Below, piece by piece: positions 1-53,941 of a stretch of DNA of 53,941 nucleotides. Both the position numbers and the translations under genes were made by a program. This DNA is from Nostocales cyanobacterium LEGE 12452 (GTDB lineage Bacteria; Cyanobacteriota; Cyanobacteriia; Cyanobacteriales; Nostocaceae), in assembly GCA_015206945.1 (NCBI GenBank), contig JADEXV010000018.1:1-53941 (forward strand), written 5' to 3'. The stretch's first letter is position 1, and the number at the start of each line of letters is the position of its first letter. The notes beneath the pieces are model-generated. The model saw only the letters and a list, made by a program, of their open reading frames with translations. It was not told the DNA's origin and searched no databases.

Positions 1-38
1 AAAAATAATGTTGACTTAAAAATCAGGGAGGCAATGAC

Positions 39-1253
39 ATGAGCGCAAATAATGGAAATACAACCACTAATGGAACCAAGCCACAAACTCAGATTCCAAA
101 TGCAAAAAGTGATGCAAATATCCCACAAACAACACAACCTGATAATCAAAAGCCAACAGAAAGTGGTAAAACCAACTCTAAAAATACAAATTCAGAGTTG
201 AATCCATTAGATTTGAAAGAATTAGAATTGTTTAGACCTATAGAATTATTTGGAGTTTTGCTAGGAGCAATTATTGTCCCTGGTCTTGTTGGATGGGCAA
301 CTTTGTATATCAGTAAATCTCAATTTGATACACAACAAACAGATAATCAACATACTATACTCAAAGAGTATATAGATAGTATTTCGTCACTCAGCCTGGA
401 GAAAGATTTAACAGAGAATGAAACAGAAACAAAACAAAGGGATGAAAAAATTCAAAAAGATATCAAAGAAACTTTAAAGACAAAACCAAAATCAACAAAA
501 GAACAATTGGAAGTATTTCAGAGCATTAAAACTGCCAAAGATTTATCGGATACAGCAGAAGATGCAAGAACTATGGCAATAGGTCAAACACAAACAGCTT
601 TACGTAGATTAAATGGTGAATATAAGGGACACCTTATACGTTTTTTGCACGAGTCTAATTTAATTCAAGGTCAAATTTTATTTGAAGGCGTCAAGAATAA
701 AGATGGTGCAATTGAATGTAAGCCAATAACAATCAAGGTGATAAAGTTAAGTGGAGCAAATATTAATGATATTAAACTCAAAGATGCGTCGTTACCGCTA
801 ATAGAATTAGAAGGGGCTTACTTGAATAAAGCAGACTTGTCTAATGCTGGTCTTGAAGGAGCTAACCTCAAAAATGCTAAACTCCAAAACTCTAACCTTA
901 AACTTGCTAAACTCCAACCAGCTAAACGCGAAAATCTTGACCTGCGTCCTTTTGACGACAAAGGTATGAAATGTGTGAATGCGGACAAGTTAAAAGACTT
1001 AGAACAAAAACCTACCGATCTCCAAGATGCTAATCTCCAAGATGCTAATCTCCAAGATGCTAATCTCGAAGGTGCTAATCTCGAAGGTGCTAATCTCGAA
1101 GGTGCTAATCTCCAAGGTGCTAATCTCCAAGGCGCTAACATTCAAGGTGCTAAGAACTGGCAACAAGCTTGTTACGATGAAAAGCTTAACGAGTACTTAG
1201 GCTTAACTAAGCAAGACCGAGATAGAAACTGCAAGGACAAAAAACCTTTGTAA
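39..1253 (+). CDS. Membrane-anchored pentapeptide-repeat protein
   Basis: The 404-residue protein starts with about 60 residues rich in Asn, Thr, Gln and Lys. One hydrophobic segment follows at about residues 70-90 ([14 protein letters not shown]). Residues about 95-190 are charged and probably helical or coiled coil. Two blocks of A(N/D)Lxx pentapeptides lie at about 259-295 and 326-373, separated by a Cys/Lys-rich linker. Pentapeptide repeats form a right-handed beta-helix, so I infer a membrane-tethered scaffold; no catalytic motif is visible. A GGGAGG ribosome site sits just before the ATG. The second block is encoded by nearly identical 15-bp units and may vary in length between strains. 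Function unknown. Confidence 0.85.
1020..1154 (+). repeat. Nine tandem 15-bp pentapeptide-coding units
   Basis: Nine in-frame 15-bp units with consensus CTCCAAGGTGCTAAT lie inside the pentapeptide gene. They come as three identical CTCCAAGATGCTAAT, three identical CTCGAAGGTGCTAAT and three CTCCAAGG-type units. Identity at synonymous positions within each triplet points to recent slippage or unequal crossing-over, not to old divergent repeats. Confidence 0.9.
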
Positions 1254-1488
1254 AACCAGCTTGAAGTAGCTTTTGTTTCATCTCTCTAATTTTTTTAGAC
1301 ATGATTCACAAATGGACTAACAACGACAGTATCACAAGCTAAAAAGCCACCCTCAAAGGGTGATGTGAGATTTAGATTTGATGAGCGATCGCATCTAACA
1401 TTTTACTAAGAGCGATCGCTCTCTTCCATTGTCTCAAACAAGCGTAGAAGCTCTGCTTATTGTCGCCAGACATCGCCCACAACAAACC

Positions 1489-4400
1489 CTACCAAATACC
1501 TTCCACAGCCCCCAAAGTCAAAAGCGCTGAACGCTGCGCTGCTGTTAACCCAGTCACCCCCTTGATGTTCATCCCTTCATAAAGGCGATCAACTTTCAGG
1601 CTTTTAATGCACTCACCTGTTCCCACATCCCACAGCTTAATTCCCCCATTTTGACTAGTATGAACCAAGATATTACCAACAGAATTAAAGCAAACAGAAC
1701 ATACTCCACTGGTATGAGTATGCAACACTCTGACACAGGTAAAGTTATTGATATCCCATAAGCGAATTGTTTGGTCAGAACTGGCGGATGCCAAGGTGCA
1801 ACCATCAGGGCTAAAACTGACTGACCATACAGTAGTAGTATGTTCTTGTAACACCTTTAAGCAAGTAAAGTTACTGCTATCCCACAATCGAATTGAGTTA
1901 TCAGTACTACCAGTAGCGAGCATTTTACCATCAGGACTAAAACTCAATGACCAGACTCCATCAGTCTGACCTGACAAAGTTTTAATAGATTTACCTTCAC
2001 GCACATCCCACAACTTAACCGAGCAGTCCGCACTACCTGTAGCTAAAGTATTGCCATCAGGACTAAAGGTAACTGACCAGATATCACCTGCGTGACCTTC
2101 TAATGTTTTTACACATTTATGCTCGTGAATATCCCACAGCTTCAAGGTCTTGTCTCTACTAGCACTAGCCAAGGTTTGACCATCAGGACTAAAGGTAACT
2201 GATGTTACTCCACCGCTATGACCGTTAATCGTTGTAATACAATCACCAGAAATAACATCCCACAGCTTAATGCTGTCGTCCTCACTGCCACTCGCTAGTA
2301 AAGAACCATCAGGACTAAAGCTAACTGACGATACCCGCTCTGTGTGACCTTGTAAAATTTTAGTAGAGTATCCAGACGCAACATCCCATAGCCGAACCAA
2401 ACTATCTAAATTACCTGTCGCCAACATACAATCATCAGAGTTAAAGCTGACCGAATACACCCCACTATCATGACCCTGTAAAGTTCTCACGCACACACCT
2501 TTACTTACATTCCATAAACGCACACTCGAATCATTACCGCAACTAACTAGGGTTTGACAATCTAAACTAAAAGTGATCGAGAACACTTCACTGGTATGTC
2601 CGTGTAAAATTTTAGCGCACGTACCTTGCTGCACATTCCACAACCTTACACTGGAATCAAAACTACCCGTGGCTATAGTTTGACCATCTGAACTAAAGCA
2701 AACTGACGATACATCATTTTTATGGCCTTGAAATGTTTTGATGCAATTACCTTTACTCACATTCCATAACCGAACAGAGTGGTCACTACTGCCACTGGCA
2801 AGAGTTTTACCATCTGGACTGAAGCGAACCGACCATACCTTGCCAACATGACCTTGCAAAGTTTTTATACAAATACCTCTACTGATATCCCAGAAGCGAA
2901 TGTCGCAATCATCACTACCACTGGCTAGGATAGAACCATCTGGATTAAACCTGACTGAACACACCCAACCAGTATGACCATGCAATACTTTGAGGCACTC
3001 ACCTAGATGGACATCCCACAACCGAATGGAAGTATCTTGACTACCACTTGCTAGAGTTTGACCATCCGGACTAAAGCTGACAGACCAAACAATACCTGTA
3101 TGTTTATCTAAAGTTTTTAGACATTTTCCTGTTTGTGTATCCCATAATTTGACGAGTCCATGATGACCACCACTTGCCAGGGTTTTCCCATCTGGACTAA
3201 AGGTGACTGTCCAAATAAAATCTTCATGCCCCTTGAATGTCAACAAGTTTTTTCCATCTGCCATTTGCCACAAATGAATTTGTCCATGCTGATCGCCCGT
3301 AGCCAATAGTTTTCCATCTGGACTCAAGGCAACTGACAAAACACTCTTGAAGCTTGTAGCAAATACAGACTGATCAAAAGCAGTATTTTGGAAATTAACT
3401 CCAGCTAAATTTACACCCTGTAGGTCAGCTTGCCTAATGCTCAAATTTGAGAAATCATACCCCTGAAAATTTATTTGTAAATGCGCTAACAAGTTGAGGA
3501 CATTGCCCCCTGCATATCCTGCTAATATTACAGTTTGATGTCTTTGCTGTTCCAATACATCCTGCAACAAAATTACCAGCTTTTGTTGACTGCCTATATC
3601 TAGCAATAATTCCTCAAGCAAGGGTTCCACAATTAATTGCTTTTGTGTTTCCCGGATGTAGTCTTTGCTTGTTGCTTTGATGAAAGCATGGGTTTGGAAT
3701 AAGCCTAAACGGACAGACTTTTCCCCTACTAATTCTTGACAAAGTTGTTTAACCAACCGCTGGGTGCTATATTCCATCACGACTGGTTGCAGGAAGAAAT
3801 GCTCACCGCTTTTTTCAATTAATGACCGTTGCAATAGAGATTTAATTGCTGAAGGTACGAGACGCTGGGAAGAAGATGTCACTATATCAGCAACTAACTC
3901 GGTAAGGGATACTGGCTCTCGATTAATTGCTAGCCAATACATTACTTCCTCTTGTACTGCTGACAAATGGTAAAACTGCCGTTCTAACAAGTCGCCAATG
4001 TCCTCAAAAATTAGTATCCCGTGTTCCACATACTCTAAAACCGGGGCAATTCTACCGTCGAAAAGCTCTTGGGTTCCGGCTGCTACCATTTTGAGCGCTA
4101 AGGGATTACCCCCATAATGCTCGATGAGTTCTTGCCATTCTCGTTCTGTACCCGTGAATTGCCCTTTTTCCTGGAATAACTCTTGCCCCTCGGTAGAATT
4201 TAATCCCTTTAATGGGAGCGATCGCACTCCTGTTCTGTCTCCTTCTAACGGTACAATTTCTCTGGGTTTTTCTCTAGAAGTGAACAGAACGCAACTAATA
4301 TGGGGTACTTCACCAACGCGCTTGAGTAATTGACCATATCCCTCATAGCCAGGACGACATTGCCCTGCTTGACCACCAGAGAGAATTGTCTCTACATTGT

Positions 4401-5064
4401 CTAAAATCAGCAGACAACGGTTTGATTGCAAACATTCCATCAGCTTTGCTAGTTTGCTATCAAAGCTTTCGGGTATTACCATCTCCTTTCGCAACGCCAA
4501 CAGCAAAGATTGCAGGATGTTGGTTAATTGCTCGTCTACTGGCGGTGCATTTTGCAGGCTGCGCCACACTACTACCTCAAATTCGCTTTGAATTTGCAGC
4601 CCCAACTTCACCACTAAAGTGCTTTTGCCAATACCACCAATTCCCAGCAGTCCAACTAAACGACATCGTTCTTCTAATATCCACTGTCGAAGCTGCAATA
4701 ATTCTTCACCGCGACCAAAAAATACAGATACATCCGGTGCTTCTTGCCAATCATACTCTGGGTTTTGTTGTCGAGTTTCTAGTTCCTCTAAGGTCGAGGT
4801 AGGCCGGGTATAATCGCTTTGAGATAACTCCAGCCCAAAGGCAGCGAAGGCAAACTGCAAGGAAGTTTTATCTACAGGTTCCAAGCGTGCCAAAATTCTA
4901 GATATAGTGTGTAGAGCTAAACGGGTGCGATCGCTCAGTTCTTCTAAAGAAAAGCTATCTCCAGCATTCTCATCAAATTCGGCTTGAGCTTTGGCATCTC
5001 GAAACTTCTCCCAGCCTTGTAGGGTAAGGATTACACCCCGTCTGCGTTTGCTTGCTTGTTTCAT
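1489..5064 (-). CDS. NB-ARC/NACHT-type ATPase with 14 WD40 repeats
   Basis: A prokaryotic NLR-like regulator. Residues count from a GTG at 5073; I prefer the ATG at 5064, which has AGGTG six bases upstream. A helix-turn-helix-like segment lies at about 43-60. The NTPase follows with P-loop GIGGIGKST at about 144-152 and Walker B LLILDN at about 221-226. A short pentapeptide-like stretch comes next (about 540-565), then 14 WD40 blades (about 576-1155), enough for two seven-blade propellers. The tail contains [14 protein letters not shown], which I recall as a recurrent C-terminus of cyanobacterial NTPase-repeat proteins. Related architectures act as signalling hubs or antiphage sensors. The ligand here is unknown and no effector domain is recognised besides the HTH. 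Confidence 0.9.
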
Positions 5065-5837
5065 CAACGTCACCTAAAACCGAGTAGATGCATCTCCATA
5101 GAGGAAATTCTCAAAGGAAAATAGAAGAAGATAGTTGTGGAACAATAATTCCAGATTGATAAATTAAATAAAATATGAAAAACATCGTACTTTTTTCTAG
5201 CTAACTTCTTTATTTAACCCGATTGGCATCTCCAAGAAATGCCAATACCTCTCAATAACTGGCTTTCAAAAAATATTATTTTGTGGGAAAAGGAGCCAGT
5301 TTCAACGCTAAATCAGGTATTGATGCAATTATTGTTGATAATAAGGCAAAACTAAATATCTGTAAACGTAAATTTTATTCCTGGTCAAACCGAGGCATTT
5401 TATTTTAGTAAAACTGTGTATGGCTTTTTACCTCTCTCTAAAACTCTCCTTCCGTGCGGAAGAGGCTTTTAAAACCAGTTTTAATTTTTCTCTGCCTGGA
5501 TGAAAACACCCTGCCATTTCCTTGCAGAGAAAGCTTGCTCGGTGGGTTAGGTTTCTAAGGTTTTAATGTTAGCAATAATATTTTTCAAAGGTCTTCTTAG
5601 ACAAGTTTTCATTTATTTAAACTACATCTATTTATTGGGACAATGTTTTTTACTGCGTGATCTATTTAATTAATAAAGTGCTACAAGTGACATTTACGTT
5701 TTTAAAACTGTGTTGATAATGAAGTAGCGATCGCTTATTTAGCAAAAAAATCTGCTTGAAAAACCGAGAACATCAGGGCTTTTACGAACAACATTTACAT
5801 ATGTTAATATTGTTTGGTTTAGGTACGGATATTCAGT
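5065..5837. other. Intergenic region without a supported gene
   Basis: This AT-rich gap separates two divergent genes, so it should hold both promoters. A GCGATCGC site lies near 5727. A window of about 40 open codons at about 5283-5405 on the plus strand (GKGASFNAKSG...) has no ribosome site and no family I recognise. I do not call a gene. Confidence 0.5.
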
Positions 5838-7145
5838 ATGGTTTCCATAAAGACCGTTCTAAAAAATTCAGAGCAAGTCACTCGGTTGTTTTCTCATCTC
5901 GAATTTGATGGAAAAAAATTCAATCATCAACCGGGTAGTGTATTTGGAAGTACTGCATTGATTGCAGGAACCACCGTTGGGGCTGGGATTCTCGCTCTAC
6001 CAGCCGTGACGCTGCCATCTGGGATTGTACCATCCACATCTGGACTCATTGCAGTTTGGCTCTACGCTCTAGTTTCGGGGTTATTGGTTGCAGAAGTTAC
6101 CTTAAACACGATGCGAACAGAAGGGCTTTCAAGTATAGGTTTTTTGGGAGTTGTTGAGAAGATCCTTGGTAAGGTGGGAGCGCGAATTGCTGGCGGTGCA
6201 TATTTATTTATGCATTATGCTCTGTTGGTGGCATACATCACCGAAGGCGGAGAGATTTTAGGAGCGGCGGTGGCAAAAGTCTGGGGTATGCAAATATTGC
6301 CTACGTGGATGGGCACAATGGCTTTCACGCTGTTATTTGGTGGCATTATGTATCTTGGGCGAGAAAAGTTTATTGAGAAATTAAACAGCGCCTTTGTCGG
6401 AATTGTCATCGTTTCCTTCTTAGGACTATTATTTCTGGGAGGAAGGCATATTCAGAGTGCCCAACTATTTTTTCAAAACTGGAGTGCCCTTGGTAGCGCC
6501 ATTTCAGTAATGTCTGTGGCACTGTTTTTCCAAAACGTTGTGCCGCTAGTTGTAACGCAACTCGAAGGGGATGCCTGCAAAATTCGTCAGTCTATCTTTA
6601 TTGGTTCTGTGATTCCTCTAATTATGTTCTTGGCGTGGAATGCCGTAATTTTAGGAAGCGTCAGTCCCGATATGCTACATAGCAGTTTTGATGGTACAAG
6701 TATTTTTGATCCACTACAAATTCTCCGAGCAGGTGGCGCGGGGGAATGGTTAGGAGTGCTAGTATCCATTTTTTCAGAGTTTGCGATCGCCACATCATTT
6801 ATTGGATTTGTGTACGGATTATTGGATTTGTTCAAAGATATTTTCCTCTCTTCACACAGGAAACTTTCTAACCGCCTTCCCCTCTATTCACTGGTTCTTT
6901 TCCCGCCGATGACTCTCGGAACGCTTAACCCCAGCATCTTTTTTACTGCTCTAGATTACACTGGAACATTTAGTATTTCAGTTCTCGGTGGAATTATTCC
7001 GGCGTTAATGAGTTGGAAGCAACGTGAAAACTCAGATAGCACAAATCAACCACTCGTTCCTGGCGGCAAGGTGACACTCATTGCGATCGTTGGAGTGGCA
7101 TTAGCCATGATGGGAAGACAAATTCTGTCAATTTACACAAAATAA
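5838..7145 (+). CDS. Aromatic amino acid (HAAAP family) permease
   Basis: A 435-residue integral membrane protein with about eleven hydrophobic segments. The first segment contains GTTVGAGILALP, matching the signature of hydroxy/aromatic amino acid permeases (Mtr, TnaB, TyrP), where a Gly-rich broken helix forms part of the substrate site. Length fits the family at about 400-430 residues. It probably imports tryptophan or tyrosine by proton symport across the plasma membrane; the exact substrate cannot be read from sequence. The gene stands alone with an AT-rich upstream region. The start is the first ATG of the frame and has no strong ribosome site. Confidence 0.88.
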   Translation: MVSIKTVLKNSEQVTRLFSHLEFDGKKFNHQPGSVFGSTALIAGTTVGAGILALPAVTLPSGIVPSTSGLIAVWLYALVSGLLVAEVTLNTMRTEGLSSIGFLGVVEKILGKVGARIAGGAYLFMHYALLVAYITEGGEILGAAVAKVWGMQILPTWMGTMAFTLLFGGIMYLGREKFIEKLNSAFVGIVIVSFLGLLFLGGRHIQSAQLFFQNWSALGSAISVMSVALFFQNVVPLVVTQLEGDACKIRQSIFIGSVIPLIMFLAWNAVILGSVSPDMLHSSFDGTSIFDPLQILRAGGAGEWLGVLVSIFSEFAIATSFIGFVYGLLDLFKDIFLSSHRKLSNRLPLYSLVLFPPMTLGTLNPSIFFTALDYTGTFSISVLGGIIPALMSWKQRENSDSTNQPLVPGGKVTLIAIVGVALAMMGRQILSIYTK

Positions 7146-7240
7146 AACCATCAATACAAATTATGTGCTACAAAAAACTATAGTTGTAGTATGAATATAT
7201 TAACTACAATCAAACTGCAACACGAGAGTCAAATGACTAA

Positions 7241-7345
7241 TACTTCTCTACGAGAGGCTGCACTTCGACTACGCTCAGTGACCACGCCAACGACTACGCT
7301 TAGTACAAGTGACCAATGACAAGTGACAAATGACAAATGACTACT
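7241..7345. repeat. Dispersed repeat plus heptamer-like tail
   Basis: Contains CTTCTCTACGAGAGGCTGC followed by CTTCGACTACGCTCAGTG and then a run of AATGACA/AGTGACA heptamers. The same CTACGAGAGGCTGCG core recurs at 22168-22233 and 47190-47231, and a reverse copy of the GACTGCGCTCAGTGACC part occurs near 39540. It lies just upstream of kptA and may contribute its leader. Confidence 0.8.
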
Positions 7346-7352
7346 TAATCAA

Positions 7353-7898
7353 ATGAGTGATTCTCGACTCGTCAAAATCAGCAAATATCTCAGCAAATAT
7401 CTGCGCCACACACCGGATGCCATTGGTATTAAACTTGCTCCTGGTGGTTGGGTTGTTGTTGATGACTTACTTACCGCTTGTACTCAAAATAAGTTTCCGA
7501 TTACCCGCCAGGAATTACAGGTGGTAGTTGAATTCAACGAGAAGCAACGCTTTTCTTTTGATTCTACAGGTAATCTTATTCGTGCGAACCAAGGACATAG
7601 TGTAAAAGTCGATTTACAATTAGAACCTGTAGTTCCTCCAGATCGGCTTTATCACGGCACAGGACACAAATCTGTAGAGTCAATTCTGCAAACAGGACTT
7701 TGCAAAATGTCGCGGCATCATGTCCATTTATCAAAGGATATAGAAACAGCAGAAACCGTTGGTGCAAGGCATGGAAAACCAGTGGTTTTTGCTGTAGATA
7801 CTGCGGCAATGCATCAGGCAGGTTACATCTTCTATTGTTCCACTAATGGTGTTTGGTTAGTCGATCGCGTGCCACCTGAGTATCTACAAAGAATTTGA
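7353..7898 (+). CDS. kptA: RNA 2'-phosphotransferase (Tpt1/KptA)
   Basis: A 181-residue protein with the KptA/Tpt1 layout. The N-terminal winged-helix part carries YLRHTPDAIGIKL and GGWVVVDDLL. The C-terminal NAD-binding part carries LYHGTGHKSVESILQTGL and RHHVHLS. The family removes an internal 2'-phosphate from RNA using NAD+, giving ADP-ribose 1'',2''-cyclic phosphate. In eukaryotes this finishes tRNA splicing; in bacteria the natural substrate is unsettled. Length matches bacterial KptA. No RNA ligase or RtcB gene is adjacent. The upstream 100 bases are repeat-derived. Confidence 0.93.
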   Translation: MSDSRLVKISKYLSKYLRHTPDAIGIKLAPGGWVVVDDLLTACTQNKFPITRQELQVVVEFNEKQRFSFDSTGNLIRANQGHSVKVDLQLEPVVPPDRLYHGTGHKSVESILQTGLCKMSRHHVHLSKDIETAETVGARHGKPVVFAVDTAAMHQAGYIFYCSTNGVWLVDRVPPEYLQRI

Positions 7899-8230
7899 AT
7901 TTTAACAAAATAGAATATTTAACCGATATTTGCCAAGAAGTTACATAATGCAGAAGTTGCAACAATTACTGCATTTTTGAATTGAACTCAGATCGATGTA
8001 ACCATAGCGCTTGTACTCCTAATACTGTATTCTCTGATAGATTAGCGTCTGCAAAACAGGGATTAAGAGTAATTCCATTCCGGTTTACAGCAGAAAAAGT
8101 AACTTTATAGATTTGTCTATAAAATTACAAACTCTCAATAGTAAAAATACTATCAATCTCTTAGCCTACTCACCCAATGTAGGTTAAAAATCTCACCAAA
8201 CAAACATTTTAGATTTATCCAAACCCCAAG
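7899..8230. other. Intergenic region with a gene remnant
   Basis: Holds the nupC-like fragment described separately. It also has a 40-50-codon open stretch on the plus strand, about 7960-8110, ending in TAG (tail KQGLRVIPFRFTAEKVTL). That reads like the C-terminus of a lost gene that I cannot name. No intact gene is supported. Confidence 0.45.
7921..7973 (-). pseudogene. Short remnant of a nupC-like gene
   Basis: These 53 bases align with 11450-11499 inside the intact nupC gene, at about 85% or better, with a 3-bp insertion. On the minus strand it reads AVIVATSALCNFLANIG then stop; the intact protein has AVIITTYALCNFANIGSIGI at the matching place. This is a leftover of a second NupC-type transporter gene; nothing comparable remains on either side. 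Confidence 0.65.
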
Positions 8231-9448
8231 ATGCCTTCTAAGCGAATCTTGTTTATCAGTAACGGCCACGGAGAGGACAACCATACCTCTCATGTTATTC
8301 AGACCCTGCGCCAATTGTGTCCTTCAATTGAGATGGCGGCAATGCCGATTGTGGGTGAAGGAAGAGCTTACCGCAGCTTGGATATTCCCATTATTGGTCC
8401 CACACAAACAATGCCCTCTGGCGGATTCTTTTACATGAAGCGCCTGTATATGCTCAAAGATTTTCAATCGGGATTGATTGGGTTAACGTGGCGACAATTA
8501 CAAGCGGTGTTGCAGTATGCTCCTAACTGCGATTTGATTATGTCTACTGGAGATTTTGTCTCCCAAACATTTGCTTACTTAACAAAGCGTCCCTTTGTTT
8601 CGTTTATCTCTTGTCTTTCTGCCCTCTATGAAGGGCAATTGCGTATCAATCCACTGCTGTGGCACGATCTTAATTCTTCCCGATGTCTGGCAGTTTTTAC
8701 TAGAGATTCCTATACGGCTTCCGATCTCCAACGGCAAGGTATAGCTAAGGCTAGGTTTGGTGGGATTCCGGCTTTAGATCGCGTTGTCCCCACTGGCAAA
8801 GACTTGTACCTGAAACCGGATATTCCTGCGATCGCACTTTTACCAGGATCGCGGATGCCGGAAGCCGCGCGAAATTTCAGTTTGCAGTTGCAACTGGTGA
8901 TAGAAATCGCCAAGGTGATGCCTGAATCAGGATTCCAGTTTCGTGCCGCCTTAGTACCAAATTTGATGGAGCAATTAGACGACATTGCTAAAAGCCAAGG
9001 TTGGCAACTGAATCAAGGCATACTCACCTATTCTCCTCCAGGAAGTTCTGCCGAAGAATCACCGCTTGTAGAAGTGAGATGTTACTCAGATGCCTTCAGT
9101 GATATCTTGTATTACTCTACCCTCGTTATTGGTATGGCAGGGTTGGCAGTGGATCTATCTGTAGCGATGGGGAAACCGATCATCCAGATTCCCGGAGAGG
9201 GTCCTCAATTTACCTATCGATTTGCAGAAGCGCAAACGCGACTGTCGGGCATTTCGGCTCAAACCATCGGCACTAAGCCAGCAACCCCTGAGATTCTCAA
9301 GCAAGCAGCTAAACGAGTAGTCGAAACTTTAGAAGATTCAGACTACCTCGCTAAGTGTAAAGTAAATGGCCCTGAGCGATTTGGGCCACCCGGCGCATCT
9401 GAGAGAATTGCCCGCTTTCTACTAAACTCTCTAGGAGAAACTGAGTAG
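8231..9448 (+). CDS. Lipid-A-disaccharide synthase-related protein
   Basis: A 405-residue, GT-B glycosyltransferase-like protein. The N-terminus has ISNGHGEDNHTSHV, and the C-terminal half has GMAGLAVDLSVAMGKPIIQIPGEGPQFTYRFAEAQ, the nucleotide-sugar side of the fold. This matches the cyanobacterial/plant-type family annotated as lipid-A-disaccharide synthase-related. True LpxB joins UDP-diacyl-GlcN to lipid X. Many cyanobacteria carry this paralogue, and its acceptor is not established. The next gene, 117 bp downstream on the same strand, is an MsbA-like lipid exporter, which fits a role in envelope glycolipid synthesis. Confidence 0.8.
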   Translation: MPSKRILFISNGHGEDNHTSHVIQTLRQLCPSIEMAAMPIVGEGRAYRSLDIPIIGPTQTMPSGGFFYMKRLYMLKDFQSGLIGLTWRQLQAVLQYAPNCDLIMSTGDFVSQTFAYLTKRPFVSFISCLSALYEGQLRINPLLWHDLNSSRCLAVFTRDSYTASDLQRQGIAKARFGGIPALDRVVPTGKDLYLKPDIPAIALLPGSRMPEAARNFSLQLQLVIEIAKVMPESGFQFRAALVPNLMEQLDDIAKSQGWQLNQGILTYSPPGSSAEESPLVEVRCYSDAFSDILYYSTLVIGMAGLAVDLSVAMGKPIIQIPGEGPQFTYRFAEAQTRLSGISAQTIGTKPATPEILKQAAKRVVETLEDSDYLAKCKVNGPERFGPPGASERIARFLLNSLGETE

Positions 9449-9565
9449 AATATTGCGTCAGAATTCAGGAGTCGGCACGGTTGGGTAACATGGTGTGGTA
9501 GGCTAACGCCGTAATGCATCTCAATTCTGACTCCTGACTCCTGACCCCTGAATTCTTACTTACCT

Positions 9566-11302
9566 ATGAAAGTCCGCTCTAGTTACTGGCAACTGTTGCC
9601 TTATCTCTGGCCCCAATGGCCGCTGTTAATCAGGGGATTGGCTTGTATCTTAGGATTTGTGTTATTCACCCTAGCAGTGCCCTATTTAGCAGGTCAGGTC
9701 GCTTTCTATCTTGGCCAGGGAAATGTAAACCGAATTGCCTACTGGCTCGGACTAGCCACTTTAGTATTTTTGGTTCGAGGGCTTTGTCAATACGGGCAGA
9801 ATGTTTTTATGATCGCTGCTGCCCTGAACATGGTTTTAAACTTGCGTAAGCGGGTTTATGCTCACCTGCACAAACTTGGATTAGATTACTTTGAAACCAC
9901 ACAGACGGGAGACTTGACCTATCGCCTGACTGAAGATATTGATCGCGTCGGCGAAATTGTAGACAAGTTATCCCATCAGTTTCTTTCCAATTTGTTGCAG
10001 TTAATTGCGATTCCCATTTACATGCTCTACCTGAATTGGCCGCTCACTCTTGCGGGTTTGATTTTGGCTCCTTTAATGGCTTGGTTGATCGGGGAATTTG
10101 GTCAGCGATTACTCGTGCTATCTCGCCAGAGCCAAAATCAAGTTTCCAATTTGTCGGCGATGCTAACTGAAGTATTTAGCGGGATTCGCGTTGTTCAGGC
10201 TTTTGGAGCCCAAGAATATGAAGTAAAGCGATTCAATAAAGAAGCAGAAATCAATCGCCAAGCTAAGTATCGCGCTCTACAACTCAAATCCATTCAATTT
10301 CCCGTTGTCGGTTTTTTGGAAGCAGTTAGTATTATACTGCTGTTTTTATTAGGAGGATGGCAGATTTCTCAGAATCAGCTGACATCTCAAGGGTTTATCA
10401 GTTTCTTAGCTGCTGTGGCTATACTGATTCAGCCAATCGATATGCTGATTAGCAATTACAACGAGTACAAACAGACCGAAGCTTCTGTTGAACGCATCTT
10501 TGAACTGATGGCGAAGGAACCTAGTATCAGCGAAAAATCGAATGCTCAGGCAATGCCACGAGTTATGGGCAAGGTAGAGTATCGTCATGTCGATTTCGCT
10601 TACAATCCCGACCAGCCAGTGCTTAAGGATCTCTGCCTGAACGCTTCTCCTGGTGATGTCATTGCCTTGGTTGGCTCTTCTGGAGCCGGTAAATCGACCT
10701 TAATTAACCTTTTACTTCGCTTTTATGACCCTCAGAGGGGTCAAATTCTGGTCGATGATATTGATATCCGTGATGTCACACTTACCAGTTTGCGCCATCA
10801 AATTGGCATTGTTCCCCAAGATGTTACTCTTTTTTCGGGAACGATCGCTGAAAATATCGGTTACGGTCAGGAAGAATTAGATTCAGCAGCGATTCAGGAA
10901 GCAGCCAAGATTGCCAACGCTCACTCCTTTATCACCCAGTTTTCTCAGGGTTATCATACCTGGGTAGGAGAGCGTGGAGTTAACCTATCGGGGGGACAAC
11001 GCCAAAGATTAGCGATCGCCAGAGCAGTTGCCAACGATCCTCGAATTCTCATCCTGGATGAGGCTACCTCTGCCCTCGATTCTGAATCAGAAGCACTAGT
11101 TCAAGAGGCGCTAGAACGAGTGATGCAAAACCGTACCGTGTTTATTATCGCCCATCGCTTGAGCAGCGTTCGTCGGGCTGACTGCATTCTCGTAATCGAA
11201 CAAGGAGAGGTGGTTGAAGCTGGTACTCACACCTCCCTTCTCTCTCAAGAAGGACGGTATGCCCGTTTTTACGCTCAACAATTCTACTCTACAGATGAAT
11301 AG
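9566..11302 (+). CDS. MsbA-like ABC exporter (fused permease-ATPase)
   Basis: A 578-residue half-transporter. About six transmembrane helices span residues 20-300. The ATPase follows with Walker A GSSGAGKST at about 369-377, signature LSGGQRQRLAIARA at about 474-487 and Walker B ILILDEATSALDS just after. It should act as a homodimer exporting a lipid or amphiphile across the plasma membrane. Close relatives include MsbA and the heterocyst-envelope exporter HepA, but I see nothing decisive for either. It follows the lipid-A-synthase-like gene across a repeat-containing 117-bp gap, so cotranscription is plausible. Confidence 0.88.
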   Translation: MKVRSSYWQLLPYLWPQWPLLIRGLACILGFVLFTLAVPYLAGQVAFYLGQGNVNRIAYWLGLATLVFLVRGLCQYGQNVFMIAAALNMVLNLRKRVYAHLHKLGLDYFETTQTGDLTYRLTEDIDRVGEIVDKLSHQFLSNLLQLIAIPIYMLYLNWPLTLAGLILAPLMAWLIGEFGQRLLVLSRQSQNQVSNLSAMLTEVFSGIRVVQAFGAQEYEVKRFNKEAEINRQAKYRALQLKSIQFPVVGFLEAVSIILLFLLGGWQISQNQLTSQGFISFLAAVAILIQPIDMLISNYNEYKQTEASVERIFELMAKEPSISEKSNAQAMPRVMGKVEYRHVDFAYNPDQPVLKDLCLNASPGDVIALVGSSGAGKSTLINLLLRFYDPQRGQILVDDIDIRDVTLTSLRHQIGIVPQDVTLFSGTIAENIGYGQEELDSAAIQEAAKIANAHSFITQFSQGYHTWVGERGVNLSGGQRQRLAIARAVANDPRILILDEATSALDSESEALVQEALERVMQNRTVFIIAHRLSSVRRADCILVIEQGEVVEAGTHTSLLSQEGRYARFYAQQFYSTDE

Positions 11303-11309
11303 GGCTTTT

Positions 11310-12518
11310 TCAAATCAACATCCCAGCAATACAAGCGGTGATAAAACCTGCTAACAATCCGCCAATCATTGACCTTACACCCATGCGAGCTAAGTCATGC
11401 TGCCGATTAGGTGCTATCCCCGCAATGCCGCCAATGGTAATGCCAATTGAACCGATATTTGCAAAGTTACATAATGCGTAAGTTGTAATAATTACTGCAC
11501 GTTGAGAGATTTTGCCACTTTCAATTAGTGCCTTCAAATCCAAAAAAGCAATAAACTCATTCAAAATTGTTTTTGTACCCAATAAAGCCCCAACTTGCCG
11601 ACAATCAGCCCAAGGTATGCCCATTAGCCACGCTACGGGAGCCATAATAAAAGATAAAATCCACTGTAATGAGAGTTGTTGTAAGCCCACAAATGCCCCC
11701 AACCATCCCAAAAGGGCATTCAGGGCAGCTAATAATCCCAAAAAAGCGATAATCATCACCCCAACATTAACTGCTAGCTTCACACCATCAATTGCTCCGG
11801 TGGTAGCAGCATCAATTACATTTACATAATTGGTTTCTATATACGCTTTTGCTTTACCAACCGTCTCCGAAACTTCTGTTTCTGGGTAAAGTAATTTTGA
11901 TACCACCAACGATGTGGGAGCAGTCATAAAGAAAGCAGCAATTAGGTGTTCTGCTGGGATGCCAAATGACAGATATGCTCCTAGTACTCCCGCCGCAATT
12001 GTGGCAAAACCACCTGTCATCACGGCATGGAGTTCCGATTGCGTCATATTTGCTATATAAGGTTTAACCATCAGCGCCGACTCTGTTGGTCCCAAAAAGA
12101 TGTTACCTGCACAAGATAAAGATTCAGAACCCGATGTTTTCATCGTTTTCATCATTACCCACGCCATCACATTTACGACTCGTTGTAAAATGCCGTAGTA
12201 ATACAAGACGCTGATGAAAGCAGAGAAAAAGATAATTGTCGGCAGCACTTGAAAAGCAAAGAAATGATCTTTAAAATTTTCTCCAAAGACAAATTTTGCA
12301 CCAACATCAGAAAATGCTAAAAATTGACCGACAATATCTCCCAGAGATTTAAACACATTTAAACCCCAAGCAGTTTTAAGAATCACGAGTGCAAACACAA
12401 ATTCCAATCCCAAACCCCACGCCACTATTCGCCAACGCACCGCACGACGATTAACAGAAAAGGCGTAGCATATACTGAGAAAAACTAAAATTCCCAATGC
12501 AGAGATGGCGCGTTCCAT
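11310..12518 (-). CDS. Concentrative nucleoside transporter (NupC/CNT)
   Basis: Integral membrane protein of about 402 residues in the CNT family, which imports nucleosides with H+ or Na+. Seen motifs include GNIFLGPTESALMVKPYI, MTGGFATIAAGVLGAYLSFGI and ALCNFANIGSIGI, all in the transport core (NupC and Gate domains). I start at ATG 12518, not an upstream frame extension, because AGGAGT lies five bases ahead and the product then begins MERAISALGILVFLSICYAF, a typical first helix. It converges on the ABC exporter with a 7-bp gap. A short remnant of a second copy lies at 7921. Confidence 0.92.
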   Translation of the reverse strand: MERAISALGILVFLSICYAFSVNRRAVRWRIVAWGLGLEFVFALVILKTAWGLNVFKSLGDIVGQFLAFSDVGAKFVFGENFKDHFFAFQVLPTIIFFSAFISVLYYYGILQRVVNVMAWVMMKTMKTSGSESLSCAGNIFLGPTESALMVKPYIANMTQSELHAVMTGGFATIAAGVLGAYLSFGIPAEHLIAAFFMTAPTSLVVSKLLYPETEVSETVGKAKAYIETNYVNVIDAATTGAIDGVKLAVNVGVMIIAFLGLLAALNALLGWLGAFVGLQQLSLQWILSFIMAPVAWLMGIPWADCRQVGALLGTKTILNEFIAFLDLKALIESGKISQRAVIITTYALCNFANIGSIGITIGGIAGIAPNRQHDLARMGVRSMIGGLLAGFITACIAGMLI

Positions 12519-12770
12519 GTTTACTCCTGAAAAGGTCTTGTTAAGGCACTTAGTCACAGAGCATACACAAAATCTGCCTTTTTTTGTGGTTTTGTAGTCA
12601 ATTACGAGAGTTTTAATCGTGTAAATAAGAATTTAGCGATGTCTACGACGGGCTACGCCTACGCACATTCATATCTTGTTACAAAATTACCTTCCCAAAC
12701 CTTAAGCACATTTGTATTAATAGGAACAATCAATGTAAACAGGAAAAAATTAACCTTGTAGGAAAAAACT

Positions 12771-15700
12771 ATGGTGGCACTGACCGGTTATCAAATACAT
12801 GAGCTAATTTATTCGGGATCTAAAACCCTAGTGCATCGCGGTATTAGAGAATCAGATAAAAAGCCAGTAGTAATTAAACTGTTGCGACGTGAGTATCCCA
12901 CATTTTATGAACTCGTACGATTCCGCAATCAGTACACCATTGCGAAAAATCTAGATATTGACGGCATTATCAAAACTTATAGCCTGGAGAACTATCAAAA
13001 CAGCTATGCCTTAGTCATGGAAGACTTGGGTGGCATTTCTCTGCAAGAAGAGATGGCTAGGTGGGGAGATAAGGGAATGGGGAGAACTGCTGATGGGTTG
13101 CAGACATTTTTTCACATTGCTTTGCAAATTGTCTCAATTCTTGATGGATTGTATCACAATCGGGTGATTCACAAAGACATCAAACCCGCCAATATTTTGA
13201 TTAACCCCACTACAAAAGATATAAGACTGATCGATTTTAGTCTCGCCTCCTTACTTTCTAGAGAAACGCAAACTCTGACTAATCCAAATATTCTAGAAGG
13301 GACATTAGCATACCTTTCTCCCGAACAAACTGGACGAATGAATCGGGGAATTGACTATCGCAGCGACTTTTATTCCTTGGGTGTCACCTTTTTTGAACTC
13401 CTCACTGGACAGTTACCTTTCAAATCTGATGAACCGATGGAGTTGGTGTATTGTCATTTGGCAAAGCTTCCTCCACAGGTACATAGTCTCAATCCCAACA
13501 TTCCGCCAATTCTGTCTGAAATTATCGGCAAACTGATGGCAAAAAATGCCGAAGATAGGTATCAGAGTGCATTGGGGTTGAAGTATGACTTAGAAATTTG
13601 CTGGCGTCAGTGGCGAGAAACTGGCAGGATTGATGTCTTTGAGTTAGGAGTGCGAGATATTTGCGATCGCTTCATCATCCCAGAAAAGCTCTATGGTCGG
13701 CAAGCAGAAGTAGAAAACTTACTCGCAGCATTTGATAGAGTAGCTAACCCCCCTGAATCCCCTCTTGGTAAGGGGGGACTAAGGGGGGTAGAAATGATTT
13801 TAGTAGCAGGTTTCTCTGGTATTGGTAAAACTGCCGTTGTTAACGAAGTCCATAAACCCATTGTGCGACAACGGGGTTATTTTATCAAAGGGAAATATGA
13901 CCAATTCCAACGCAACATTCCCTTGGGAGCTTTTGTCCAAGCATTTCGAGATTTAATGAGGCAATTACTGAGTGAAACTGATGCTCAACTTGAACAATGG
14001 AAAGTCGCAATTCTCAAAGCTTTGGGTGAAAATGCTCAGGTAATTATCGAAGTTATTCCCGAACTAGAAAAAATTATTGGGCAACAACCACCAGTATCTG
14101 AACTTTCAGGGACTGCTGGACAAAATCGTTTCAATTTACTGTTTCAGAAATTTATCCAAGTTTTTACAACCAAAGAGCATCCTTTAGTGATGTTTATCGA
14201 TGATTTGCAATGGGCAGATTCAGCATCTTTGAAGTTGATGCAATTGCTGATGAGTGAAGCTGAAATTCACTACATCTTAGTTATTGGTACTTATCGCGAT
14301 AATGAAGTTTATCCAGGACATCCGTTAATATTGACATTAGAAGAAATTCATAAATATCGAGATTGTCTTAATACTATTACCTTAGCAAATCTTAATCGCA
14401 CAGATGTCAATCATCTAATTAATGATACTCTTAAATGTAACCTGTCAATTACCCAAAGCCTCACAGATTTAATATATCGAAAAACTCAAGGAAACCCCTT
14501 ATTCACTAATCAATTTCTCAAATTACTGCACGAAGAGAAGTTAATTAACTATAACTTTGATATGGGTCATTGGCAATGCGATATTGCTCAGATTAGGGCA
14601 TTAACATTTACTAATGATTTGGTAGAGTTTATGGTGCTTCAGTTGCAGAAGTTACCAGAAGCAACTCAAAAAGTTTTGCAGCTTGCAGCTTCTATTGATA
14701 ATCAGTTTGATTTAGCGACTCTCGCAATTGTCCATGAAAAATCTCTATCAGAGACAGCAGCAGACTTATGGAAAGCTTTGCAAGAAGGTTTAGTCATTCC
14801 TACAACTGAAGTTTACAAGTTTTATCAACAGGAATTAGAAGAATCTATAATTACTTCTGATTCTTCGATGCTCAATTCTACTTCCTGCTCCTACAAGTTT
14901 TTGCACGACCGCGTTCAACAAGCTGCTTATTCTCTAATTCCTGAAAATCAAAAGCAGACAGTACACCTCAAAATTGGGCGATTAATGTTGAGGAATATCT
15001 CGCTTGAAGAACGCGAAGAACATTTGTTTAAATTAGTCAATCAGTTAAACTTAGGAGTTGAATTAATTACTCAATTAGAGGAACGAGAAGAACTGGCAAA
15101 ATTAAACCTAACTGCAAGTCATAAAGCCAAAATTTCGACTGCTTATGAAGCCGCTGTAGAATACACAAATTTTGGAATTAAGTTACTCACAGAAGATTGT
15201 TGGCAACATCAGTATGAGTTGGCGTTAACACTATACTCAACCTCTGCCGAAGTCGCCCATCTTAACGGTGATTTTGAACAGACGGAAAAATGTATACAAG
15301 TAATATTACAACATGGCAAAACACCGATCGATCAAGTCAAAGCCTACGAAGTCAGAATCTTATCTCAGGTAGCACAAAACAGAATGTGGGAAGCTATAAA
15401 AACGGGACTCCATGTTCTCAAAATATTGGGAATAGAACTGCCCGAACAGCCAACACCAGAAGATATTAACCGTGGACTACAGGAGACACAATTAGCTTTA
15501 GATGGTAAATCTATTGAAGGGTTACTAGAGTTAAAATTAATGACTGAGCCAGATAAGTTAGCAGCCATGAATATTTTGACAAATATTGCTGCTGCTGCTT
15601 ATCTAGTTATCCCAGAACTCTATCCCTTAATATTATTTAAACAGGTTAATTTATCCCTCAATTATGGAAATACTGCTAATTCGCTTTATGGATATTCATC

Positions 15701-18245
15701 TTATGGGCTGATTCTTGGCGGGATTGTAGGAGATATTGATTCAGGTTATCAATTCGGTCAACTAAGTCTAAAACTATTAGATAAATTAAATGCTAAAGAA
15801 TTCATTGCTAAAACATATATGATTGTTTATGGCTGTTTGAATCATTGGAAGAAGCATCTTAATGAACTTTTACTTCCTATACAATCAGCTTATTATAGCG
15901 GGGTAGAAATAGGAGATTTAGAATTTGCAGGTTACTGTGCATGTAATTATTCTTTGAGTTCATATTTTGCTGGTAAAGAATTATCTTCTCTAGCACAGGA
16001 AATAGGAAATTATAGTCAAGGACTCGCACAAATTCGTCAAGAACCATCCTTACATAAAAATGAACTCTATCGGCAAGTAGTGCTTAACTTACTCTCAAAA
16101 AATCAAAGCCCTTGCCGCTTAATCGGTGATGCTTACAATGAAGAAACCATGTTGCCGCTTCATCTCCAAGGCAACGATCAAACTATGATTTGTTCGTTGT
16201 ATTTTAATAAATTGGTTCTCTGCTATTTATTTGCTGACTATACTCATGCTATTGAAAATGCTGATTTAGTACAGAATTATTTAGAAAGTCTTCTTGGAAG
16301 TATTATCCTTGCTCTATTTCATTTCTATGATTCTCTGAGCCAATTAGCCGTATATTATGATGCTTCTGAAGATAAGCAAGTATTAATTCTCAAAAGGGTT
16401 ACAGCCAATCAGGAAAAAATCCAGAACTGGGCGCATCATGCGCCGATGAATCATTTACATAAGTTTCATTTAGTGGAGGCTGAACGCTATCGTATTCTCG
16501 GCGAATATATTCAAGCAATGGAAATGTACAATCGCGCCATTCAAGGAGCAAAAGAAAACGAATATATCCAAGAAGAAGCTCTCGCTTACGAACTCGCCGC
16601 CAAATTTTATTTAGGATGGGGTAAAGAACAAATTGCCCAAACCTATCTGATAAATGCTTACTACTGCTATGTTCGTTGGGGCGCTAAAGCTAAAGTTTAT
16701 GATTTAGAAAAACTTTATCCTCAATTACTCACCCCGATTCTCCAATCGGAAACAATTCGCCTCAATTCTACAGAAATAGCATCTACTCTCCATAATAAAA
16801 TGCCTCTATCTAGTTTTAATGCTGGTGCAACAATTTCATCTAGTAGCACCAGCATTTCCGAAGCTTTAGATTTAGCAAGTGTTCTCAAAGCCTCTCAAGC
16901 ACTATCTAGCGAAATTCATTTAGAAAAGTTGTTCTCGACATTAATGCAAGTGGTGATGGAGAATACCGGAGCGAAAAAATCTGCTTTAATTTTACTTAAG
17001 GATAATGTTTGGGCGATCGAAGCAATCGCAACATTTCAGAAAGCGCCAACTATTCTGCAATCTATTCCAATTGAGTTTAGCCAAGATCTCCCTCTAACTG
17101 CAATTAACTATGTCAAACGCACTTTAGAAACATTGGTAGTTGATGATGCAACTGTGAAAAATTCCTTCACCTCTGACTCCTACATTATCAGACAGCAACC
17201 CAAGAGTTTACTGTGTACTCCCATTCTCCATCAAGGAAAGCTAATCGGCATACTTTACTTAGAAAATAATCTCATTGCTGGAGTATTTACCCATGATAGA
17301 CTCCAAGTAATCAACCTATTGTGTTCACAAGCTGCCATATCTTTAGAAAATGCTTCTCTTTACCAGCGATCGCAAGAGAATGCCCAACAATTAGAACACT
17401 CACTTACAGATTTAAAACAAATGCAACTACAACTGGTGCAAAACGAGAAAATGTCAGCATTAGGTAATTTAGTTGCAGGTGTAGCCCACGAAATCAATAA
17501 TCCTGTAGGCTTTATTGCAGGTAATATTCAACCTGCTGTTGATTTGGTTGAAGATTTGTTTCATCTCATCGAGCTTTATCAAGAAAAGTTTCCGAATCCG
17601 GGTGTAGAAATTGAAGAAGAAATTGCCGAAATTGACCTAGAATATATCCGAGAAGATTTGCCAAAAATGATTTCTTCGATGAAATTAGGTATCGATCGAA
17701 TTCGGAGTATTAGCAATAGTTTGCGAACCTTTTCCAGAGCAGATACAGAAAACAAAGTTGCTTTTAATATTCACGATGGTATCGATAGTGCAATTTTGAT
17801 TCTGAAGCATCGCTTAAAAGCATCGGAACTACATCCAGAGATTAAAATAGTTAAAAAATACGGGGATATATCTTTAGTCAAATGTTTTCCTGGACAACTT
17901 AATCAAGTATTTATGAATTTATTGGCAAATGCCATTGATGCCTTAGAGGAGTCTAATATTGGACATAATTTTCACGATATTAATAATAAAATTGAGATTA
18001 AAACTTGTTTTAGTGAAGACAAACATCAAGTTTTAATTTCCATTCAAGATAATGGTATGGGAATGTCTGATGAAGTCAAACAAAAGATTTTTGACCATTT
18101 ATTTACAACTAAATCTGTCGGTAAAGGTACAGGATTAGGATTAGCGATCGCCCGGCAAATTATAGTAGAAAAACATGGCGGTACTCTGGAAGTTAATTCC
18201 GTACAGGGAGAGGGTACAGAATTTGTGATTCAAATTCCGATTTAA
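12771..18245 (+). CDS. Ser/Thr kinase-AAA-GAF-histidine kinase hybrid
   Basis: An 1824-residue cytoplasmic signalling protein of the cyanobacterial multi-sensor kinase type. A Ser/Thr kinase domain (about 8-270) has HKDIKPANIL as catalytic loop and LIDFS where DFG is usual. A STAND/AAA module (about 300-1000) has P-loop GFSGIGKTA and Walker B MFIDDLQWAD, followed by a helical TPR-like region to about 1340. A GAF domain lies at about 1380-1530. The histidine kinase core has phospho-acceptor GVAHEINNP (His 1573), N-box NLLANAID, G1 DNGMGM and G2 GKGTGLGLAIA. There is no receiver domain. The stop lies 2 bp from the converging next gene. An in-frame repeat at residues 326-339 interrupts the kinase-AAA linker. 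Confidence 0.93.
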   Translation: MVALTGYQIHELIYSGSKTLVHRGIRESDKKPVVIKLLRREYPTFYELVRFRNQYTIAKNLDIDGIIKTYSLENYQNSYALVMEDLGGISLQEEMARWGDKGMGRTADGLQTFFHIALQIVSILDGLYHNRVIHKDIKPANILINPTTKDIRLIDFSLASLLSRETQTLTNPNILEGTLAYLSPEQTGRMNRGIDYRSDFYSLGVTFFELLTGQLPFKSDEPMELVYCHLAKLPPQVHSLNPNIPPILSEIIGKLMAKNAEDRYQSALGLKYDLEICWRQWRETGRIDVFELGVRDICDRFIIPEKLYGRQAEVENLLAAFDRVANPPESPLGKGGLRGVEMILVAGFSGIGKTAVVNEVHKPIVRQRGYFIKGKYDQFQRNIPLGAFVQAFRDLMRQLLSETDAQLEQWKVAILKALGENAQVIIEVIPELEKIIGQQPPVSELSGTAGQNRFNLLFQKFIQVFTTKEHPLVMFIDDLQWADSASLKLMQLLMSEAEIHYILVIGTYRDNEVYPGHPLILTLEEIHKYRDCLNTITLANLNRTDVNHLINDTLKCNLSITQSLTDLIYRKTQGNPLFTNQFLKLLHEEKLINYNFDMGHWQCDIAQIRALTFTNDLVEFMVLQLQKLPEATQKVLQLAASIDNQFDLATLAIVHEKSLSETAADLWKALQEGLVIPTTEVYKFYQQELEESIITSDSSMLNSTSCSYKFLHDRVQQAAYSLIPENQKQTVHLKIGRLMLRNISLEEREEHLFKLVNQLNLGVELITQLEEREELAKLNLTASHKAKISTAYEAAVEYTNFGIKLLTEDCWQHQYELALTLYSTSAEVAHLNGDFEQTEKCIQVILQHGKTPIDQVKAYEVRILSQVAQNRMWEAIKTGLHVLKILGIELPEQPTPEDINRGLQETQLALDGKSIEGLLELKLMTEPDKLAAMNILTNIAAAAYLVIPELYPLILFKQVNLSLNYGNTANSLYGYSSYGLILGGIVGDIDSGYQFGQLSLKLLDKLNAKEFIAKTYMIVYGCLNHWKKHLNELLLPIQSAYYSGVEIGDLEFAGYCACNYSLSSYFAGKELSSLAQEIGNYSQGLAQIRQEPSLHKNELYRQVVLNLLSKNQSPCRLIGDAYNEETMLPLHLQGNDQTMICSLYFNKLVLCYLFADYTHAIENADLVQNYLESLLGSIILALFHFYDSLSQLAVYYDASEDKQVLILKRVTANQEKIQNWAHHAPMNHLHKFHLVEAERYRILGEYIQAMEMYNRAIQGAKENEYIQEEALAYELAAKFYLGWGKEQIAQTYLINAYYCYVRWGAKAKVYDLEKLYPQLLTPILQSETIRLNSTEIASTLHNKMPLSSFNAGATISSSSTSISEALDLASVLKASQALSSEIHLEKLFSTLMQVVMENTGAKKSALILLKDNVWAIEAIATFQKAPTILQSIPIEFSQDLPLTAINYVKRTLETLVVDDATVKNSFTSDSYIIRQQPKSLLCTPILHQGKLIGILYLENNLIAGVFTHDRLQVINLLCSQAAISLENASLYQRSQENAQQLEHSLTDLKQMQLQLVQNEKMSALGNLVAGVAHEINNPVGFIAGNIQPAVDLVEDLFHLIELYQEKFPNPGVEIEEEIAEIDLEYIREDLPKMISSMKLGIDRIRSISNSLRTFSRADTENKVAFNIHDGIDSAILILKHRLKASELHPEIKIVKKYGDISLVKCFPGQLNQVFMNLLANAIDALEESNIGHNFHDINNKIEIKTCFSEDKHQVLISIQDNGMGMSDEVKQKIFDHLFTTKSVGKGTGLGLAIARQIIVEKHGGTLEVNSVQGEGTEFVIQIPI
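13748..13788. repeat. In-frame C-rich/G-rich palindromic repeat
   Basis: Within the giant kinase gene, six Cs followed by TGAATCCCCTCTTGG and then G-rich AAGGGGGGACTAAGGGGGG form a small foldback. It is translated as NPPESPLGKGGLRGV between the Ser/Thr kinase and the P-loop domain. The same C-run/G-run family makes the core of the MITE at 24853-25008, so this is a mobile-type repeat tolerated in a linker. Confidence 0.75.
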
Positions 18246-18247
18246 AG

Positions 18248-19165
18248 TTACCCCTCTTGGCGCGGGTAGCCAAAGCTAAGATGGCTGCCAATGAGTGTGT
18301 AGAAGTCATTTGGCGCGTGTGCAGCACCTCCTGCACAACCCGGCACTTTGCACTTATCGCTAACAGTTTGGGCGACTTTAGAAAGCTCACTGGTGTGTGG
18401 TGTCATGTCCCATCCTTCGCCACCATAGCTTGTGGTTTTTTCAATATTATGTAAAACGATCGCTTCCAGCCGCCAACCATTGATTTTACACTCGCCCAAG
18501 CGATAAATTTTAGACAATGCTGGATCTGATAAAGCTAAACGTAACTCCCTTTCTATTTGTACAAAGTCAGGCTTTTCGGGCTGCATCTGCAAGTAAGCAA
18601 GCAATTCTGCGGCTGATGTGCCAGTTCTAAAAAACACCGATGCGTAACCGTCTCCTCCAGAAACGATTCTCCAATCAACTAAGGTGAGTTTTGGTGACTG
18701 CGCCAGCGCCATAATCAGTGAGGTGTCAGTTTGGTTATCTGTGCCAGTTATCCCACCATAACCAGACTCAATGCCAAAGTTGCGATCGCAAACACCAATG
18801 ATTTGCCAAGTATAGTGTGCAACAGTAACTATAGGTTCATCTCTTCGTATACCCGACATGACTTCAGCATAGTTGCTCTGGTCAACATACAAATCGTAAG
18901 AACCTGGAGTATTGGAATTTCCACATGGTGCATTGATTAATTTGCCAACAAAGTGGCAGCGTTCAAAACCAGACAGTGGATGCTGGCGCACCAAAGCAGC
19001 AAGGCGTTCAGCATCAGACGGAGCAAAAGTGGCATTGAAGTAGTAATGAGGGCCTTGTCCGCACTCTTTGATTTCCCAGAACCAATCCTGAAATATACTC
19101 ACTATGTAAAGATATACACAACGACATAACGACCAAGATAACTGATGGTAGATAACATTGAACAC
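18248..19165 (-). CDS. Unrecognised protein, possibly 5'-altered
   Basis: A 305-residue open frame whose body looks coding: it is Gly-, Asp- and aromatic-rich with six or more Cys (HFVGKLINAPCGN, VDWRIVSGGDGYASVFF, SDKCKVPGCAGG). I do not recognise a family. The first 25 residues (MFNVIYHQLSWSLCRCVYLY) read unlike the rest. The convincing sequence begins near FQDWFWEIKECGQGPHYYFN, so the true start may lie inside or the 5' end may have been replaced. No signal peptide or catalytic motif is clear. It converges with the giant kinase with only 2 bp between stop codons. It could be a secreted or phage-derived enzyme; this is speculation. Confidence 0.6.
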   Translation of the reverse strand: MFNVIYHQLSWSLCRCVYLYIVSIFQDWFWEIKECGQGPHYYFNATFAPSDAERLAALVRQHPLSGFERCHFVGKLINAPCGNSNTPGSYDLYVDQSNYAEVMSGIRRDEPIVTVAHYTWQIIGVCDRNFGIESGYGGITGTDNQTDTSLIMALAQSPKLTLVDWRIVSGGDGYASVFFRTGTSAAELLAYLQMQPEKPDFVQIERELRLALSDPALSKIYRLGECKINGWRLEAIVLHNIEKTTSYGGEGWDMTPHTSELSKVAQTVSDKCKVPGCAGGAAHAPNDFYTLIGSHLSFGYPRQEG

Positions 19166-19618
19166 CCAGGATATAAATTCTAGGCGATCGGGTGCAGTGA
19201 TTTGTTAGCTAGCATTCGGTTCATCAAGATCTTCATCAACATGAATCGGCTGGCAGATTATACTTGCGATGCTGTTCTTGGGCAAACTCATAAAAAAATC
19301 GGACTAAATATACAGACTCACCCAAAGAAACGCTCATAATTGTCATGACTACCAGGCTTGTCCCTCTGCAATTTCTTGTTTAGCAAGTTTTGCAGCAGCA
19401 ATAAGTTTTGATTGTGTTCTCTAGAACGATTCATTCCATCTAATTTCATCTTGTAGATCGTCAATGTATTCCCGCAGATGCTCTGCAATCCGATCTTGTA
19501 CTTCAACGGGTAAAGACTCCATCATTTTGATCACGGTGGTAATTGCTGCTGACGACATATTGAATTGCTCTCATGCAACGCTTCGCTCTTAAAGCTAACA
19601 CCGATCGCCTCTCTCTAT
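19166..19618. other. Gap with broken antitoxin and mini-frame
   Basis: Besides the interrupted antitoxin-like gene at 19346-19558, a minus-strand mini-frame of 28 codons (ATG 19291 to stop 19205, product with QPIHVDEDLDEP) is open but has no clear ribosome site. A GCGATCG site lies near 19185. Nothing else is supported. Confidence 0.45.
19346..19558 (-). pseudogene. Interrupted DUF2281/antitoxin-like gene
   Basis: From ATG 19558 the minus strand reads MSSAAITTVIKMMESLPVEV and continues for 45 codons to WNESF. An in-frame TAG follows, then RTQSKLIAAAKLAKQEIAEG to a second stop. Both halves are in the same frame and together match the small cyanobacterial antitoxin-like proteins that pair with RelE-type toxins. 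A single base change (for example AAG to TAG) would account for the break. No intact partner toxin lies immediately downstream. The 45-residue N-terminal piece could still be made. Confidence 0.65.
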
Positions 19619-20353
19619 TCATTTTGGAGTTTCCTGAGCATTTTTAATTTCTTGCTGGCTGTTAGACTGTAGCGCTTCACGGGTTAACAAAAACTGTTCA
19701 CCCAAATCTGTAACATGAAAATATTTAGTCAAATCGATTGAGTTTTTACCATAATTACTCGCTTGAACCACATCACTGATATAACCAGAGTTCGTCTTAA
19801 TTAATTTAAAATCTCGTAACCGTCTTAACTCATCACCTACATTGTTTGATACATAAAAGTCATAACTCGTCTTTGCTTTAGAATGCTTATAGAGCTGATC
19901 GATCTTCTCATAATCCTTCTTAGCAAGCAAAAAACCAAACATAAAAGCTTGTGTTTGTTCTAAATTTTTTTGCTGTTTTCCTAGTTGGTCTAGCTGTTGG
20001 GCTTGAAGCTCATCGATTTGTTTTTTCTGTTCATTGACCTCTTGTTTTAATTCCTTAAACTTAGCTGTAAACCCACCATCTTTAGAAATGCCAAAATCCT
20101 CTAGTCGATTGAGCAAACCAGAGTTGAACAATAAAACAATGGCAATGAGTATAAGATCGGTAGCTTCTATCTTTCTTGGTTGTTTTCCTTGTTCGATAAA
20201 TATTGGGCTAACTAGGCTAAATATCAGATAACATACTGCCGCTACTGAAACAATTTCAATCCACCAATTTCTGCGATTTTTATCTTCTTTTTTGCTAGAA
20301 TCGCTTACTGGTGGTTGCTGGTTGATTTTATTCTGATTGTTTTCTTCATTCAT
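19619..20353 (-). CDS. Unrecognised membrane protein with coiled coil
   Basis: A 244-residue protein with two transmembrane segments, at about residues 31-52 (VSVAAVCYLIFSLVSPIFI) and 62-80 (ATDLILIAIVLLFNSGLL). A Gln/Lys-rich coiled coil follows at about 98-133. The C-terminal part, about 140-225, is a mixed helix/strand region that could be a winged helix (DELRRLRDFKLIKTNSGYIS, KYFHVTDLGEQFLL). The N-terminus is polar. I infer a membrane-anchored protein with a cytoplasmic DNA- or protein-binding tail; no named family is recognised. It is transcribed alone from about 20400. Confidence 0.7.
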   Translation of the reverse strand: MNEENNQNKINQQPPVSDSSKKEDKNRRNWWIEIVSVAAVCYLIFSLVSPIFIEQGKQPRKIEATDLILIAIVLLFNSGLLNRLEDFGISKDGGFTAKFKELKQEVNEQKKQIDELQAQQLDQLGKQQKNLEQTQAFMFGFLLAKKDYEKIDQLYKHSKAKTSYDFYVSNNVGDELRRLRDFKLIKTNSGYISDVVQASNYGKNSIDLTKYFHVTDLGEQFLLTREALQSNSQQEIKNAQETPK

Positions 20354-20796
20354 AAGTAGTCAACTTTTATTTAATTAGGTTTTACTCAGGACTACAAGAT
20401 ATCCGTCATAGAAGTCTATGCTGACATGAGAATCCTCAAGTCCTTCCCATGAGCGGACGACGATCAATTCCCAGGACTCCGACTTCGCGCTCTATACTGT
20501 TCCACAAAAGAGTTGCCAAATACACATTAACTGCAACATTATAATTATCAGCAAGATTTGCGTCGACATGATTTTGGGTTGATTCCCCAGATAGCATACC
20601 TGCGGTGAGAGATTCATCTTGAATTAAGGGGGCGATAAGGGGCGAACTCCCCCCAGTCCCCAATGAATTGGGAAGCCTACACTTTCCTTACGGGTAAGTG
20701 TAGGTAGTTCACCATATTTAACCTTGATTAAGTAATTGTATTTTGACTTGAATTTCAAGTTACAAAATAGAAAATGGTGTTGGGTACTGAAATTTT
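20354..20796. other. Repeat-bearing gap before the hydrolase gene
   Basis: A 75-codon minus-strand frame at 20436-20663 begins inside a C/G-run repeat and has no recognisable domain, so I do not call it. A hairpin with 9-bp arms CCTACACTT/AAGTGTAGG and an 11-base loop sits at 20676-20704. This type of structure occurs at ends of small transposable elements. The remainder is AT-rich and should contain the promoter of the hydrolase gene. Confidence 0.45.
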
Positions 20797-21576
20797 ATGA
20801 ATTTACCATTACGGACATTGGGAGTTGCACCAAATGCGTGGACGGTGAATGATGCGATCGCAGATATCACTCGTCCTCAAAAGACCCCACAACCCGTTAT
20901 CTTATCAACAGAAACTAAAACCCTGCGCCTAGACTTGGCAAAGACTGCTATCCTCGTCATTGATATGCAAAACGACTTCTGTCACCCTGATGGCTGGTTA
21001 GCGCATATCGGCGTGGACGTAACTCCAGCGCGTCAGCCTATTGAACCTTTGAACAACTTACTTCCAGAACTGCGTGAGGTTGGCGTTCCAGTCATTTGGA
21101 TAAATTGGGGAAATCGTCCCGACTTGCTCAATATTAGTGCTAGTTCGCGCCACGTCTATAATCCCACAGGGGAAGGTGTGGGATTGGGCGATCCACTACC
21201 AAGCAATGGTGCTAGAGTACTCATGGCAGGTAGTTGGGCCGCGGCTGTAGTAGACGAGCTAGAACAGATACCCGAAGATATTCGTGTGGATAAATACCGC
21301 ATGAGTGGGTTTTGGGATACACCATTAGATAGTATCTTGCGGAATTTGGGAAGGACAACATTATTTTTTACTGGTGTTAATGCCGATCAATGTGTGCTAA
21401 CTACTTTATGTGATGCCAACTTCTTAGGATATGACTGCGTATTGGTTAAAGACTGCACCGCCACAACTTCTCCTGAATATTGTTGGCAGGCGACATTGTA
21501 TAATGTCAAACAATGCTTCGGTTTTGTCACTGACTCACAAGGAATTTTAACAGCGCTGCAAAATGCTGAGGAGTGA
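20797..21576 (+). CDS. Isochorismatase-fold cysteine hydrolase
   Basis: A 259-residue member of the isochorismatase-like superfamily with an intact Asp-Lys-Cys triad: Asp56 in LVIDMQND, Lys166 in RVDKYRMSGFWDT and Cys199 in GVNADQCVL. Such enzymes hydrolyse amides or ureides (nicotinamidase, N-carbamoylsarcosine amidase, ureidoacrylate amidohydrolase RutB). The roughly 50-residue N-terminal extension and overall length recall RutB-type enzymes, but the substrate is not readable. A cupin gene follows 115 bp downstream on the same strand, and both face the phosphonate genes. Cytoplasmic. Confidence 0.88.
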   Translation: MNLPLRTLGVAPNAWTVNDAIADITRPQKTPQPVILSTETKTLRLDLAKTAILVIDMQNDFCHPDGWLAHIGVDVTPARQPIEPLNNLLPELREVGVPVIWINWGNRPDLLNISASSRHVYNPTGEGVGLGDPLPSNGARVLMAGSWAAAVVDELEQIPEDIRVDKYRMSGFWDTPLDSILRNLGRTTLFFTGVNADQCVLTTLCDANFLGYDCVLVKDCTATTSPEYCWQATLYNVKQCFGFVTDSQGILTALQNAEE

Positions 21577-21691
21577 GGAGTTAGGAATAATTAGTGATTT
21601 TGTGATTTAGAGATACAGTTAACAACTTAATATTCAAGACTTGGATTTTAGGAATTTTCACGCCCATCGATAACTCAGAGGGGATAAATAA

Positions 21692-22147
21692 ATGTACGCT
21701 ACTCGTTGTGTAATTCCGGTTATCAAATCTAGCAAAGATTACCAAGTATATCGCATTAGTCCCGACGCCTCTAATCGATTAGCAATTATCTTCGATTCGA
21801 CAAATGCTAATACTTCTTTGACTTGCTGCATAGAAATTTTTGATGTTGGTGGACAAACACCCCCAAATCGCCATCAGTGGGCAGTAGAAATGTTTTTCGT
21901 CCTCAAAGGGGAAGCGATCGCTATATGTGATGGCAAAAGTGCCACGATCAAAGCTGGGGATAGTTTATTAGTGCCTCCCACTGGTACTCATTTGATTAAA
22001 AATACTGGTTCTACTCGCTTGTACACGTTGACTGTGATGATTCCCAATGAAGACTTTTCGGAATTGATTCGCAGTGGAATTCCGGCGGAGTTAGATGAAG
22101 AAGATATGGCAGTAATAGGGAGATTTGATGCTTTGATGCCCTGTTAA
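21692..22147 (+). CDS. Small cupin-domain protein
   Basis: A 151-residue single cupin barrel. The conserved core appears as NRHQWAVEMFFVLKGEAIAICDGKSATIKAGDSLLVPPTGTH; its His and Glu residues (HQWAVE, and TH later) are candidate metal ligands. Small cupins include dioxygenases, isomerases and binding proteins, so activity is not predictable. It shares the strand with the isochorismatase-fold hydrolase 115 bp upstream and may act on the same metabolite. A downstream dispersed repeat separates it from the converging transaminase gene. Confidence 0.85.
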   Translation: MYATRCVIPVIKSSKDYQVYRISPDASNRLAIIFDSTNANTSLTCCIEIFDVGGQTPPNRHQWAVEMFFVLKGEAIAICDGKSATIKAGDSLLVPPTGTHLIKNTGSTRLYTLTVMIPNEDFSELIRSGIPAELDEEDMAVIGRFDALMPC

Positions 22148-22167
22148 AATAGTTCGTAATTCGTAAT

Positions 22168-22233
22168 ACTTCTCTACGAGAGGCTGCGCCAACGGCTACG
22201 CCCTTCGACTACGCTCAGGGCAAGCTCAGTACA
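22168..22233. repeat. Dispersed CTACGAGAGGCTGCG repeat
   Basis: Second copy of the Nostoc-type dispersed repeat. CTTCTCTACGAGAGGCTGCG is followed by CCAACGGCTACGCCC and CTTCGACTACGCTCAGGG. It lies in the short gap between the convergent cupin and transaminase genes. Confidence 0.8.
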
Positions 22234-22284
22234 AGTTCGTAATTCGTAATTCGTTCCCATGCTATTCATGGGAACGAGAGAATA

Positions 22285-23376
22285 TTATGAATTACCAATA
22301 ATTTGTTTAACAACACCAACAAAGCGTTCCATGTCGGCTTGGGTAATGGCTCCCATTGTTGATACTCTGAAGATTGATTGAGCTAAATTTCCCTGTCCAG
22401 AATAAATTATATAATCTCGTGCTTTCAGTTGGTCGTGAAATTCTTCATAGCTGAAACCGTCTGGCAAGTGGTAGGCATTCAAGACAGCGGATGAACTGCT
22501 AAGAGGAAGTAGGGGTTTAATTCCGATTGAGGCTAACCCGTCTCTGACTAAGCTGGCAAGTTGGTTGTAATGTTTGTGTCTGGCACGCCAACCTCCTGCT
22601 TCTACCATTTCTTGCAAAGCTTCTGTTAAGGCATAAAATGTCTGTACTGATTGCGTAAAAGGCGTGCCACCTCGTTCTTGCTGCTGGTAATAGGTTGCTA
22701 AATCTAAATATAAGGTGCGGGGAATGGTGTCTACTGACGGCAGTGCATCCCGTTGCAGGATGACAAAGGACACTCCGGGAACACCATGCAGACATTTATT
22801 CGCTGTCGCAGCGCAAGCGGTGATTCCCCAATCTGCAAAATTTAATTCTTCAGCACCAAAGCTGCTGACTGCATCTACTAATAGTTTGATGCGGCGTTCT
22901 TGGCAAATTGGGGCAAGTTCTGCCAAATTATTTAAGCGGCCGGTAGTAGTTTCGTGATGGACGACAGCAAGGTGGGTGATGTCGGCGTTTTCATCTAGGA
23001 GTTTGATTAAAGCTTTGATATCTATTTTGCCATCCCAAGGATGGGAAAGTGTGATGTAATTAATGCCGTGAATTTTGGCGATTTTGGATAGTCGTTCGCC
23101 ATATACACCGTTTTCAATGACTAATAATTTCCCGTTTGTGGGTACTAAACTGCTAATCATCGCTTCCATCGCGGCGGTACCAGAACCGGTGAGGAGAACT
23201 GCTGCCCAGCCGCTTCCAAGACCGTAAACTTGAAGTAATTGTTCGCGGATTCTGCTCTGAAGTTGGGAAAATTCCACCTCACGATGACACAAATCAGGAC
23301 GCAACAGGGCATTTCTGACGCGATCGCTCAAATTGACGGGGCCGGGATTTAGTAAAATCATTTTGTCATTTGTCAT
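22285..23376 (-). CDS. phnW: 2-aminoethylphosphonate-type transaminase
   Basis: A 363-residue class V aminotransferase. The N-terminus MILLNPGPVNLSDRVRNALL, the phosphate-binding LLTGSGTAAMEAM, the Asp in LLVDAVSSFGAEE and the PLP-lysine region ATANKCLHGVPGVSF match PhnW and its relatives. PhnW interconverts 2-aminoethylphosphonate plus pyruvate with phosphonoacetaldehyde plus alanine. Next to PEP mutase and the decarboxylase it should run in the biosynthetic direction. The related alanine-glyoxylate aminotransferases are excluded mainly by context. Start is uncertain: the upstream heptamers contain several ATGACAA starts and the likely initiator is that of MTNDKM or MILLNP. Confidence 0.88.
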   Translation of the reverse strand: MTNDKMILLNPGPVNLSDRVRNALLRPDLCHREVEFSQLQSRIREQLLQVYGLGSGWAAVLLTGSGTAAMEAMISSLVPTNGKLLVIENGVYGERLSKIAKIHGINYITLSHPWDGKIDIKALIKLLDENADITHLAVVHHETTTGRLNNLAELAPICQERRIKLLVDAVSSFGAEELNFADWGITACAATANKCLHGVPGVSFVILQRDALPSVDTIPRTLYLDLATYYQQQERGGTPFTQSVQTFYALTEALQEMVEAGGWRARHKHYNQLASLVRDGLASIGIKPLLPLSSSSAVLNAYHLPDGFSYEEFHDQLKARDYIIYSGQGNLAQSIFRVSTMGAITQADMERFVGVVKQIIGNS

Positions 23377-23424
23377 TTGTCATTTGTCATTTGTCATTTG
23401 TCATTTGTCATTGGGCATTGGGCA
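23362..23424. repeat. Tandem heptamer repeat (TTTGTCA)
   Basis: Seven perfect TTTGTCA heptamers at 23362-23410 are followed by two TTGGGCA variants. The array overlaps the 5' end of the transaminase gene, so on the coding strand each AATGACA unit carries an ATG. It is a short tandem repeat of the kind common in heterocystous cyanobacteria. Confidence 0.95.
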
Positions 23425-23467
23425 TTAATAAATTAAGAGTTTGTAATTGGAATTTATTAATTACGAA

Positions 23468-24649
23468 TTACGAATTACCAATATGGTTCATAAAGCGTTG
23501 TAAAACTGCTTCCGGGGTGAGGTTGGGTCTGGGTAGCTTTTCTAAAGTTCCGGGACGGATTTTTAAATGAGCGAATTTAGGTCTATTGTTAGCATCTGCG
23601 GTAAATAAGGCATCTAAAAGGGCGGGATCATCTCCGGCTAATGTAACGCCGTAACCGCACGCTTCGGCAATTTTGGCAAAGGAGATACCCGCAGAAACCG
23701 TGGCTTGTGCGCCTGTGGAATCGTGGACTTCATTATCTAAAAGAATATGGGTCAAGTTAGCACCGCCATAAGTGCCAATAGTCGCAAAATTACCCATTCG
23801 CATCAGTGCTGCCCCATCGCCATCAATTACTACTACCTTGAGGTCTGGACGTGCTAAAGATAATCCCAATCCCATTGAGGAAGCGCAACCCATCGACCCG
23901 ACCATATAAAGATGATTGGCACTGTCTTTACTAGCAAAGAGTTCGCGTCCCGTATATCCGGTGGTGGCAATTACTACAGTGTTTTCTGGATCGGTAAGTT
24001 CCACAATCCGAGCTAATGCTTCGCTGCGAGAAATGCGTTGTTCTTTGTTGTCCCGAAAAAAGCTTTGCTGAATATGAGCGCTAGCACTATTTTCTCGTTC
24101 GGGGATAGAAGAACGGGTGAGCGCATGGGGGGCGTTGGCGTAGCCCATCGAAGATATCGCTCCTTTACGCATGATTAAAGCATAAGGACAGCGCTCTTGT
24201 TGCATATAGGCTGTGGCTCTTTGCAGAACGGGTTCTATTTGTGCTACATCTGTAGGAAAAAATTCCCAAGGTATAGTCATTGTTTGCAACAATTTATCTG
24301 TGATTTGCCCCATTAATTGATGTTGCGGTTCATCTTGCAACACGCGATCGCCTCGCAAGGTACAAATCAGCAGTAGTGGAATCCGAAAGATATAAGTAAG
24401 GGAGGTTAGCGGGTTAACTGCATTCCCCAAACCAGAGTTTTGCATCATTACTACTGCGGGTTTACCAGCAATTGCGGCTCCAGCTGCGATCGCTACAGCA
24501 TCTCCCTCATTGGCTGCGGAGATGTATCTAAGTTGAACGTCATTGATGACGTAGTTAATAAAAGGCGTGAGAAAAGAACAGGGTACGCCAGTGTACCACC
24601 CAAAGCCAAGATTACGCGCAGCTTCTACAAATTCCTCTGCCTGGATCAT
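23468..24649 (-). CDS. Phosphonopyruvate decarboxylase
   Basis: A 393-residue thiamine-diphosphate enzyme. The N-terminal pyrimidine-binding domain has GVPCSFLTPFINYV and the catalytic Glu in SAANEGDAVAIAAG. The C-terminal PP domain has the TPP-binding motif GDGAALMRMGNFATIG with downstream DNEVHDSTGAQ. Length and these motifs match phosphonopyruvate decarboxylase (Ppd/AepY), which converts phosphonopyruvate to phosphonoacetaldehyde and makes the PEP mutase reaction irreversible. It sits 91 bp upstream of the transaminase gene and downstream of PEP mutase on the same strand, which supports the assignment. Confidence 0.93.
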   Translation of the reverse strand: MIQAEEFVEAARNLGFGWYTGVPCSFLTPFINYVINDVQLRYISAANEGDAVAIAAGAAIAGKPAVVMMQNSGLGNAVNPLTSLTYIFRIPLLLICTLRGDRVLQDEPQHQLMGQITDKLLQTMTIPWEFFPTDVAQIEPVLQRATAYMQQERCPYALIMRKGAISSMGYANAPHALTRSSIPERENSASAHIQQSFFRDNKEQRISRSEALARIVELTDPENTVVIATTGYTGRELFASKDSANHLYMVGSMGCASSMGLGLSLARPDLKVVVIDGDGAALMRMGNFATIGTYGGANLTHILLDNEVHDSTGAQATVSAGISFAKIAEACGYGVTLAGDDPALLDALFTADANNRPKFAHLKIRPGTLEKLPRPNLTPEAVLQRFMNHIGNS

Positions 24650-24782
24650 AATTCAAAATTTACAGCAATTGTCAGGGATTTAAACGATTGAGATGGGGAG
24701 TGGGAAATTGGGAGTAGGGAGGAAAGATTATGACTTCGACTTCAGAAAGCCAAACTTGAGCTTCAGAACTCAAAACTTTAAC

Positions 24783-25042
24783 CTCAAAGCTTCGTTAATG
24801 AACCTCAAAGCTTCGCCGATGAACCTCAGAGCTTTGTCGATGAACCTCAGAGGTTGTTTGAAAAGTAGTTAGCTGTGATTTTAGGTGCTTGTTGATCCCC
24901 CCTAGCCCTTAAAAAGGGGGGAACCGGAATTAAAGTCCCCCTTTTTAAGGGGGATTTAGGGGGATCTAGAACGTTTTGCTACCAACAAGAGGACTTTTCA
25001 AACATTTTCTCAGAGCTTCGTTGATGAACCTCAAAGTTCAAA
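24783..25042. repeat. 21-bp tandem repeats, split by an insertion
   Basis: Three successive 21-bp units (AACCTCAAAGCTTCGTTAATG and variants) precede a fourth unit that is broken after AACCTCAGAG. Its remainder CTTCGTTGATG and the next AACCTCAAAG lie beyond the insertion at 25011-25036. Joining the two sides restores the 21-bp period exactly. Confidence 0.8.
24853..25008. mobile_element. MITE with terminal inverted repeats and 7-bp TSD
   Basis: About 156 bp inserted in the 21-bp repeat array. Perfect 12-bp inverted repeats TGTTTGAAAAGT (24855-24866) and ACTTTTCAAACA (24993-25004) lie near the ends, with a second pair CTTGTTG/CAACAAG inside. The core is a C-run/G-run foldback. CTCAGAG is duplicated on both flanks (24846-24852 and 25009-25015), consistent with a 7-bp target duplication. 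It has no coding capacity. Confidence 0.8.
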
Positions 25043-25065
25043 ATTTTATTTCCACCTCCCCACTC

Positions 25066-26721
25066 CTATTGTTTTAATTGAAAAGCAAGGTCAAGATCGT
25101 CTAAAGAATTAACATCTAACCAGTTACCGCGAATATAAAGTACCTTGATCGGTTTGCCTTGCTCGATTAAATAATTGCATAATTCTGGCAAACCCAGACT
25201 GTTAAATTCCGGTCGTTTTTGCAACTCATTGAGTGCTTCACTAACCCATTGTCTACCTTGACTCCGCAAGCGCAACATCCCAATCCAGCGGCCGCTAGAC
25301 TTTCCTAATTGCGTTTGTGTGGTTTTAGAAACGTTCAACAGGTTGACATCCTGTCCAAACAGAGAAAGATCGTCTGGAATTGAGCAATAGGCGTAGTCAG
25401 GTGAACCACTAACAGACTTGCTGTTGGCCACAGAATCAACAACAGCCACAATTTCTCCAGGACATTCTAATAAATCTCGCAGGATGTAGCTTCTAAATAG
25501 TAAATCGCCATAAAGCACCAGCATTTCTTCGCCAAAACTAGCTTGAGCTACGGCTAAGGATGCTAATTCTCCCGTTGTTTCATAATCTGGGTTACAGATG
25601 ACTTTAGTCCCCGGAACATCGATCGTTTCTGCTTTGTAACCGGCGACAACGGTAATATCATTGATAGCAAGTTTCTTGAATTTGTCTACCAATAACCTGA
25701 GTAAAGGTTTACCTCCAAGGGGTAACATCACTTTTGGCTTATCTTGCGTCAACCCTGCTAATTCTTGGCCTCTGCTAGCAGCCAGAACGATCGCTTGGGT
25801 ATTTTGCCGTCCGTTATTAAAGTAGCGTTTTTCAGCTTCTATGAGTTCATCCGCCCCTTGTAGCCGGAAGATTTCTTTTACGGGAGCGATATCATCTTCA
25901 ATGTTGATTAAAGTTTCGCTGGCTTTCACTTCACGCGCGATCGCTTGCATACTAGCAACAGCAGCTCGAATCAGATGGTTTGCCCAGATGACCAAATTAA
26001 CTTCAGCTTTGCGAAAAACATCAGTAGGCGTGCTGTAATATTTAGTCGGTATAAACACTAACGGGGAACGACCCGCCCATTCTTTAGCAAAGGCTAGCAC
26101 TTGATCGGGGCGCGATGATTTACTGTGAATTAGGATGGCGTTTGCTCCGGCGGCGTGGTAAGCTTCAGCTCGGCGCAGCGCTTCCGAAAGATCCCAGCCG
26201 GCGATCAAAGCTTCGAGTCGGGCGACGATGCAAAAATCTGGGTCTGTCTGACTATCTTTACCCGCCTTAATTTTGCCGCAGAATTCATCAATTTCAGCCA
26301 AAGGTTGGCGACTACCGTTGATAAAGCTGTTGGTTTTGGGAAAAAGCTTATCTTCAATACAGACTCCAGCAATACCTCGCTGTTCTAACTTTTTCACCAG
26401 GCGGCGCATATTATTAAAGTTGCCATAACCAGTATCCCCGTCTAACAAAATGGGAATGCTGGTGACATCAGACATAAACTCAAGCATTTCTACAACTTGA
26501 GTCCAACTGGCTTCATTATTATCTCGAACGCCATATTGAGCAGAAAGGGCTAATCCGCTCGCCCAAATTCCTTTAAATCCAGCCTCTTCCACAATGCGGG
26601 CGCTAATGCCATTGTGAGCTTCCATGATGAAGTCGAGTTGAGGCGATTCTAATAATAGCCGTAATTGGGCACATTTATTTAATTTTGCAGAGGTATCATT
26701 GGGTACAAATATTTGATGCAT
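25066..26721 (-). CDS. pepM: PEP mutase fused to a nucleotidyltransferase
   Basis: 551 residues in two parts. Residues about 15-290 form a PEP mutase/isocitrate-lyase barrel with GDTGYG at 95-100 and the diagnostic [10 protein letters not shown] at 123-132, the motif that separates true PEP mutases from lyases. It isomerises phosphoenolpyruvate to phosphonopyruvate, creating the C-P bond. Residues about 307-551 form a sugar-nucleotide-type nucleotidyltransferase ([35 protein letters not shown]). PepM-nucleotidyltransferase fusions are known and the second domain can act as CMP-AEP synthetase (PntC-like). Here its Gly-rich loop is AASRGQEL, not the usual AAGxGxRL, so its activity is uncertain. 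Confidence 0.93.
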
Positions 26722-26936
26722 TTATTCTGCTTTTCTTAACCTATAGTAATAATGAAAGAAGAATTCAGAAGCCAGAATTCAGAATCAATTAGTGGGAGAT
26801 TCAAAATCGTCACTATGTTTTTAACCACTAAATCGGATATTTAATCGGGATTTGAAACTCCTTGATTTACCCGCTAATAGCAAATAATTCATACTGAATT
26901 CTGACTCCTGACTCCTGAATTCTTTCAAAGATATTT

Positions 26937-27698
26937 TCAGACATTTTCTGCGACTTCTATCTGAGGTAAAATATCATTTTGAGCGCGTTGAATATCCTGG
27001 GGAAAATCTATTTCAAGCCAAGGTAATCCAGTAATGTCTTCGTAGCCAAATGTTTCTGGAGTTTCTAAGAGCAGATCCCGAATTACTTCTTCATAAGGTT
27101 CATTATCGCGTCCGTCTGCAACATATTGTTCTGTGCGAGTCGCAAGACGGGGAGCAACAGCACTTTCAAAACGAAAGAATCCTACTGACTCACCCGCAAA
27201 ATCATAAGCTAAACCAGGAGCTACTTGTTTACGAAACTCCACGAGATAATTATCTCTAACACAAAGCTTCACGGGTTCATCTCCCGGTTCAAAATCCCGA
27301 TCTAATAAAAAGCTGTTGGGGATATTTGTCTTTACCAATCGTTCGATGATGCGGCGATCGCACAACACATCTGCATCCATTAATAATATGTCATCGCCAG
27401 CAACTAAATGCTGACGTACAGTCCAAAGGCTGATCGTACTGCCTTTAGTGTAATCAGGATTATAAACAGTACTGACCCAATTTTCGGCTCCTAATGCTTT
27501 GATTTCATCCTGAATTCTTTGTGCTTGATAACCCACAGCAATTACTACTTCATCAATTTGGTAATGACGAAGATAGTTAAAATGGCGCTCTAGTAGAGAT
27601 TTGCCGTTAAACTTCAGTAAGCATTTGGGTTGGATTTGCCCCTCTTTACCTAAGCGTCGTCCAACGCCAGCAGCTAAGATAATTGCCTTCATCGTCAA
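26937..27698 (-). CDS. Nucleotidyltransferase, probable CMP-AEP synthetase
   Basis: A 253-residue Rossmann-like nucleotidyltransferase with a canonical N-terminal loop LAAGVGRRLG (about 8-17), KCLLKFNGKSLLERH and the metal-binding LLMDADVLCD (about 97-106). It resembles LicC/PntC-type enzymes that load small phospho- or phosphono-alcohol groups onto CMP. Given its neighbours I infer CTP + AEP to CMP-AEP, feeding the CDP-alcohol phosphatidyltransferase. The alternative is activation of another headgroup or a sugar phosphate. It lies 215 bp upstream of the PEP mutase gene on the same strand; that gap holds an inverted GAATTC-rich repeat. Confidence 0.85.
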   Translation of the reverse strand: MTMKAIILAAGVGRRLGKEGQIQPKCLLKFNGKSLLERHFNYLRHYQIDEVVIAVGYQAQRIQDEIKALGAENWVSTVYNPDYTKGSTISLWTVRQHLVAGDDILLMDADVLCDRRIIERLVKTNIPNSFLLDRDFEPGDEPVKLCVRDNYLVEFRKQVAPGLAYDFAGESVGFFRFESAVAPRLATRTEQYVADGRDNEPYEEVIRDLLLETPETFGYEDITGLPWLEIDFPQDIQRAQNDILPQIEVAENV

Positions 27699-28128
27699 AT
27701 CACCAACAGTAGCTTAGACACCAGTAAATCTGGAAATTTTCCCAGTATTTTATAATGACTGTTTTTTGCTCAATTCAACGTTTATTAACTAATTCTTAAC
27801 ATGAAAAAAAAAGTAATTCTGTGGTAAAGTTTGTCACCATTGAATAATACTAGAGTACCAGGAGTTAAGGAGAGCGATCGCGTTTGTGTCTCCTGTTCAG
27901 GAATATCTTTGTAGAGTTGATATTCCAACTTACTGGACGAGCGATCAATCAAACCAATCAACACTGTATAGATTCTATACTAATGCTATTAATGTCACTG
28001 ATGATACAAGTAGTAGTTAGTGCCACGAGCAAAAACATCCAAGTGACTTTTTTCCTAAGATGCTACTGCTGGCACATCAATGATGTTACCACTAAAGCTT
28101 ACGAAATCTGTACTCAACCAATAACAAC
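27699..28128. other. Gap without a supported gene
   Basis: Lies between the HigA-like gene and the nucleotidyltransferase. A plus-strand frame reads VSPVQEYLCRVDIPTYWTSD for about 44 codons before a stop, and another is open to 28171. Neither has a ribosome site or recognisable motif; they may be debris of a former gene. A GCGATCGC site lies near 27874. The nucleotidyltransferase promoter probably lies here. Confidence 0.4.
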
Positions 28129-28545
28129 TTATTCAGAACTATTTGGGAAGAAAGCAGCAGGTGAAATATGAAAAAATTCTGCCAGTTCTTCAATGTGTCT
28201 AGTTGTTAATTTACGCCGCTTTTTTAAGATGGCCGATATAATAGATTCTGTTTTAAAAATGGGTACTAAATCTTTTTGAAGTAGTCCATTTTCTTCTATC
28301 AAAACCTGAAGTAAATCTATTCCATAAATATCAGGCACGGGCTGCTGTGTTTCTTCATACTCGTAAACTAGAGTGCCTAAAATATTAAGATAATCTTTTT
28401 CATCTGATGTTAACGGGGCGCTATCTATCAGAGAATCAATAATTTTTTGGGTTGCAAGCATTTCCTCCTCAGTCTTGATAGGACGAGGAGGAAATGCTTG
28501 CAGTAGCTCAATGTAGGTAGGACGTTTATTTAAACCAAGGGTCAT
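28129..28545 (-). CDS. higA: HigA-family antitoxin
   Basis: A 138-residue antitoxin. The C-terminal part (about 85-138) is a Xre-type helix-turn-helix (NGLLQKDLVPIF, ESIISAILKKRRKLT, EELAEFFHISPAAFF), and the N-terminal part is acidic and helical as in long HigA proteins. It should bind and neutralise the upstream-encoded HigB-like toxin and repress the operon. It overlaps the toxin gene by 20 bp, typical of the reversed toxin-first HigBA order. Its coding sequence contains a perfect 18-bp inverted repeat near the 5' end. Confidence 0.9.
   Translation of the reverse strand: MTLGLNKRPTYIELLQAFPPRPIKTEEEMLATQKIIDSLIDSAPLTSDEKDYLNILGTLVYEYEETQQPVPDIYGIDLLQVLIEENGLLQKDLVPIFKTESIISAILKKRRKLTTRHIEELAEFFHISPAAFFPNSSE
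28453..28502. repeat. Perfect 18-bp inverted repeat inside higA
   Basis: Arms 28453-28470 (TGCAAGCATTTCCTCCTC) and 28485-28502 (GAGGAGGAAATGCTTGCA) flank a 14-base loop. In the mRNA this is a strong hairpin. Its 3' arm carries GAGGAGG followed by an in-frame ATG (MLATQKIID...), though the spacing is only two bases. Confidence 0.85.
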
Positions 28546-28828
28546 TTTTCCATTTATCGGTATCGTACTCTGTATGGGTTATTATGTTACGAATAAATAT
28601 TTTTTTGCTTTGATAATCAATATAAGTAATAAGGCGATACTTGTTTCCTTGAATATTAAAAACTGTAAGCTCACCTACTGGATCGGCAGAGTTAAAGGCT
28701 TGACGAACTTCAACTATATTCTGCCACTTGGCTGATTTTGCAACTTTGTTCCAACCACGTAAACTAGATTCAGCATCAGGATACTTTTGATAAAAAAGTT
28801 TCAGTGTTGTGGTAGAAATAATGTGCAT
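28526..28828 (-). CDS. higB: HigB-family mRNA interferase toxin
   Basis: A 100-residue RelE-superfamily toxin of the HigB type. It starts MHIISTTTLKLFYQKYPDAE, has WNKVAKSAKWQNIVEVRQAF and NIQGNKYRLITYIDYQSKKIFIR in the strands, and ends with HTEYDTDKWKNDPW near the C-terminus. This matches ribosome-dependent mRNA cleavage toxins. The gene precedes and overlaps the antitoxin gene. Two large palindromes lie upstream at 28912-29019, near where its promoter or operator would be. Confidence 0.92.
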   Translation of the reverse strand: MHIISTTTLKLFYQKYPDAESSLRGWNKVAKSAKWQNIVEVRQAFNSADPVGELTVFNIQGNKYRLITYIDYQSKKIFIRNIITHTEYDTDKWKNDPWFK

Positions 28829-28911
28829 AATAAATGAATTTTCTTAAGGTAAAGATCATGGGTGGCTCCTTTTATACTCATTTGTATCTCTCTAAATTTA
28901 GGTTTTACAAC

Positions 28912-28954
28912 ATCTATGCATCAACATAGCAATCCGCCATGTTGATGCATAGAT
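28912..28954. repeat. 16-bp inverted repeat
   Basis: Perfect arms ATCTATGCATCAACAT (28912-28927) and its complement (28939-28954) with an 11-base spacer. It lies about 85 bp upstream of the HigB-like toxin start and only 10 bp from the next palindrome. It could be an operator, a terminator of the upstream gene or the tip of a small element. Confidence 0.85.
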
Positions 28955-28964
28955 TGCAAGTTGT

Positions 28965-29019
28965 TTAACCTACTTGACACTAACTTAGCAAATTGCTAAG
29001 TTAGTGTCAAGTAGGTTAA
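28965..29019. repeat. 55-bp near-perfect palindrome
   Basis: Perfect 27-bp arms (28965-28991 and 28993-29019) around a single central A; the left arm starts TTAACCTACTTGACACTAAC. A palindrome with almost no loop can extrude as a cruciform, and an RNA copy would be a very stable hairpin. There is no T-tract directly after either arm. Confidence 0.9.
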
Positions 29020-29200
29020 TGATTAGGGTTTCTCGCTTTACCCCAATAACGGTAGACTTTCGGTAAAAAGATATTTGTTACCAAGTTTACAAAGTGCGAT
29101 GGCGTACTCGCCCACCGTATGCGATCGCAAAATTTGATTATCTATATCAATAAAGCTAAAAAGCCTATTTTATGAGCTTTCTACCCGATGCGCTGTTATG

Positions 29201-29806
29201 TTAGTTCGATTCAGACTGCGGCAGTGTCAGAAATTGCCAAATTACCCATATAGCAAAGGTTGGCGCACCAATTGTCGCTGCCATTAGTAACGGCTCTAGT
29301 CCATTCAATAAGGGAACTATGGGAAACAAATACAGCACGTCTTCAATGTCAAAGCCGGCGAAATTTGGTTGGCGGCTGGCGTCTTTACCCAAACGCTGTT
29401 CCATCTGGTTTCGCAAATGAAAGATGCAAGCAACAGACACGCCAGATACTATCCCCATCACCAACGCCCACCAAGCAAATTTTCCCTCTCTAAGACCATA
29501 TCCAATACACACAAATAATAGAATATGGATGATGGCGTCACTAGCAAGGTCATACTGATGTCCCCATTTGCTGGTTTTCCCACTCAAACGAGCTAATTCA
29601 CCATCCGTATGATCGAGAAAGTTGGATAAAGCAAATAGCCATGCCCCAATATTAACCCAAATGGCATCGCCAATTGCAAGCGCGAGGGCAGCTACCAACC
29701 CAGTTACAAGTCGCACTGTGGTGAGATGATTGGGGTTTACCCAACTGTCTTTTAGAGGTCGAACTAGCCAGTAAGCAAGTTGAGCATCCCAAGGCTTTGT
29801 GGTCAT
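29201..29806 (-). CDS. CDP-alcohol phosphatidyltransferase family protein
   Basis: A 201-residue membrane enzyme carrying the complete family signature: Asp65, Asp68, Gly69, Ala72, Arg73, then Gly82, Asp86 and Asp90 (in DHTDGELAR and GHQYDLASD). Around this lie about five hydrophobic helices. The family transfers a phospho-alcohol from a CMP-activated donor to an alcohol. With PEP mutase, decarboxylase, transaminase and nucleotidyltransferase downstream on the same strand, I infer that it joins the AEP group of CMP-AEP to a lipid acceptor such as diacylglycerol or a ceramide. An ordinary phospholipid or inositol-phosphate synthase is the alternative. Confidence 0.88.
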   Translation of the reverse strand: MTTKPWDAQLAYWLVRPLKDSWVNPNHLTTVRLVTGLVAALALAIGDAIWVNIGAWLFALSNFLDHTDGELARLSGKTSKWGHQYDLASDAIIHILLFVCIGYGLREGKFAWWALVMGIVSGVSVACIFHLRNQMEQRLGKDASRQPNFAGFDIEDVLYLFPIVPLLNGLEPLLMAATIGAPTFAIWVIWQFLTLPQSESN

Positions 29807-29884
29807 AGATGAACTTGAATTTGATGTGGTCTTTGTATATCTCTAACACTGCAAATTACCACATCCATCTAAAGTTGTAGATTT

Positions 29885-30739
29885 TTATTGATGAACTTTC
29901 TCGTTTTGAACGCTAGATTGGTCAGCGAACGCTTTGAATTCGATAGCATCATGACTACAGAACAGGCGCACGCCTTTATTGCGATCGCTTGATAATGCGT
30001 GTAGCCGATCTTGATTGAGCAATCGAGCCTGGCGATCCACTTCCATCATCCATTGGTAGGCGCGTAAACCTGGCGTGCAGTGTCTTTTGGCTGAGTCCAT
30101 TTCGTGCCGATAAAAGTAGGCATCACCTGCGTGTAGAAGCCAACCCTCTGGTGTATCAATGGCGATACCAGCATGACCCCGCGTGTGACCAGCAAGGGGG
30201 ATGAGGAGAATCTCTGGCGGTAGTCCATCGAGGTTACGCACTGCTTCAAAGCCAAACCAAGGTTCGCCGCCCGCCGAATAATACTTCCAGTGCTTAACCT
30301 CGTCCCACTGTTCTGGACGATAGCGGCGTCTAGCGATGAAACCGCGCCGATCCTGGGCGGTTTCCATCTCAGTCTGCATTACGTGTACGGTTGCTTCTGG
30401 AAAATCTTCTAGACCACCGGCATGATCGAAATCGAGGTGGGTAAGCACAATATGACGCACATCTCGCGCGGAAAATCCCAGCCGCTCAATTTGATCGAGT
30501 GCCGTGTATTTTTTATCAAACTCGATGCCATTGAAATGAATGAAGAACGGGCTGAGGCGGGAGTAAGGTGACTTGATATCGCGCAGTCCGAAGCCAGTAT
30601 CAATGAGAACAAGTCCCTGCTCTGTTTCGATGAGCAGACAGTGGCAGACGAGGTGAGCCTTCGGGCCGCGACTGAAGCCATCGAAGAGGGCCCCACCAAT
30701 CGGGCACATACAGCCGCAATTGAGATGATGAATTTGCAT
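29885..30739 (-). CDS. Metallo-beta-lactamase-fold hydrolase
   Basis: A 284-residue MBL-fold enzyme resembling the N-acyl homoserine lactonase/AttM branch. It shows VLIDTGFGLRD, the metal motif THLDFDHAGG (His101, Asp103, Asp105, His106), LAGHTRGHAG and LLHAGDAYFY. The second His of the usual HxHxDH is Asp, as in a known set of MBL hydrolases. It probably opens a lactone or hydrolyses an ester. GGAGG lies four or five bases before the ATG. The gene is GC-richer than its surroundings, as is the next SDR, which suggests joint acquisition. It ends 78 bp before the CDP-alcohol transferase start. Confidence 0.88.
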   Translation of the reverse strand: MQIHHLNCGCMCPIGGALFDGFSRGPKAHLVCHCLLIETEQGLVLIDTGFGLRDIKSPYSRLSPFFIHFNGIEFDKKYTALDQIERLGFSARDVRHIVLTHLDFDHAGGLEDFPEATVHVMQTEMETAQDRRGFIARRRYRPEQWDEVKHWKYYSAGGEPWFGFEAVRNLDGLPPEILLIPLAGHTRGHAGIAIDTPEGWLLHAGDAYFYRHEMDSAKRHCTPGLRAYQWMMEVDRQARLLNQDRLHALSSDRNKGVRLFCSHDAIEFKAFADQSSVQNEKVHQ

Positions 30740-30872
30740 GAATCCTCCGTTAGGACTTTGACAAATATGTGAGATTGCCGACTACGCGATTAGCTTTGCT
30801 GATGCCGTTAGCCCAAGCGATCGCAGCTTAAAAGCAGTGCTAATTGAGCATATTCGCTTGATTAGGTGCAAA

Positions 30873-31682
30873 TTAGTTGTTGCCTGACCCCGGCTCACTG
30901 AGCTTGCGGTGCTGTTCAGCACTGACTGTATCAGGTAAAACCTTACTAACATTCGCCAGAAGCTTCGTTTTGAGGGAACCAGCAATGATGTGATCTTTGC
31001 CTGTCATCAAAGCTTCAAAACCCTGCTTGGCGACCTCAGCCGGATCGTCCTTTTGATCCGTGCCCACTTTTGTGTCGTCCATACCCGCACGGTGGAAGAA
31101 GTTGGTATCAGTCGGGCCGGGCATGAGGGCGGTGACGGTAACGCCTGTGTCCTTCAATTCGTTGCGTAACCCTTCTGAAAAGGAATGCACAAAGGCCTTG
31201 GAGGCGGCATAAACTGTCTCGAACGGGCCGGGCATCAGGGCGGCAATCGACGATATGAATAGGATTCGACCCTTGCCAACCTCAACCATATCCTTCACCA
31301 CCCGTTTGGCGAGATGTACAGAGGATACGACATTTAGATTGATCAGATTGAGTTCGTCCTTCAGATCGGTTTCACGGGCGAAATCACCACCGACACCAAC
31401 ACCTGCGTTGATAGCGATCGCATCCACTGGTCGCCCAGTCGCCTTAATCTGGTTGTAGAGCGTTTCAACACCTTCATAGGTAGCCAGATCGGCCTGCACC
31501 GTCTCAACTTTGGCACCCAGCCCCTCGAAGGCAATAGCTGCTTCGTCAATGCTCGATCCGGTGGCTGTCACTAGAAGATCGAAGCCGTTTTGAGCAAACT
31601 GTTTTGCGAGTTCATAACCGATACCGTTAGAGGCACCTGTCACGACAGCCAGGGGTCGGGTCAATGAACTGTTCATAACCAT
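30873..31682 (-). CDS. Short-chain dehydrogenase/reductase
   Basis: A 269-residue classical SDR. The cofactor loop is VVTGASNGIG (about 13-22), the NAG motif is INAGVGVGG, and the active site has Ser144/145 in ILFISS, Tyr158 and Lys162 (YAASK). After the active site come PGPTDTNFF and a roughly 60-residue C-terminal cap. Oxidoreduction of a small alcohol or ketone with NAD(P)H is expected; substrate unknown. AGGAATTTTAG precedes the ATG. GC content is visibly raised (many codons ending in C or G), like the MBL gene 133 bp downstream. Confidence 0.9.
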   Translation of the reverse strand: MVMNSSLTRPLAVVTGASNGIGYELAKQFAQNGFDLLVTATGSSIDEAAIAFEGLGAKVETVQADLATYEGVETLYNQIKATGRPVDAIAINAGVGVGGDFARETDLKDELNLINLNVVSSVHLAKRVVKDMVEVGKGRILFISSIAALMPGPFETVYAASKAFVHSFSEGLRNELKDTGVTVTALMPGPTDTNFFHRAGMDDTKVGTDQKDDPAEVAKQGFEALMTGKDHIIAGSLKTKLLANVSKVLPDTVSAEQHRKLSEPGSGNN

Positions 31683-31908
31683 CTAAAATTCCTATGTAAC
31701 TGCTCCACACTGGCTTGCGATGGTTTTCTCGCTACCAAATAATTGCATGGACTGTGGGCTTTCAACCCTTACAATGTTAGGCAGGTGGCTGTGTGATTGC
31801 GTCTTTCCAAGGAAGGATCGCAAGTATATCTTCAAGGTTACTTTTTTACAGTTCTGTATATACCTCTAACAGACTTTTAGCCTCTCAAAACTTATTTTAA
31901 TTGTTACC

Positions 31909-33564
31909 TTAGCTACGAACTTTCGTAACAATTTTTTGGGAATAAAACGAAGCTGATTCTTCATTTTTGGCGCAATCTTGGGCAAACTTAATTAAATGAT
32001 GTCCGACAAGTCCAACGTGAATCAAGTTTTCAATATTACCTGCTTTCAATGCTGGCTTGGCCATTTTCCAGAAAGTCTGACGATAGTTACTAAATACGCC
32101 TATCCGCAACAAAATATTAGCTAAATAAGTTAAACCTTTGCGAATATTAGCCCCCGAAGTGCGAGATGGGCTGTTAGGTACTTCGATGCGGTTTGGATAG
32201 GTGTGTTCCATGTTGTAGGCAAACCGCTGATATAAAAATTCTGGCTCATAGGCAGTTGTGATGCAGCGCCGCCACATCTCAATCACTTGCTCATAAGGCA
32301 TCAAAAACTCAACATTTGATTCGCGGCTTTCATCAAAAAGAAGTCGTCCTTCTGCTTCTAATCTCCGCCATAATGGAGTTCTCGGTAATGCATGAAGCAA
32401 GTTAATTGTCAACATGGGAATTTGCGATGCCCGCATAAATTCGATAATTCGGTCTGCGGTTTCTGGTGTATCTGTATCTAACCCGATGATGATTCCTGAT
32501 ACCACTTCCATGCCATAACTATTTAAAACCTGAATCGCTTTTAAAATCGGCATACTCAGATTTTGGTCTTTGGAAATCGCATGGAGAGCATTTGGTTCTG
32601 GTGTTTCGATGCCGCAAAATATTGTGCAAAAATAAGCTTCGCGCATCATTTCCAGCAGCTTTGGACTTTGAGCTAAGTTGAGCGTTGCTTCGCAGGCAAA
32701 CTGGATGGGGTAGCCATTGCGTTTTTGCCAGTCAATCAGATGCGGAAGCAACTTCATGGCAGCACGGCGATCGCCAACAAAGTTATCATCGACAAAATAC
32801 ACTGCTCCCAAATTACCAGATTGTCGCATTGCGTCTAACTCCGCGACTACTTGCTCTGGCGTTTTCATCCGGGGACTGTTGCCATAGAGTTCGGGAATAT
32901 CACAAAACTCGCAGTGATAAGGGCAACCACTAGAAAACTGCACATTTGCCAAAAAATAATCATTGATATTCAGCAAATGATAAGCTGGGGTGGGAAACTC
33001 TGTTAAGGGTAAACGTTCCTTGGTTTCAAAGCGAATTTGTTGTTGCGGACGTTGAGAGTTTTGGTCTAGATATTCGATCATGCGATCGCTTGCATCTCCC
33101 AATTCACCCAAGTGTAAAATATCAAAATCAGGGTAATATTCTGGACACCCAGATACTGAGGGGCCACCCACAACTGTAATTTTCCCCGCTCGATGGGCAA
33201 GTTCATTAATTTGATTAATCTGTGGTTTTTGAATGTGCATTCCACTCACAATCACCACATCAGCCCATTGGTAATCAGCCCTACTTGCTGATTTGACATT
33301 TTCATCAAAAAACCGCACTTCCCATTCTTTAGGTAAGTAGGCAGCCACAATTAAAATACCTTGGGGTGGCATAAAAGCCCGGACATTACCCATAAGTGGA
33401 TAAGCGTGATGAAAAGTACCAAAGGAGCGGCTGTACTTGGGAAAAATACACAAAATACGTCGATGGTGCGAAGGAACGTAGCGGGTTCCTTGAGCAGTAG
33501 AAGCGGTTTTAGAATCAGCCGCGACGTTAATTTGGTTCTCTAAAGACTTTAAATTCACAGTCAT
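31909..33564 (-). CDS. hpnP: Radical SAM/B12 protein, HpnP-like hopanoid C-2 methylase
   Basis: About 551 residues. A cobalamin-binding N-terminal domain (FPKYSRSFGTFHHAYPL, MPPQGILIVAAYLP, VSGMHIQ, GGPSVSGCPEYYPDFD) precedes a radical SAM domain with Cys218, Cys222 and Cys225 (CPYHCEFC; counted from GTG 33576) and a C-terminal DUF4070-like region. The arrangement and FCDIPELYGNSPRMKTPEQ correspond closely to HpnP as I remember it, the enzyme that makes 2-methylhopanoids. I prefer ATG 33564 over the GTG. No other hopanoid gene is adjacent. A related B12-radical SAM methylase with another substrate is the alternative. Confidence 0.82.
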   Translation of the reverse strand: MTVNLKSLENQINVAADSKTASTAQGTRYVPSHHRRILCIFPKYSRSFGTFHHAYPLMGNVRAFMPPQGILIVAAYLPKEWEVRFFDENVKSASRADYQWADVVIVSGMHIQKPQINQINELAHRAGKITVVGGPSVSGCPEYYPDFDILHLGELGDASDRMIEYLDQNSQRPQQQIRFETKERLPLTEFPTPAYHLLNINDYFLANVQFSSGCPYHCEFCDIPELYGNSPRMKTPEQVVAELDAMRQSGNLGAVYFVDDNFVGDRRAAMKLLPHLIDWQKRNGYPIQFACEATLNLAQSPKLLEMMREAYFCTIFCGIETPEPNALHAISKDQNLSMPILKAIQVLNSYGMEVVSGIIIGLDTDTPETADRIIEFMRASQIPMLTINLLHALPRTPLWRRLEAEGRLLFDESRESNVEFLMPYEQVIEMWRRCITTAYEPEFLYQRFAYNMEHTYPNRIEVPNSPSRTSGANIRKGLTYLANILLRIGVFSNYRQTFWKMAKPALKAGNIENLIHVGLVGHHLIKFAQDCAKNEESASFYSQKIVTKVRS

Positions 33565-33780
33565 CGCAAATTTCACCCTGGAAAACTGAGCAGGTAATTT
33601 GACAGTTTATTGACATAATTCGCTGTAATTCCAACTAGCTTACCAAAGAAAGGCAGGAGGCAGAACGAATTAGAAATGTATTTTTGCTCAAAACAAAGTC
33701 ATAGCGATTATAAATCGCCCAATCTTACCTTGAGTAAATCGCAAAGTTTTTTTCAAACTAAACAATTAATAACTTCCTCA

Positions 33781-33856
33781 AGGGTTTCTGAATCGGTTAG
33801 GGCTAGTTATTTTGGTGAAGTCAAGAGTAATTATTAGAATGGGCGTAAATTCCTTT
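33781..33856. repeat. 76-bp direct repeat, copy A
   Basis: Begins AGGGTTTCTGAATCGG and lies directly after the 3' end of the NmrA-like gene. It matches 34758-34833 at 64 of 76 positions by my alignment. The second copy lies just upstream of the same gene's start, so the gene sits between direct repeats. Confidence 0.85.
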
Positions 33857-34735
33857 TTAAAAAGCAGCAGCAAATTCCTTTGCAAAATCTTCTAACTTTA
33901 CTTTGCCCATAGCAATTGGCTTATGCAGTTCATAATCCTGCCGCGATGCGCCGTTGTGAATGCTGGTGCCCATTTCAACAAAGTTAGCCGCAATATGTGC
34001 CGACATTCCGCTCTCTTCCAAACCGTCTTGTGTTTGCTCATCGGTAAAGATTACCCATTTTAAATCAGGCTTGCCAATGGCGGCGCCTAAGATGTGAGCG
34101 GTTTCGTTGGCCGTATGCTCGTCACTTGCCACATACCGCACTTGCTTGCCGGTAGCAGCTGTTTCTATCTCTTCCGCAGCGGCGGCGGCAACATCTCTTG
34201 GGGCAACCATTACAAGCTTGTCGTCGCCACCATAGTTTGCGCCAATAAAGCCCAGCCCTTTTATCATATCCACAAAGTTGTAGAGATTGTAGTATAAGTA
34301 ACCAGGGCGTAGATGCGTAATGGCTACGTCTGACAGCTCATTCAAAATGCCTTCTACATCGTGAGAACCGAGGATGAATCCGGTGCCCTTATCTAAATTC
34401 GCGCCCATACTGCTGAGATGAACCACACGCTTTACGCCCGACCGTTGAATGGCTTGTGCATAGTTGCTGCCAGTTCTCCGGTAATACTCTCTTGAATCGG
34501 GCACGGTATAGTTTGGCGGCACCATAGCATACACGGCATCGGCACCAGTAAAGGTGGACACCAGGAAATCAACATCTTCCAGTGAGCCGATGGCAGCGGT
34601 GGCGCCCAGAGCTTCAATGTCTTTTTGCTTTTCCGGCTTGCTGCTGATAACTGTAACCGTATGACCTTTTTGCACTAGCTCCTTTGCCAGTGGCTTGCTG
34701 ATGTTTCCTAACGAACCTGTTACTATAACTTTCAT
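33857..34735 (-). CDS. NmrA-like NAD(P)-binding reductase
   Basis: A 292-residue atypical SDR of the NmrA/QOR2 type. It has a Rossmann start KVIVTGSLGNISKPLA, then GADAVYAMVPPNY, VVHLSSMGAN and a C-terminal substrate region; the classical YxxxK is absent. Family members act as redox sensors or quinone/azo reductases. Composition and protein style (PAR-like Ala-rich stretches such as RDVAAAAAEEIETAATG) differ from neighbouring Nostoc genes and recall Bacteroidetes homologues, suggesting transfer. It is bracketed by 76-bp direct repeats. Confidence 0.87.
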   Translation of the reverse strand: MKVIVTGSLGNISKPLAKELVQKGHTVTVISSKPEKQKDIEALGATAAIGSLEDVDFLVSTFTGADAVYAMVPPNYTVPDSREYYRRTGSNYAQAIQRSGVKRVVHLSSMGANLDKGTGFILGSHDVEGILNELSDVAITHLRPGYLYYNLYNFVDMIKGLGFIGANYGGDDKLVMVAPRDVAAAAAEEIETAATGKQVRYVASDEHTANETAHILGAAIGKPDLKWVIFTDEQTQDGLEESGMSAHIAANFVEMGTSIHNGASRQDYELHKPIAMGKVKLEDFAKEFAAAF

Positions 34736-35142
34736 AAATATTTCGTTTTTGTTTGCGAGGGTTTTTGAATTGGTTAGTGCTATTTGTTTTGGTGAAGTTA
34801 ATGGTAATTATTAGGATGGGCATAGATTCCTTATAATTTCATTTTTTGAAACTCTTGTCACTAATATAAGTTTTATGAAAAACTTAGGTATTATTTATAA
34901 CTAATATGTATGTAAAATTTAATTGACGTAGGTGTAACCCTTGAGAAAAACTTTGCCATTTACTAATCTTGTGCCTGATTCATCGTGATATTTGAAAGGG
35001 TGTTTAACTGGTAAAATATAAAATCTACCCTAGCAATGCAAATTTAATTGCTTGACAAACAACAATTATGGAAATCGCGTATGGGACATAAAAAAAGAGA
35101 TTTTCATTTTTTGTTGTATCCAACTGGGTATAGGCATTTGTC
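34736..35142. other. Divergent intergenic region
   Basis: Contains the upstream copy of the 76-bp repeat (34758-34833) and about 300 AT-rich bases that should hold the promoter of the exporter gene to the right. The repeat copy reads in frame into the NmrA-like region in another frame only by chance. No gene is supported. Confidence 0.5.
34758..34833. repeat. 76-bp direct repeat, copy B
   Basis: Begins AGGGTTTTTGAATTGG and is the counterpart of 33781-33856, in the same orientation. It lies 22 bp upstream of the NmrA-like start codon, so it is probably the native leader of that gene. Confidence 0.85.
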
Positions 35143-36762
35143 ATGAATTTGATTTACTTTCTTTTGCGTTCTTCGTGGGGGATGGTAGCGATCGCGATCG
35201 CTACTGGATTTTTGAGTGGCGGCAGTAGTGCTGGCTTGATTGCCTTAATTAGCCATGCTGCAAGTAGCGGTAGTGCTTCCCGCCTCACATCGATAATTTG
35301 GGGTTTTGCGGGGCTGGCTATAGTTGCACTAATTACCAGTATCATTTCTCAAGTGATGCTGATTCGTCTTTCTCAGAATGCAGTTTTGCAATTACGGATG
35401 CGTTTGAGTCGCCAGATTCTCGCTTCCGAGTTGAGTCATCTAGAACGCTTAGGGAATCCTCGATTATTGGCAACTTTAACAGAAGATATTCAGGCGGTTG
35501 CTAATGCTGTTTATCAGATGCCTTTTATCTTTATTAATTTAGCGATCGTCCTCGGTTGTATAACATATATAACCTGGCTCTCTTGGTTAGTATTGCTGAT
35601 GGTTTGTGGGATTTCAGTAGTTGCGATCGCTAGTTGTCAGTGGCTACTCAACAGAGGTGGGAAATTGCTGGCTCTAGCTCGTGAAGATGAAGATCATCTG
35701 TTTAAACATTTTCGCACAATTACCGAAGGAGTCAAGGAACTTAAACTAAATTACAAGCGGCGTGAAGACTTTTTAGAAGAAAAGCTGCAATCAACTGCTC
35801 ACGAGTTTCGCGATCACAACGTTAACGGTCTAAGCCTTTTTGCCATAACTTCAAGTTGGGGTCAACTCATATTTTTTTTCGCTCTCGGTTTTGTACTGTT
35901 TGTCCTGCCGAATCTGCTTACCATCAATCCCGAAACTCTCTCTGGCTACATTTTGACCTTCACTTACTTGGTGTTACCAATGGATAACATCATTAGTAAA
36001 CTTCCTCTATTAAGCAAAGCCAGCATTGCTTTACAAAAAATTGAATCACTGGGTTTATCTCTAGCTAGTCGAACTGAAATATCCACTGTTCCACCTGCTC
36101 TGAAATCTGACTGGCACAGGTTAAAATTTCAAAGTGTTACCCACACTTACTACACAGAGCAAGAAGACAATAGCTTTATTTTTGGCCCCATAGATTTGAC
36201 ACTCTATCCTCAAGAATTGGTCTTCATTGTCGGCGGTAATGGTAGTGGTAAATCTACATTAGCTAAACTAATTACTGGTCTTTATATCCCAGAAAATGGC
36301 GAAGTTTTGTTTGATGATGAGTTAATTAGCGAAGAGAATCGAGAATGGTATCGCCAACATTTTTCCGTGGTATTTTCCGACTTCTATTTATTTGAAGAAC
36401 TTTTGGGATTAAAAAACTCTGACTTGGATGCTCAAGCGAAAAAATATTTAAAACAACTGCAACTAGACCATAAAGTGAAAGTTGAAAATGGGCAACTTTC
36501 TACCACTTCTCTTTCTCAAGGACAACGGAAACGGCTAGCTTTGCTCACAGCTTACTTGGAAGATCGACCAATTTATCTATTTGATGAGTGGGCAGCCGAT
36601 CAAGATCCAGTATTCAAGGAAATATTCTACACTCAACTTCTTCCAGAACTGCGATCGCGGGGTAAAACAGTGCTGGTGATTAGCCATGACGATCACTATT
36701 TTCATTTAGCAGACCGAATTATCAAACTTGACTATGGAAAAATAGAGTACGATAAAACTTAA
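35143..36762 (+). CDS. Cyclic-peptide-type ABC exporter
   Basis: A 539-residue fused permease-ATPase. Six hydrophobic segments (about 1-290) precede an ATPase with Walker A GGNGSGKST at about 364-372, signature SLSQGQRKRLALL at about 460-472 and Walker B RPIYLFDEWAADQDP. The modified signature (SQGQ) and DEWAADQDP are characteristic of the SyrD/PvdE/cyclic peptide transporter family, which exports siderophore precursors and peptide products. No peptide synthetase is nearby, so the cargo is unknown. A small membrane-protein gene follows closely. Confidence 0.9.
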   Translation: MNLIYFLLRSSWGMVAIAIATGFLSGGSSAGLIALISHAASSGSASRLTSIIWGFAGLAIVALITSIISQVMLIRLSQNAVLQLRMRLSRQILASELSHLERLGNPRLLATLTEDIQAVANAVYQMPFIFINLAIVLGCITYITWLSWLVLLMVCGISVVAIASCQWLLNRGGKLLALAREDEDHLFKHFRTITEGVKELKLNYKRREDFLEEKLQSTAHEFRDHNVNGLSLFAITSSWGQLIFFFALGFVLFVLPNLLTINPETLSGYILTFTYLVLPMDNIISKLPLLSKASIALQKIESLGLSLASRTEISTVPPALKSDWHRLKFQSVTHTYYTEQEDNSFIFGPIDLTLYPQELVFIVGGNGSGKSTLAKLITGLYIPENGEVLFDDELISEENREWYRQHFSVVFSDFYLFEELLGLKNSDLDAQAKKYLKQLQLDHKVKVENGQLSTTSLSQGQRKRLALLTAYLEDRPIYLFDEWAADQDPVFKEIFYTQLLPELRSRGKTVLVISHDDHYFHLADRIIKLDYGKIEYDKT

Positions 36763-36820
36763 TTTGTCAAAACAATTCATAATTGTTAAAGAAATATTTG
36801 GAGTTTTACTAAAGAAACTA

Positions 36821-37051
36821 ATGTCTGAACAAAAGCCTATAAGTCCTTGGAACTACAAACCTTGGTGGTGTCAGCCCTGGTCTATAGTTCTCACAGGTGT
36901 AACACTAATTGGTGGTAGCTGGTTATTATTTAAAACTATTTGGCTAACAGTTCTCGTTTCCATCCCTATAGGAACGTGGATGGTATTTTTTGTGTTGTTT
37001 TGGCCACAACTAATGATTCGCAGTGGTATTTTGGAGTCTTATAAAGAGTAA
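36821..37051 (+). CDS. Small two-helix membrane protein (DUF6737-like)
   Basis: A 76-residue protein starting MSEQKPISPWNYKPWWCQPW, followed by two hydrophobic segments and a charged end (SGILESYKE). I prefer ATG 36821 over a TTG extension that overlaps the preceding stop. Proteins of this form (PWNYKPWWCQPWSI) recur in cyanobacteria without known function. It lies 58 bp behind the ABC exporter on the same strand and may be cotranscribed. Confidence 0.75.
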   Translation: MSEQKPISPWNYKPWWCQPWSIVLTGVTLIGGSWLLFKTIWLTVLVSIPIGTWMVFFVLFWPQLMIRSGILESYKE

Positions 37052-37426
37052 TTTGAGCTTGATGTAATATTGGAAATTGCTCTAGGTAGAGAAAATTGTT
37101 CTACCGTAACTAATTACCCGGACATGATATGATATCATCTCTGCGTTGACATGCAGAGATGAGCAAGACTCTGCTGCAAACTTAAGCGATCGCTCAAGCA
37201 AATTGTGAGAAGAAGTTCCCCGAACCGATTTCCAACTCTTGGAACTTATGTAAGTATAAACAAATTAGTGGTATTAAAAAATTAATCCATAATGAAAAAA
37301 TCTAACAATATAATAAGTTTTGATAAGTTTTTGTTGATATTGATATTTTTTAAGATGCCTTTGGGCAAAAGACCTTTGTAAGTATTTAGATACTTAGGGA
37401 ATTTGCATAGGGAAAGCTAGGGTGAG
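37052..37426. other. Intergenic region with a hairpin
   Basis: AT-rich. A hairpin with 10-bp arms lies at 37135-37162. A GCGATCGC site lies near 37185. A GGTAGA/TCTACC pair occurs near 37085. It ends in the leader of the GAF-GGDEF gene. No coding frame is supported. Confidence 0.5.
37135..37162. terminator. Possible terminator hairpin
   Basis: Arms TCATCTCTGC (37135-37144) and GCAGAGATGA (37153-37162) enclose an 8-base loop about 85 bp after the small membrane-protein gene. There is no T-tract, so rho-independent termination is doubtful; it may only be an RNA 3' end stabiliser. Confidence 0.4.
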
Positions 37427-38638
37427 ATGAACAACAGAGCAAACCAAAGGTATGATGAACATTATGTAATAAAATATTTTTGTATATTCAACCGAATATT
37501 GATTTTCGTTGCGGAGATATTTATGTCACGCAGCCTTGTTGCTGGAGAGGTAATGCTGCGGTTGTTCCAAAATTTCCAGCATCTCAGACCTTCCTGCTTA
37601 AGGCTTAGACACTCATCTGTGAAAACCCAAGCTATTCCTCTCCCTGACAATGAAGCAGAAAGGCTCAAAGCGCTGGCGAACTACAATATTCTAGATACTC
37701 TACCCGAACAAGCATTTGATGACTTAACTGCTATCGCTGCCTATATTTGTAAGACTCCAATTGCTTTAATTAGTTTAGTTGATAGCGATCGCCAATGGTT
37801 TAAATCGAAAATTGGACTAAAAAGTAGCGAAACACCCAGAGATGGGTCTTTTTGCTCCCACGCCATTCTCCAACCAAAGGATATATTAGTGGTTTCCAAC
37901 GCCATTAAAGACGATCGCTTTAATAACAATCCCTTAGTCAAAGGTAATCCCAAAATTCGTTTTTATGCTGGTGTCCCTCTAATTACGCCTGATGGCCTTG
38001 CAATTGGGACGTTGTGTGTTCTAGATACCATTCCTCATCACCTAAGTTATCAGCAGTTAGATGCACTTCGCCGCCTAAGTCGTCAGGTAATCGCTCAAAT
38101 AGAACTCATTCAGGAAGTTCGCAACCGCAAACAAGCAGAGATCGAAGGAAGACAGTTATTGCTGACTGATGAATTAACAGGTTTGTATAACCGACGTGGT
38201 TTCTTCCTAATGGCTGCACAGCAGTTGAAAATTGCTCACCGCCTGAAAGTCTTTTGCTGGGTTATTTTCATTGATTTAGATGGACTAAAACAGATTAACG
38301 ACACCCTTGGTCATGACATAGGAGATGCCTTGATTATTGATGCTGGTCGATTACTTAAGCAAAGTTTTCGGAACTCAGATATTGTTGCACGCTTGGGTGG
38401 AGATGAGTTCATTGTTTTCATCTCTAGCTACTTTAAGGATGCTGATAGTATCCAAGCGCGTCTACAAACAAATATTGCCAACTTTAATCAACAGCAAAAC
38501 TGTAGCTATAAACTTTCGATGAGTATCGGCATAGAACGTTACTCACCAGAGAGCAATATGTCACTAGAACAACTAATCGCTAGGTCTGACGAATTAATGT
38601 ATGCTCAAAAGCGTCTCAAGCGGCAATCTTTTACATGA
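37427..38638 (+). CDS. GAF-GGDEF diguanylate cyclase
   Basis: A 403-residue protein. About 75 residues of variable N-terminus precede a GAF domain (about 80-225; [51 protein letters not shown]). A GGDEF domain follows (about 240-400) with [12 protein letters not shown] and [10 protein letters not shown]. The intact GGDEF predicts cyclic di-GMP synthesis; no inhibitory RxxD is evident just upstream. The GAF form FYAGVPL...GTLCV is the general-sensor type without the chromophore Cys of a cyanobacteriochrome. The start is uncertain: ATG 37523 has GGAG eight bases upstream and would remove a poorly conserved 32 residues. Confidence 0.88.
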
Positions 38639-38771
38639 ATCGTCCTGTCTGGGGATTAAGTAAGACTATCTCACTGTGCCCTTTTTTATCAAAGCTATTT
38701 ATCAGAAAATTCGATGACTTTTCGCAGCCCATATCCTGATATTTAGATCCCCCAACAGCCTACGAATTATT

Positions 38772-39362
38772 TTAATTTACTACCTGACTGCCATGACTGC
38801 GGGGGTCATCTTGATTCGTCGTTGGTGCTACTGGGGCTGAAAATTTGGAAACTTTGCCGCTAGCTTGAGCATAAGGGAGAGGCGAAGCAGTAACCAAAGC
38901 TTCTAAGTTGCTAGCCATAATTGTTCGGGGTTGATCGCCGATGGCTTGGGCTATGGTTTCTCCTTGCTGACTCAAAAAGACAAAATGGGGAATCCCATCT
39001 ACTCGATATCTCAGCATTTCCGGCAGCCACTTGGTATTATCTACATTCAGCATGACAAAATTCATTTTGCCAGCATACTCTATTTCTAGTTGAGTGATAT
39101 CTGGTGCCATTTTTTGGCAGACAGTACACCAATCAGCATAAAACTCTACTAGAGATGGTTTGCCGTTGCTGATTGCTACTTCTAACGGTGTGGAAGTCTC
39201 GCTTAACTTAGCTAAAGTTGCCGAGGTTGTTTCAGTTCGCAACCCTAAGACGAGGGAAACACTAAGTGCGATCGCTACCATTACAATTAAGAAGTTTCTC
39301 AGACGCTTCCCGAATGTAGATTCAGGTTTTTCGGGAGAATTAACAGGTGAATCAGTACTCAT
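38772..39362 (-). CDS. txlA: Membrane-anchored thioredoxin (TxlA/HCF164-like)
   Basis: A 196-residue protein with one N-terminal transmembrane segment (about 23-41, LIVMVAIALSVSLVLGL) and a thioredoxin domain with active site WCTVC (Cys79, Cys82), then FVMLNVDN and VDGIPHFVFL with the cis-Pro region. This matches the thylakoid thioredoxin-like TxlA/HCF164, which delivers reductant in the lumen for cytochrome b6f or cytochrome c maturation. The C-terminal 25 residues are polar and not conserved-looking. Confidence 0.88.
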   Translation of the reverse strand: MSTDSPVNSPEKPESTFGKRLRNFLIVMVAIALSVSLVLGLRTETTSATLAKLSETSTPLEVAISNGKPSLVEFYADWCTVCQKMAPDITQLEIEYAGKMNFVMLNVDNTKWLPEMLRYRVDGIPHFVFLSQQGETIAQAIGDQPRTIMASNLEALVTASPLPYAQASGKVSKFSAPVAPTTNQDDPRSHGSQVVN

Positions 39363-39591
39363 AACAAAATTATTAATACTTATTAAGCAATTTCTTCTTT
39401 AGTTTAGCCGACTCCAGCCACTCTTTAATTTCTCCAGCTTTGGAAGCTTGAACTAGGAATTGGGCATAGGGCACAAGAGACAGAGGTGCAAAGGGGCAGA
39501 GCGGAAAGAAAGACTTAAAGCTACTTCTCCTCTGCTCCCCGGTCACTGAGCGCAGTCGAAGTGCCGCTCCCCTGCTCCCGTTCTACCCTAT

Positions 39592-41511
39592 TTACTTAAC
39601 TTCCAAAATCGCTCCAGTTTCCTTCAAATAAACTCGCGTAAATGGTTCATCTTCACCCAAAGTATAATCTTCAATTAACCCTTTGCGACGAATAGAAATA
39701 TCATTGCCTTTTCTAATCACCACAGTCGAACTATCGAAAACATTCCGCACCAAAATCATCTCAGTTTCGGTAGGATTATCCAAAACTACGATATTACTAT
39801 GCTGGTAAAATATGCCCTGCTCTTCGAGGATATCTTCAGGGTACTCAGCAATCAGCAAATCAAGTTTGGGATGACGCAGCAAAGTTTGAACATTACTGTT
39901 GTAATCTTTGCTTAATACTTTTTTCGAGCGATTCACAAAAACGCCATCACGACAAACAGCACCTATTATCCAGTTGGGATGTTGCAAAAGGATATGGTCA
40001 ATCGTCGCTTGTAGTTCTTCAACTGAGATTTTGTTAAAGGTAATAATTGGTATCCTGGCATCTGTACCCGACTCAAAAAAGGTTTCTAAAATATGAGAAG
40101 GCACATCAACACTTTCACCAACAGAAGGTTTAAGATGCATTAAAACGCCTGGTGCAGCATTGATTTCCAGGATGGCAAAGTTACTGGACTTCCAAGATTC
40201 TGCAAGACTTTTGGTAATGACATCAATTCCCAGACAAGTCAGTTGGAAATGTTGAGCAATATCTTGCGCCAAGATAATATTGTCATCATGAACTGTCGGG
40301 GTTGCATCGATACTCATACCTCCGGCTGAAAGATTGGCAACTTTACGCAGGTAGACAGTGCGTCCTTTCTCAATCACGCTGTCTAATGATAAGCGCTGTT
40401 CGTCTAAGTAGAGTTCCATCGCTTCATCAATCTGAATTTTACTCATCGGCGAGGTTGGCGTATCTAAACGTGCAGGTTTGCGGTTCTCTTGGCGAATTAA
40501 CTCTGCAAGCGTTAAATACCCATCACCCACAACTGATGCAGGACGGCGTTCTGTGGCGGCGACGAATCGACCATTGACACACAACATACGAAAATCCGAT
40601 CCTGTGATGCTTTTCTCAACAATTATTCGAGTTTGCTGATTTTCGGGAATCGCTGCCAGTGAACGATTATAAGCAGATATCAGTTCTTTTGAGTCTTGCA
40701 CATCAGCCGTAACCCCAATTCCTTTGTGACCTACCACTGGCTTAACTGCCACTGGGTAGCCAATTTCTCTTGCTGCTGCCAAGGCTTCTTTCTCAGAAAA
40801 GACAATACTGCCTTCAGGCACTGGAAAACCCAAGGTTTTCAAAAATGCCTTACAATCATCCTTGCGGGTAGTAAACTCCGAATCTAAATGGCTATCACAG
40901 TTAAATGTTGTTGCTACTCCCCGGACATGTTTTTTTCCTAAGCCGTATTGCATTAATCCTTCTTCCCATAAATAAAAGGCGGGGATACCTTTCTCGTAGG
41001 CTGTTCGCAATAGGGCGTAAACTGTGGGGCCACCGTAGACAGATGCGCGAAATCTATCTTGTAACTTCACCAGCTGCTCATCAAAAGCAAAGTCTTCGTC
41101 TTGGGTAATGGCTTCAAACCAATCCCAAACAAAATAAACTATCTCTCTAGTTGTGCGTTCATGTAGTGATTGGATGCTAATTCGCGTGAGATTTGGATAT
41201 AACTTAACACCCCAGCGGTTAAGGTGTAAATCCATGTCCAATTTTCCGGTTTCGGATACAACTTGGGCAAAGAGATGGGCATAAGATTCGTAGCTTTGAT
41301 CGCGAAGATTTGGATAGCGATCGCCAATGCTGGCAATATAATCTTCAATGGGCAAAGGCTCTCTAGAGTCAATTAGAGCAAAATCAAATACTAGCGCTCC
41401 TACATCTAAATAAGGGTTGGGGCCAAGGTAATGCTTGAAGTTGAAAATATCGAATACATCTGTTCTTCTAGCATTAATGCGGACTAATTCACTGCTTTTT
41501 TGTAAAACCAT
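39592..41511 (-). CDS. cphA2: CphA2-type cyanophycin synthetase
   Basis: A 639-residue cyanophycin synthetase homologue. The N-terminal domain and the ATP-grasp domain (about 205-480) are present: YPVAVKPVVGHKGIGV, IIVEKSITGSDFRMLCV and FAILEINAAPGVLMH. The C-terminal Mur-ligase part is short, and where CphA1 has a GTNGKTT P-loop this protein reads RIPIITFNKISVEEL with no nucleotide motif. This is the layout of CphA2 of nitrogen-fixing cyanobacteria, which polymerises beta-Asp-Arg dipeptides into cyanophycin with one ATP-dependent site. A cyanophycinase gene lies nearby, divergently. Confidence 0.93.
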   Translation of the reverse strand: MVLQKSSELVRINARRTDVFDIFNFKHYLGPNPYLDVGALVFDFALIDSREPLPIEDYIASIGDRYPNLRDQSYESYAHLFAQVVSETGKLDMDLHLNRWGVKLYPNLTRISIQSLHERTTREIVYFVWDWFEAITQDEDFAFDEQLVKLQDRFRASVYGGPTVYALLRTAYEKGIPAFYLWEEGLMQYGLGKKHVRGVATTFNCDSHLDSEFTTRKDDCKAFLKTLGFPVPEGSIVFSEKEALAAAREIGYPVAVKPVVGHKGIGVTADVQDSKELISAYNRSLAAIPENQQTRIIVEKSITGSDFRMLCVNGRFVAATERRPASVVGDGYLTLAELIRQENRKPARLDTPTSPMSKIQIDEAMELYLDEQRLSLDSVIEKGRTVYLRKVANLSAGGMSIDATPTVHDDNIILAQDIAQHFQLTCLGIDVITKSLAESWKSSNFAILEINAAPGVLMHLKPSVGESVDVPSHILETFFESGTDARIPIITFNKISVEELQATIDHILLQHPNWIIGAVCRDGVFVNRSKKVLSKDYNSNVQTLLRHPKLDLLIAEYPEDILEEQGIFYQHSNIVVLDNPTETEMILVRNVFDSSTVVIRKGNDISIRRKGLIEDYTLGEDEPFTRVYLKETGAILEVK

Positions 41512-41842
41512 TGATTACGAACCTTCGGCTAAACACCCTGAAATTTTTTAATGCTGAATTATGGTTATTCAGACTTATTGATTGTAGATTGGCTCATGTT
41601 AATTTTGGAGAGTGATGGCTTTGCCACTGAGCTGATCCGAACCCACGTTAACTCTATTACTAAGCATTTTTAACTATCTTAAGGCATAATTAAATCCCCA
41701 TTCTTCCGCTAGGAATCAAAAACAGTCAATTCATCCTCATGAATAATCAAAGATATAACCTTTGAAAGGTGCAACACTCATCCAAAAACCGTATAAGTAG
41801 ATATGAGGCATTAACAAAGACAGCATAAAAAACAGCACAGTT
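41512..41842. other. Divergent promoter region (cphA2/small gene)
   Basis: Contains the promoters of cphA2 (left) and the 67-residue gene (right). I looked for a GTA-N8-TAC NtcA site and found no clear one. No coding frame is supported. Confidence 0.5.
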
Positions 41843-42046
41843 ATGAATAGCACACAAGCTGCTCTAAGAGATGAGATTCGAGAACTTGCTGACGAAGCTT
41901 TTCACCAAAAGCTGATCTCTGGACATGGAGATGGGGCAGACATGAATGAGTATCAAATTGTCTACCAAGGCAAACCCAGGCATCTCCCACTAGAACAAGC
42001 ACGTTTTTTCTTAACTAACTTGCTTTACAGAAGTCGGGTTCATTAG
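41843..42046 (+). CDS. Small conserved-looking protein in cyanophycin locus
   Basis: A 67-residue acidic, soluble protein (MNSTQAALRDEIRELADEAF at the start; HLPLEQARFFLTNLLYRSRV at the end). No family is recognised. Its position between a CphA2-type synthetase and a cyanophycinase resembles the arrangement I recall in Anabaena PCC 7120 (all0571, a small gene, alr0573), which supports it being real. It could be a regulatory or assembly factor of dipeptide-based cyanophycin synthesis; this is inference only. Confidence 0.68.
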   Translation: MNSTQAALRDEIRELADEAFHQKLISGHGDGADMNEYQIVYQGKPRHLPLEQARFFLTNLLYRSRVH

Positions 42047-42403
42047 GACTTGCGATCAGATATCTAAATTTAATCTAGCTAGAGTCAATAGCAATTACTC
42101 ACCTAGCACGAGAAATTTCCAATCGACAACTAGCAATATAGCCAATAATGCCTTTAGAAAATACTTCTAGAGGCAGTTGACGTTTTAGATTTGATTTAGT
42201 AGAAGATGAAAAATTTAGATAATTTTTCGGAAAAGTATTTCGGTCTAATTGCGATGGTCTAATTGTGATGTCTAACGACAAGCCACTTTGCATCTACGCA
42301 AATGTTAACCCTACTTTATCAAGTAATCTATCAAAGGGATGATTTGATACATTGAATTGTCATGTTTTAGTGAAATTTATTAACTCAAATCCAGGGGAGC
42401 ATC
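42047..42403. other. Gap without a supported gene
   Basis: A 64-codon minus-strand frame (42099-42293) is open, but it has no ribosome site and no recognisable motif, so I leave it out. The last 20 bases hold a GGGGAGC ribosome site of the cyanophycinase gene. Confidence 0.5.
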
Positions 42404-43258
42404 ATGGTGGAAAGTAATATCAAAAAGCAGTTGGTAATTATTGGGGGAGCCGAAGATAAAGAGGGAGATTCTGTAATTTTGCGGGACTTTGTACGACGCG
42501 CCGGGGGTACAAAGGCGTACATTGTAATTCTGACAGCAGCAACAGAACTACCAAGAGAAGTGGGAGAAAATTATATCCGAGTGTTTGAGCGCTTGGGAGC
42601 CGAAACTGTTCGCATTATTGATACAGAAACCCGTGAAGATGCATCTTCATCTACCGCATTGGAAGCTATTAGTAAAGCAACTGGGGTATTTTTTACAGGG
42701 GGAGATCAAGCTCGTATTACCAACATCCTCAAGGGCACCGAAATCGATGCGGCAATTCACAAGCGCTTTTCTGAAGGTGTAGTGATAGCAGGCACAAGTG
42801 CCGGGGCTGCTGTGATGCCAGACGTAATGATTGTGGAAGGCGACTCAGAAACACATCCTCGGATTGAAACTGTCGAAATGGGCCCAGGTATGGGATTTTT
42901 ACCAGGGGTAGTAATCGACCAGCATTTTTCCCAACGGGGACGCTTGGGACGTTTAATATCAGCTTTGATACTACAGCCTGCTGTCTTGGGATTTGGTATT
43001 GACGAAAATACCGCTATGGTAGTGATAGATAACCAAATTGAAGTAATTGGTGAAGGTGCGGTTACGATTGTTGATGAATCAGAAGCTACATATAACAATA
43101 TGGGCGAAATTTTGAAGGATGAGTCTTTGGCGATTTGTGGAGCAAAGCTTCATATTTTGCCACATGGCTTCAAATTTGACCTGAAAACTCGTCAGCCTAT
43201 CCTAAATAATGGCTCTGTACCAAATGGCTCTCAATCACTTGCTTCAATTAACACTTAA
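42404..43258 (+). CDS. cphB: Cyanophycinase
   Basis: A 284-residue S51-family serine exopeptidase. The nucleophile lies in AGTSAGAAVM (Ser132), with QLVIIGGAEDKEGDS at the N-terminus, TGGDQARI, and VIDQHFSQRGRLGRL with the catalytic-site His. It cleaves cyanophycin to beta-Asp-Arg dipeptides. In combination with CphA2, which uses that dipeptide, the pair could run a breakdown-resynthesis cycle. GGGGAGC precedes the ATG. Length matches CphB1/CphB2 of Nostocales. Confidence 0.95.
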   Translation: MVESNIKKQLVIIGGAEDKEGDSVILRDFVRRAGGTKAYIVILTAATELPREVGENYIRVFERLGAETVRIIDTETREDASSSTALEAISKATGVFFTGGDQARITNILKGTEIDAAIHKRFSEGVVIAGTSAGAAVMPDVMIVEGDSETHPRIETVEMGPGMGFLPGVVIDQHFSQRGRLGRLISALILQPAVLGFGIDENTAMVVIDNQIEVIGEGAVTIVDESEATYNNMGEILKDESLAICGAKLHILPHGFKFDLKTRQPILNNGSVPNGSQSLASINT

Positions 43259-43345
43259 CTTTTAGCAAGTGTATTTAAACTGAAAGTTTTATTGAACAGA
43301 ATTCAGAATTCTGACTTCTGAATTCTTCTTCAATTAATTGCTGTA

Positions 43346-43382
43346 ATATCCCCTGTCTCAACCTTTGATAGGCAGGGGATAT
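43346..43382. terminator. Bidirectional terminator hairpin
   Basis: Perfect 10-bp arms ATATCCCCTG (43346-43355) and CAGGGGATAT (43373-43382) with a 17-base loop, between the converging cyanophycinase and M23 peptidase genes. Its place between two stop codons supports a shared terminator, although T-tracts are weak. Confidence 0.6.
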
Positions 43383-43424
43383 CAAAGCACTAACCATCTT
43401 CACCAAAGTAAGATAAAAAGAATA

Positions 43425-44342
43425 TCAAGGCGATTTCGTTAAACTATAAAAACTGTCAGAACGAATCTGACTGCCATTTCGCCAAACTTCAACTCTTTGT
43501 GGAGTGACTAAATAATAAAAACTACCATTATCTGCTCGATATCTGTCTTTAGCAATATTCAAAGCTACTATCTTTATAGGCTTGCTTTGGGCTTGCTTCA
43601 ATTGCCCAATATAAAATAATTGACCATTTTCTTCACAGACTTTTACACGAGAGTTTGCAGTCTCACCTTCAATAAGACTAATTCCATTGCATTTAATATC
43701 AGTGCTTACAGGTGCAAAATCTATAGGAATTGGCTGCTGTAAGGGTGAAACTTGATTTGCTATTGGGGGTGGCGAGACTGGGCGGTTCTGGTTATCCACT
43801 TGCTGAATTTTAGAACCGGGGCCAACACTTGCAGTTACGGATGTCAACAAACGAAGGGGGTCAATTGCTATTCGACCATTTGGATGAACTTCAAAGTGCA
43901 GATGAGGTGCTGTACTATTGCCTGTAGATCCCATCTCGGCAATCATTTGACCTTGAATGACCTGTTGACCCTTGCTCACCAACAAACGGCGATTGTGGCC
44001 ATAAACAGTAATGCTGCCGTCGAGATGTTTAATAGTTATGGCATTTCCTAATCCCCAATTATCCCAACCGGCTTTAACAACTGTACCGGATGCCGCAGCA
44101 ATAACAGGAGTTCCAGATGCCCCTGCAATATCAATGCCTTCATGTTGATATTTGCGGAAGCCTTGAGAAATAAACCCTTTAGTTGGCCAGATTAAGTTAG
44201 AAGTAGGGATAGGAGTTTGCCCAATTGGGGAATCGTCTGCCAATTGTGTTAAGGCAGATGTAGGTGTAGTTAATATAGCGCTTAAGGATATTAACCCAAC
44301 TAGTCCATAAGTACGATATCGATAAATTATAGCTTTTTTCAT
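43425..44342 (-). CDS. Exported M23 (LytM-type) metallopeptidase
   Basis: A 305-residue protein with an N-terminal signal or anchor (about 12-30, GLVGLISLSAILTTPTSA). The peptidase domain has zinc ligands in HEGIDIAG (His67, Asp71) and in APHLHFEVH. The Gly-rich GHNRRLLVSKGQQV and AEMGSTGNS match M23 endopeptidases that cut peptidoglycan cross-links. A basic C-terminal domain of about 100 residues (KVCEENGQLFYIGQL, YYLVTPQRVEVWRNG) may bind the wall. Expected in the periplasm. Confidence 0.9.
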   Translation of the reverse strand: MKKAIIYRYRTYGLVGLISLSAILTTPTSALTQLADDSPIGQTPIPTSNLIWPTKGFISQGFRKYQHEGIDIAGASGTPVIAAASGTVVKAGWDNWGLGNAITIKHLDGSITVYGHNRRLLVSKGQQVIQGQMIAEMGSTGNSTAPHLHFEVHPNGRIAIDPLRLLTSVTASVGPGSKIQQVDNQNRPVSPPPIANQVSPLQQPIPIDFAPVSTDIKCNGISLIEGETANSRVKVCEENGQLFYIGQLKQAQSKPIKIVALNIAKDRYRADNGSFYYLVTPQRVEVWRNGSQIRSDSFYSLTKSP

Positions 44343-44694
44343 AAGTTGTAAGTCTATTAGAACAATAATTCAGACACTTTCTGATTATTTGTTGTTTCAA
44401 GCTTACTCGGAAAATATCAGGAAATCTTTAAGCTGTTACGCAAATCAGATTGCACATCAACTGGTGAGATTGTCCTAAGTCATTTGTCCTTTGTCCTTGG
44501 TAAACACAAATGACTAATTACGGTCTACACGGAAAATAGTGCAATATGTAGGCGCGTTAGCTTAGTGAGTTTGTAGCTTGTTAGACTTTGAATTTACCAA
44601 GGAGGTCTTGATTTCATATCATGTCCACAGTAAAAAAATGGGTGAGTTAAACTTGCCTAACTAACCCACCCAATAAAACTAAACAGTAGAGAAA
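44343..44694. other. Gap without a supported gene
   Basis: AT-rich. Includes CATTTGTCCTTTGTCCTTGG-like repeat traces near 44480 and the leader of the M23 gene. No coding frame or RNA is supported. Confidence 0.45.
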
Positions 44695-45702
44695 TTAGCC
44701 ATTAAAAACGCGACTGCGCCACTTATTCAACCGAGCTTCCCCAATTGTCGCAGATCGTCGAGCATCAGCAATTTGCTCTTGCAAAGCTGCAATTTGTTTT
44801 TCTTGGGCGTCAGCTTGCTGTTGCAAAGATGTATATTCACCTGTGCTGGTGGGCACACTAGAAGACTGCCAACTACTACTAAATTTTGTTGTGCCGATGC
44901 TGGCAAATGGTCGTAAGTCTGCTAATTGTTGTTGCAAAGTTGCAATCTGGCTTTCTTGCTCTTGAATCTTTTGTCGCAAGCTTTGTTCGGCTGCTGTAGG
45001 AGCTGTAATAAAAGTATTAACTGGAGCAACAGTTTCTGGCTTGGGCTTGAATATTTCAGCCAGCAATGCCTTAATATCCGTGGGTTTCTGTCTCCCGTAA
45101 GGAGCATTGGTAATTAGCGATCGCACCAGTTGAGGTTCATTATTTGTTGCTAAGTTCTTATCACTGCTAGAATTGCTCCGCAGCAATTGTAACATATTGG
45201 TAAATTCCAATATCTTTTTGCCCGTTTGAGTTTTATAACCCCGGTAATATGGCACTATGTTCTCGCCAAAGGCATCTAAATACTCGTCGCTATCAAGATA
45301 AGAATCAATATCTGCCTCAAAACCTTTTTCATCTAAAATGTTGCTGTGATGTTTAGTTTCGGAGTAGTCATCGGGAGCGCGGCCGAGTAGGTGCTTAAAG
45401 TTCAGTTCAATTGCCCGATAGCGGTAAACATTATCAAAAAATCTAGAACGATACAACTCTGATTTGGCAACTTGACGCACAAACTCACGCACATCGATTA
45501 TGCCTTGCTTGAGTTGGGATTCTGGAACGATGAGCCGCTCACTTTCCATGATGTAGGCATTACCCAACACTTGCCGATAAACTGCCCGAATTACAATTTC
45601 AATGTCATCAACTGAAGCATTAGTCCACAGTTCGATGGGTTCTGTTTGGGGAAATGCTTGATATTGGCGTCGTCTGGTTTCTTCGTCTAGGAAAATCTGC
45701 AT
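44695..45702 (-). CDS. Phycobilisome linker with coiled-coil C-terminus
   Basis: A 335-residue linker. Residues about 15-185 are a phycobilisome linker domain of the phycoerythrin rod type ([56 protein letters not shown]). The usual C-terminal CpcD-like cap is absent. About 100 residues with two heptad segments are found there, each ending in a related motif ([13 protein letters not shown] and [17 protein letters not shown]). No membrane helix is seen, so it is not a CpcL type. It lies 482 bp downstream of cpeR on the same strand. I infer a special rod or rod-core connector whose coil binds another partner. Confidence 0.85.
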
Positions 45703-46183
45703 ACTTGGGTTAGTGTGGGTAAGAGTGACTAATTTGTAAAGTAAAAATAAAATTTATGTAGGGAGCTAGTGCTTTGCTTTGGTTTCTAAAGTTGTAGCAA
45801 CTGGTGAATCAGCGCACTCAAGAGGATATTGTGTTAGATGCATATTTCAAGATGATTTGTCACTAAAATACAAATCAAAGCATCTAACGCACCACTAGAT
45901 AAAATGGTGGGTTAGGTTAAAGCTATAACACACCCTACTTAATATTTATTAATTACTGGTTATTGATATTAACTTATCAACTTTTGGGGAATTTTTTAGT
46001 TACATTTTCTAACAAACTTAGACGGCTAACTATTAATAACTAACAGCTAATCACGATGAGAAATTAGCAATTAGACATTAACAATTAGCCGTCAACCCCC
46101 TTGGGGAGTATTTAAAATTCAAAACTTAATTTTGAATTGAAGTATAAACACCTATCAGAATAATTTCCGTAGGATAGTAACTT
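45703..46183. other. Gap with foldback repeats
   Basis: Contains inverted GTTAGATGC/GCATCTAAC arms (about 45834-45893) followed by GGTGGGTTAGG, and a GACGGCTAA/TTAGCCGTC pair (about 46021-46094). These look like small degraded repeat elements. No gene is supported. The promoter of the coiled-coil linker is probably here. Confidence 0.45.
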
Positions 46184-46522
46184 TCAAGCACGCTCATCAA
46201 ATCTAGTGTAGAAACCACCGTATTTTATCCAGTATTGTTTCAAAGTATGATGAGGTGTATGTAAACTAGCTTTTGCCTGATATAAAATAACTTGGCGATG
46301 ATCGCCCATCCAGATTTTATTAATGGGGTCAACGGATATTACTGTCCCTCCTAAAGAAGCAACGCATTCAGAAAATCTCTCAATCGTTGTATATTCTAAT
46401 GTCTCGAATATAAAAAAGTTACCCGAACAAATCAAATGGCGGCTGCGAATCCAGCAACGCATTTTTCTTTCAGCCTGTGGAGGTAACATTTTGGTTTTAA
46501 CAGATTCAAACTGAATCAACAT
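46184..46522 (-). CDS. cpeR: CpeR, phycoerythrin gene activator
   Basis: Up to 112 residues. The core MLPPQAERKMRCWIRSRHLI through FETLEYTTIERFSECVASLG and WMGDHRQVILYQAK matches CpeR as I recall it, the small green-light-dependent activator of cpeBA in Fremyella and Nostoc. The frame begins ATGTTGA, where the stop TGA of cpeT overlaps the ATG, so translation is likely coupled. Homologues suggest an internal start at Met12 (46489) instead, giving about 101 residues. It follows cpeS and cpeT as in the cpeCDESTR operon. Confidence 0.88.
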   Translation of the reverse strand: MLIQFESVKTKMLPPQAERKMRCWIRSRHLICSGNFFIFETLEYTTIERFSECVASLGGTVISVDPINKIWMGDHRQVILYQAKASLHTPHHTLKQYWIKYGGFYTRFDERA

Positions 46523-47145
46523 AATGCGCTCACCGCAGGTAATTCATCAGCAAAACTTTCCCGTTTTTCAAATTGCAATGGTCCAGCAGTAGATCCCCAT
46601 ATTTGTTTATGGGTTTCAATATCCATACCTTTATCTAGACTTATCCAAGTACGCTCAGTTATTTCTACTTCGCTGACAAGATATGTCTGGCATCCGTTGC
46701 GTTGAATCAGACATTGATTGCCTGGTTCCACACTGCCTCGAAACATTTCACCTTCTCGTTGGAAAACCATTGAACAGTGATAACGCCGTTCGATGCTTTC
46801 TGGGGTGATGGTTTTGAGGATATCTAATTCACGAGCTGCACCTGCATAAAGCATCTGATCTTTCAAGCTGTAATTTTCGATATAAATGCGATCGCCCAAA
46901 TCGACTAGTCGATGTACTCCTTGACGATAGGGTGTCCATAAATCGTGATCGTAAGCTTGTTCAGAATAGAAACCGATACCAGAAAAAAATTCAATCGGTA
47001 AAGGACGAAAATAAATGTGAATGTGGGCGTAAAGTTGCGGATTTGCAAAAGATTGCTTGTAGTTGCTAAAATCTCCTGCCATCCAACAGGCTAAGGTGAG
47101 CAAATCGCTAGCGTTGGTGCTAGATTCGCTGGGCGCTATCGTCAC
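46516..47145 (-). CDS. cpeT: CpeT-family bilin lyase
   Basis: A CpcT/CpeT-type chromophore lyase of about 209 residues. Seen motifs are LARCWMAGDFSN-like (LACWMAGDFSNYKQSF), YAHIHIYFRPLP, FYSEQAYDHDLWTPYRQGVHRL and SVEPGNQCLI. CpeT attaches phycoerythrobilin to Cys of the phycoerythrin beta subunit (Cys165-type site). I start at GTG 47145, which has GGAG upstream. An ATG 21 bases earlier lies in a dispersed repeat shared with the phycobiliprotein-like gene, and the residues it adds (MNLERSD) are repeat-derived. It sits between cpeS and cpeR. Confidence 0.9.
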   Translation of the reverse strand: MTIAPSESSTNASDLLTLACWMAGDFSNYKQSFANPQLYAHIHIYFRPLPIEFFSGIGFYSEQAYDHDLWTPYRQGVHRLVDLGDRIYIENYSLKDQMLYAGAARELDILKTITPESIERRYHCSMVFQREGEMFRGSVEPGNQCLIQRNGCQTYLVSEVEITERTWISLDKGMDIETHKQIWGSTAGPLQFEKRESFADELPAVSALC

Positions 47146-47172
47146 GTCGCTTCGCTCCAAATTCAAAATTCA
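47141..47172. repeat. 32-bp shared leader repeat, copy 1
   Basis: GTCACGTCGCTTCGCTCCAA followed by ATTCAAAATTCA, differing by one base from 51162-51193. Both copies lie over the start codons of minus-strand genes (cpeT and the phycobiliprotein-like gene) and supply a GGAGC ribosome site and a GTG. Confidence 0.85.
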
Positions 47173-47189
47173 CGGCATAAAATCCCCAT

Positions 47190-47231
47190 ACTTCTCTACG
47201 AGAGGCTGCGCCAACGACAAGCTCAGTAACC
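47190..47231. repeat. Dispersed CTACGAGAGGCTGCG repeat
   Basis: Third copy of the family also seen at 7241 and 22168, with CTTCTCTACGAGAGGCTGCG then CCAACGACAAGCTCAGTAACC. It lies in the short gap between cpeS and cpeT. Confidence 0.8.
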
Positions 47232-47282
47232 ATAAATAAATTTAGGAGCTTGTATCCTTATTATGTTTTAACCTGATATTTG

Positions 47283-47819
47283 CTAATTGGTTGAACTTGA
47301 CAAAGAGCGAATCTCTGAAGAAAAGGAAGCTGTTGTCACGCCTTTACCATCACTGGTTTTAATCGTTGCTACCCTAAATCGGAGATTTGGGTTAGCAAAC
47401 CAAATTCGCTCCTCAGCAGCAGCGAGTTCATACTGTGTTAACAGGGTAAAAATACCATCATCGCTCAGATGATATTTAGCCACTGCTGGGATTGTTTCAG
47501 CGTATCCCTTGTCCCGCAGGAGTTTGCCTCTAGAACGATTTTCGACATCGGGAATTGGTACTAGTACAGTACTGCCAGAGATTGGTTTATCGTCCCAATC
47601 TGACTCACCTTCCCAAGTCATCCGAAAGGGGTGAGTGATACTGGTGGGTTCAGTGTCATATAATTGACAGATTGCTACCACTGCTGGATCGTTGGTGGAT
47701 AGAGACTCAATGTCAATGTTAGATAACACTTCTTCAAAGTGGGCGAATGCTAAATGATGAGCGCTACGCTGCGATCGCCATCGTCCAATCGAAAGTTCAA
47801 AAAATTCAGTAATTTCCAT
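47283..47819 (-). CDS. cpeS: CpeS/CpcS-family bilin lyase
   Basis: A 178-residue lipocalin-like chromophore lyase. It starts MEITEFFELSIGRWRSQRSA with HHLAF, then shows GSTVLVPIPDVENRSRGKLLRDKGYAE and ERIWFANPNLRFR, all typical of the CpcS/CpeS fold. In phycoerythrin-containing strains CpeS attaches phycoerythrobilin to beta Cys82. Position after the linker genes and before cpeT and cpeR matches the cpeCDESTR order. Only a weak ribosome site is present. Confidence 0.92.
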   Translation of the reverse strand: MEITEFFELSIGRWRSQRSAHHLAFAHFEEVLSNIDIESLSTNDPAVVAICQLYDTEPTSITHPFRMTWEGESDWDDKPISGSTVLVPIPDVENRSRGKLLRDKGYAETIPAVAKYHLSDDGIFTLLTQYELAAAEERIWFANPNLRFRVATIKTSDGKGVTTASFSSEIRSLSSSTN

Positions 47820-48039
47820 TAGAAAAATGATTTTAAAAAAGTAGCTTAAAATCCAAGAGATATCTTGGTAAAAAAGAAAGTTATTCTCTTAGTCTATATG
47901 TTAGCCTCCTTGACTACAACTGCATTTAGGAGTGCTGAGTGGGGAGAGACACGATTAATCGCGTCTGTACAAGAGTTAGAAGTTAGGAGTTTTCTTTTGT
48001 CCCCTTATCCCCAGTCTCCAGTCTCCTACTTAGACAAAT

Positions 48040-48798
48040 CTAAGCAACTTCAGTGATACTGACAATTTTGCCGCCTGTGCGATGAATGTTTTGCACTTGT
48101 CCAGACAGTTGGTTGTAGTTAACTATATATTCGAGGTTGCCCAGACGAGTACGGAGATTACCTGCACCTTTGACAGCTTTAATCAAAAAGCGTTTGTCGG
48201 TGGTGCTGACACTAGAACCAGCCGCGGGAGCTTTGATGGATGTAGATAAATTAGAACCGATATCGCCGATTAGTTTGGCTTTGCGATCGCTATCACTGCT
48301 AGCGAATCCTCTAACTAAGCTAAAGGTGCGGTTAAAGGTAACATTTTTAATTCCGATTTGGGAGCTGGTGCTGCGAACATAAGGAACAATATTCTCGCCA
48401 AAATTCTGCTGATATTCGTTGCTATCGATATAGGAGTCGATCTCAGCATCATAGCCCTGTTCGTTATAGATGCGGACGTGTTCGGAAATTTCTGCTTGAT
48501 CGGCAGGAGGACGCCCTAACAGGTGTTTGAAGTTCAGTTCAATGAACCGATACTGGGAAGAAGAGTTGAAAAACAGGGATTGATAAATCTCTGATTTCGC
48601 AACGGTGTTGACGAATTCGCGGACGCTGATTTTGCGATCGCGCAATTGCGATTCAGCAGTGGCTAGTCGCTCACTTTCCAACAAGTGAGCATTACCCAAA
48701 ACCTGTTTGTAAACTGCCCGAATCAGTGTTTGTAATTCACTTTCGCTGGTGTTCGGACGCAGCTCAACATTAGGTGAATCAATAGCCCAAAGTGACAT
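48040..48798 (-). CDS. Phycoerythrin rod linker (CpeD/CpeE type)
   Basis: A 252-residue linker with a phycobilisome linker domain (about 15-180; [51 protein letters not shown]) and a C-terminal CpcD-like cap (about 198-252; RFLIKAVKGAGN, VQNIHRTGGKIVSITEV). This is the layout of rod linkers that join phycoerythrin hexamers. AGGAG lies eight bases before the ATG. Order after cpeC fits cpeD or cpeE of the cpeCDE set; only one of the two is present here. Confidence 0.9.
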   Translation of the reverse strand: MSLWAIDSPNVELRPNTSESELQTLIRAVYKQVLGNAHLLESERLATAESQLRDRKISVREFVNTVAKSEIYQSLFFNSSSQYRFIELNFKHLLGRPPADQAEISEHVRIYNEQGYDAEIDSYIDSNEYQQNFGENIVPYVRSTSSQIGIKNVTFNRTFSLVRGFASSDSDRKAKLIGDIGSNLSTSIKAPAAGSSVSTTDKRFLIKAVKGAGNLRTRLGNLEYIVNYNQLSGQVQNIHRTGGKIVSITEVA

Positions 48799-49274
48799 TG
48801 AAGTATCTCCTGAAAAACGCTAATTAAATTAAATTTCTGAGCATCCTACCCCTTGTAGAGGTAGAATTTCCCATCAGTTGTCAGTTATTTTTGCTACTGA
48901 CTAGCTTTTGTAAAACTTTAGTTTGTGAAAGTGTATTAAATGTCTTCGTATATCACAACTGACGGCGGAATTGGTCAAACTCCAGATTAGCGATCGCTTT
49001 GGCTAACTGTTGCTCAATCAGGATTTACGCAAAAAATAACCGAAAATCATTCTTTTCAGGTAAGGGCAATTTTATGTAGACGCATACTTCTAGGTGGAAG
49101 CTAGCTATGCGGAGTGTCTCGCTCAAAAGCGGCTTTCCGCAAGGTATTGCCCTTGAACGCGTTTAGTTTTGCGTAAATCCCAGAACGAGCGACACTGGGG
49201 ATTGAAAGATTAGAAACTGAGTACAGCAAAATTATTTCCCAATCCCTAATCTCTAAATCCCCAATTTCTATTCT
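48799..49274. other. Intergenic gap with a MITE
   Basis: The 476-bp space between the two rod-linker genes contains a 160-bp foldback element (49021-49180) and a GCGATCGC site near 48990. No coding frame is supported. A third linker gene occupies this general position in cpeCDE clusters of other strains. Confidence 0.5.
49021..49180. mobile_element. MITE-like foldback element
   Basis: 14-bp perfect terminal inverted repeats GGATTTACGCAAAA (49021-49034) and TTTTGCGTAAATCC (49167-49180), with an internal pair AAGGGCAAT/ATTGCCCTT and a stem-rich centre. It has no coding capacity. Ends of the GGATTTACGCA type are common in cyanobacterial insertion elements, so this is probably a non-autonomous derivative. 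Confidence 0.8.
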
Positions 49275-50138
49275 TTAGTTGACAGGGGTAATACTGGCGA
49301 TCGCACCGCCCTGCTTGTGAATCCGCTGATACTCTTGTGAAAGCTTATTGTATGGCACGAAAAAGACTTGGTTACTGCGGCGAAATTTGGAAATGTTATT
49401 TACCACATTTGCCTTGTAACCAGTGACTTCAATCCGGTATACCTTACCATCATCACCAGATCCCACACCTTGACGAGTGCGAGGGGTAGATGTTGGGTTG
49501 CGGAATGTAGCGCCCTTGCTGGCTGGTGAAACTACAGGGGTAGGCGTGTTTTGAATTAGCAGACTGTTTAATTTTGGTTGTTTGCCAGCTAAGTCACCTT
49601 TCAGGCTGCTGCTAGAGGAACCACGTACCAGTTGAAACAAGTGGGTAAACTGAACCAAACCCTGGATAGCTTCGGTTTTGTAGCCTCGAATATAAGGCAC
49701 AATGTTTTCCCCAAAAGTTTCTTGGTATTCGTCGCTATCTAGATAAGAATCAATCTCACCCTCAAAGCCTTTTGTATCCAGAATAGTGCTGTGTATACGC
49801 GTTTCTTCTAGATCCAATGGCGCACGACCAAGGAAATGTCTGAAATTTAATTCAATCGCCCGATAGCGAGGGGTGCTATCAAAAAACCGCGAACGGTAAA
49901 GTTCTGACTTCCCGACTTGACGCACAAACCCGCGAACGCTAATTTCACCCCGTTTGAGTTGAGATTCAGCAACGGAAAGCCGCTCACTCTCCATTACATA
50001 AGCATTTCCTAGAACTTGTTTATAGACAGCTCTAATTACGATTTCAACTTCCTCATTAGAGCGATTTGGCCACAGATCAATGGGATCGGTGTCTTCAAAC
50101 AGAGCGACCCCTAATCGTGATGCTGGTCCAAAAGTCAT
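49275..50138 (-). CDS. cpeC: Phycoerythrin rod linker CpeC
   Basis: A 287-residue rod linker. The linker domain (about 20-190) has [58 protein letters not shown] and GENIVPYIRGY. The CpcD-like cap is at about 230-287 (VYRIEVTGYKANVV, YQRIHKQGGAIASITPV). A GGGAG ribosome site lies eight bases before the ATG. It is the promoter-proximal gene of the minus-strand cpe series, preceded by a 446-bp non-coding region. CpeC is expected to link phycoerythrin to the phycocyanin end of the rod. Confidence 0.92.
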   Translation of the reverse strand: MTFGPASRLGVALFEDTDPIDLWPNRSNEEVEIVIRAVYKQVLGNAYVMESERLSVAESQLKRGEISVRGFVRQVGKSELYRSRFFDSTPRYRAIELNFRHFLGRAPLDLEETRIHSTILDTKGFEGEIDSYLDSDEYQETFGENIVPYIRGYKTEAIQGLVQFTHLFQLVRGSSSSSLKGDLAGKQPKLNSLLIQNTPTPVVSPASKGATFRNPTSTPRTRQGVGSGDDGKVYRIEVTGYKANVVNNISKFRRSNQVFFVPYNKLSQEYQRIHKQGGAIASITPVN

Positions 50139-50584
50139 TCAAACTATCTCCCAGTTAACAACTAAATTTTATGAGAAGGATATTCAGCAGATGTTAAAAA
50201 ACTTTACATCATAGTGACAAAGTAGGGGACATACAGACTTTAAATCCTTATTAGTCGTGATGATTTTAAGTTTTTGCATCGTTTGCCTTTACACATTGTG
50301 ATACGATGCCGAAACCATATTTATTAAAATTTGTTAAGTTAAATCATACTTTAGAGAAAATTCAGCTTTTTTTTAGTATTTGATTTGCAATTGGGATGCA
50401 AGTGATGGTACTGTGCCATTCCCTTGAGCCAAAGTATTAATAATGCTGATTCACCCAAGTTGATCTCAATAAGTGGGCATGAATAAATTCAACTATATTA
50501 CGCAATGTAAAAATAATTAAAATTGTCTTTTAGCAAGAGCTTCAGCCCTGAATAGAAACCTTTAATTATTCATGCCCACTTAAC
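50139..50584. other. Upstream region of cpeC
   Basis: Should carry the promoter of the cpe operon. An inverted pair GCATCGT (50277-50283) and ACGATGC (50304-50310) with a 20-base spacer is a candidate operator. I found no exact L-box (TTGCACA repeat). A 113-bp foldback element occupies 50470-50582. Confidence 0.5.
50470..50582. mobile_element. MITE-like element after the phycobiliprotein-like gene
   Basis: 17-bp perfect terminal inverted repeats TAAGTGGGCATGAATAA (50470-50486) and TTATTCATGCCCACTTA (50566-50582) bound 113 bp. It starts 3 bp after the stop codon of the phycobiliprotein-like gene and could also act as its transcript end. Confidence 0.75.
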
Positions 50585-51166
50585 TTATCGAATTTGGAAA
50601 GTAGCCAATTGGCTGATTAAATGGTCAAAATAGGGAGCAAGAATTTGCTCCTGATCGGCTTGGCAGCGTTTCAAACTAGCAGCCTTGATGCTTTTTAAGC
50701 CTAAAATCATTGCATCCAATGGAACTTGTAATTCCTGATAGAGCAAATTCATATAATGCAGCCCTGTGGGACTTGTATATTCAGTGTGGCCACCTGCTAT
50801 GCCATAAGTAATGCAGCGAAGAAAATGCCAAAAATCTCGCCAGCAAGCTTGGGCGCGTTCAGGTGGATGAAGGCCCCCTCCTGGCTGGATAATTTCGGGA
50901 TAAGTTGCCAAAACTTGTTCCCTAGATTCGTCAACGATTTCGGTGGCGCGATCGCGTAACAATTGAGCAACAGGAATCAACTCAGAATTATTGGGTGACA
51001 AGGTTTTAATCTGCGATAAATCTTCATCGCTTAGATAGCGAAAAGCATCATCCGCAGCTTGAAATATTGCAATCGCTGCTTTTGGATGAGACTGTTCCCA
51101 CCCAGCAAAGCTGACAATTCTAGCTTTGGCTATTAATTCTTTAACGGTTTCGCTTAATTGAGTCAC
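50585..51166 (-). CDS. Phycobiliprotein-like paralogue with bilin-type Cys
   Basis: About 193 residues from GTG 51166 (200 from an ATG in the leader repeat). The globin-like C-terminal half CWRDFWHFLRCITYGIAGG aligns with the CARDxxYYLRxxTY segment of phycocyanin/allophycocyanin. The bilin Cys (residue 115 in the longer numbering) and following Arg117 and Asp118 are kept, as is YQELQVPLDAMILGLKSIK near the end. It is longer than a normal subunit by about 30 residues and has a PGGGLHPPERAQ insertion before the Cys. It is not alpha or beta phycoerythrin. Role unknown: specialised subunit, chaperone or regulator of pigment assembly. Confidence 0.85.
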   Translation of the reverse strand: MTQLSETVKELIAKARIVSFAGWEQSHPKAAIAIFQAADDAFRYLSDEDLSQIKTLSPNNSELIPVAQLLRDRATEIVDESREQVLATYPEIIQPGGGLHPPERAQACWRDFWHFLRCITYGIAGGHTEYTSPTGLHYMNLLYQELQVPLDAMILGLKSIKAASLKRCQADQEQILAPYFDHLISQLATFQIR

Positions 51167-51193
51167 GTCGCTTTGCTCCAAATTCAAAATTCA
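51162..51193. repeat. 32-bp shared leader repeat, copy 2
   Basis: GTCACGTCGCTTTGCTCCAA followed by ATTCAAAATTCA, one mismatch to 47141-47172. It provides the GGAGC ribosome site, the GTG start and an upstream ATG for the phycobiliprotein-like gene. Confidence 0.85.
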
Positions 51194-51319
51194 AAATGAA
51201 AGAACTTCTGCTTCCTTTTCCCCAATGTCCCATACCCGTGATTCAATCTTCTGGGAATACGATCGCCATTTGGTAACATCTGTAAAATAAAGTAAAGAAT
51301 AGCTGTACCAAATGCACTT

Positions 51320-51982
51320 ATGGAAATCCATAAAATCCAAGCTGAATTGAAGAACCCAGATTTTCACCATCGTTTGAAGGCGATCGCTGCCCTCAATGAT
51401 TATGAATCAGAAGTTGCAGTTCCTCTGCTCACAAGTAAACTTCGTGACTCAGAATTTTTGGTGCGTTCTTTTGTGGCTAGGGGTTTGGGTAATCAACAAT
51501 CAGCGGAATCTTTTGCAGCTTTGATGCAGATTATGAAATTTGATGATACCCCCAACGTGCGGGCTGAGGCGGCAAATTCGTTATCGCTATTTGGCAGAGT
51601 CGCAGTTTCTCATCTAGTTTTGGCATATTATCAGGATGACCACTGGCTAGTTAGACGGAGCATTTTGGCTGCGATCGCTGAAATGGATTGCCCAGAAGAA
51701 CTATTTGATATATGCGTTCAGGGTTTAAAAGATGAAGATTTCACAGTTCAGGAATCTTCTGTTGATGCACTTGGCTTACTAGCTAATTCTAGTCAACATA
51801 CTGCGGCATTATCCCAAATACTAGCGTTGGTGAATGATGAATCTTGGCGGATGCGCGTGCGAGTTAGCTATGCTCTCAAACGATTTGATGAACCGGAAGC
51901 CAAAGCGGCCCTGAACCAACTCAGACAGGATGAGGATCACCGAGTTGTCGGCGCTGCTTTAGAAGACCTGTTGCCACAATAG
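51320..51982 (+). CDS. HEAT-repeat protein, CpeZ/E-F lyase-like
   Basis: A 220-residue protein made of about six HEAT/PBS-lyase repeats (RLKAIAALNDYESEVAVPLL, FLVRSFVARGLGNQ, NVRAEAANSLSLFG, WLVRRSILAAIAEM, WRMRVRVSYALKRFD). Proteins of this size in phycoerythrin clusters include CpeZ, a chaperone-like partner of the lyase CpeY, and the small subunit of E/F-type lyases. It is divergent from the phycobiliprotein-like gene with 153 bp between them, so the two may share regulation. The exact partner is unknown. Confidence 0.85.
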   Translation: MEIHKIQAELKNPDFHHRLKAIAALNDYESEVAVPLLTSKLRDSEFLVRSFVARGLGNQQSAESFAALMQIMKFDDTPNVRAEAANSLSLFGRVAVSHLVLAYYQDDHWLVRRSILAAIAEMDCPEELFDICVQGLKDEDFTVQESSVDALGLLANSSQHTAALSQILALVNDESWRMRVRVSYALKRFDEPEAKAALNQLRQDEDHRVVGAALEDLLPQ

Positions 51983-52133
51983 CGGTGTTGGTTTGTCTGC
52001 AATGCAATATTGTGAGAAAACTTATTAAATAAACAGTAAATATATTATTTTACCTTAAATTTGACCAAAATATCCGGTTAATCTGCCAAAATCTTGAAGA
52101 AAAGATCAACTTTTTCGAGATGAGGAGGCATTT

Positions 52134-52334
52134 GTGACTGATATACAAGCTGGTCAAATGACTTGGCGATTACCAGGTTCCTCAGAATGTGCCTTACATT
52201 TGCGGCATAATGCTTCGGAACCTTGGCGATCGTATAAAGAATTTCCACAATATGTTCTACCCGATCCACCCGGTTTTTCCGAAGGATATGCGACATTTTT
52301 AGCACTCTTGAAAAAGAACTGGCAATCATTATGA
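52134..52334 (+). CDS. Small protein of the phycoerythrin region
   Basis: A 66-residue protein starting with GTG. The ribosome site GAGGAGG (52122-52128) at five-base spacing is the strongest in the window, which supports a real gene. The sequence is soluble, with aromatic and Pro residues (GQMTWRLPGSSECAL, EFPQYVLPDPPGFSEGYATF). I recognise no family. It follows the HEAT-repeat gene by 151 bp on the same strand. Confidence 0.7.
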   Translation: MTDIQAGQMTWRLPGSSECALHLRHNASEPWRSYKEFPQYVLPDPPGFSEGYATFLALLKKNWQSL

Positions 52335-52409
52335 AAAGTGCTAAGTTAAAAGTGATGAGTGCCTATAAATTACTTTTTAATTCCTACTCACAACTCAGCA
52401 CTGTATTGG

Positions 52410-53234
52410 TCAAGCACTCAAACTTTCACGAGTTGTTGTGCGGGTATAGGCGTTCCAAACATCAAGTTCTGAATGTGGACGGCTGGAAAGCATGGCTTTA
52501 GTTGCTTCTGTAAGTCCTTGAGCAAGAGTAAAATCTGCCCCAGCAATACTTTGAAGATGCTCCATCTCTGCATCACTAAGATCGGTTGCTCGCAGGTCTG
52601 TATCCCGCAAATCGGCTCCTGTCAATCGAGCATTCCGTAAGCAAGCCCCTGTCAAATAAGCTTTTGTCAGATCGGCACCACTCAAAGAAGCACCTTGCAA
52701 ATTGGCTCCTGTTAAGTCAGCGCCACTCAGGTAGGCTCCACGCAGATTAGCACCTTGTAAATCTGCATTTCGTAAAGAAGCTGTATTCAGAAAAGCACCA
52801 TTGAGATTAGCACCCGGCCCTACCGCTCCCGAAGCTTTGTAGTTATATTCTTCGGGCCATTTCGTTTGTGAATCATAACGCGCTACTTGGAGTTTGGCTC
52901 CCTCCAAATTTGCGCCACTGAGATTTGCTTGTTGAAGGTCAGCACGGTTTAAATAAGCTCCCTGCAAATTAGCCCCACTCAAATCGGCTCCTCGCAGATT
53001 AGCGCCTCGCAAATCTGCTCCACTCAAATCGAGATTACTTAATACCGCCTCGCTGAGGTCGGCTCCTAATAGCTTGGCTTTACTCAAGTTAGCTTGTCGG
53101 AAATCGACTTCCTTTAGATTGAATTGGTACAAATCTATCGAATCCACAGGGACTCCGGTTTTGAGGGCTGTTAAAATTTCTGGAGTTGGACTGGGGCGAT
53201 CGCTAGTAATAAGTTGAATTTCACTATTTGTCAT
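52410..53234 (-). CDS. Pentapeptide-repeat protein
   Basis: A 274-residue protein with a short N-terminal leader and long runs of A(D/N)LxG pentapeptides (about 43-115 and 140-225), interrupted by about 22 residues (ARYDSQTKWPEEYNYKASGA). It should form a right-handed beta-helix. No signal peptide, membrane helix or enzyme motif is seen. It lies between phycoerythrin accessory genes. Such proteins are numerous in Nostoc and usually unassigned. Confidence 0.88.
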   Translation of the reverse strand: MTNSEIQLITSDRPSPTPEILTALKTGVPVDSIDLYQFNLKEVDFRQANLSKAKLLGADLSEAVLSNLDLSGADLRGANLRGADLSGANLQGAYLNRADLQQANLSGANLEGAKLQVARYDSQTKWPEEYNYKASGAVGPGANLNGAFLNTASLRNADLQGANLRGAYLSGADLTGANLQGASLSGADLTKAYLTGACLRNARLTGADLRDTDLRATDLSDAEMEHLQSIAGADFTLAQGLTEATKAMLSSRPHSELDVWNAYTRTTTRESLSA

Positions 53235-53349
53235 CAGCTGATTAAAATATCACTTTTGGAGTTATTCTACACTTTAGCTAAATCGGGACTTCATCTCATC
53301 ACTCAGTATTAATAACGCCAAAATTTGATAAAACGAGGTTTCAAAACAG

Positions 53350-53928
53350 ATGCATATAATACCGCCTTTGACAATGATCGACTTCTTCCGTAAAAGTGAA
53401 GGTACATGGTTTACGGAACGCGCCGTTCATCATTTTGACTCGGCGGCGGATGAGTCGGGGGAGTCGAATTTAATTATAAAAGTCATGGAAAAGGACGATC
53501 CAAAAGTCCAAGAAGTTTGTAAAGCCCAAAGGATAGATCCTAGTAAAGCAACAGGCGGTGCTAGCTTTGCATGGCAAGCTAACCTAGATAGCAGGCTACC
53601 GAATAGCGATAATGCTGCGATTTTGGTTGATGTTCCCGACGAAACGAGGCGTTCTGGAAAACTGATTCGCAACCAAGGCTATGTTGAGAGCATTCCAGTT
53701 GTAAGCCGATATCGGTTTGCTGATGATGGAGTGCTGACGATTGATACTGACTATGACAACAATCAAGGTCAGGAACGTTGTTGGTTTGTTACGGATGATT
53801 TTCGTGTCAGAGTCAGTACAGTACGAATGATGAACGGAATCAACTTAATGACTTATTGTTCCGAGCGTCGCTGTGTTTCGCAAGAAGTCTTGGAGCAAAT
53901 GATCGGTCGCAATCATGCTAGGCGTTAG
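53350..53928 (+). CDS. Second CpcS/CpeS-family bilin lyase
   Basis: A 192-residue lipocalin-fold lyase with MIDFFRKSEGTWFTERAVHHFD, AAILVDVPDETRRSGKLIRNQGYVE, CWFVTDDFRVRVS and NLMTYCSERR, matching the S/U-type lyases. Divergence from the operon copy (cpeS) suggests another target site or a partner role such as CpeU/CpcU. ATG 53350 has GAGG at long spacing; Met9 (53374) is an alternative start. It runs to 13 bases from the window end and is complete. Confidence 0.9.
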   Translation: MHIIPPLTMIDFFRKSEGTWFTERAVHHFDSAADESGESNLIIKVMEKDDPKVQEVCKAQRIDPSKATGGASFAWQANLDSRLPNSDNAAILVDVPDETRRSGKLIRNQGYVESIPVVSRYRFADDGVLTIDTDYDNNQGQERCWFVTDDFRVRVSTVRMMNGINLMTYCSERRCVSQEVLEQMIGRNHARR

Positions 53929-53941
53929 GGGGAAGCAGGGG

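Follow-up and report, generated by a model that had tools for sequence, protein, structure and literature searches.

The window, a stretch of 53,941 nucleotides from the Nostocales cyanobacterium LEGE 12452, carries at positions 22285-29806 five enzyme genes, all on the minus strand, encoding an AEP (2-aminoethylphosphonate) transaminase, a phosphonopyruvate decarboxylase (Ppd), a PEP mutase fusion, a nucleotidyltransferase (NTPT) and a CDP-alcohol phosphotransferase (CDP-AP). The features of this region are as follows.

22285..23376, minus strand: AEP transaminase, PhnW/AepZ type (TIGR03301, 424.7 bits; cut-off 360.8)
23468..24649, minus strand: phosphonopyruvate decarboxylase, Ppd (TIGR03297, 444.9 bits; cut-off 312.5)
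25066..26721, minus strand: PEP mutase fused to a MobA-like nucleotidyltransferase domain (TIGR02320, 386.7 bits; cut-off 319.55)
about 25069-25815, minus strand: the fused MobA-like domain (PF12804, 51.6 bits; cut-off 27), loop SRGQE where GxG(T/S)R is expected
26937..27698, minus strand: standalone nucleotidyltransferase NTPT, candidate CMP-AEP synthase (PF12804, 59.7 bits; match to Tde1415, 6pd1, E 8.6e-9; Arg15, Lys25 and Lys157 kept in 82 of 82)
about 27812..28036, minus strand: remnant of a 2OG-Fe(II) oxygenase gene with in-frame stops (E 1.0e-27; 4 stops)
28129..28828, minus strand: HigBA-like toxin-antitoxin pair (HigB PF09907, 101.7 bits; cut-off 27)
29201..29806, minus strand: CDP-alcohol phosphotransferase CDP-AP, candidate AEP-lipid synthase (PF01066, 61.4 bits; cut-off 22; full signature)

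The three core enzymes were judged against NCBIfam equivalog cut-offs, and PF12804 (twice) and PF01066 against Pfam cut-offs. The initial annotation had placed six minus-strand genes here; the strand and coordinates hold, and the number is corrected to five enzyme genes, one of which is a two-domain fusion. Its family assignments for the PEP mutase, the decarboxylase and the PhnW-type transaminase were borne out, as all three exceed their equivalog cut-offs. The PEP mutase half matches the solved PEP mutase 1m1b (E 2e-127) and carries the motif EDKxxxxxNS (as given in PMC6697681), which was seen in 79 of 80 scanned GTDB loci, a set kept from at least 520 confirmed stretches; the remaining locus, L111, was unreadable, and PEP mutase sequences were not picked for L101 and L111. 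The listed start of NTPT is TTG, with an ATG at codon 3.

Two features were absent from the initial annotation: the decayed oxygenase, whose best piece (27812-27970) retains 90.6% identity, and the HigBA-like pair. The partner of HigB scores 17.6 bits with HTH_19, below the cut-off of 30.2, and both are complete in two further genomes (G126 and G143); the pair is probably a passenger. Across the compared stretches the HigBA, MBL-fold and SDR genes are patchy, and we rejected them as pathway members. A radical SAM gene (31909-33576) was also set aside: it lies near CDP-AP in many stretches, yet of the 88 genomes among 217 that have it, 50 lack the type A PEP mutase and 38 carry it.

Because the gene order is kept in many genomes, a chance arrangement is excluded. 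The initial annotation had proposed a homology search for the same gene set, and when this was run in 217 Nostocaceae genomes the type A PEP mutase and CDP-AP were found in an identical set of 41, counted among related genomes and so not 41 independent events. The PEP mutase set omits a fragment in G113 and a remote match in G178, and the CDP-AP set omits fragments in G141 and G066; genome lists and coordinates were compiled by hand from tables. The two genes are not within 12 kb of each other in 14 of the 41. One culture-collection strain that carries the cluster is Chlorogloeopsis fritschii PCC 6912 (PEP mutase locus L106). NTPT (at E 1e-40) is present in 40 of these genomes and in none of the others among the 217; the exception, G028, has the PEP mutase and CDP-AP, and Ppd and the AEP transaminase are also missing from the stretch examined. 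In a phylum-wide sample of 386 genomes, 6 have a PEP mutase match (E 1e-80) and 3 a CDP-AP match (E 1e-15).

The association extends beyond cyanobacteria. Among 67 proteobacterial loci, the 27 bearing CDP-AP all contain NTPT and 26 of them an HpnL flippase-like gene, against one HpnL in the 40 loci lacking CDP-AP; the HpnL of locus L130 passes both TIGR03476 and the flippase-like model TIGR00374. HpnL was found neither in the window nor in any cyanobacterial locus examined. In a tree of 57 hand-picked sequences out of 112, rooted at the midpoint, the 17 type A PEP mutases from cyanobacteria group together as a single clade (97/99) amid those of Proteobacteria. We considered lateral transfer and claim no direction for it, given the midpoint root and the meeting of long branches.

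CDP-AP has the complete signature D..DG..AR(x8)G...D...D, in agreement with the full Asp signature first reported for it, and the same is true of 65 of its 66 distinct homologues (here and for the fused domain and NTPT, homologue sets exclude stop-containing hits, low-coverage hits and exact duplicates; the CDP-AP alignment comprises the window protein and 46 of the 66). The solved chains nearest to its profile are AF2299, IPCT-DIPPS and CEPT1, which rank above PIS; CHPT1 is level with PIS and PgsA is far weaker. Its best single NCBIfam match is archaetidylinositol phosphate synthase, at 50.2 bits below the cut-off of 180. The top PDB match, the designed pentatricopeptide protein 6een, we put down to a repeat matching by chance. 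The organism's own genome encodes one other PF01066 protein, and no PS decarboxylase (PF02666) was found in it.

Taken together, these genes probably constitute a phosphonolipid pathway, a reading we favour from family membership and conserved residues. PEP mutase would form phosphonopyruvate, Ppd would convert this to phosphonoacetaldehyde, and the transaminase would yield AEP. NTPT is predicted to couple AEP to CTP to give CMP-AEP, as suggested by its conserved catalytic residues and tight association with CDP-AP, and the membrane enzyme CDP-AP would then move AEP from CMP-AEP onto a lipid alcohol, with diacylglycerol the likeliest, by chemistry resembling that of an ethanolaminephosphotransferase. 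The predicted product is a phosphonate counterpart of phosphatidylethanolamine, and the organism that would make it shows no PS decarboxylase. The oxygenase may hydroxylate the head group in relatives; since it has decayed in this strain, plain AEP is predicted. In the literature searched, as far as it was accessible, we found no chemical evidence for a phosphonolipid product.

CDP-alcohol phosphotransferases can also use soluble or CDP-diacylglycerol substrates, which counts against the phosphonolipid reading, as do the match of CDP-AP to archaetidylinositol phosphate synthase and the level scores of CHPT1 and PIS. Genome G028, with a PEP mutase and CDP-AP but no NTPT, and the lack of HpnL in the window and the cyanobacterial loci examined also speak against it. 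AEP might be made and activated in the same way, with CDP-AP transferring it to a polyprenol-linked, glycan or soluble acceptor to give a phosphonoglycan or a small diester instead of a glycerolipid. The model of the bifunctional archaeal IPCT-DIPPS, an enzyme with a soluble acceptor, scores 71.6 bits with NTPT and 40.5 bits with CDP-AP, each protein covering a single half and staying under the cut-off of 580. In a type B cluster at locus L044, the same core is accompanied by a glycosyltransferase and a CDP-glycerol glycerophosphotransferase-like domain. However, there is no glycosyltransferase inside the window cluster, and the proteobacterial association with HpnL points to a lipid; we regard a non-lipid acceptor as rather unlikely, if the most serious of the alternatives.

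Both nucleotidyltransferase domains had originally been put forward as makers of CMP-AEP. In NTPT the equivalents of Arg15, Lys25 and Lys153 of Tde-PntC, mapped by eye from the alignment, are each kept in 82 of 82 sequences; a separate count of the loop Arg (GxGxR) in NTPT gave 81 of 81. In the fused domain the loop Arg of GxG(T/S)R occurs in just one of 112 distinct sequences (L159, with one extra residue there), the position being Gly in 53 and Glu in 49. The mutant data given in PMC6697681 for Tde-PntC put the activity of the Arg15 to Ala variant below 10%. NTPT keeps this Arg and the fused domain does not, and on these grounds NTPT is the better candidate for CMP-AEP synthesis; the original proposal is favoured for NTPT and looks improbable for the fused domain. 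Two features temper a closer assignment. The residue before the loop Arg of NTPT is Arg in the window (42 of the 82 sequences; Leu in 20, Gln in 5, Lys in 5, Asn in 4, Ser in 3, and others) and not the Thr/Ser of the motif, so we predict that NTPT works like a PntC and do not file it as one. The position of Glu104 in Tde-PntC is Asp in 80 of 82, as in the phosphocholine enzyme LicC, so that its choice of substrate is not readable from sequence.

The reverse assignment, with the fused domain as the true CMP-AEP synthase and NTPT activating some other head group for transfer by CDP-AP, appears improbable to us. It would account for the fused protein occurring without NTPT in 26 of the 67 proteobacterial loci; of the 28 examined loci lacking NTPT (those 26 and two cyanobacterial ones), 15 have no canonical motif, and in the other 13 the sole instance lies at the far end on the opposite strand. 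The Lys of PK and the Asp of YGD are also kept in all 52 fused domains aligned (the window domain and 51 of the 112). Against it, 111 of 112 sequences lack the loop Arg, 19 of 52 also lack the Asp of WLDV, and it is NTPT that retains all three residues mutated in Tde-PntC. The absence of the loop Arg calls the cytidylyltransferase activity of PEP mutase-fused PF12804 domains into question. A published survey counts the PEP mutase-fused MobA-like domain with phosphonate-tailoring nucleotidyltransferases. A more far-reaching reading, in our view less likely than not, is that in this lineage the fused domain does not catalyze CMP-AEP formation and now serves the mutase for sensing, scaffolding or channelling. 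NTPT would then be the CMP-AEP synthase and would form a transferable module with CDP-AP, joined in Proteobacteria by an HpnL flippase, for placing AEP on membrane lipids.

A role of the genes in breaking down phosphonates or in making a small, secreted one, and not in a membrane component, is very improbable: PhnW-type transaminases do act in AEP breakdown too, but PEP mutase is biosynthetic, CDP-AP is co-inherited with it, PhnJ was not found in the organism's own genome (the E. coli control was positive), and the phosphonatase model reached at best 48.5 bits there against a cut-off of 220, which no control genome passed either.

If the phosphonolipid reading is correct, a cyanobacterium with no visible route to phosphatidylethanolamine would make its phosphonate analogue, whose C-P bond is described in PMC5987646 as resistant to cleavage by ordinary phospholipases. 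For the final step in bacterial phosphonolipid synthesis the cluster supplies a specific candidate, and the joint occurrence of NTPT, CDP-AP and HpnL opens this step to direct testing in vitro.

The initial annotation took an aminoethylphosphonolipid in a Nostoc-like organism to be undescribed; as a prediction this does not stand, since Gagunashvili and Andresson (2018, PMC5987646), in the legend of their Fig. 7, present a phosphonate cluster of lichen Nostoc and propose a phosphonolipid pathway for it. The cluster in that legend shares with ours the CDP-alcohol phosphatidyltransferase, NTP transferase, pepM, ppd, AEP aminotransferase and higBA (a HigBA-like pair in the window); it also has hpnL and a 2OG-Fe(II) oxidase, whereas the window yielded no hpnL and has only a remnant of the oxidase. 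According to the legend some genome lines are broken, so the gene content may differ. PntC (Tde1415 and Ari1348; Rice et al. 2019, PMC6697681) is matched by NTPT over the length of Tde1415, and the two have in common the equivalents of Arg15, Lys25, Lys153 and mostly Glu196; Tde1415 is fused to a transaminase, whereas NTPT is unfused and differs in the residue before the loop Arg and at Glu104. CDP-AP shares its signature with CEPT1 and the archaeal IPCT-DIPPS and AF2299, and is distinguished by its 201 residues in one domain, its predicted donor CMP-AEP and a failure to reach any NCBIfam equivalog. The clusters of Burkholderiaceae and Gammaproteobacteria, distinct in the HpnL that accompanies CDP-AP in 26 of 27 loci and was seen in no cyanobacterial locus examined, have the same order of CDP-AP, oxygenase, (HpnL), NTPT, PEP mutase, Ppd and AEP transaminase, and their PEP mutase fusions are 60-70% identical.

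The cluster of minus-strand genes at 22285-29806, read by the initial annotation as a probable phosphonolipid pathway, is borne out by open frames at those positions, which are given below together with a gene remnant among them.

Genes of the window cluster, in the direction of transcription
29806-29201, minus strand: CDP-alcohol phosphotransferase (CDP-AP), first gene; above the Pfam cut-off
28828-28129, minus strand: HigBA-like pair, flanked by CDP-AP and the oxygenase remnant
27812-28036, minus strand: 2OG-Fe(II) oxygenase gene remnant with four in-frame stops
27698-26937, minus strand: standalone nucleotidyltransferase (NTPT); domain above the Pfam cut-off
26721-25066, minus strand: PEP mutase fused to a MobA-like nucleotidyltransferase; passes the NCBIfam equivalog (mutase) and Pfam (nucleotidyltransferase) cut-offs
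24649-23468, minus strand: phosphonopyruvate decarboxylase; above the NCBIfam equivalog cut-off
23376-22285, minus strand: 2-aminoethylphosphonate (AEP) transaminase, last gene; above the NCBIfam equivalog cut-off

Both genes of the HigBA-like pair are complete in only two other genomes in our table of fetched stretches.

Fused PEP mutase matches occur in 47 of the 217 Nostocaceae genomes compared, and by identity they comprise type A (at least 77%; 41 genomes, with the gene of G109 truncated at a contig end) and type B (52-55%), which is found alone in four genomes and beside type A in G060; the remaining matches are a fragment (G113) and a remote match (G178). CDP-AP is matched in 43 of the 217, two of these being fragments, and the other 41 are exactly the type A genomes, a co-occurrence that spans related genomes, so that its Fisher value should not be read as the strength of independent evidence. 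All 40 genomes with an NTPT match (of 217) are likewise type A, and the one type A genome with no NTPT match is G028. CDP-AP lies within 12 kb of the PEP mutase in 27 of the 41, on the same contig but 26 kb and 844 kb away in two, and on a different contig in 12, of which G109 and G025 may reflect assembly breaks. Because CDP-AP accompanies the PEP mutase even when unlinked, it is unlikely to be a mere bystander. Phylum-wide the cluster is rare (PEP mutase in 6 and CDP-AP in 3 of 386 sampled genomes). Genomes without the full set retain disrupted remains of NTPT and PEP mutase (locus L049) or of CDP-AP (L070 and L096), which suggests repeated loss. Two Nostocaceae genomes of one genus carry a second CDP-AP copy of 47-49% identity (L035:10344-10940 and L063), that of L035 adjoining an NTPT. 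Upstream of CDP-AP in the window, and near it in many relatives, lies a B12-binding radical SAM protein (DUF4070; 31909-33576). It occurs in 88 of the 217 genomes, and 50 of these lack type A PEP mutase; its top NCBIfam match, a PhpK-type P-methyltransferase, is far under the cut-off.

A scan of GTDB contigs confirmed at least 520 loci, of which the best 80 (13 cyanobacterial and 67 proteobacterial) were fetched with about 6 kb per side; some stop early where a contig does, and a gene called absent is one not seen within the stretch fetched. Among these 80, the order CDP-AP, oxygenase, NTPT, PEP mutase, decarboxylase, transaminase recurs in Burkholderiaceae and Gammaproteobacteria. CDP-AP is present in 27 of the 67 proteobacterial loci, all 27 with NTPT and 26 with an HpnL-type gene; within the fetched stretches of the other 40, NTPT occurs in 14 and HpnL in one. 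The HpnL of locus L130 scores 349.1 bits against TIGR03476 (cut-off 195.65) and also exceeds the cut-offs of the flippase-like model TIGR00374 and of PF03706. This association links CDP-AP with a membrane protein that handles lipids. Neither the window nor any of the fetched cyanobacterial loci showed an HpnL.

The initial annotation had allowed either nucleotidyltransferase domain to make CMP-AEP, which holds better for NTPT than for the fused domain. Assays of the AEP cytidylyltransferase (PntC)-transaminase fusion Tde1415 and of Ari1348 have been published (PMC6697681, Rice et al. 2019), and changing Arg15, Lys25 or Lys153 of Tde-PntC to alanine left <10% activity; the available parts of that paper report a PF12804 fusion in 33% of PEP mutase proteins and include no such fused domain among the assayed enzymes. 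Mapped by eye from the alignment, and with the window counted, the equivalents of these three residues are kept in 82 of 82 NTPTs and that of Glu196 in 80 of 82, whereas Glu104 is replaced by Asp, as in LicC, in 80 of 82. The fused domain has [ST]RGx[EG] where GxG(T/S)R is expected: the loop arginine is present in 81 of 81 standalone NTPTs but in only 1 of 112 distinct fused domains (Gly in 53, Glu in 49, others in 9), the single case, from L159, having one extra residue there. In 52 of 52 fused domains the PK lysine and the YGD aspartate are conserved, but the WLDV aspartate is retained in just 33 of the 52. Retention of the tested residues, together with the missing loop arginine of the fused domain, makes NTPT the better candidate for CMP-AEP synthesis on sequence grounds, although its exact substrate is not readable from these residues. 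Against this, NTPT is absent from the fetched stretch of 26 of the 67 proteobacterial loci among the best 80. Of 28 NTPT-less loci (these 26 and two cyanobacterial), 15 have no canonical motif, and in 13 the motif is confined to the far end of the locus on the opposite strand, in what are presumably MobA/MocA neighbours. Since such loci encode the fused protein without NTPT, the fused domain may be divergent yet active.

The Asp signature of CDP-AP is complete, as initially annotated. Against solved chains, a profile of 47 CDP-AP sequences matches AF2299 (E = 3.6e-12), archaeal IPCT-DIPPS (9.2e-10) and CEPT1 (3.8e-7), then, more weakly, PIS (1.1e-5) and CHPT1 (1.5e-5) about equally, and PgsA last (5e-3); a match to a designed repeat protein (1.3e-12) was put down to chance. 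A CDP-diacylglycerol route would be chemically awkward because AEP has no hydroxyl, and the candidate step is instead the ethanolaminephosphotransferase reaction, in which CDP-AP would join CMP-AEP and diacylglycerol. The strain's own genome holds one other PF01066 gene, which we guess to be PgsA. PF02666, detected by the same search in 6 of 14 control genomes, was not found in it, nor was PhnJ, and no match to a phosphonatase reached the cut-off. If the phosphonate head group is made, a cell with no visible PE route would thereby gain a PE-like lipid.

A full-length 2OG-Fe(II) oxygenase is found in 21 of the 41 type A genomes (the one scanned scores 46.2 bits against Pfam HalD, cut-off 26) and a PhyH enzyme in three, that of G075 being nearest to the methylphosphonate hydroxylase PhnY (208 bits, under the model cut-off of 500). 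Five, the window among them, have remnants or fragments, and 12 have no oxygenase within the fetched stretch. By a loose test, H.D and, further along, an H or R are kept in 48 of 48 picked oxygenases. Some strains may therefore make a hydroxylated head group, and the window strain probably makes plain AEP.

The type B cluster at L047:11781-13898 includes a canonical NTPT of its own and a HAD phosphatase, with a distant CDP-AP past the transaminase gene, and is a second pairing of NTPT with CDP-AP. The genes after that at L044:576-5319 encode a methyltransferase, a cytidylyltransferase-like protein, part of which resembles a CDP-glycerol glycerophosphotransferase, and a glycosyltransferase, a set that may specify a phosphonoglycan pathway.

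The phosphonolipid interpretation is plausible and probably right. The initial annotation knew of no description of an aminoethylphosphonolipid in a Nostoc-like organism, and our search of largely open-access literature, by titles and abstract openings, found no report of the lipid itself in Nostoc. The central inference is, however, already in print as a prediction, since a phosphonate cluster of lichen Nostoc has been described and proposed to form a phosphonolipid pathway (PMC5987646, Gagunashvili and Andresson, BMC Genomics 2018). The useful additions here are the distribution that CDP-AP shares with PEP mutase, the association of NTPT, CDP-AP and HpnL, and the loop that differs between the two nucleotidyltransferases. 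The Fig. 7 legend of that paper lists a CDP-alcohol phosphatidyltransferase, NTP transferase, pepM, ppd, AEP aminotransferase and higBA, and, whereas the window has only the oxygenase remnant and shows no hpnL, the lichen Nostoc cluster as listed there includes both a 2OG-Fe(II) oxidase and hpnL.
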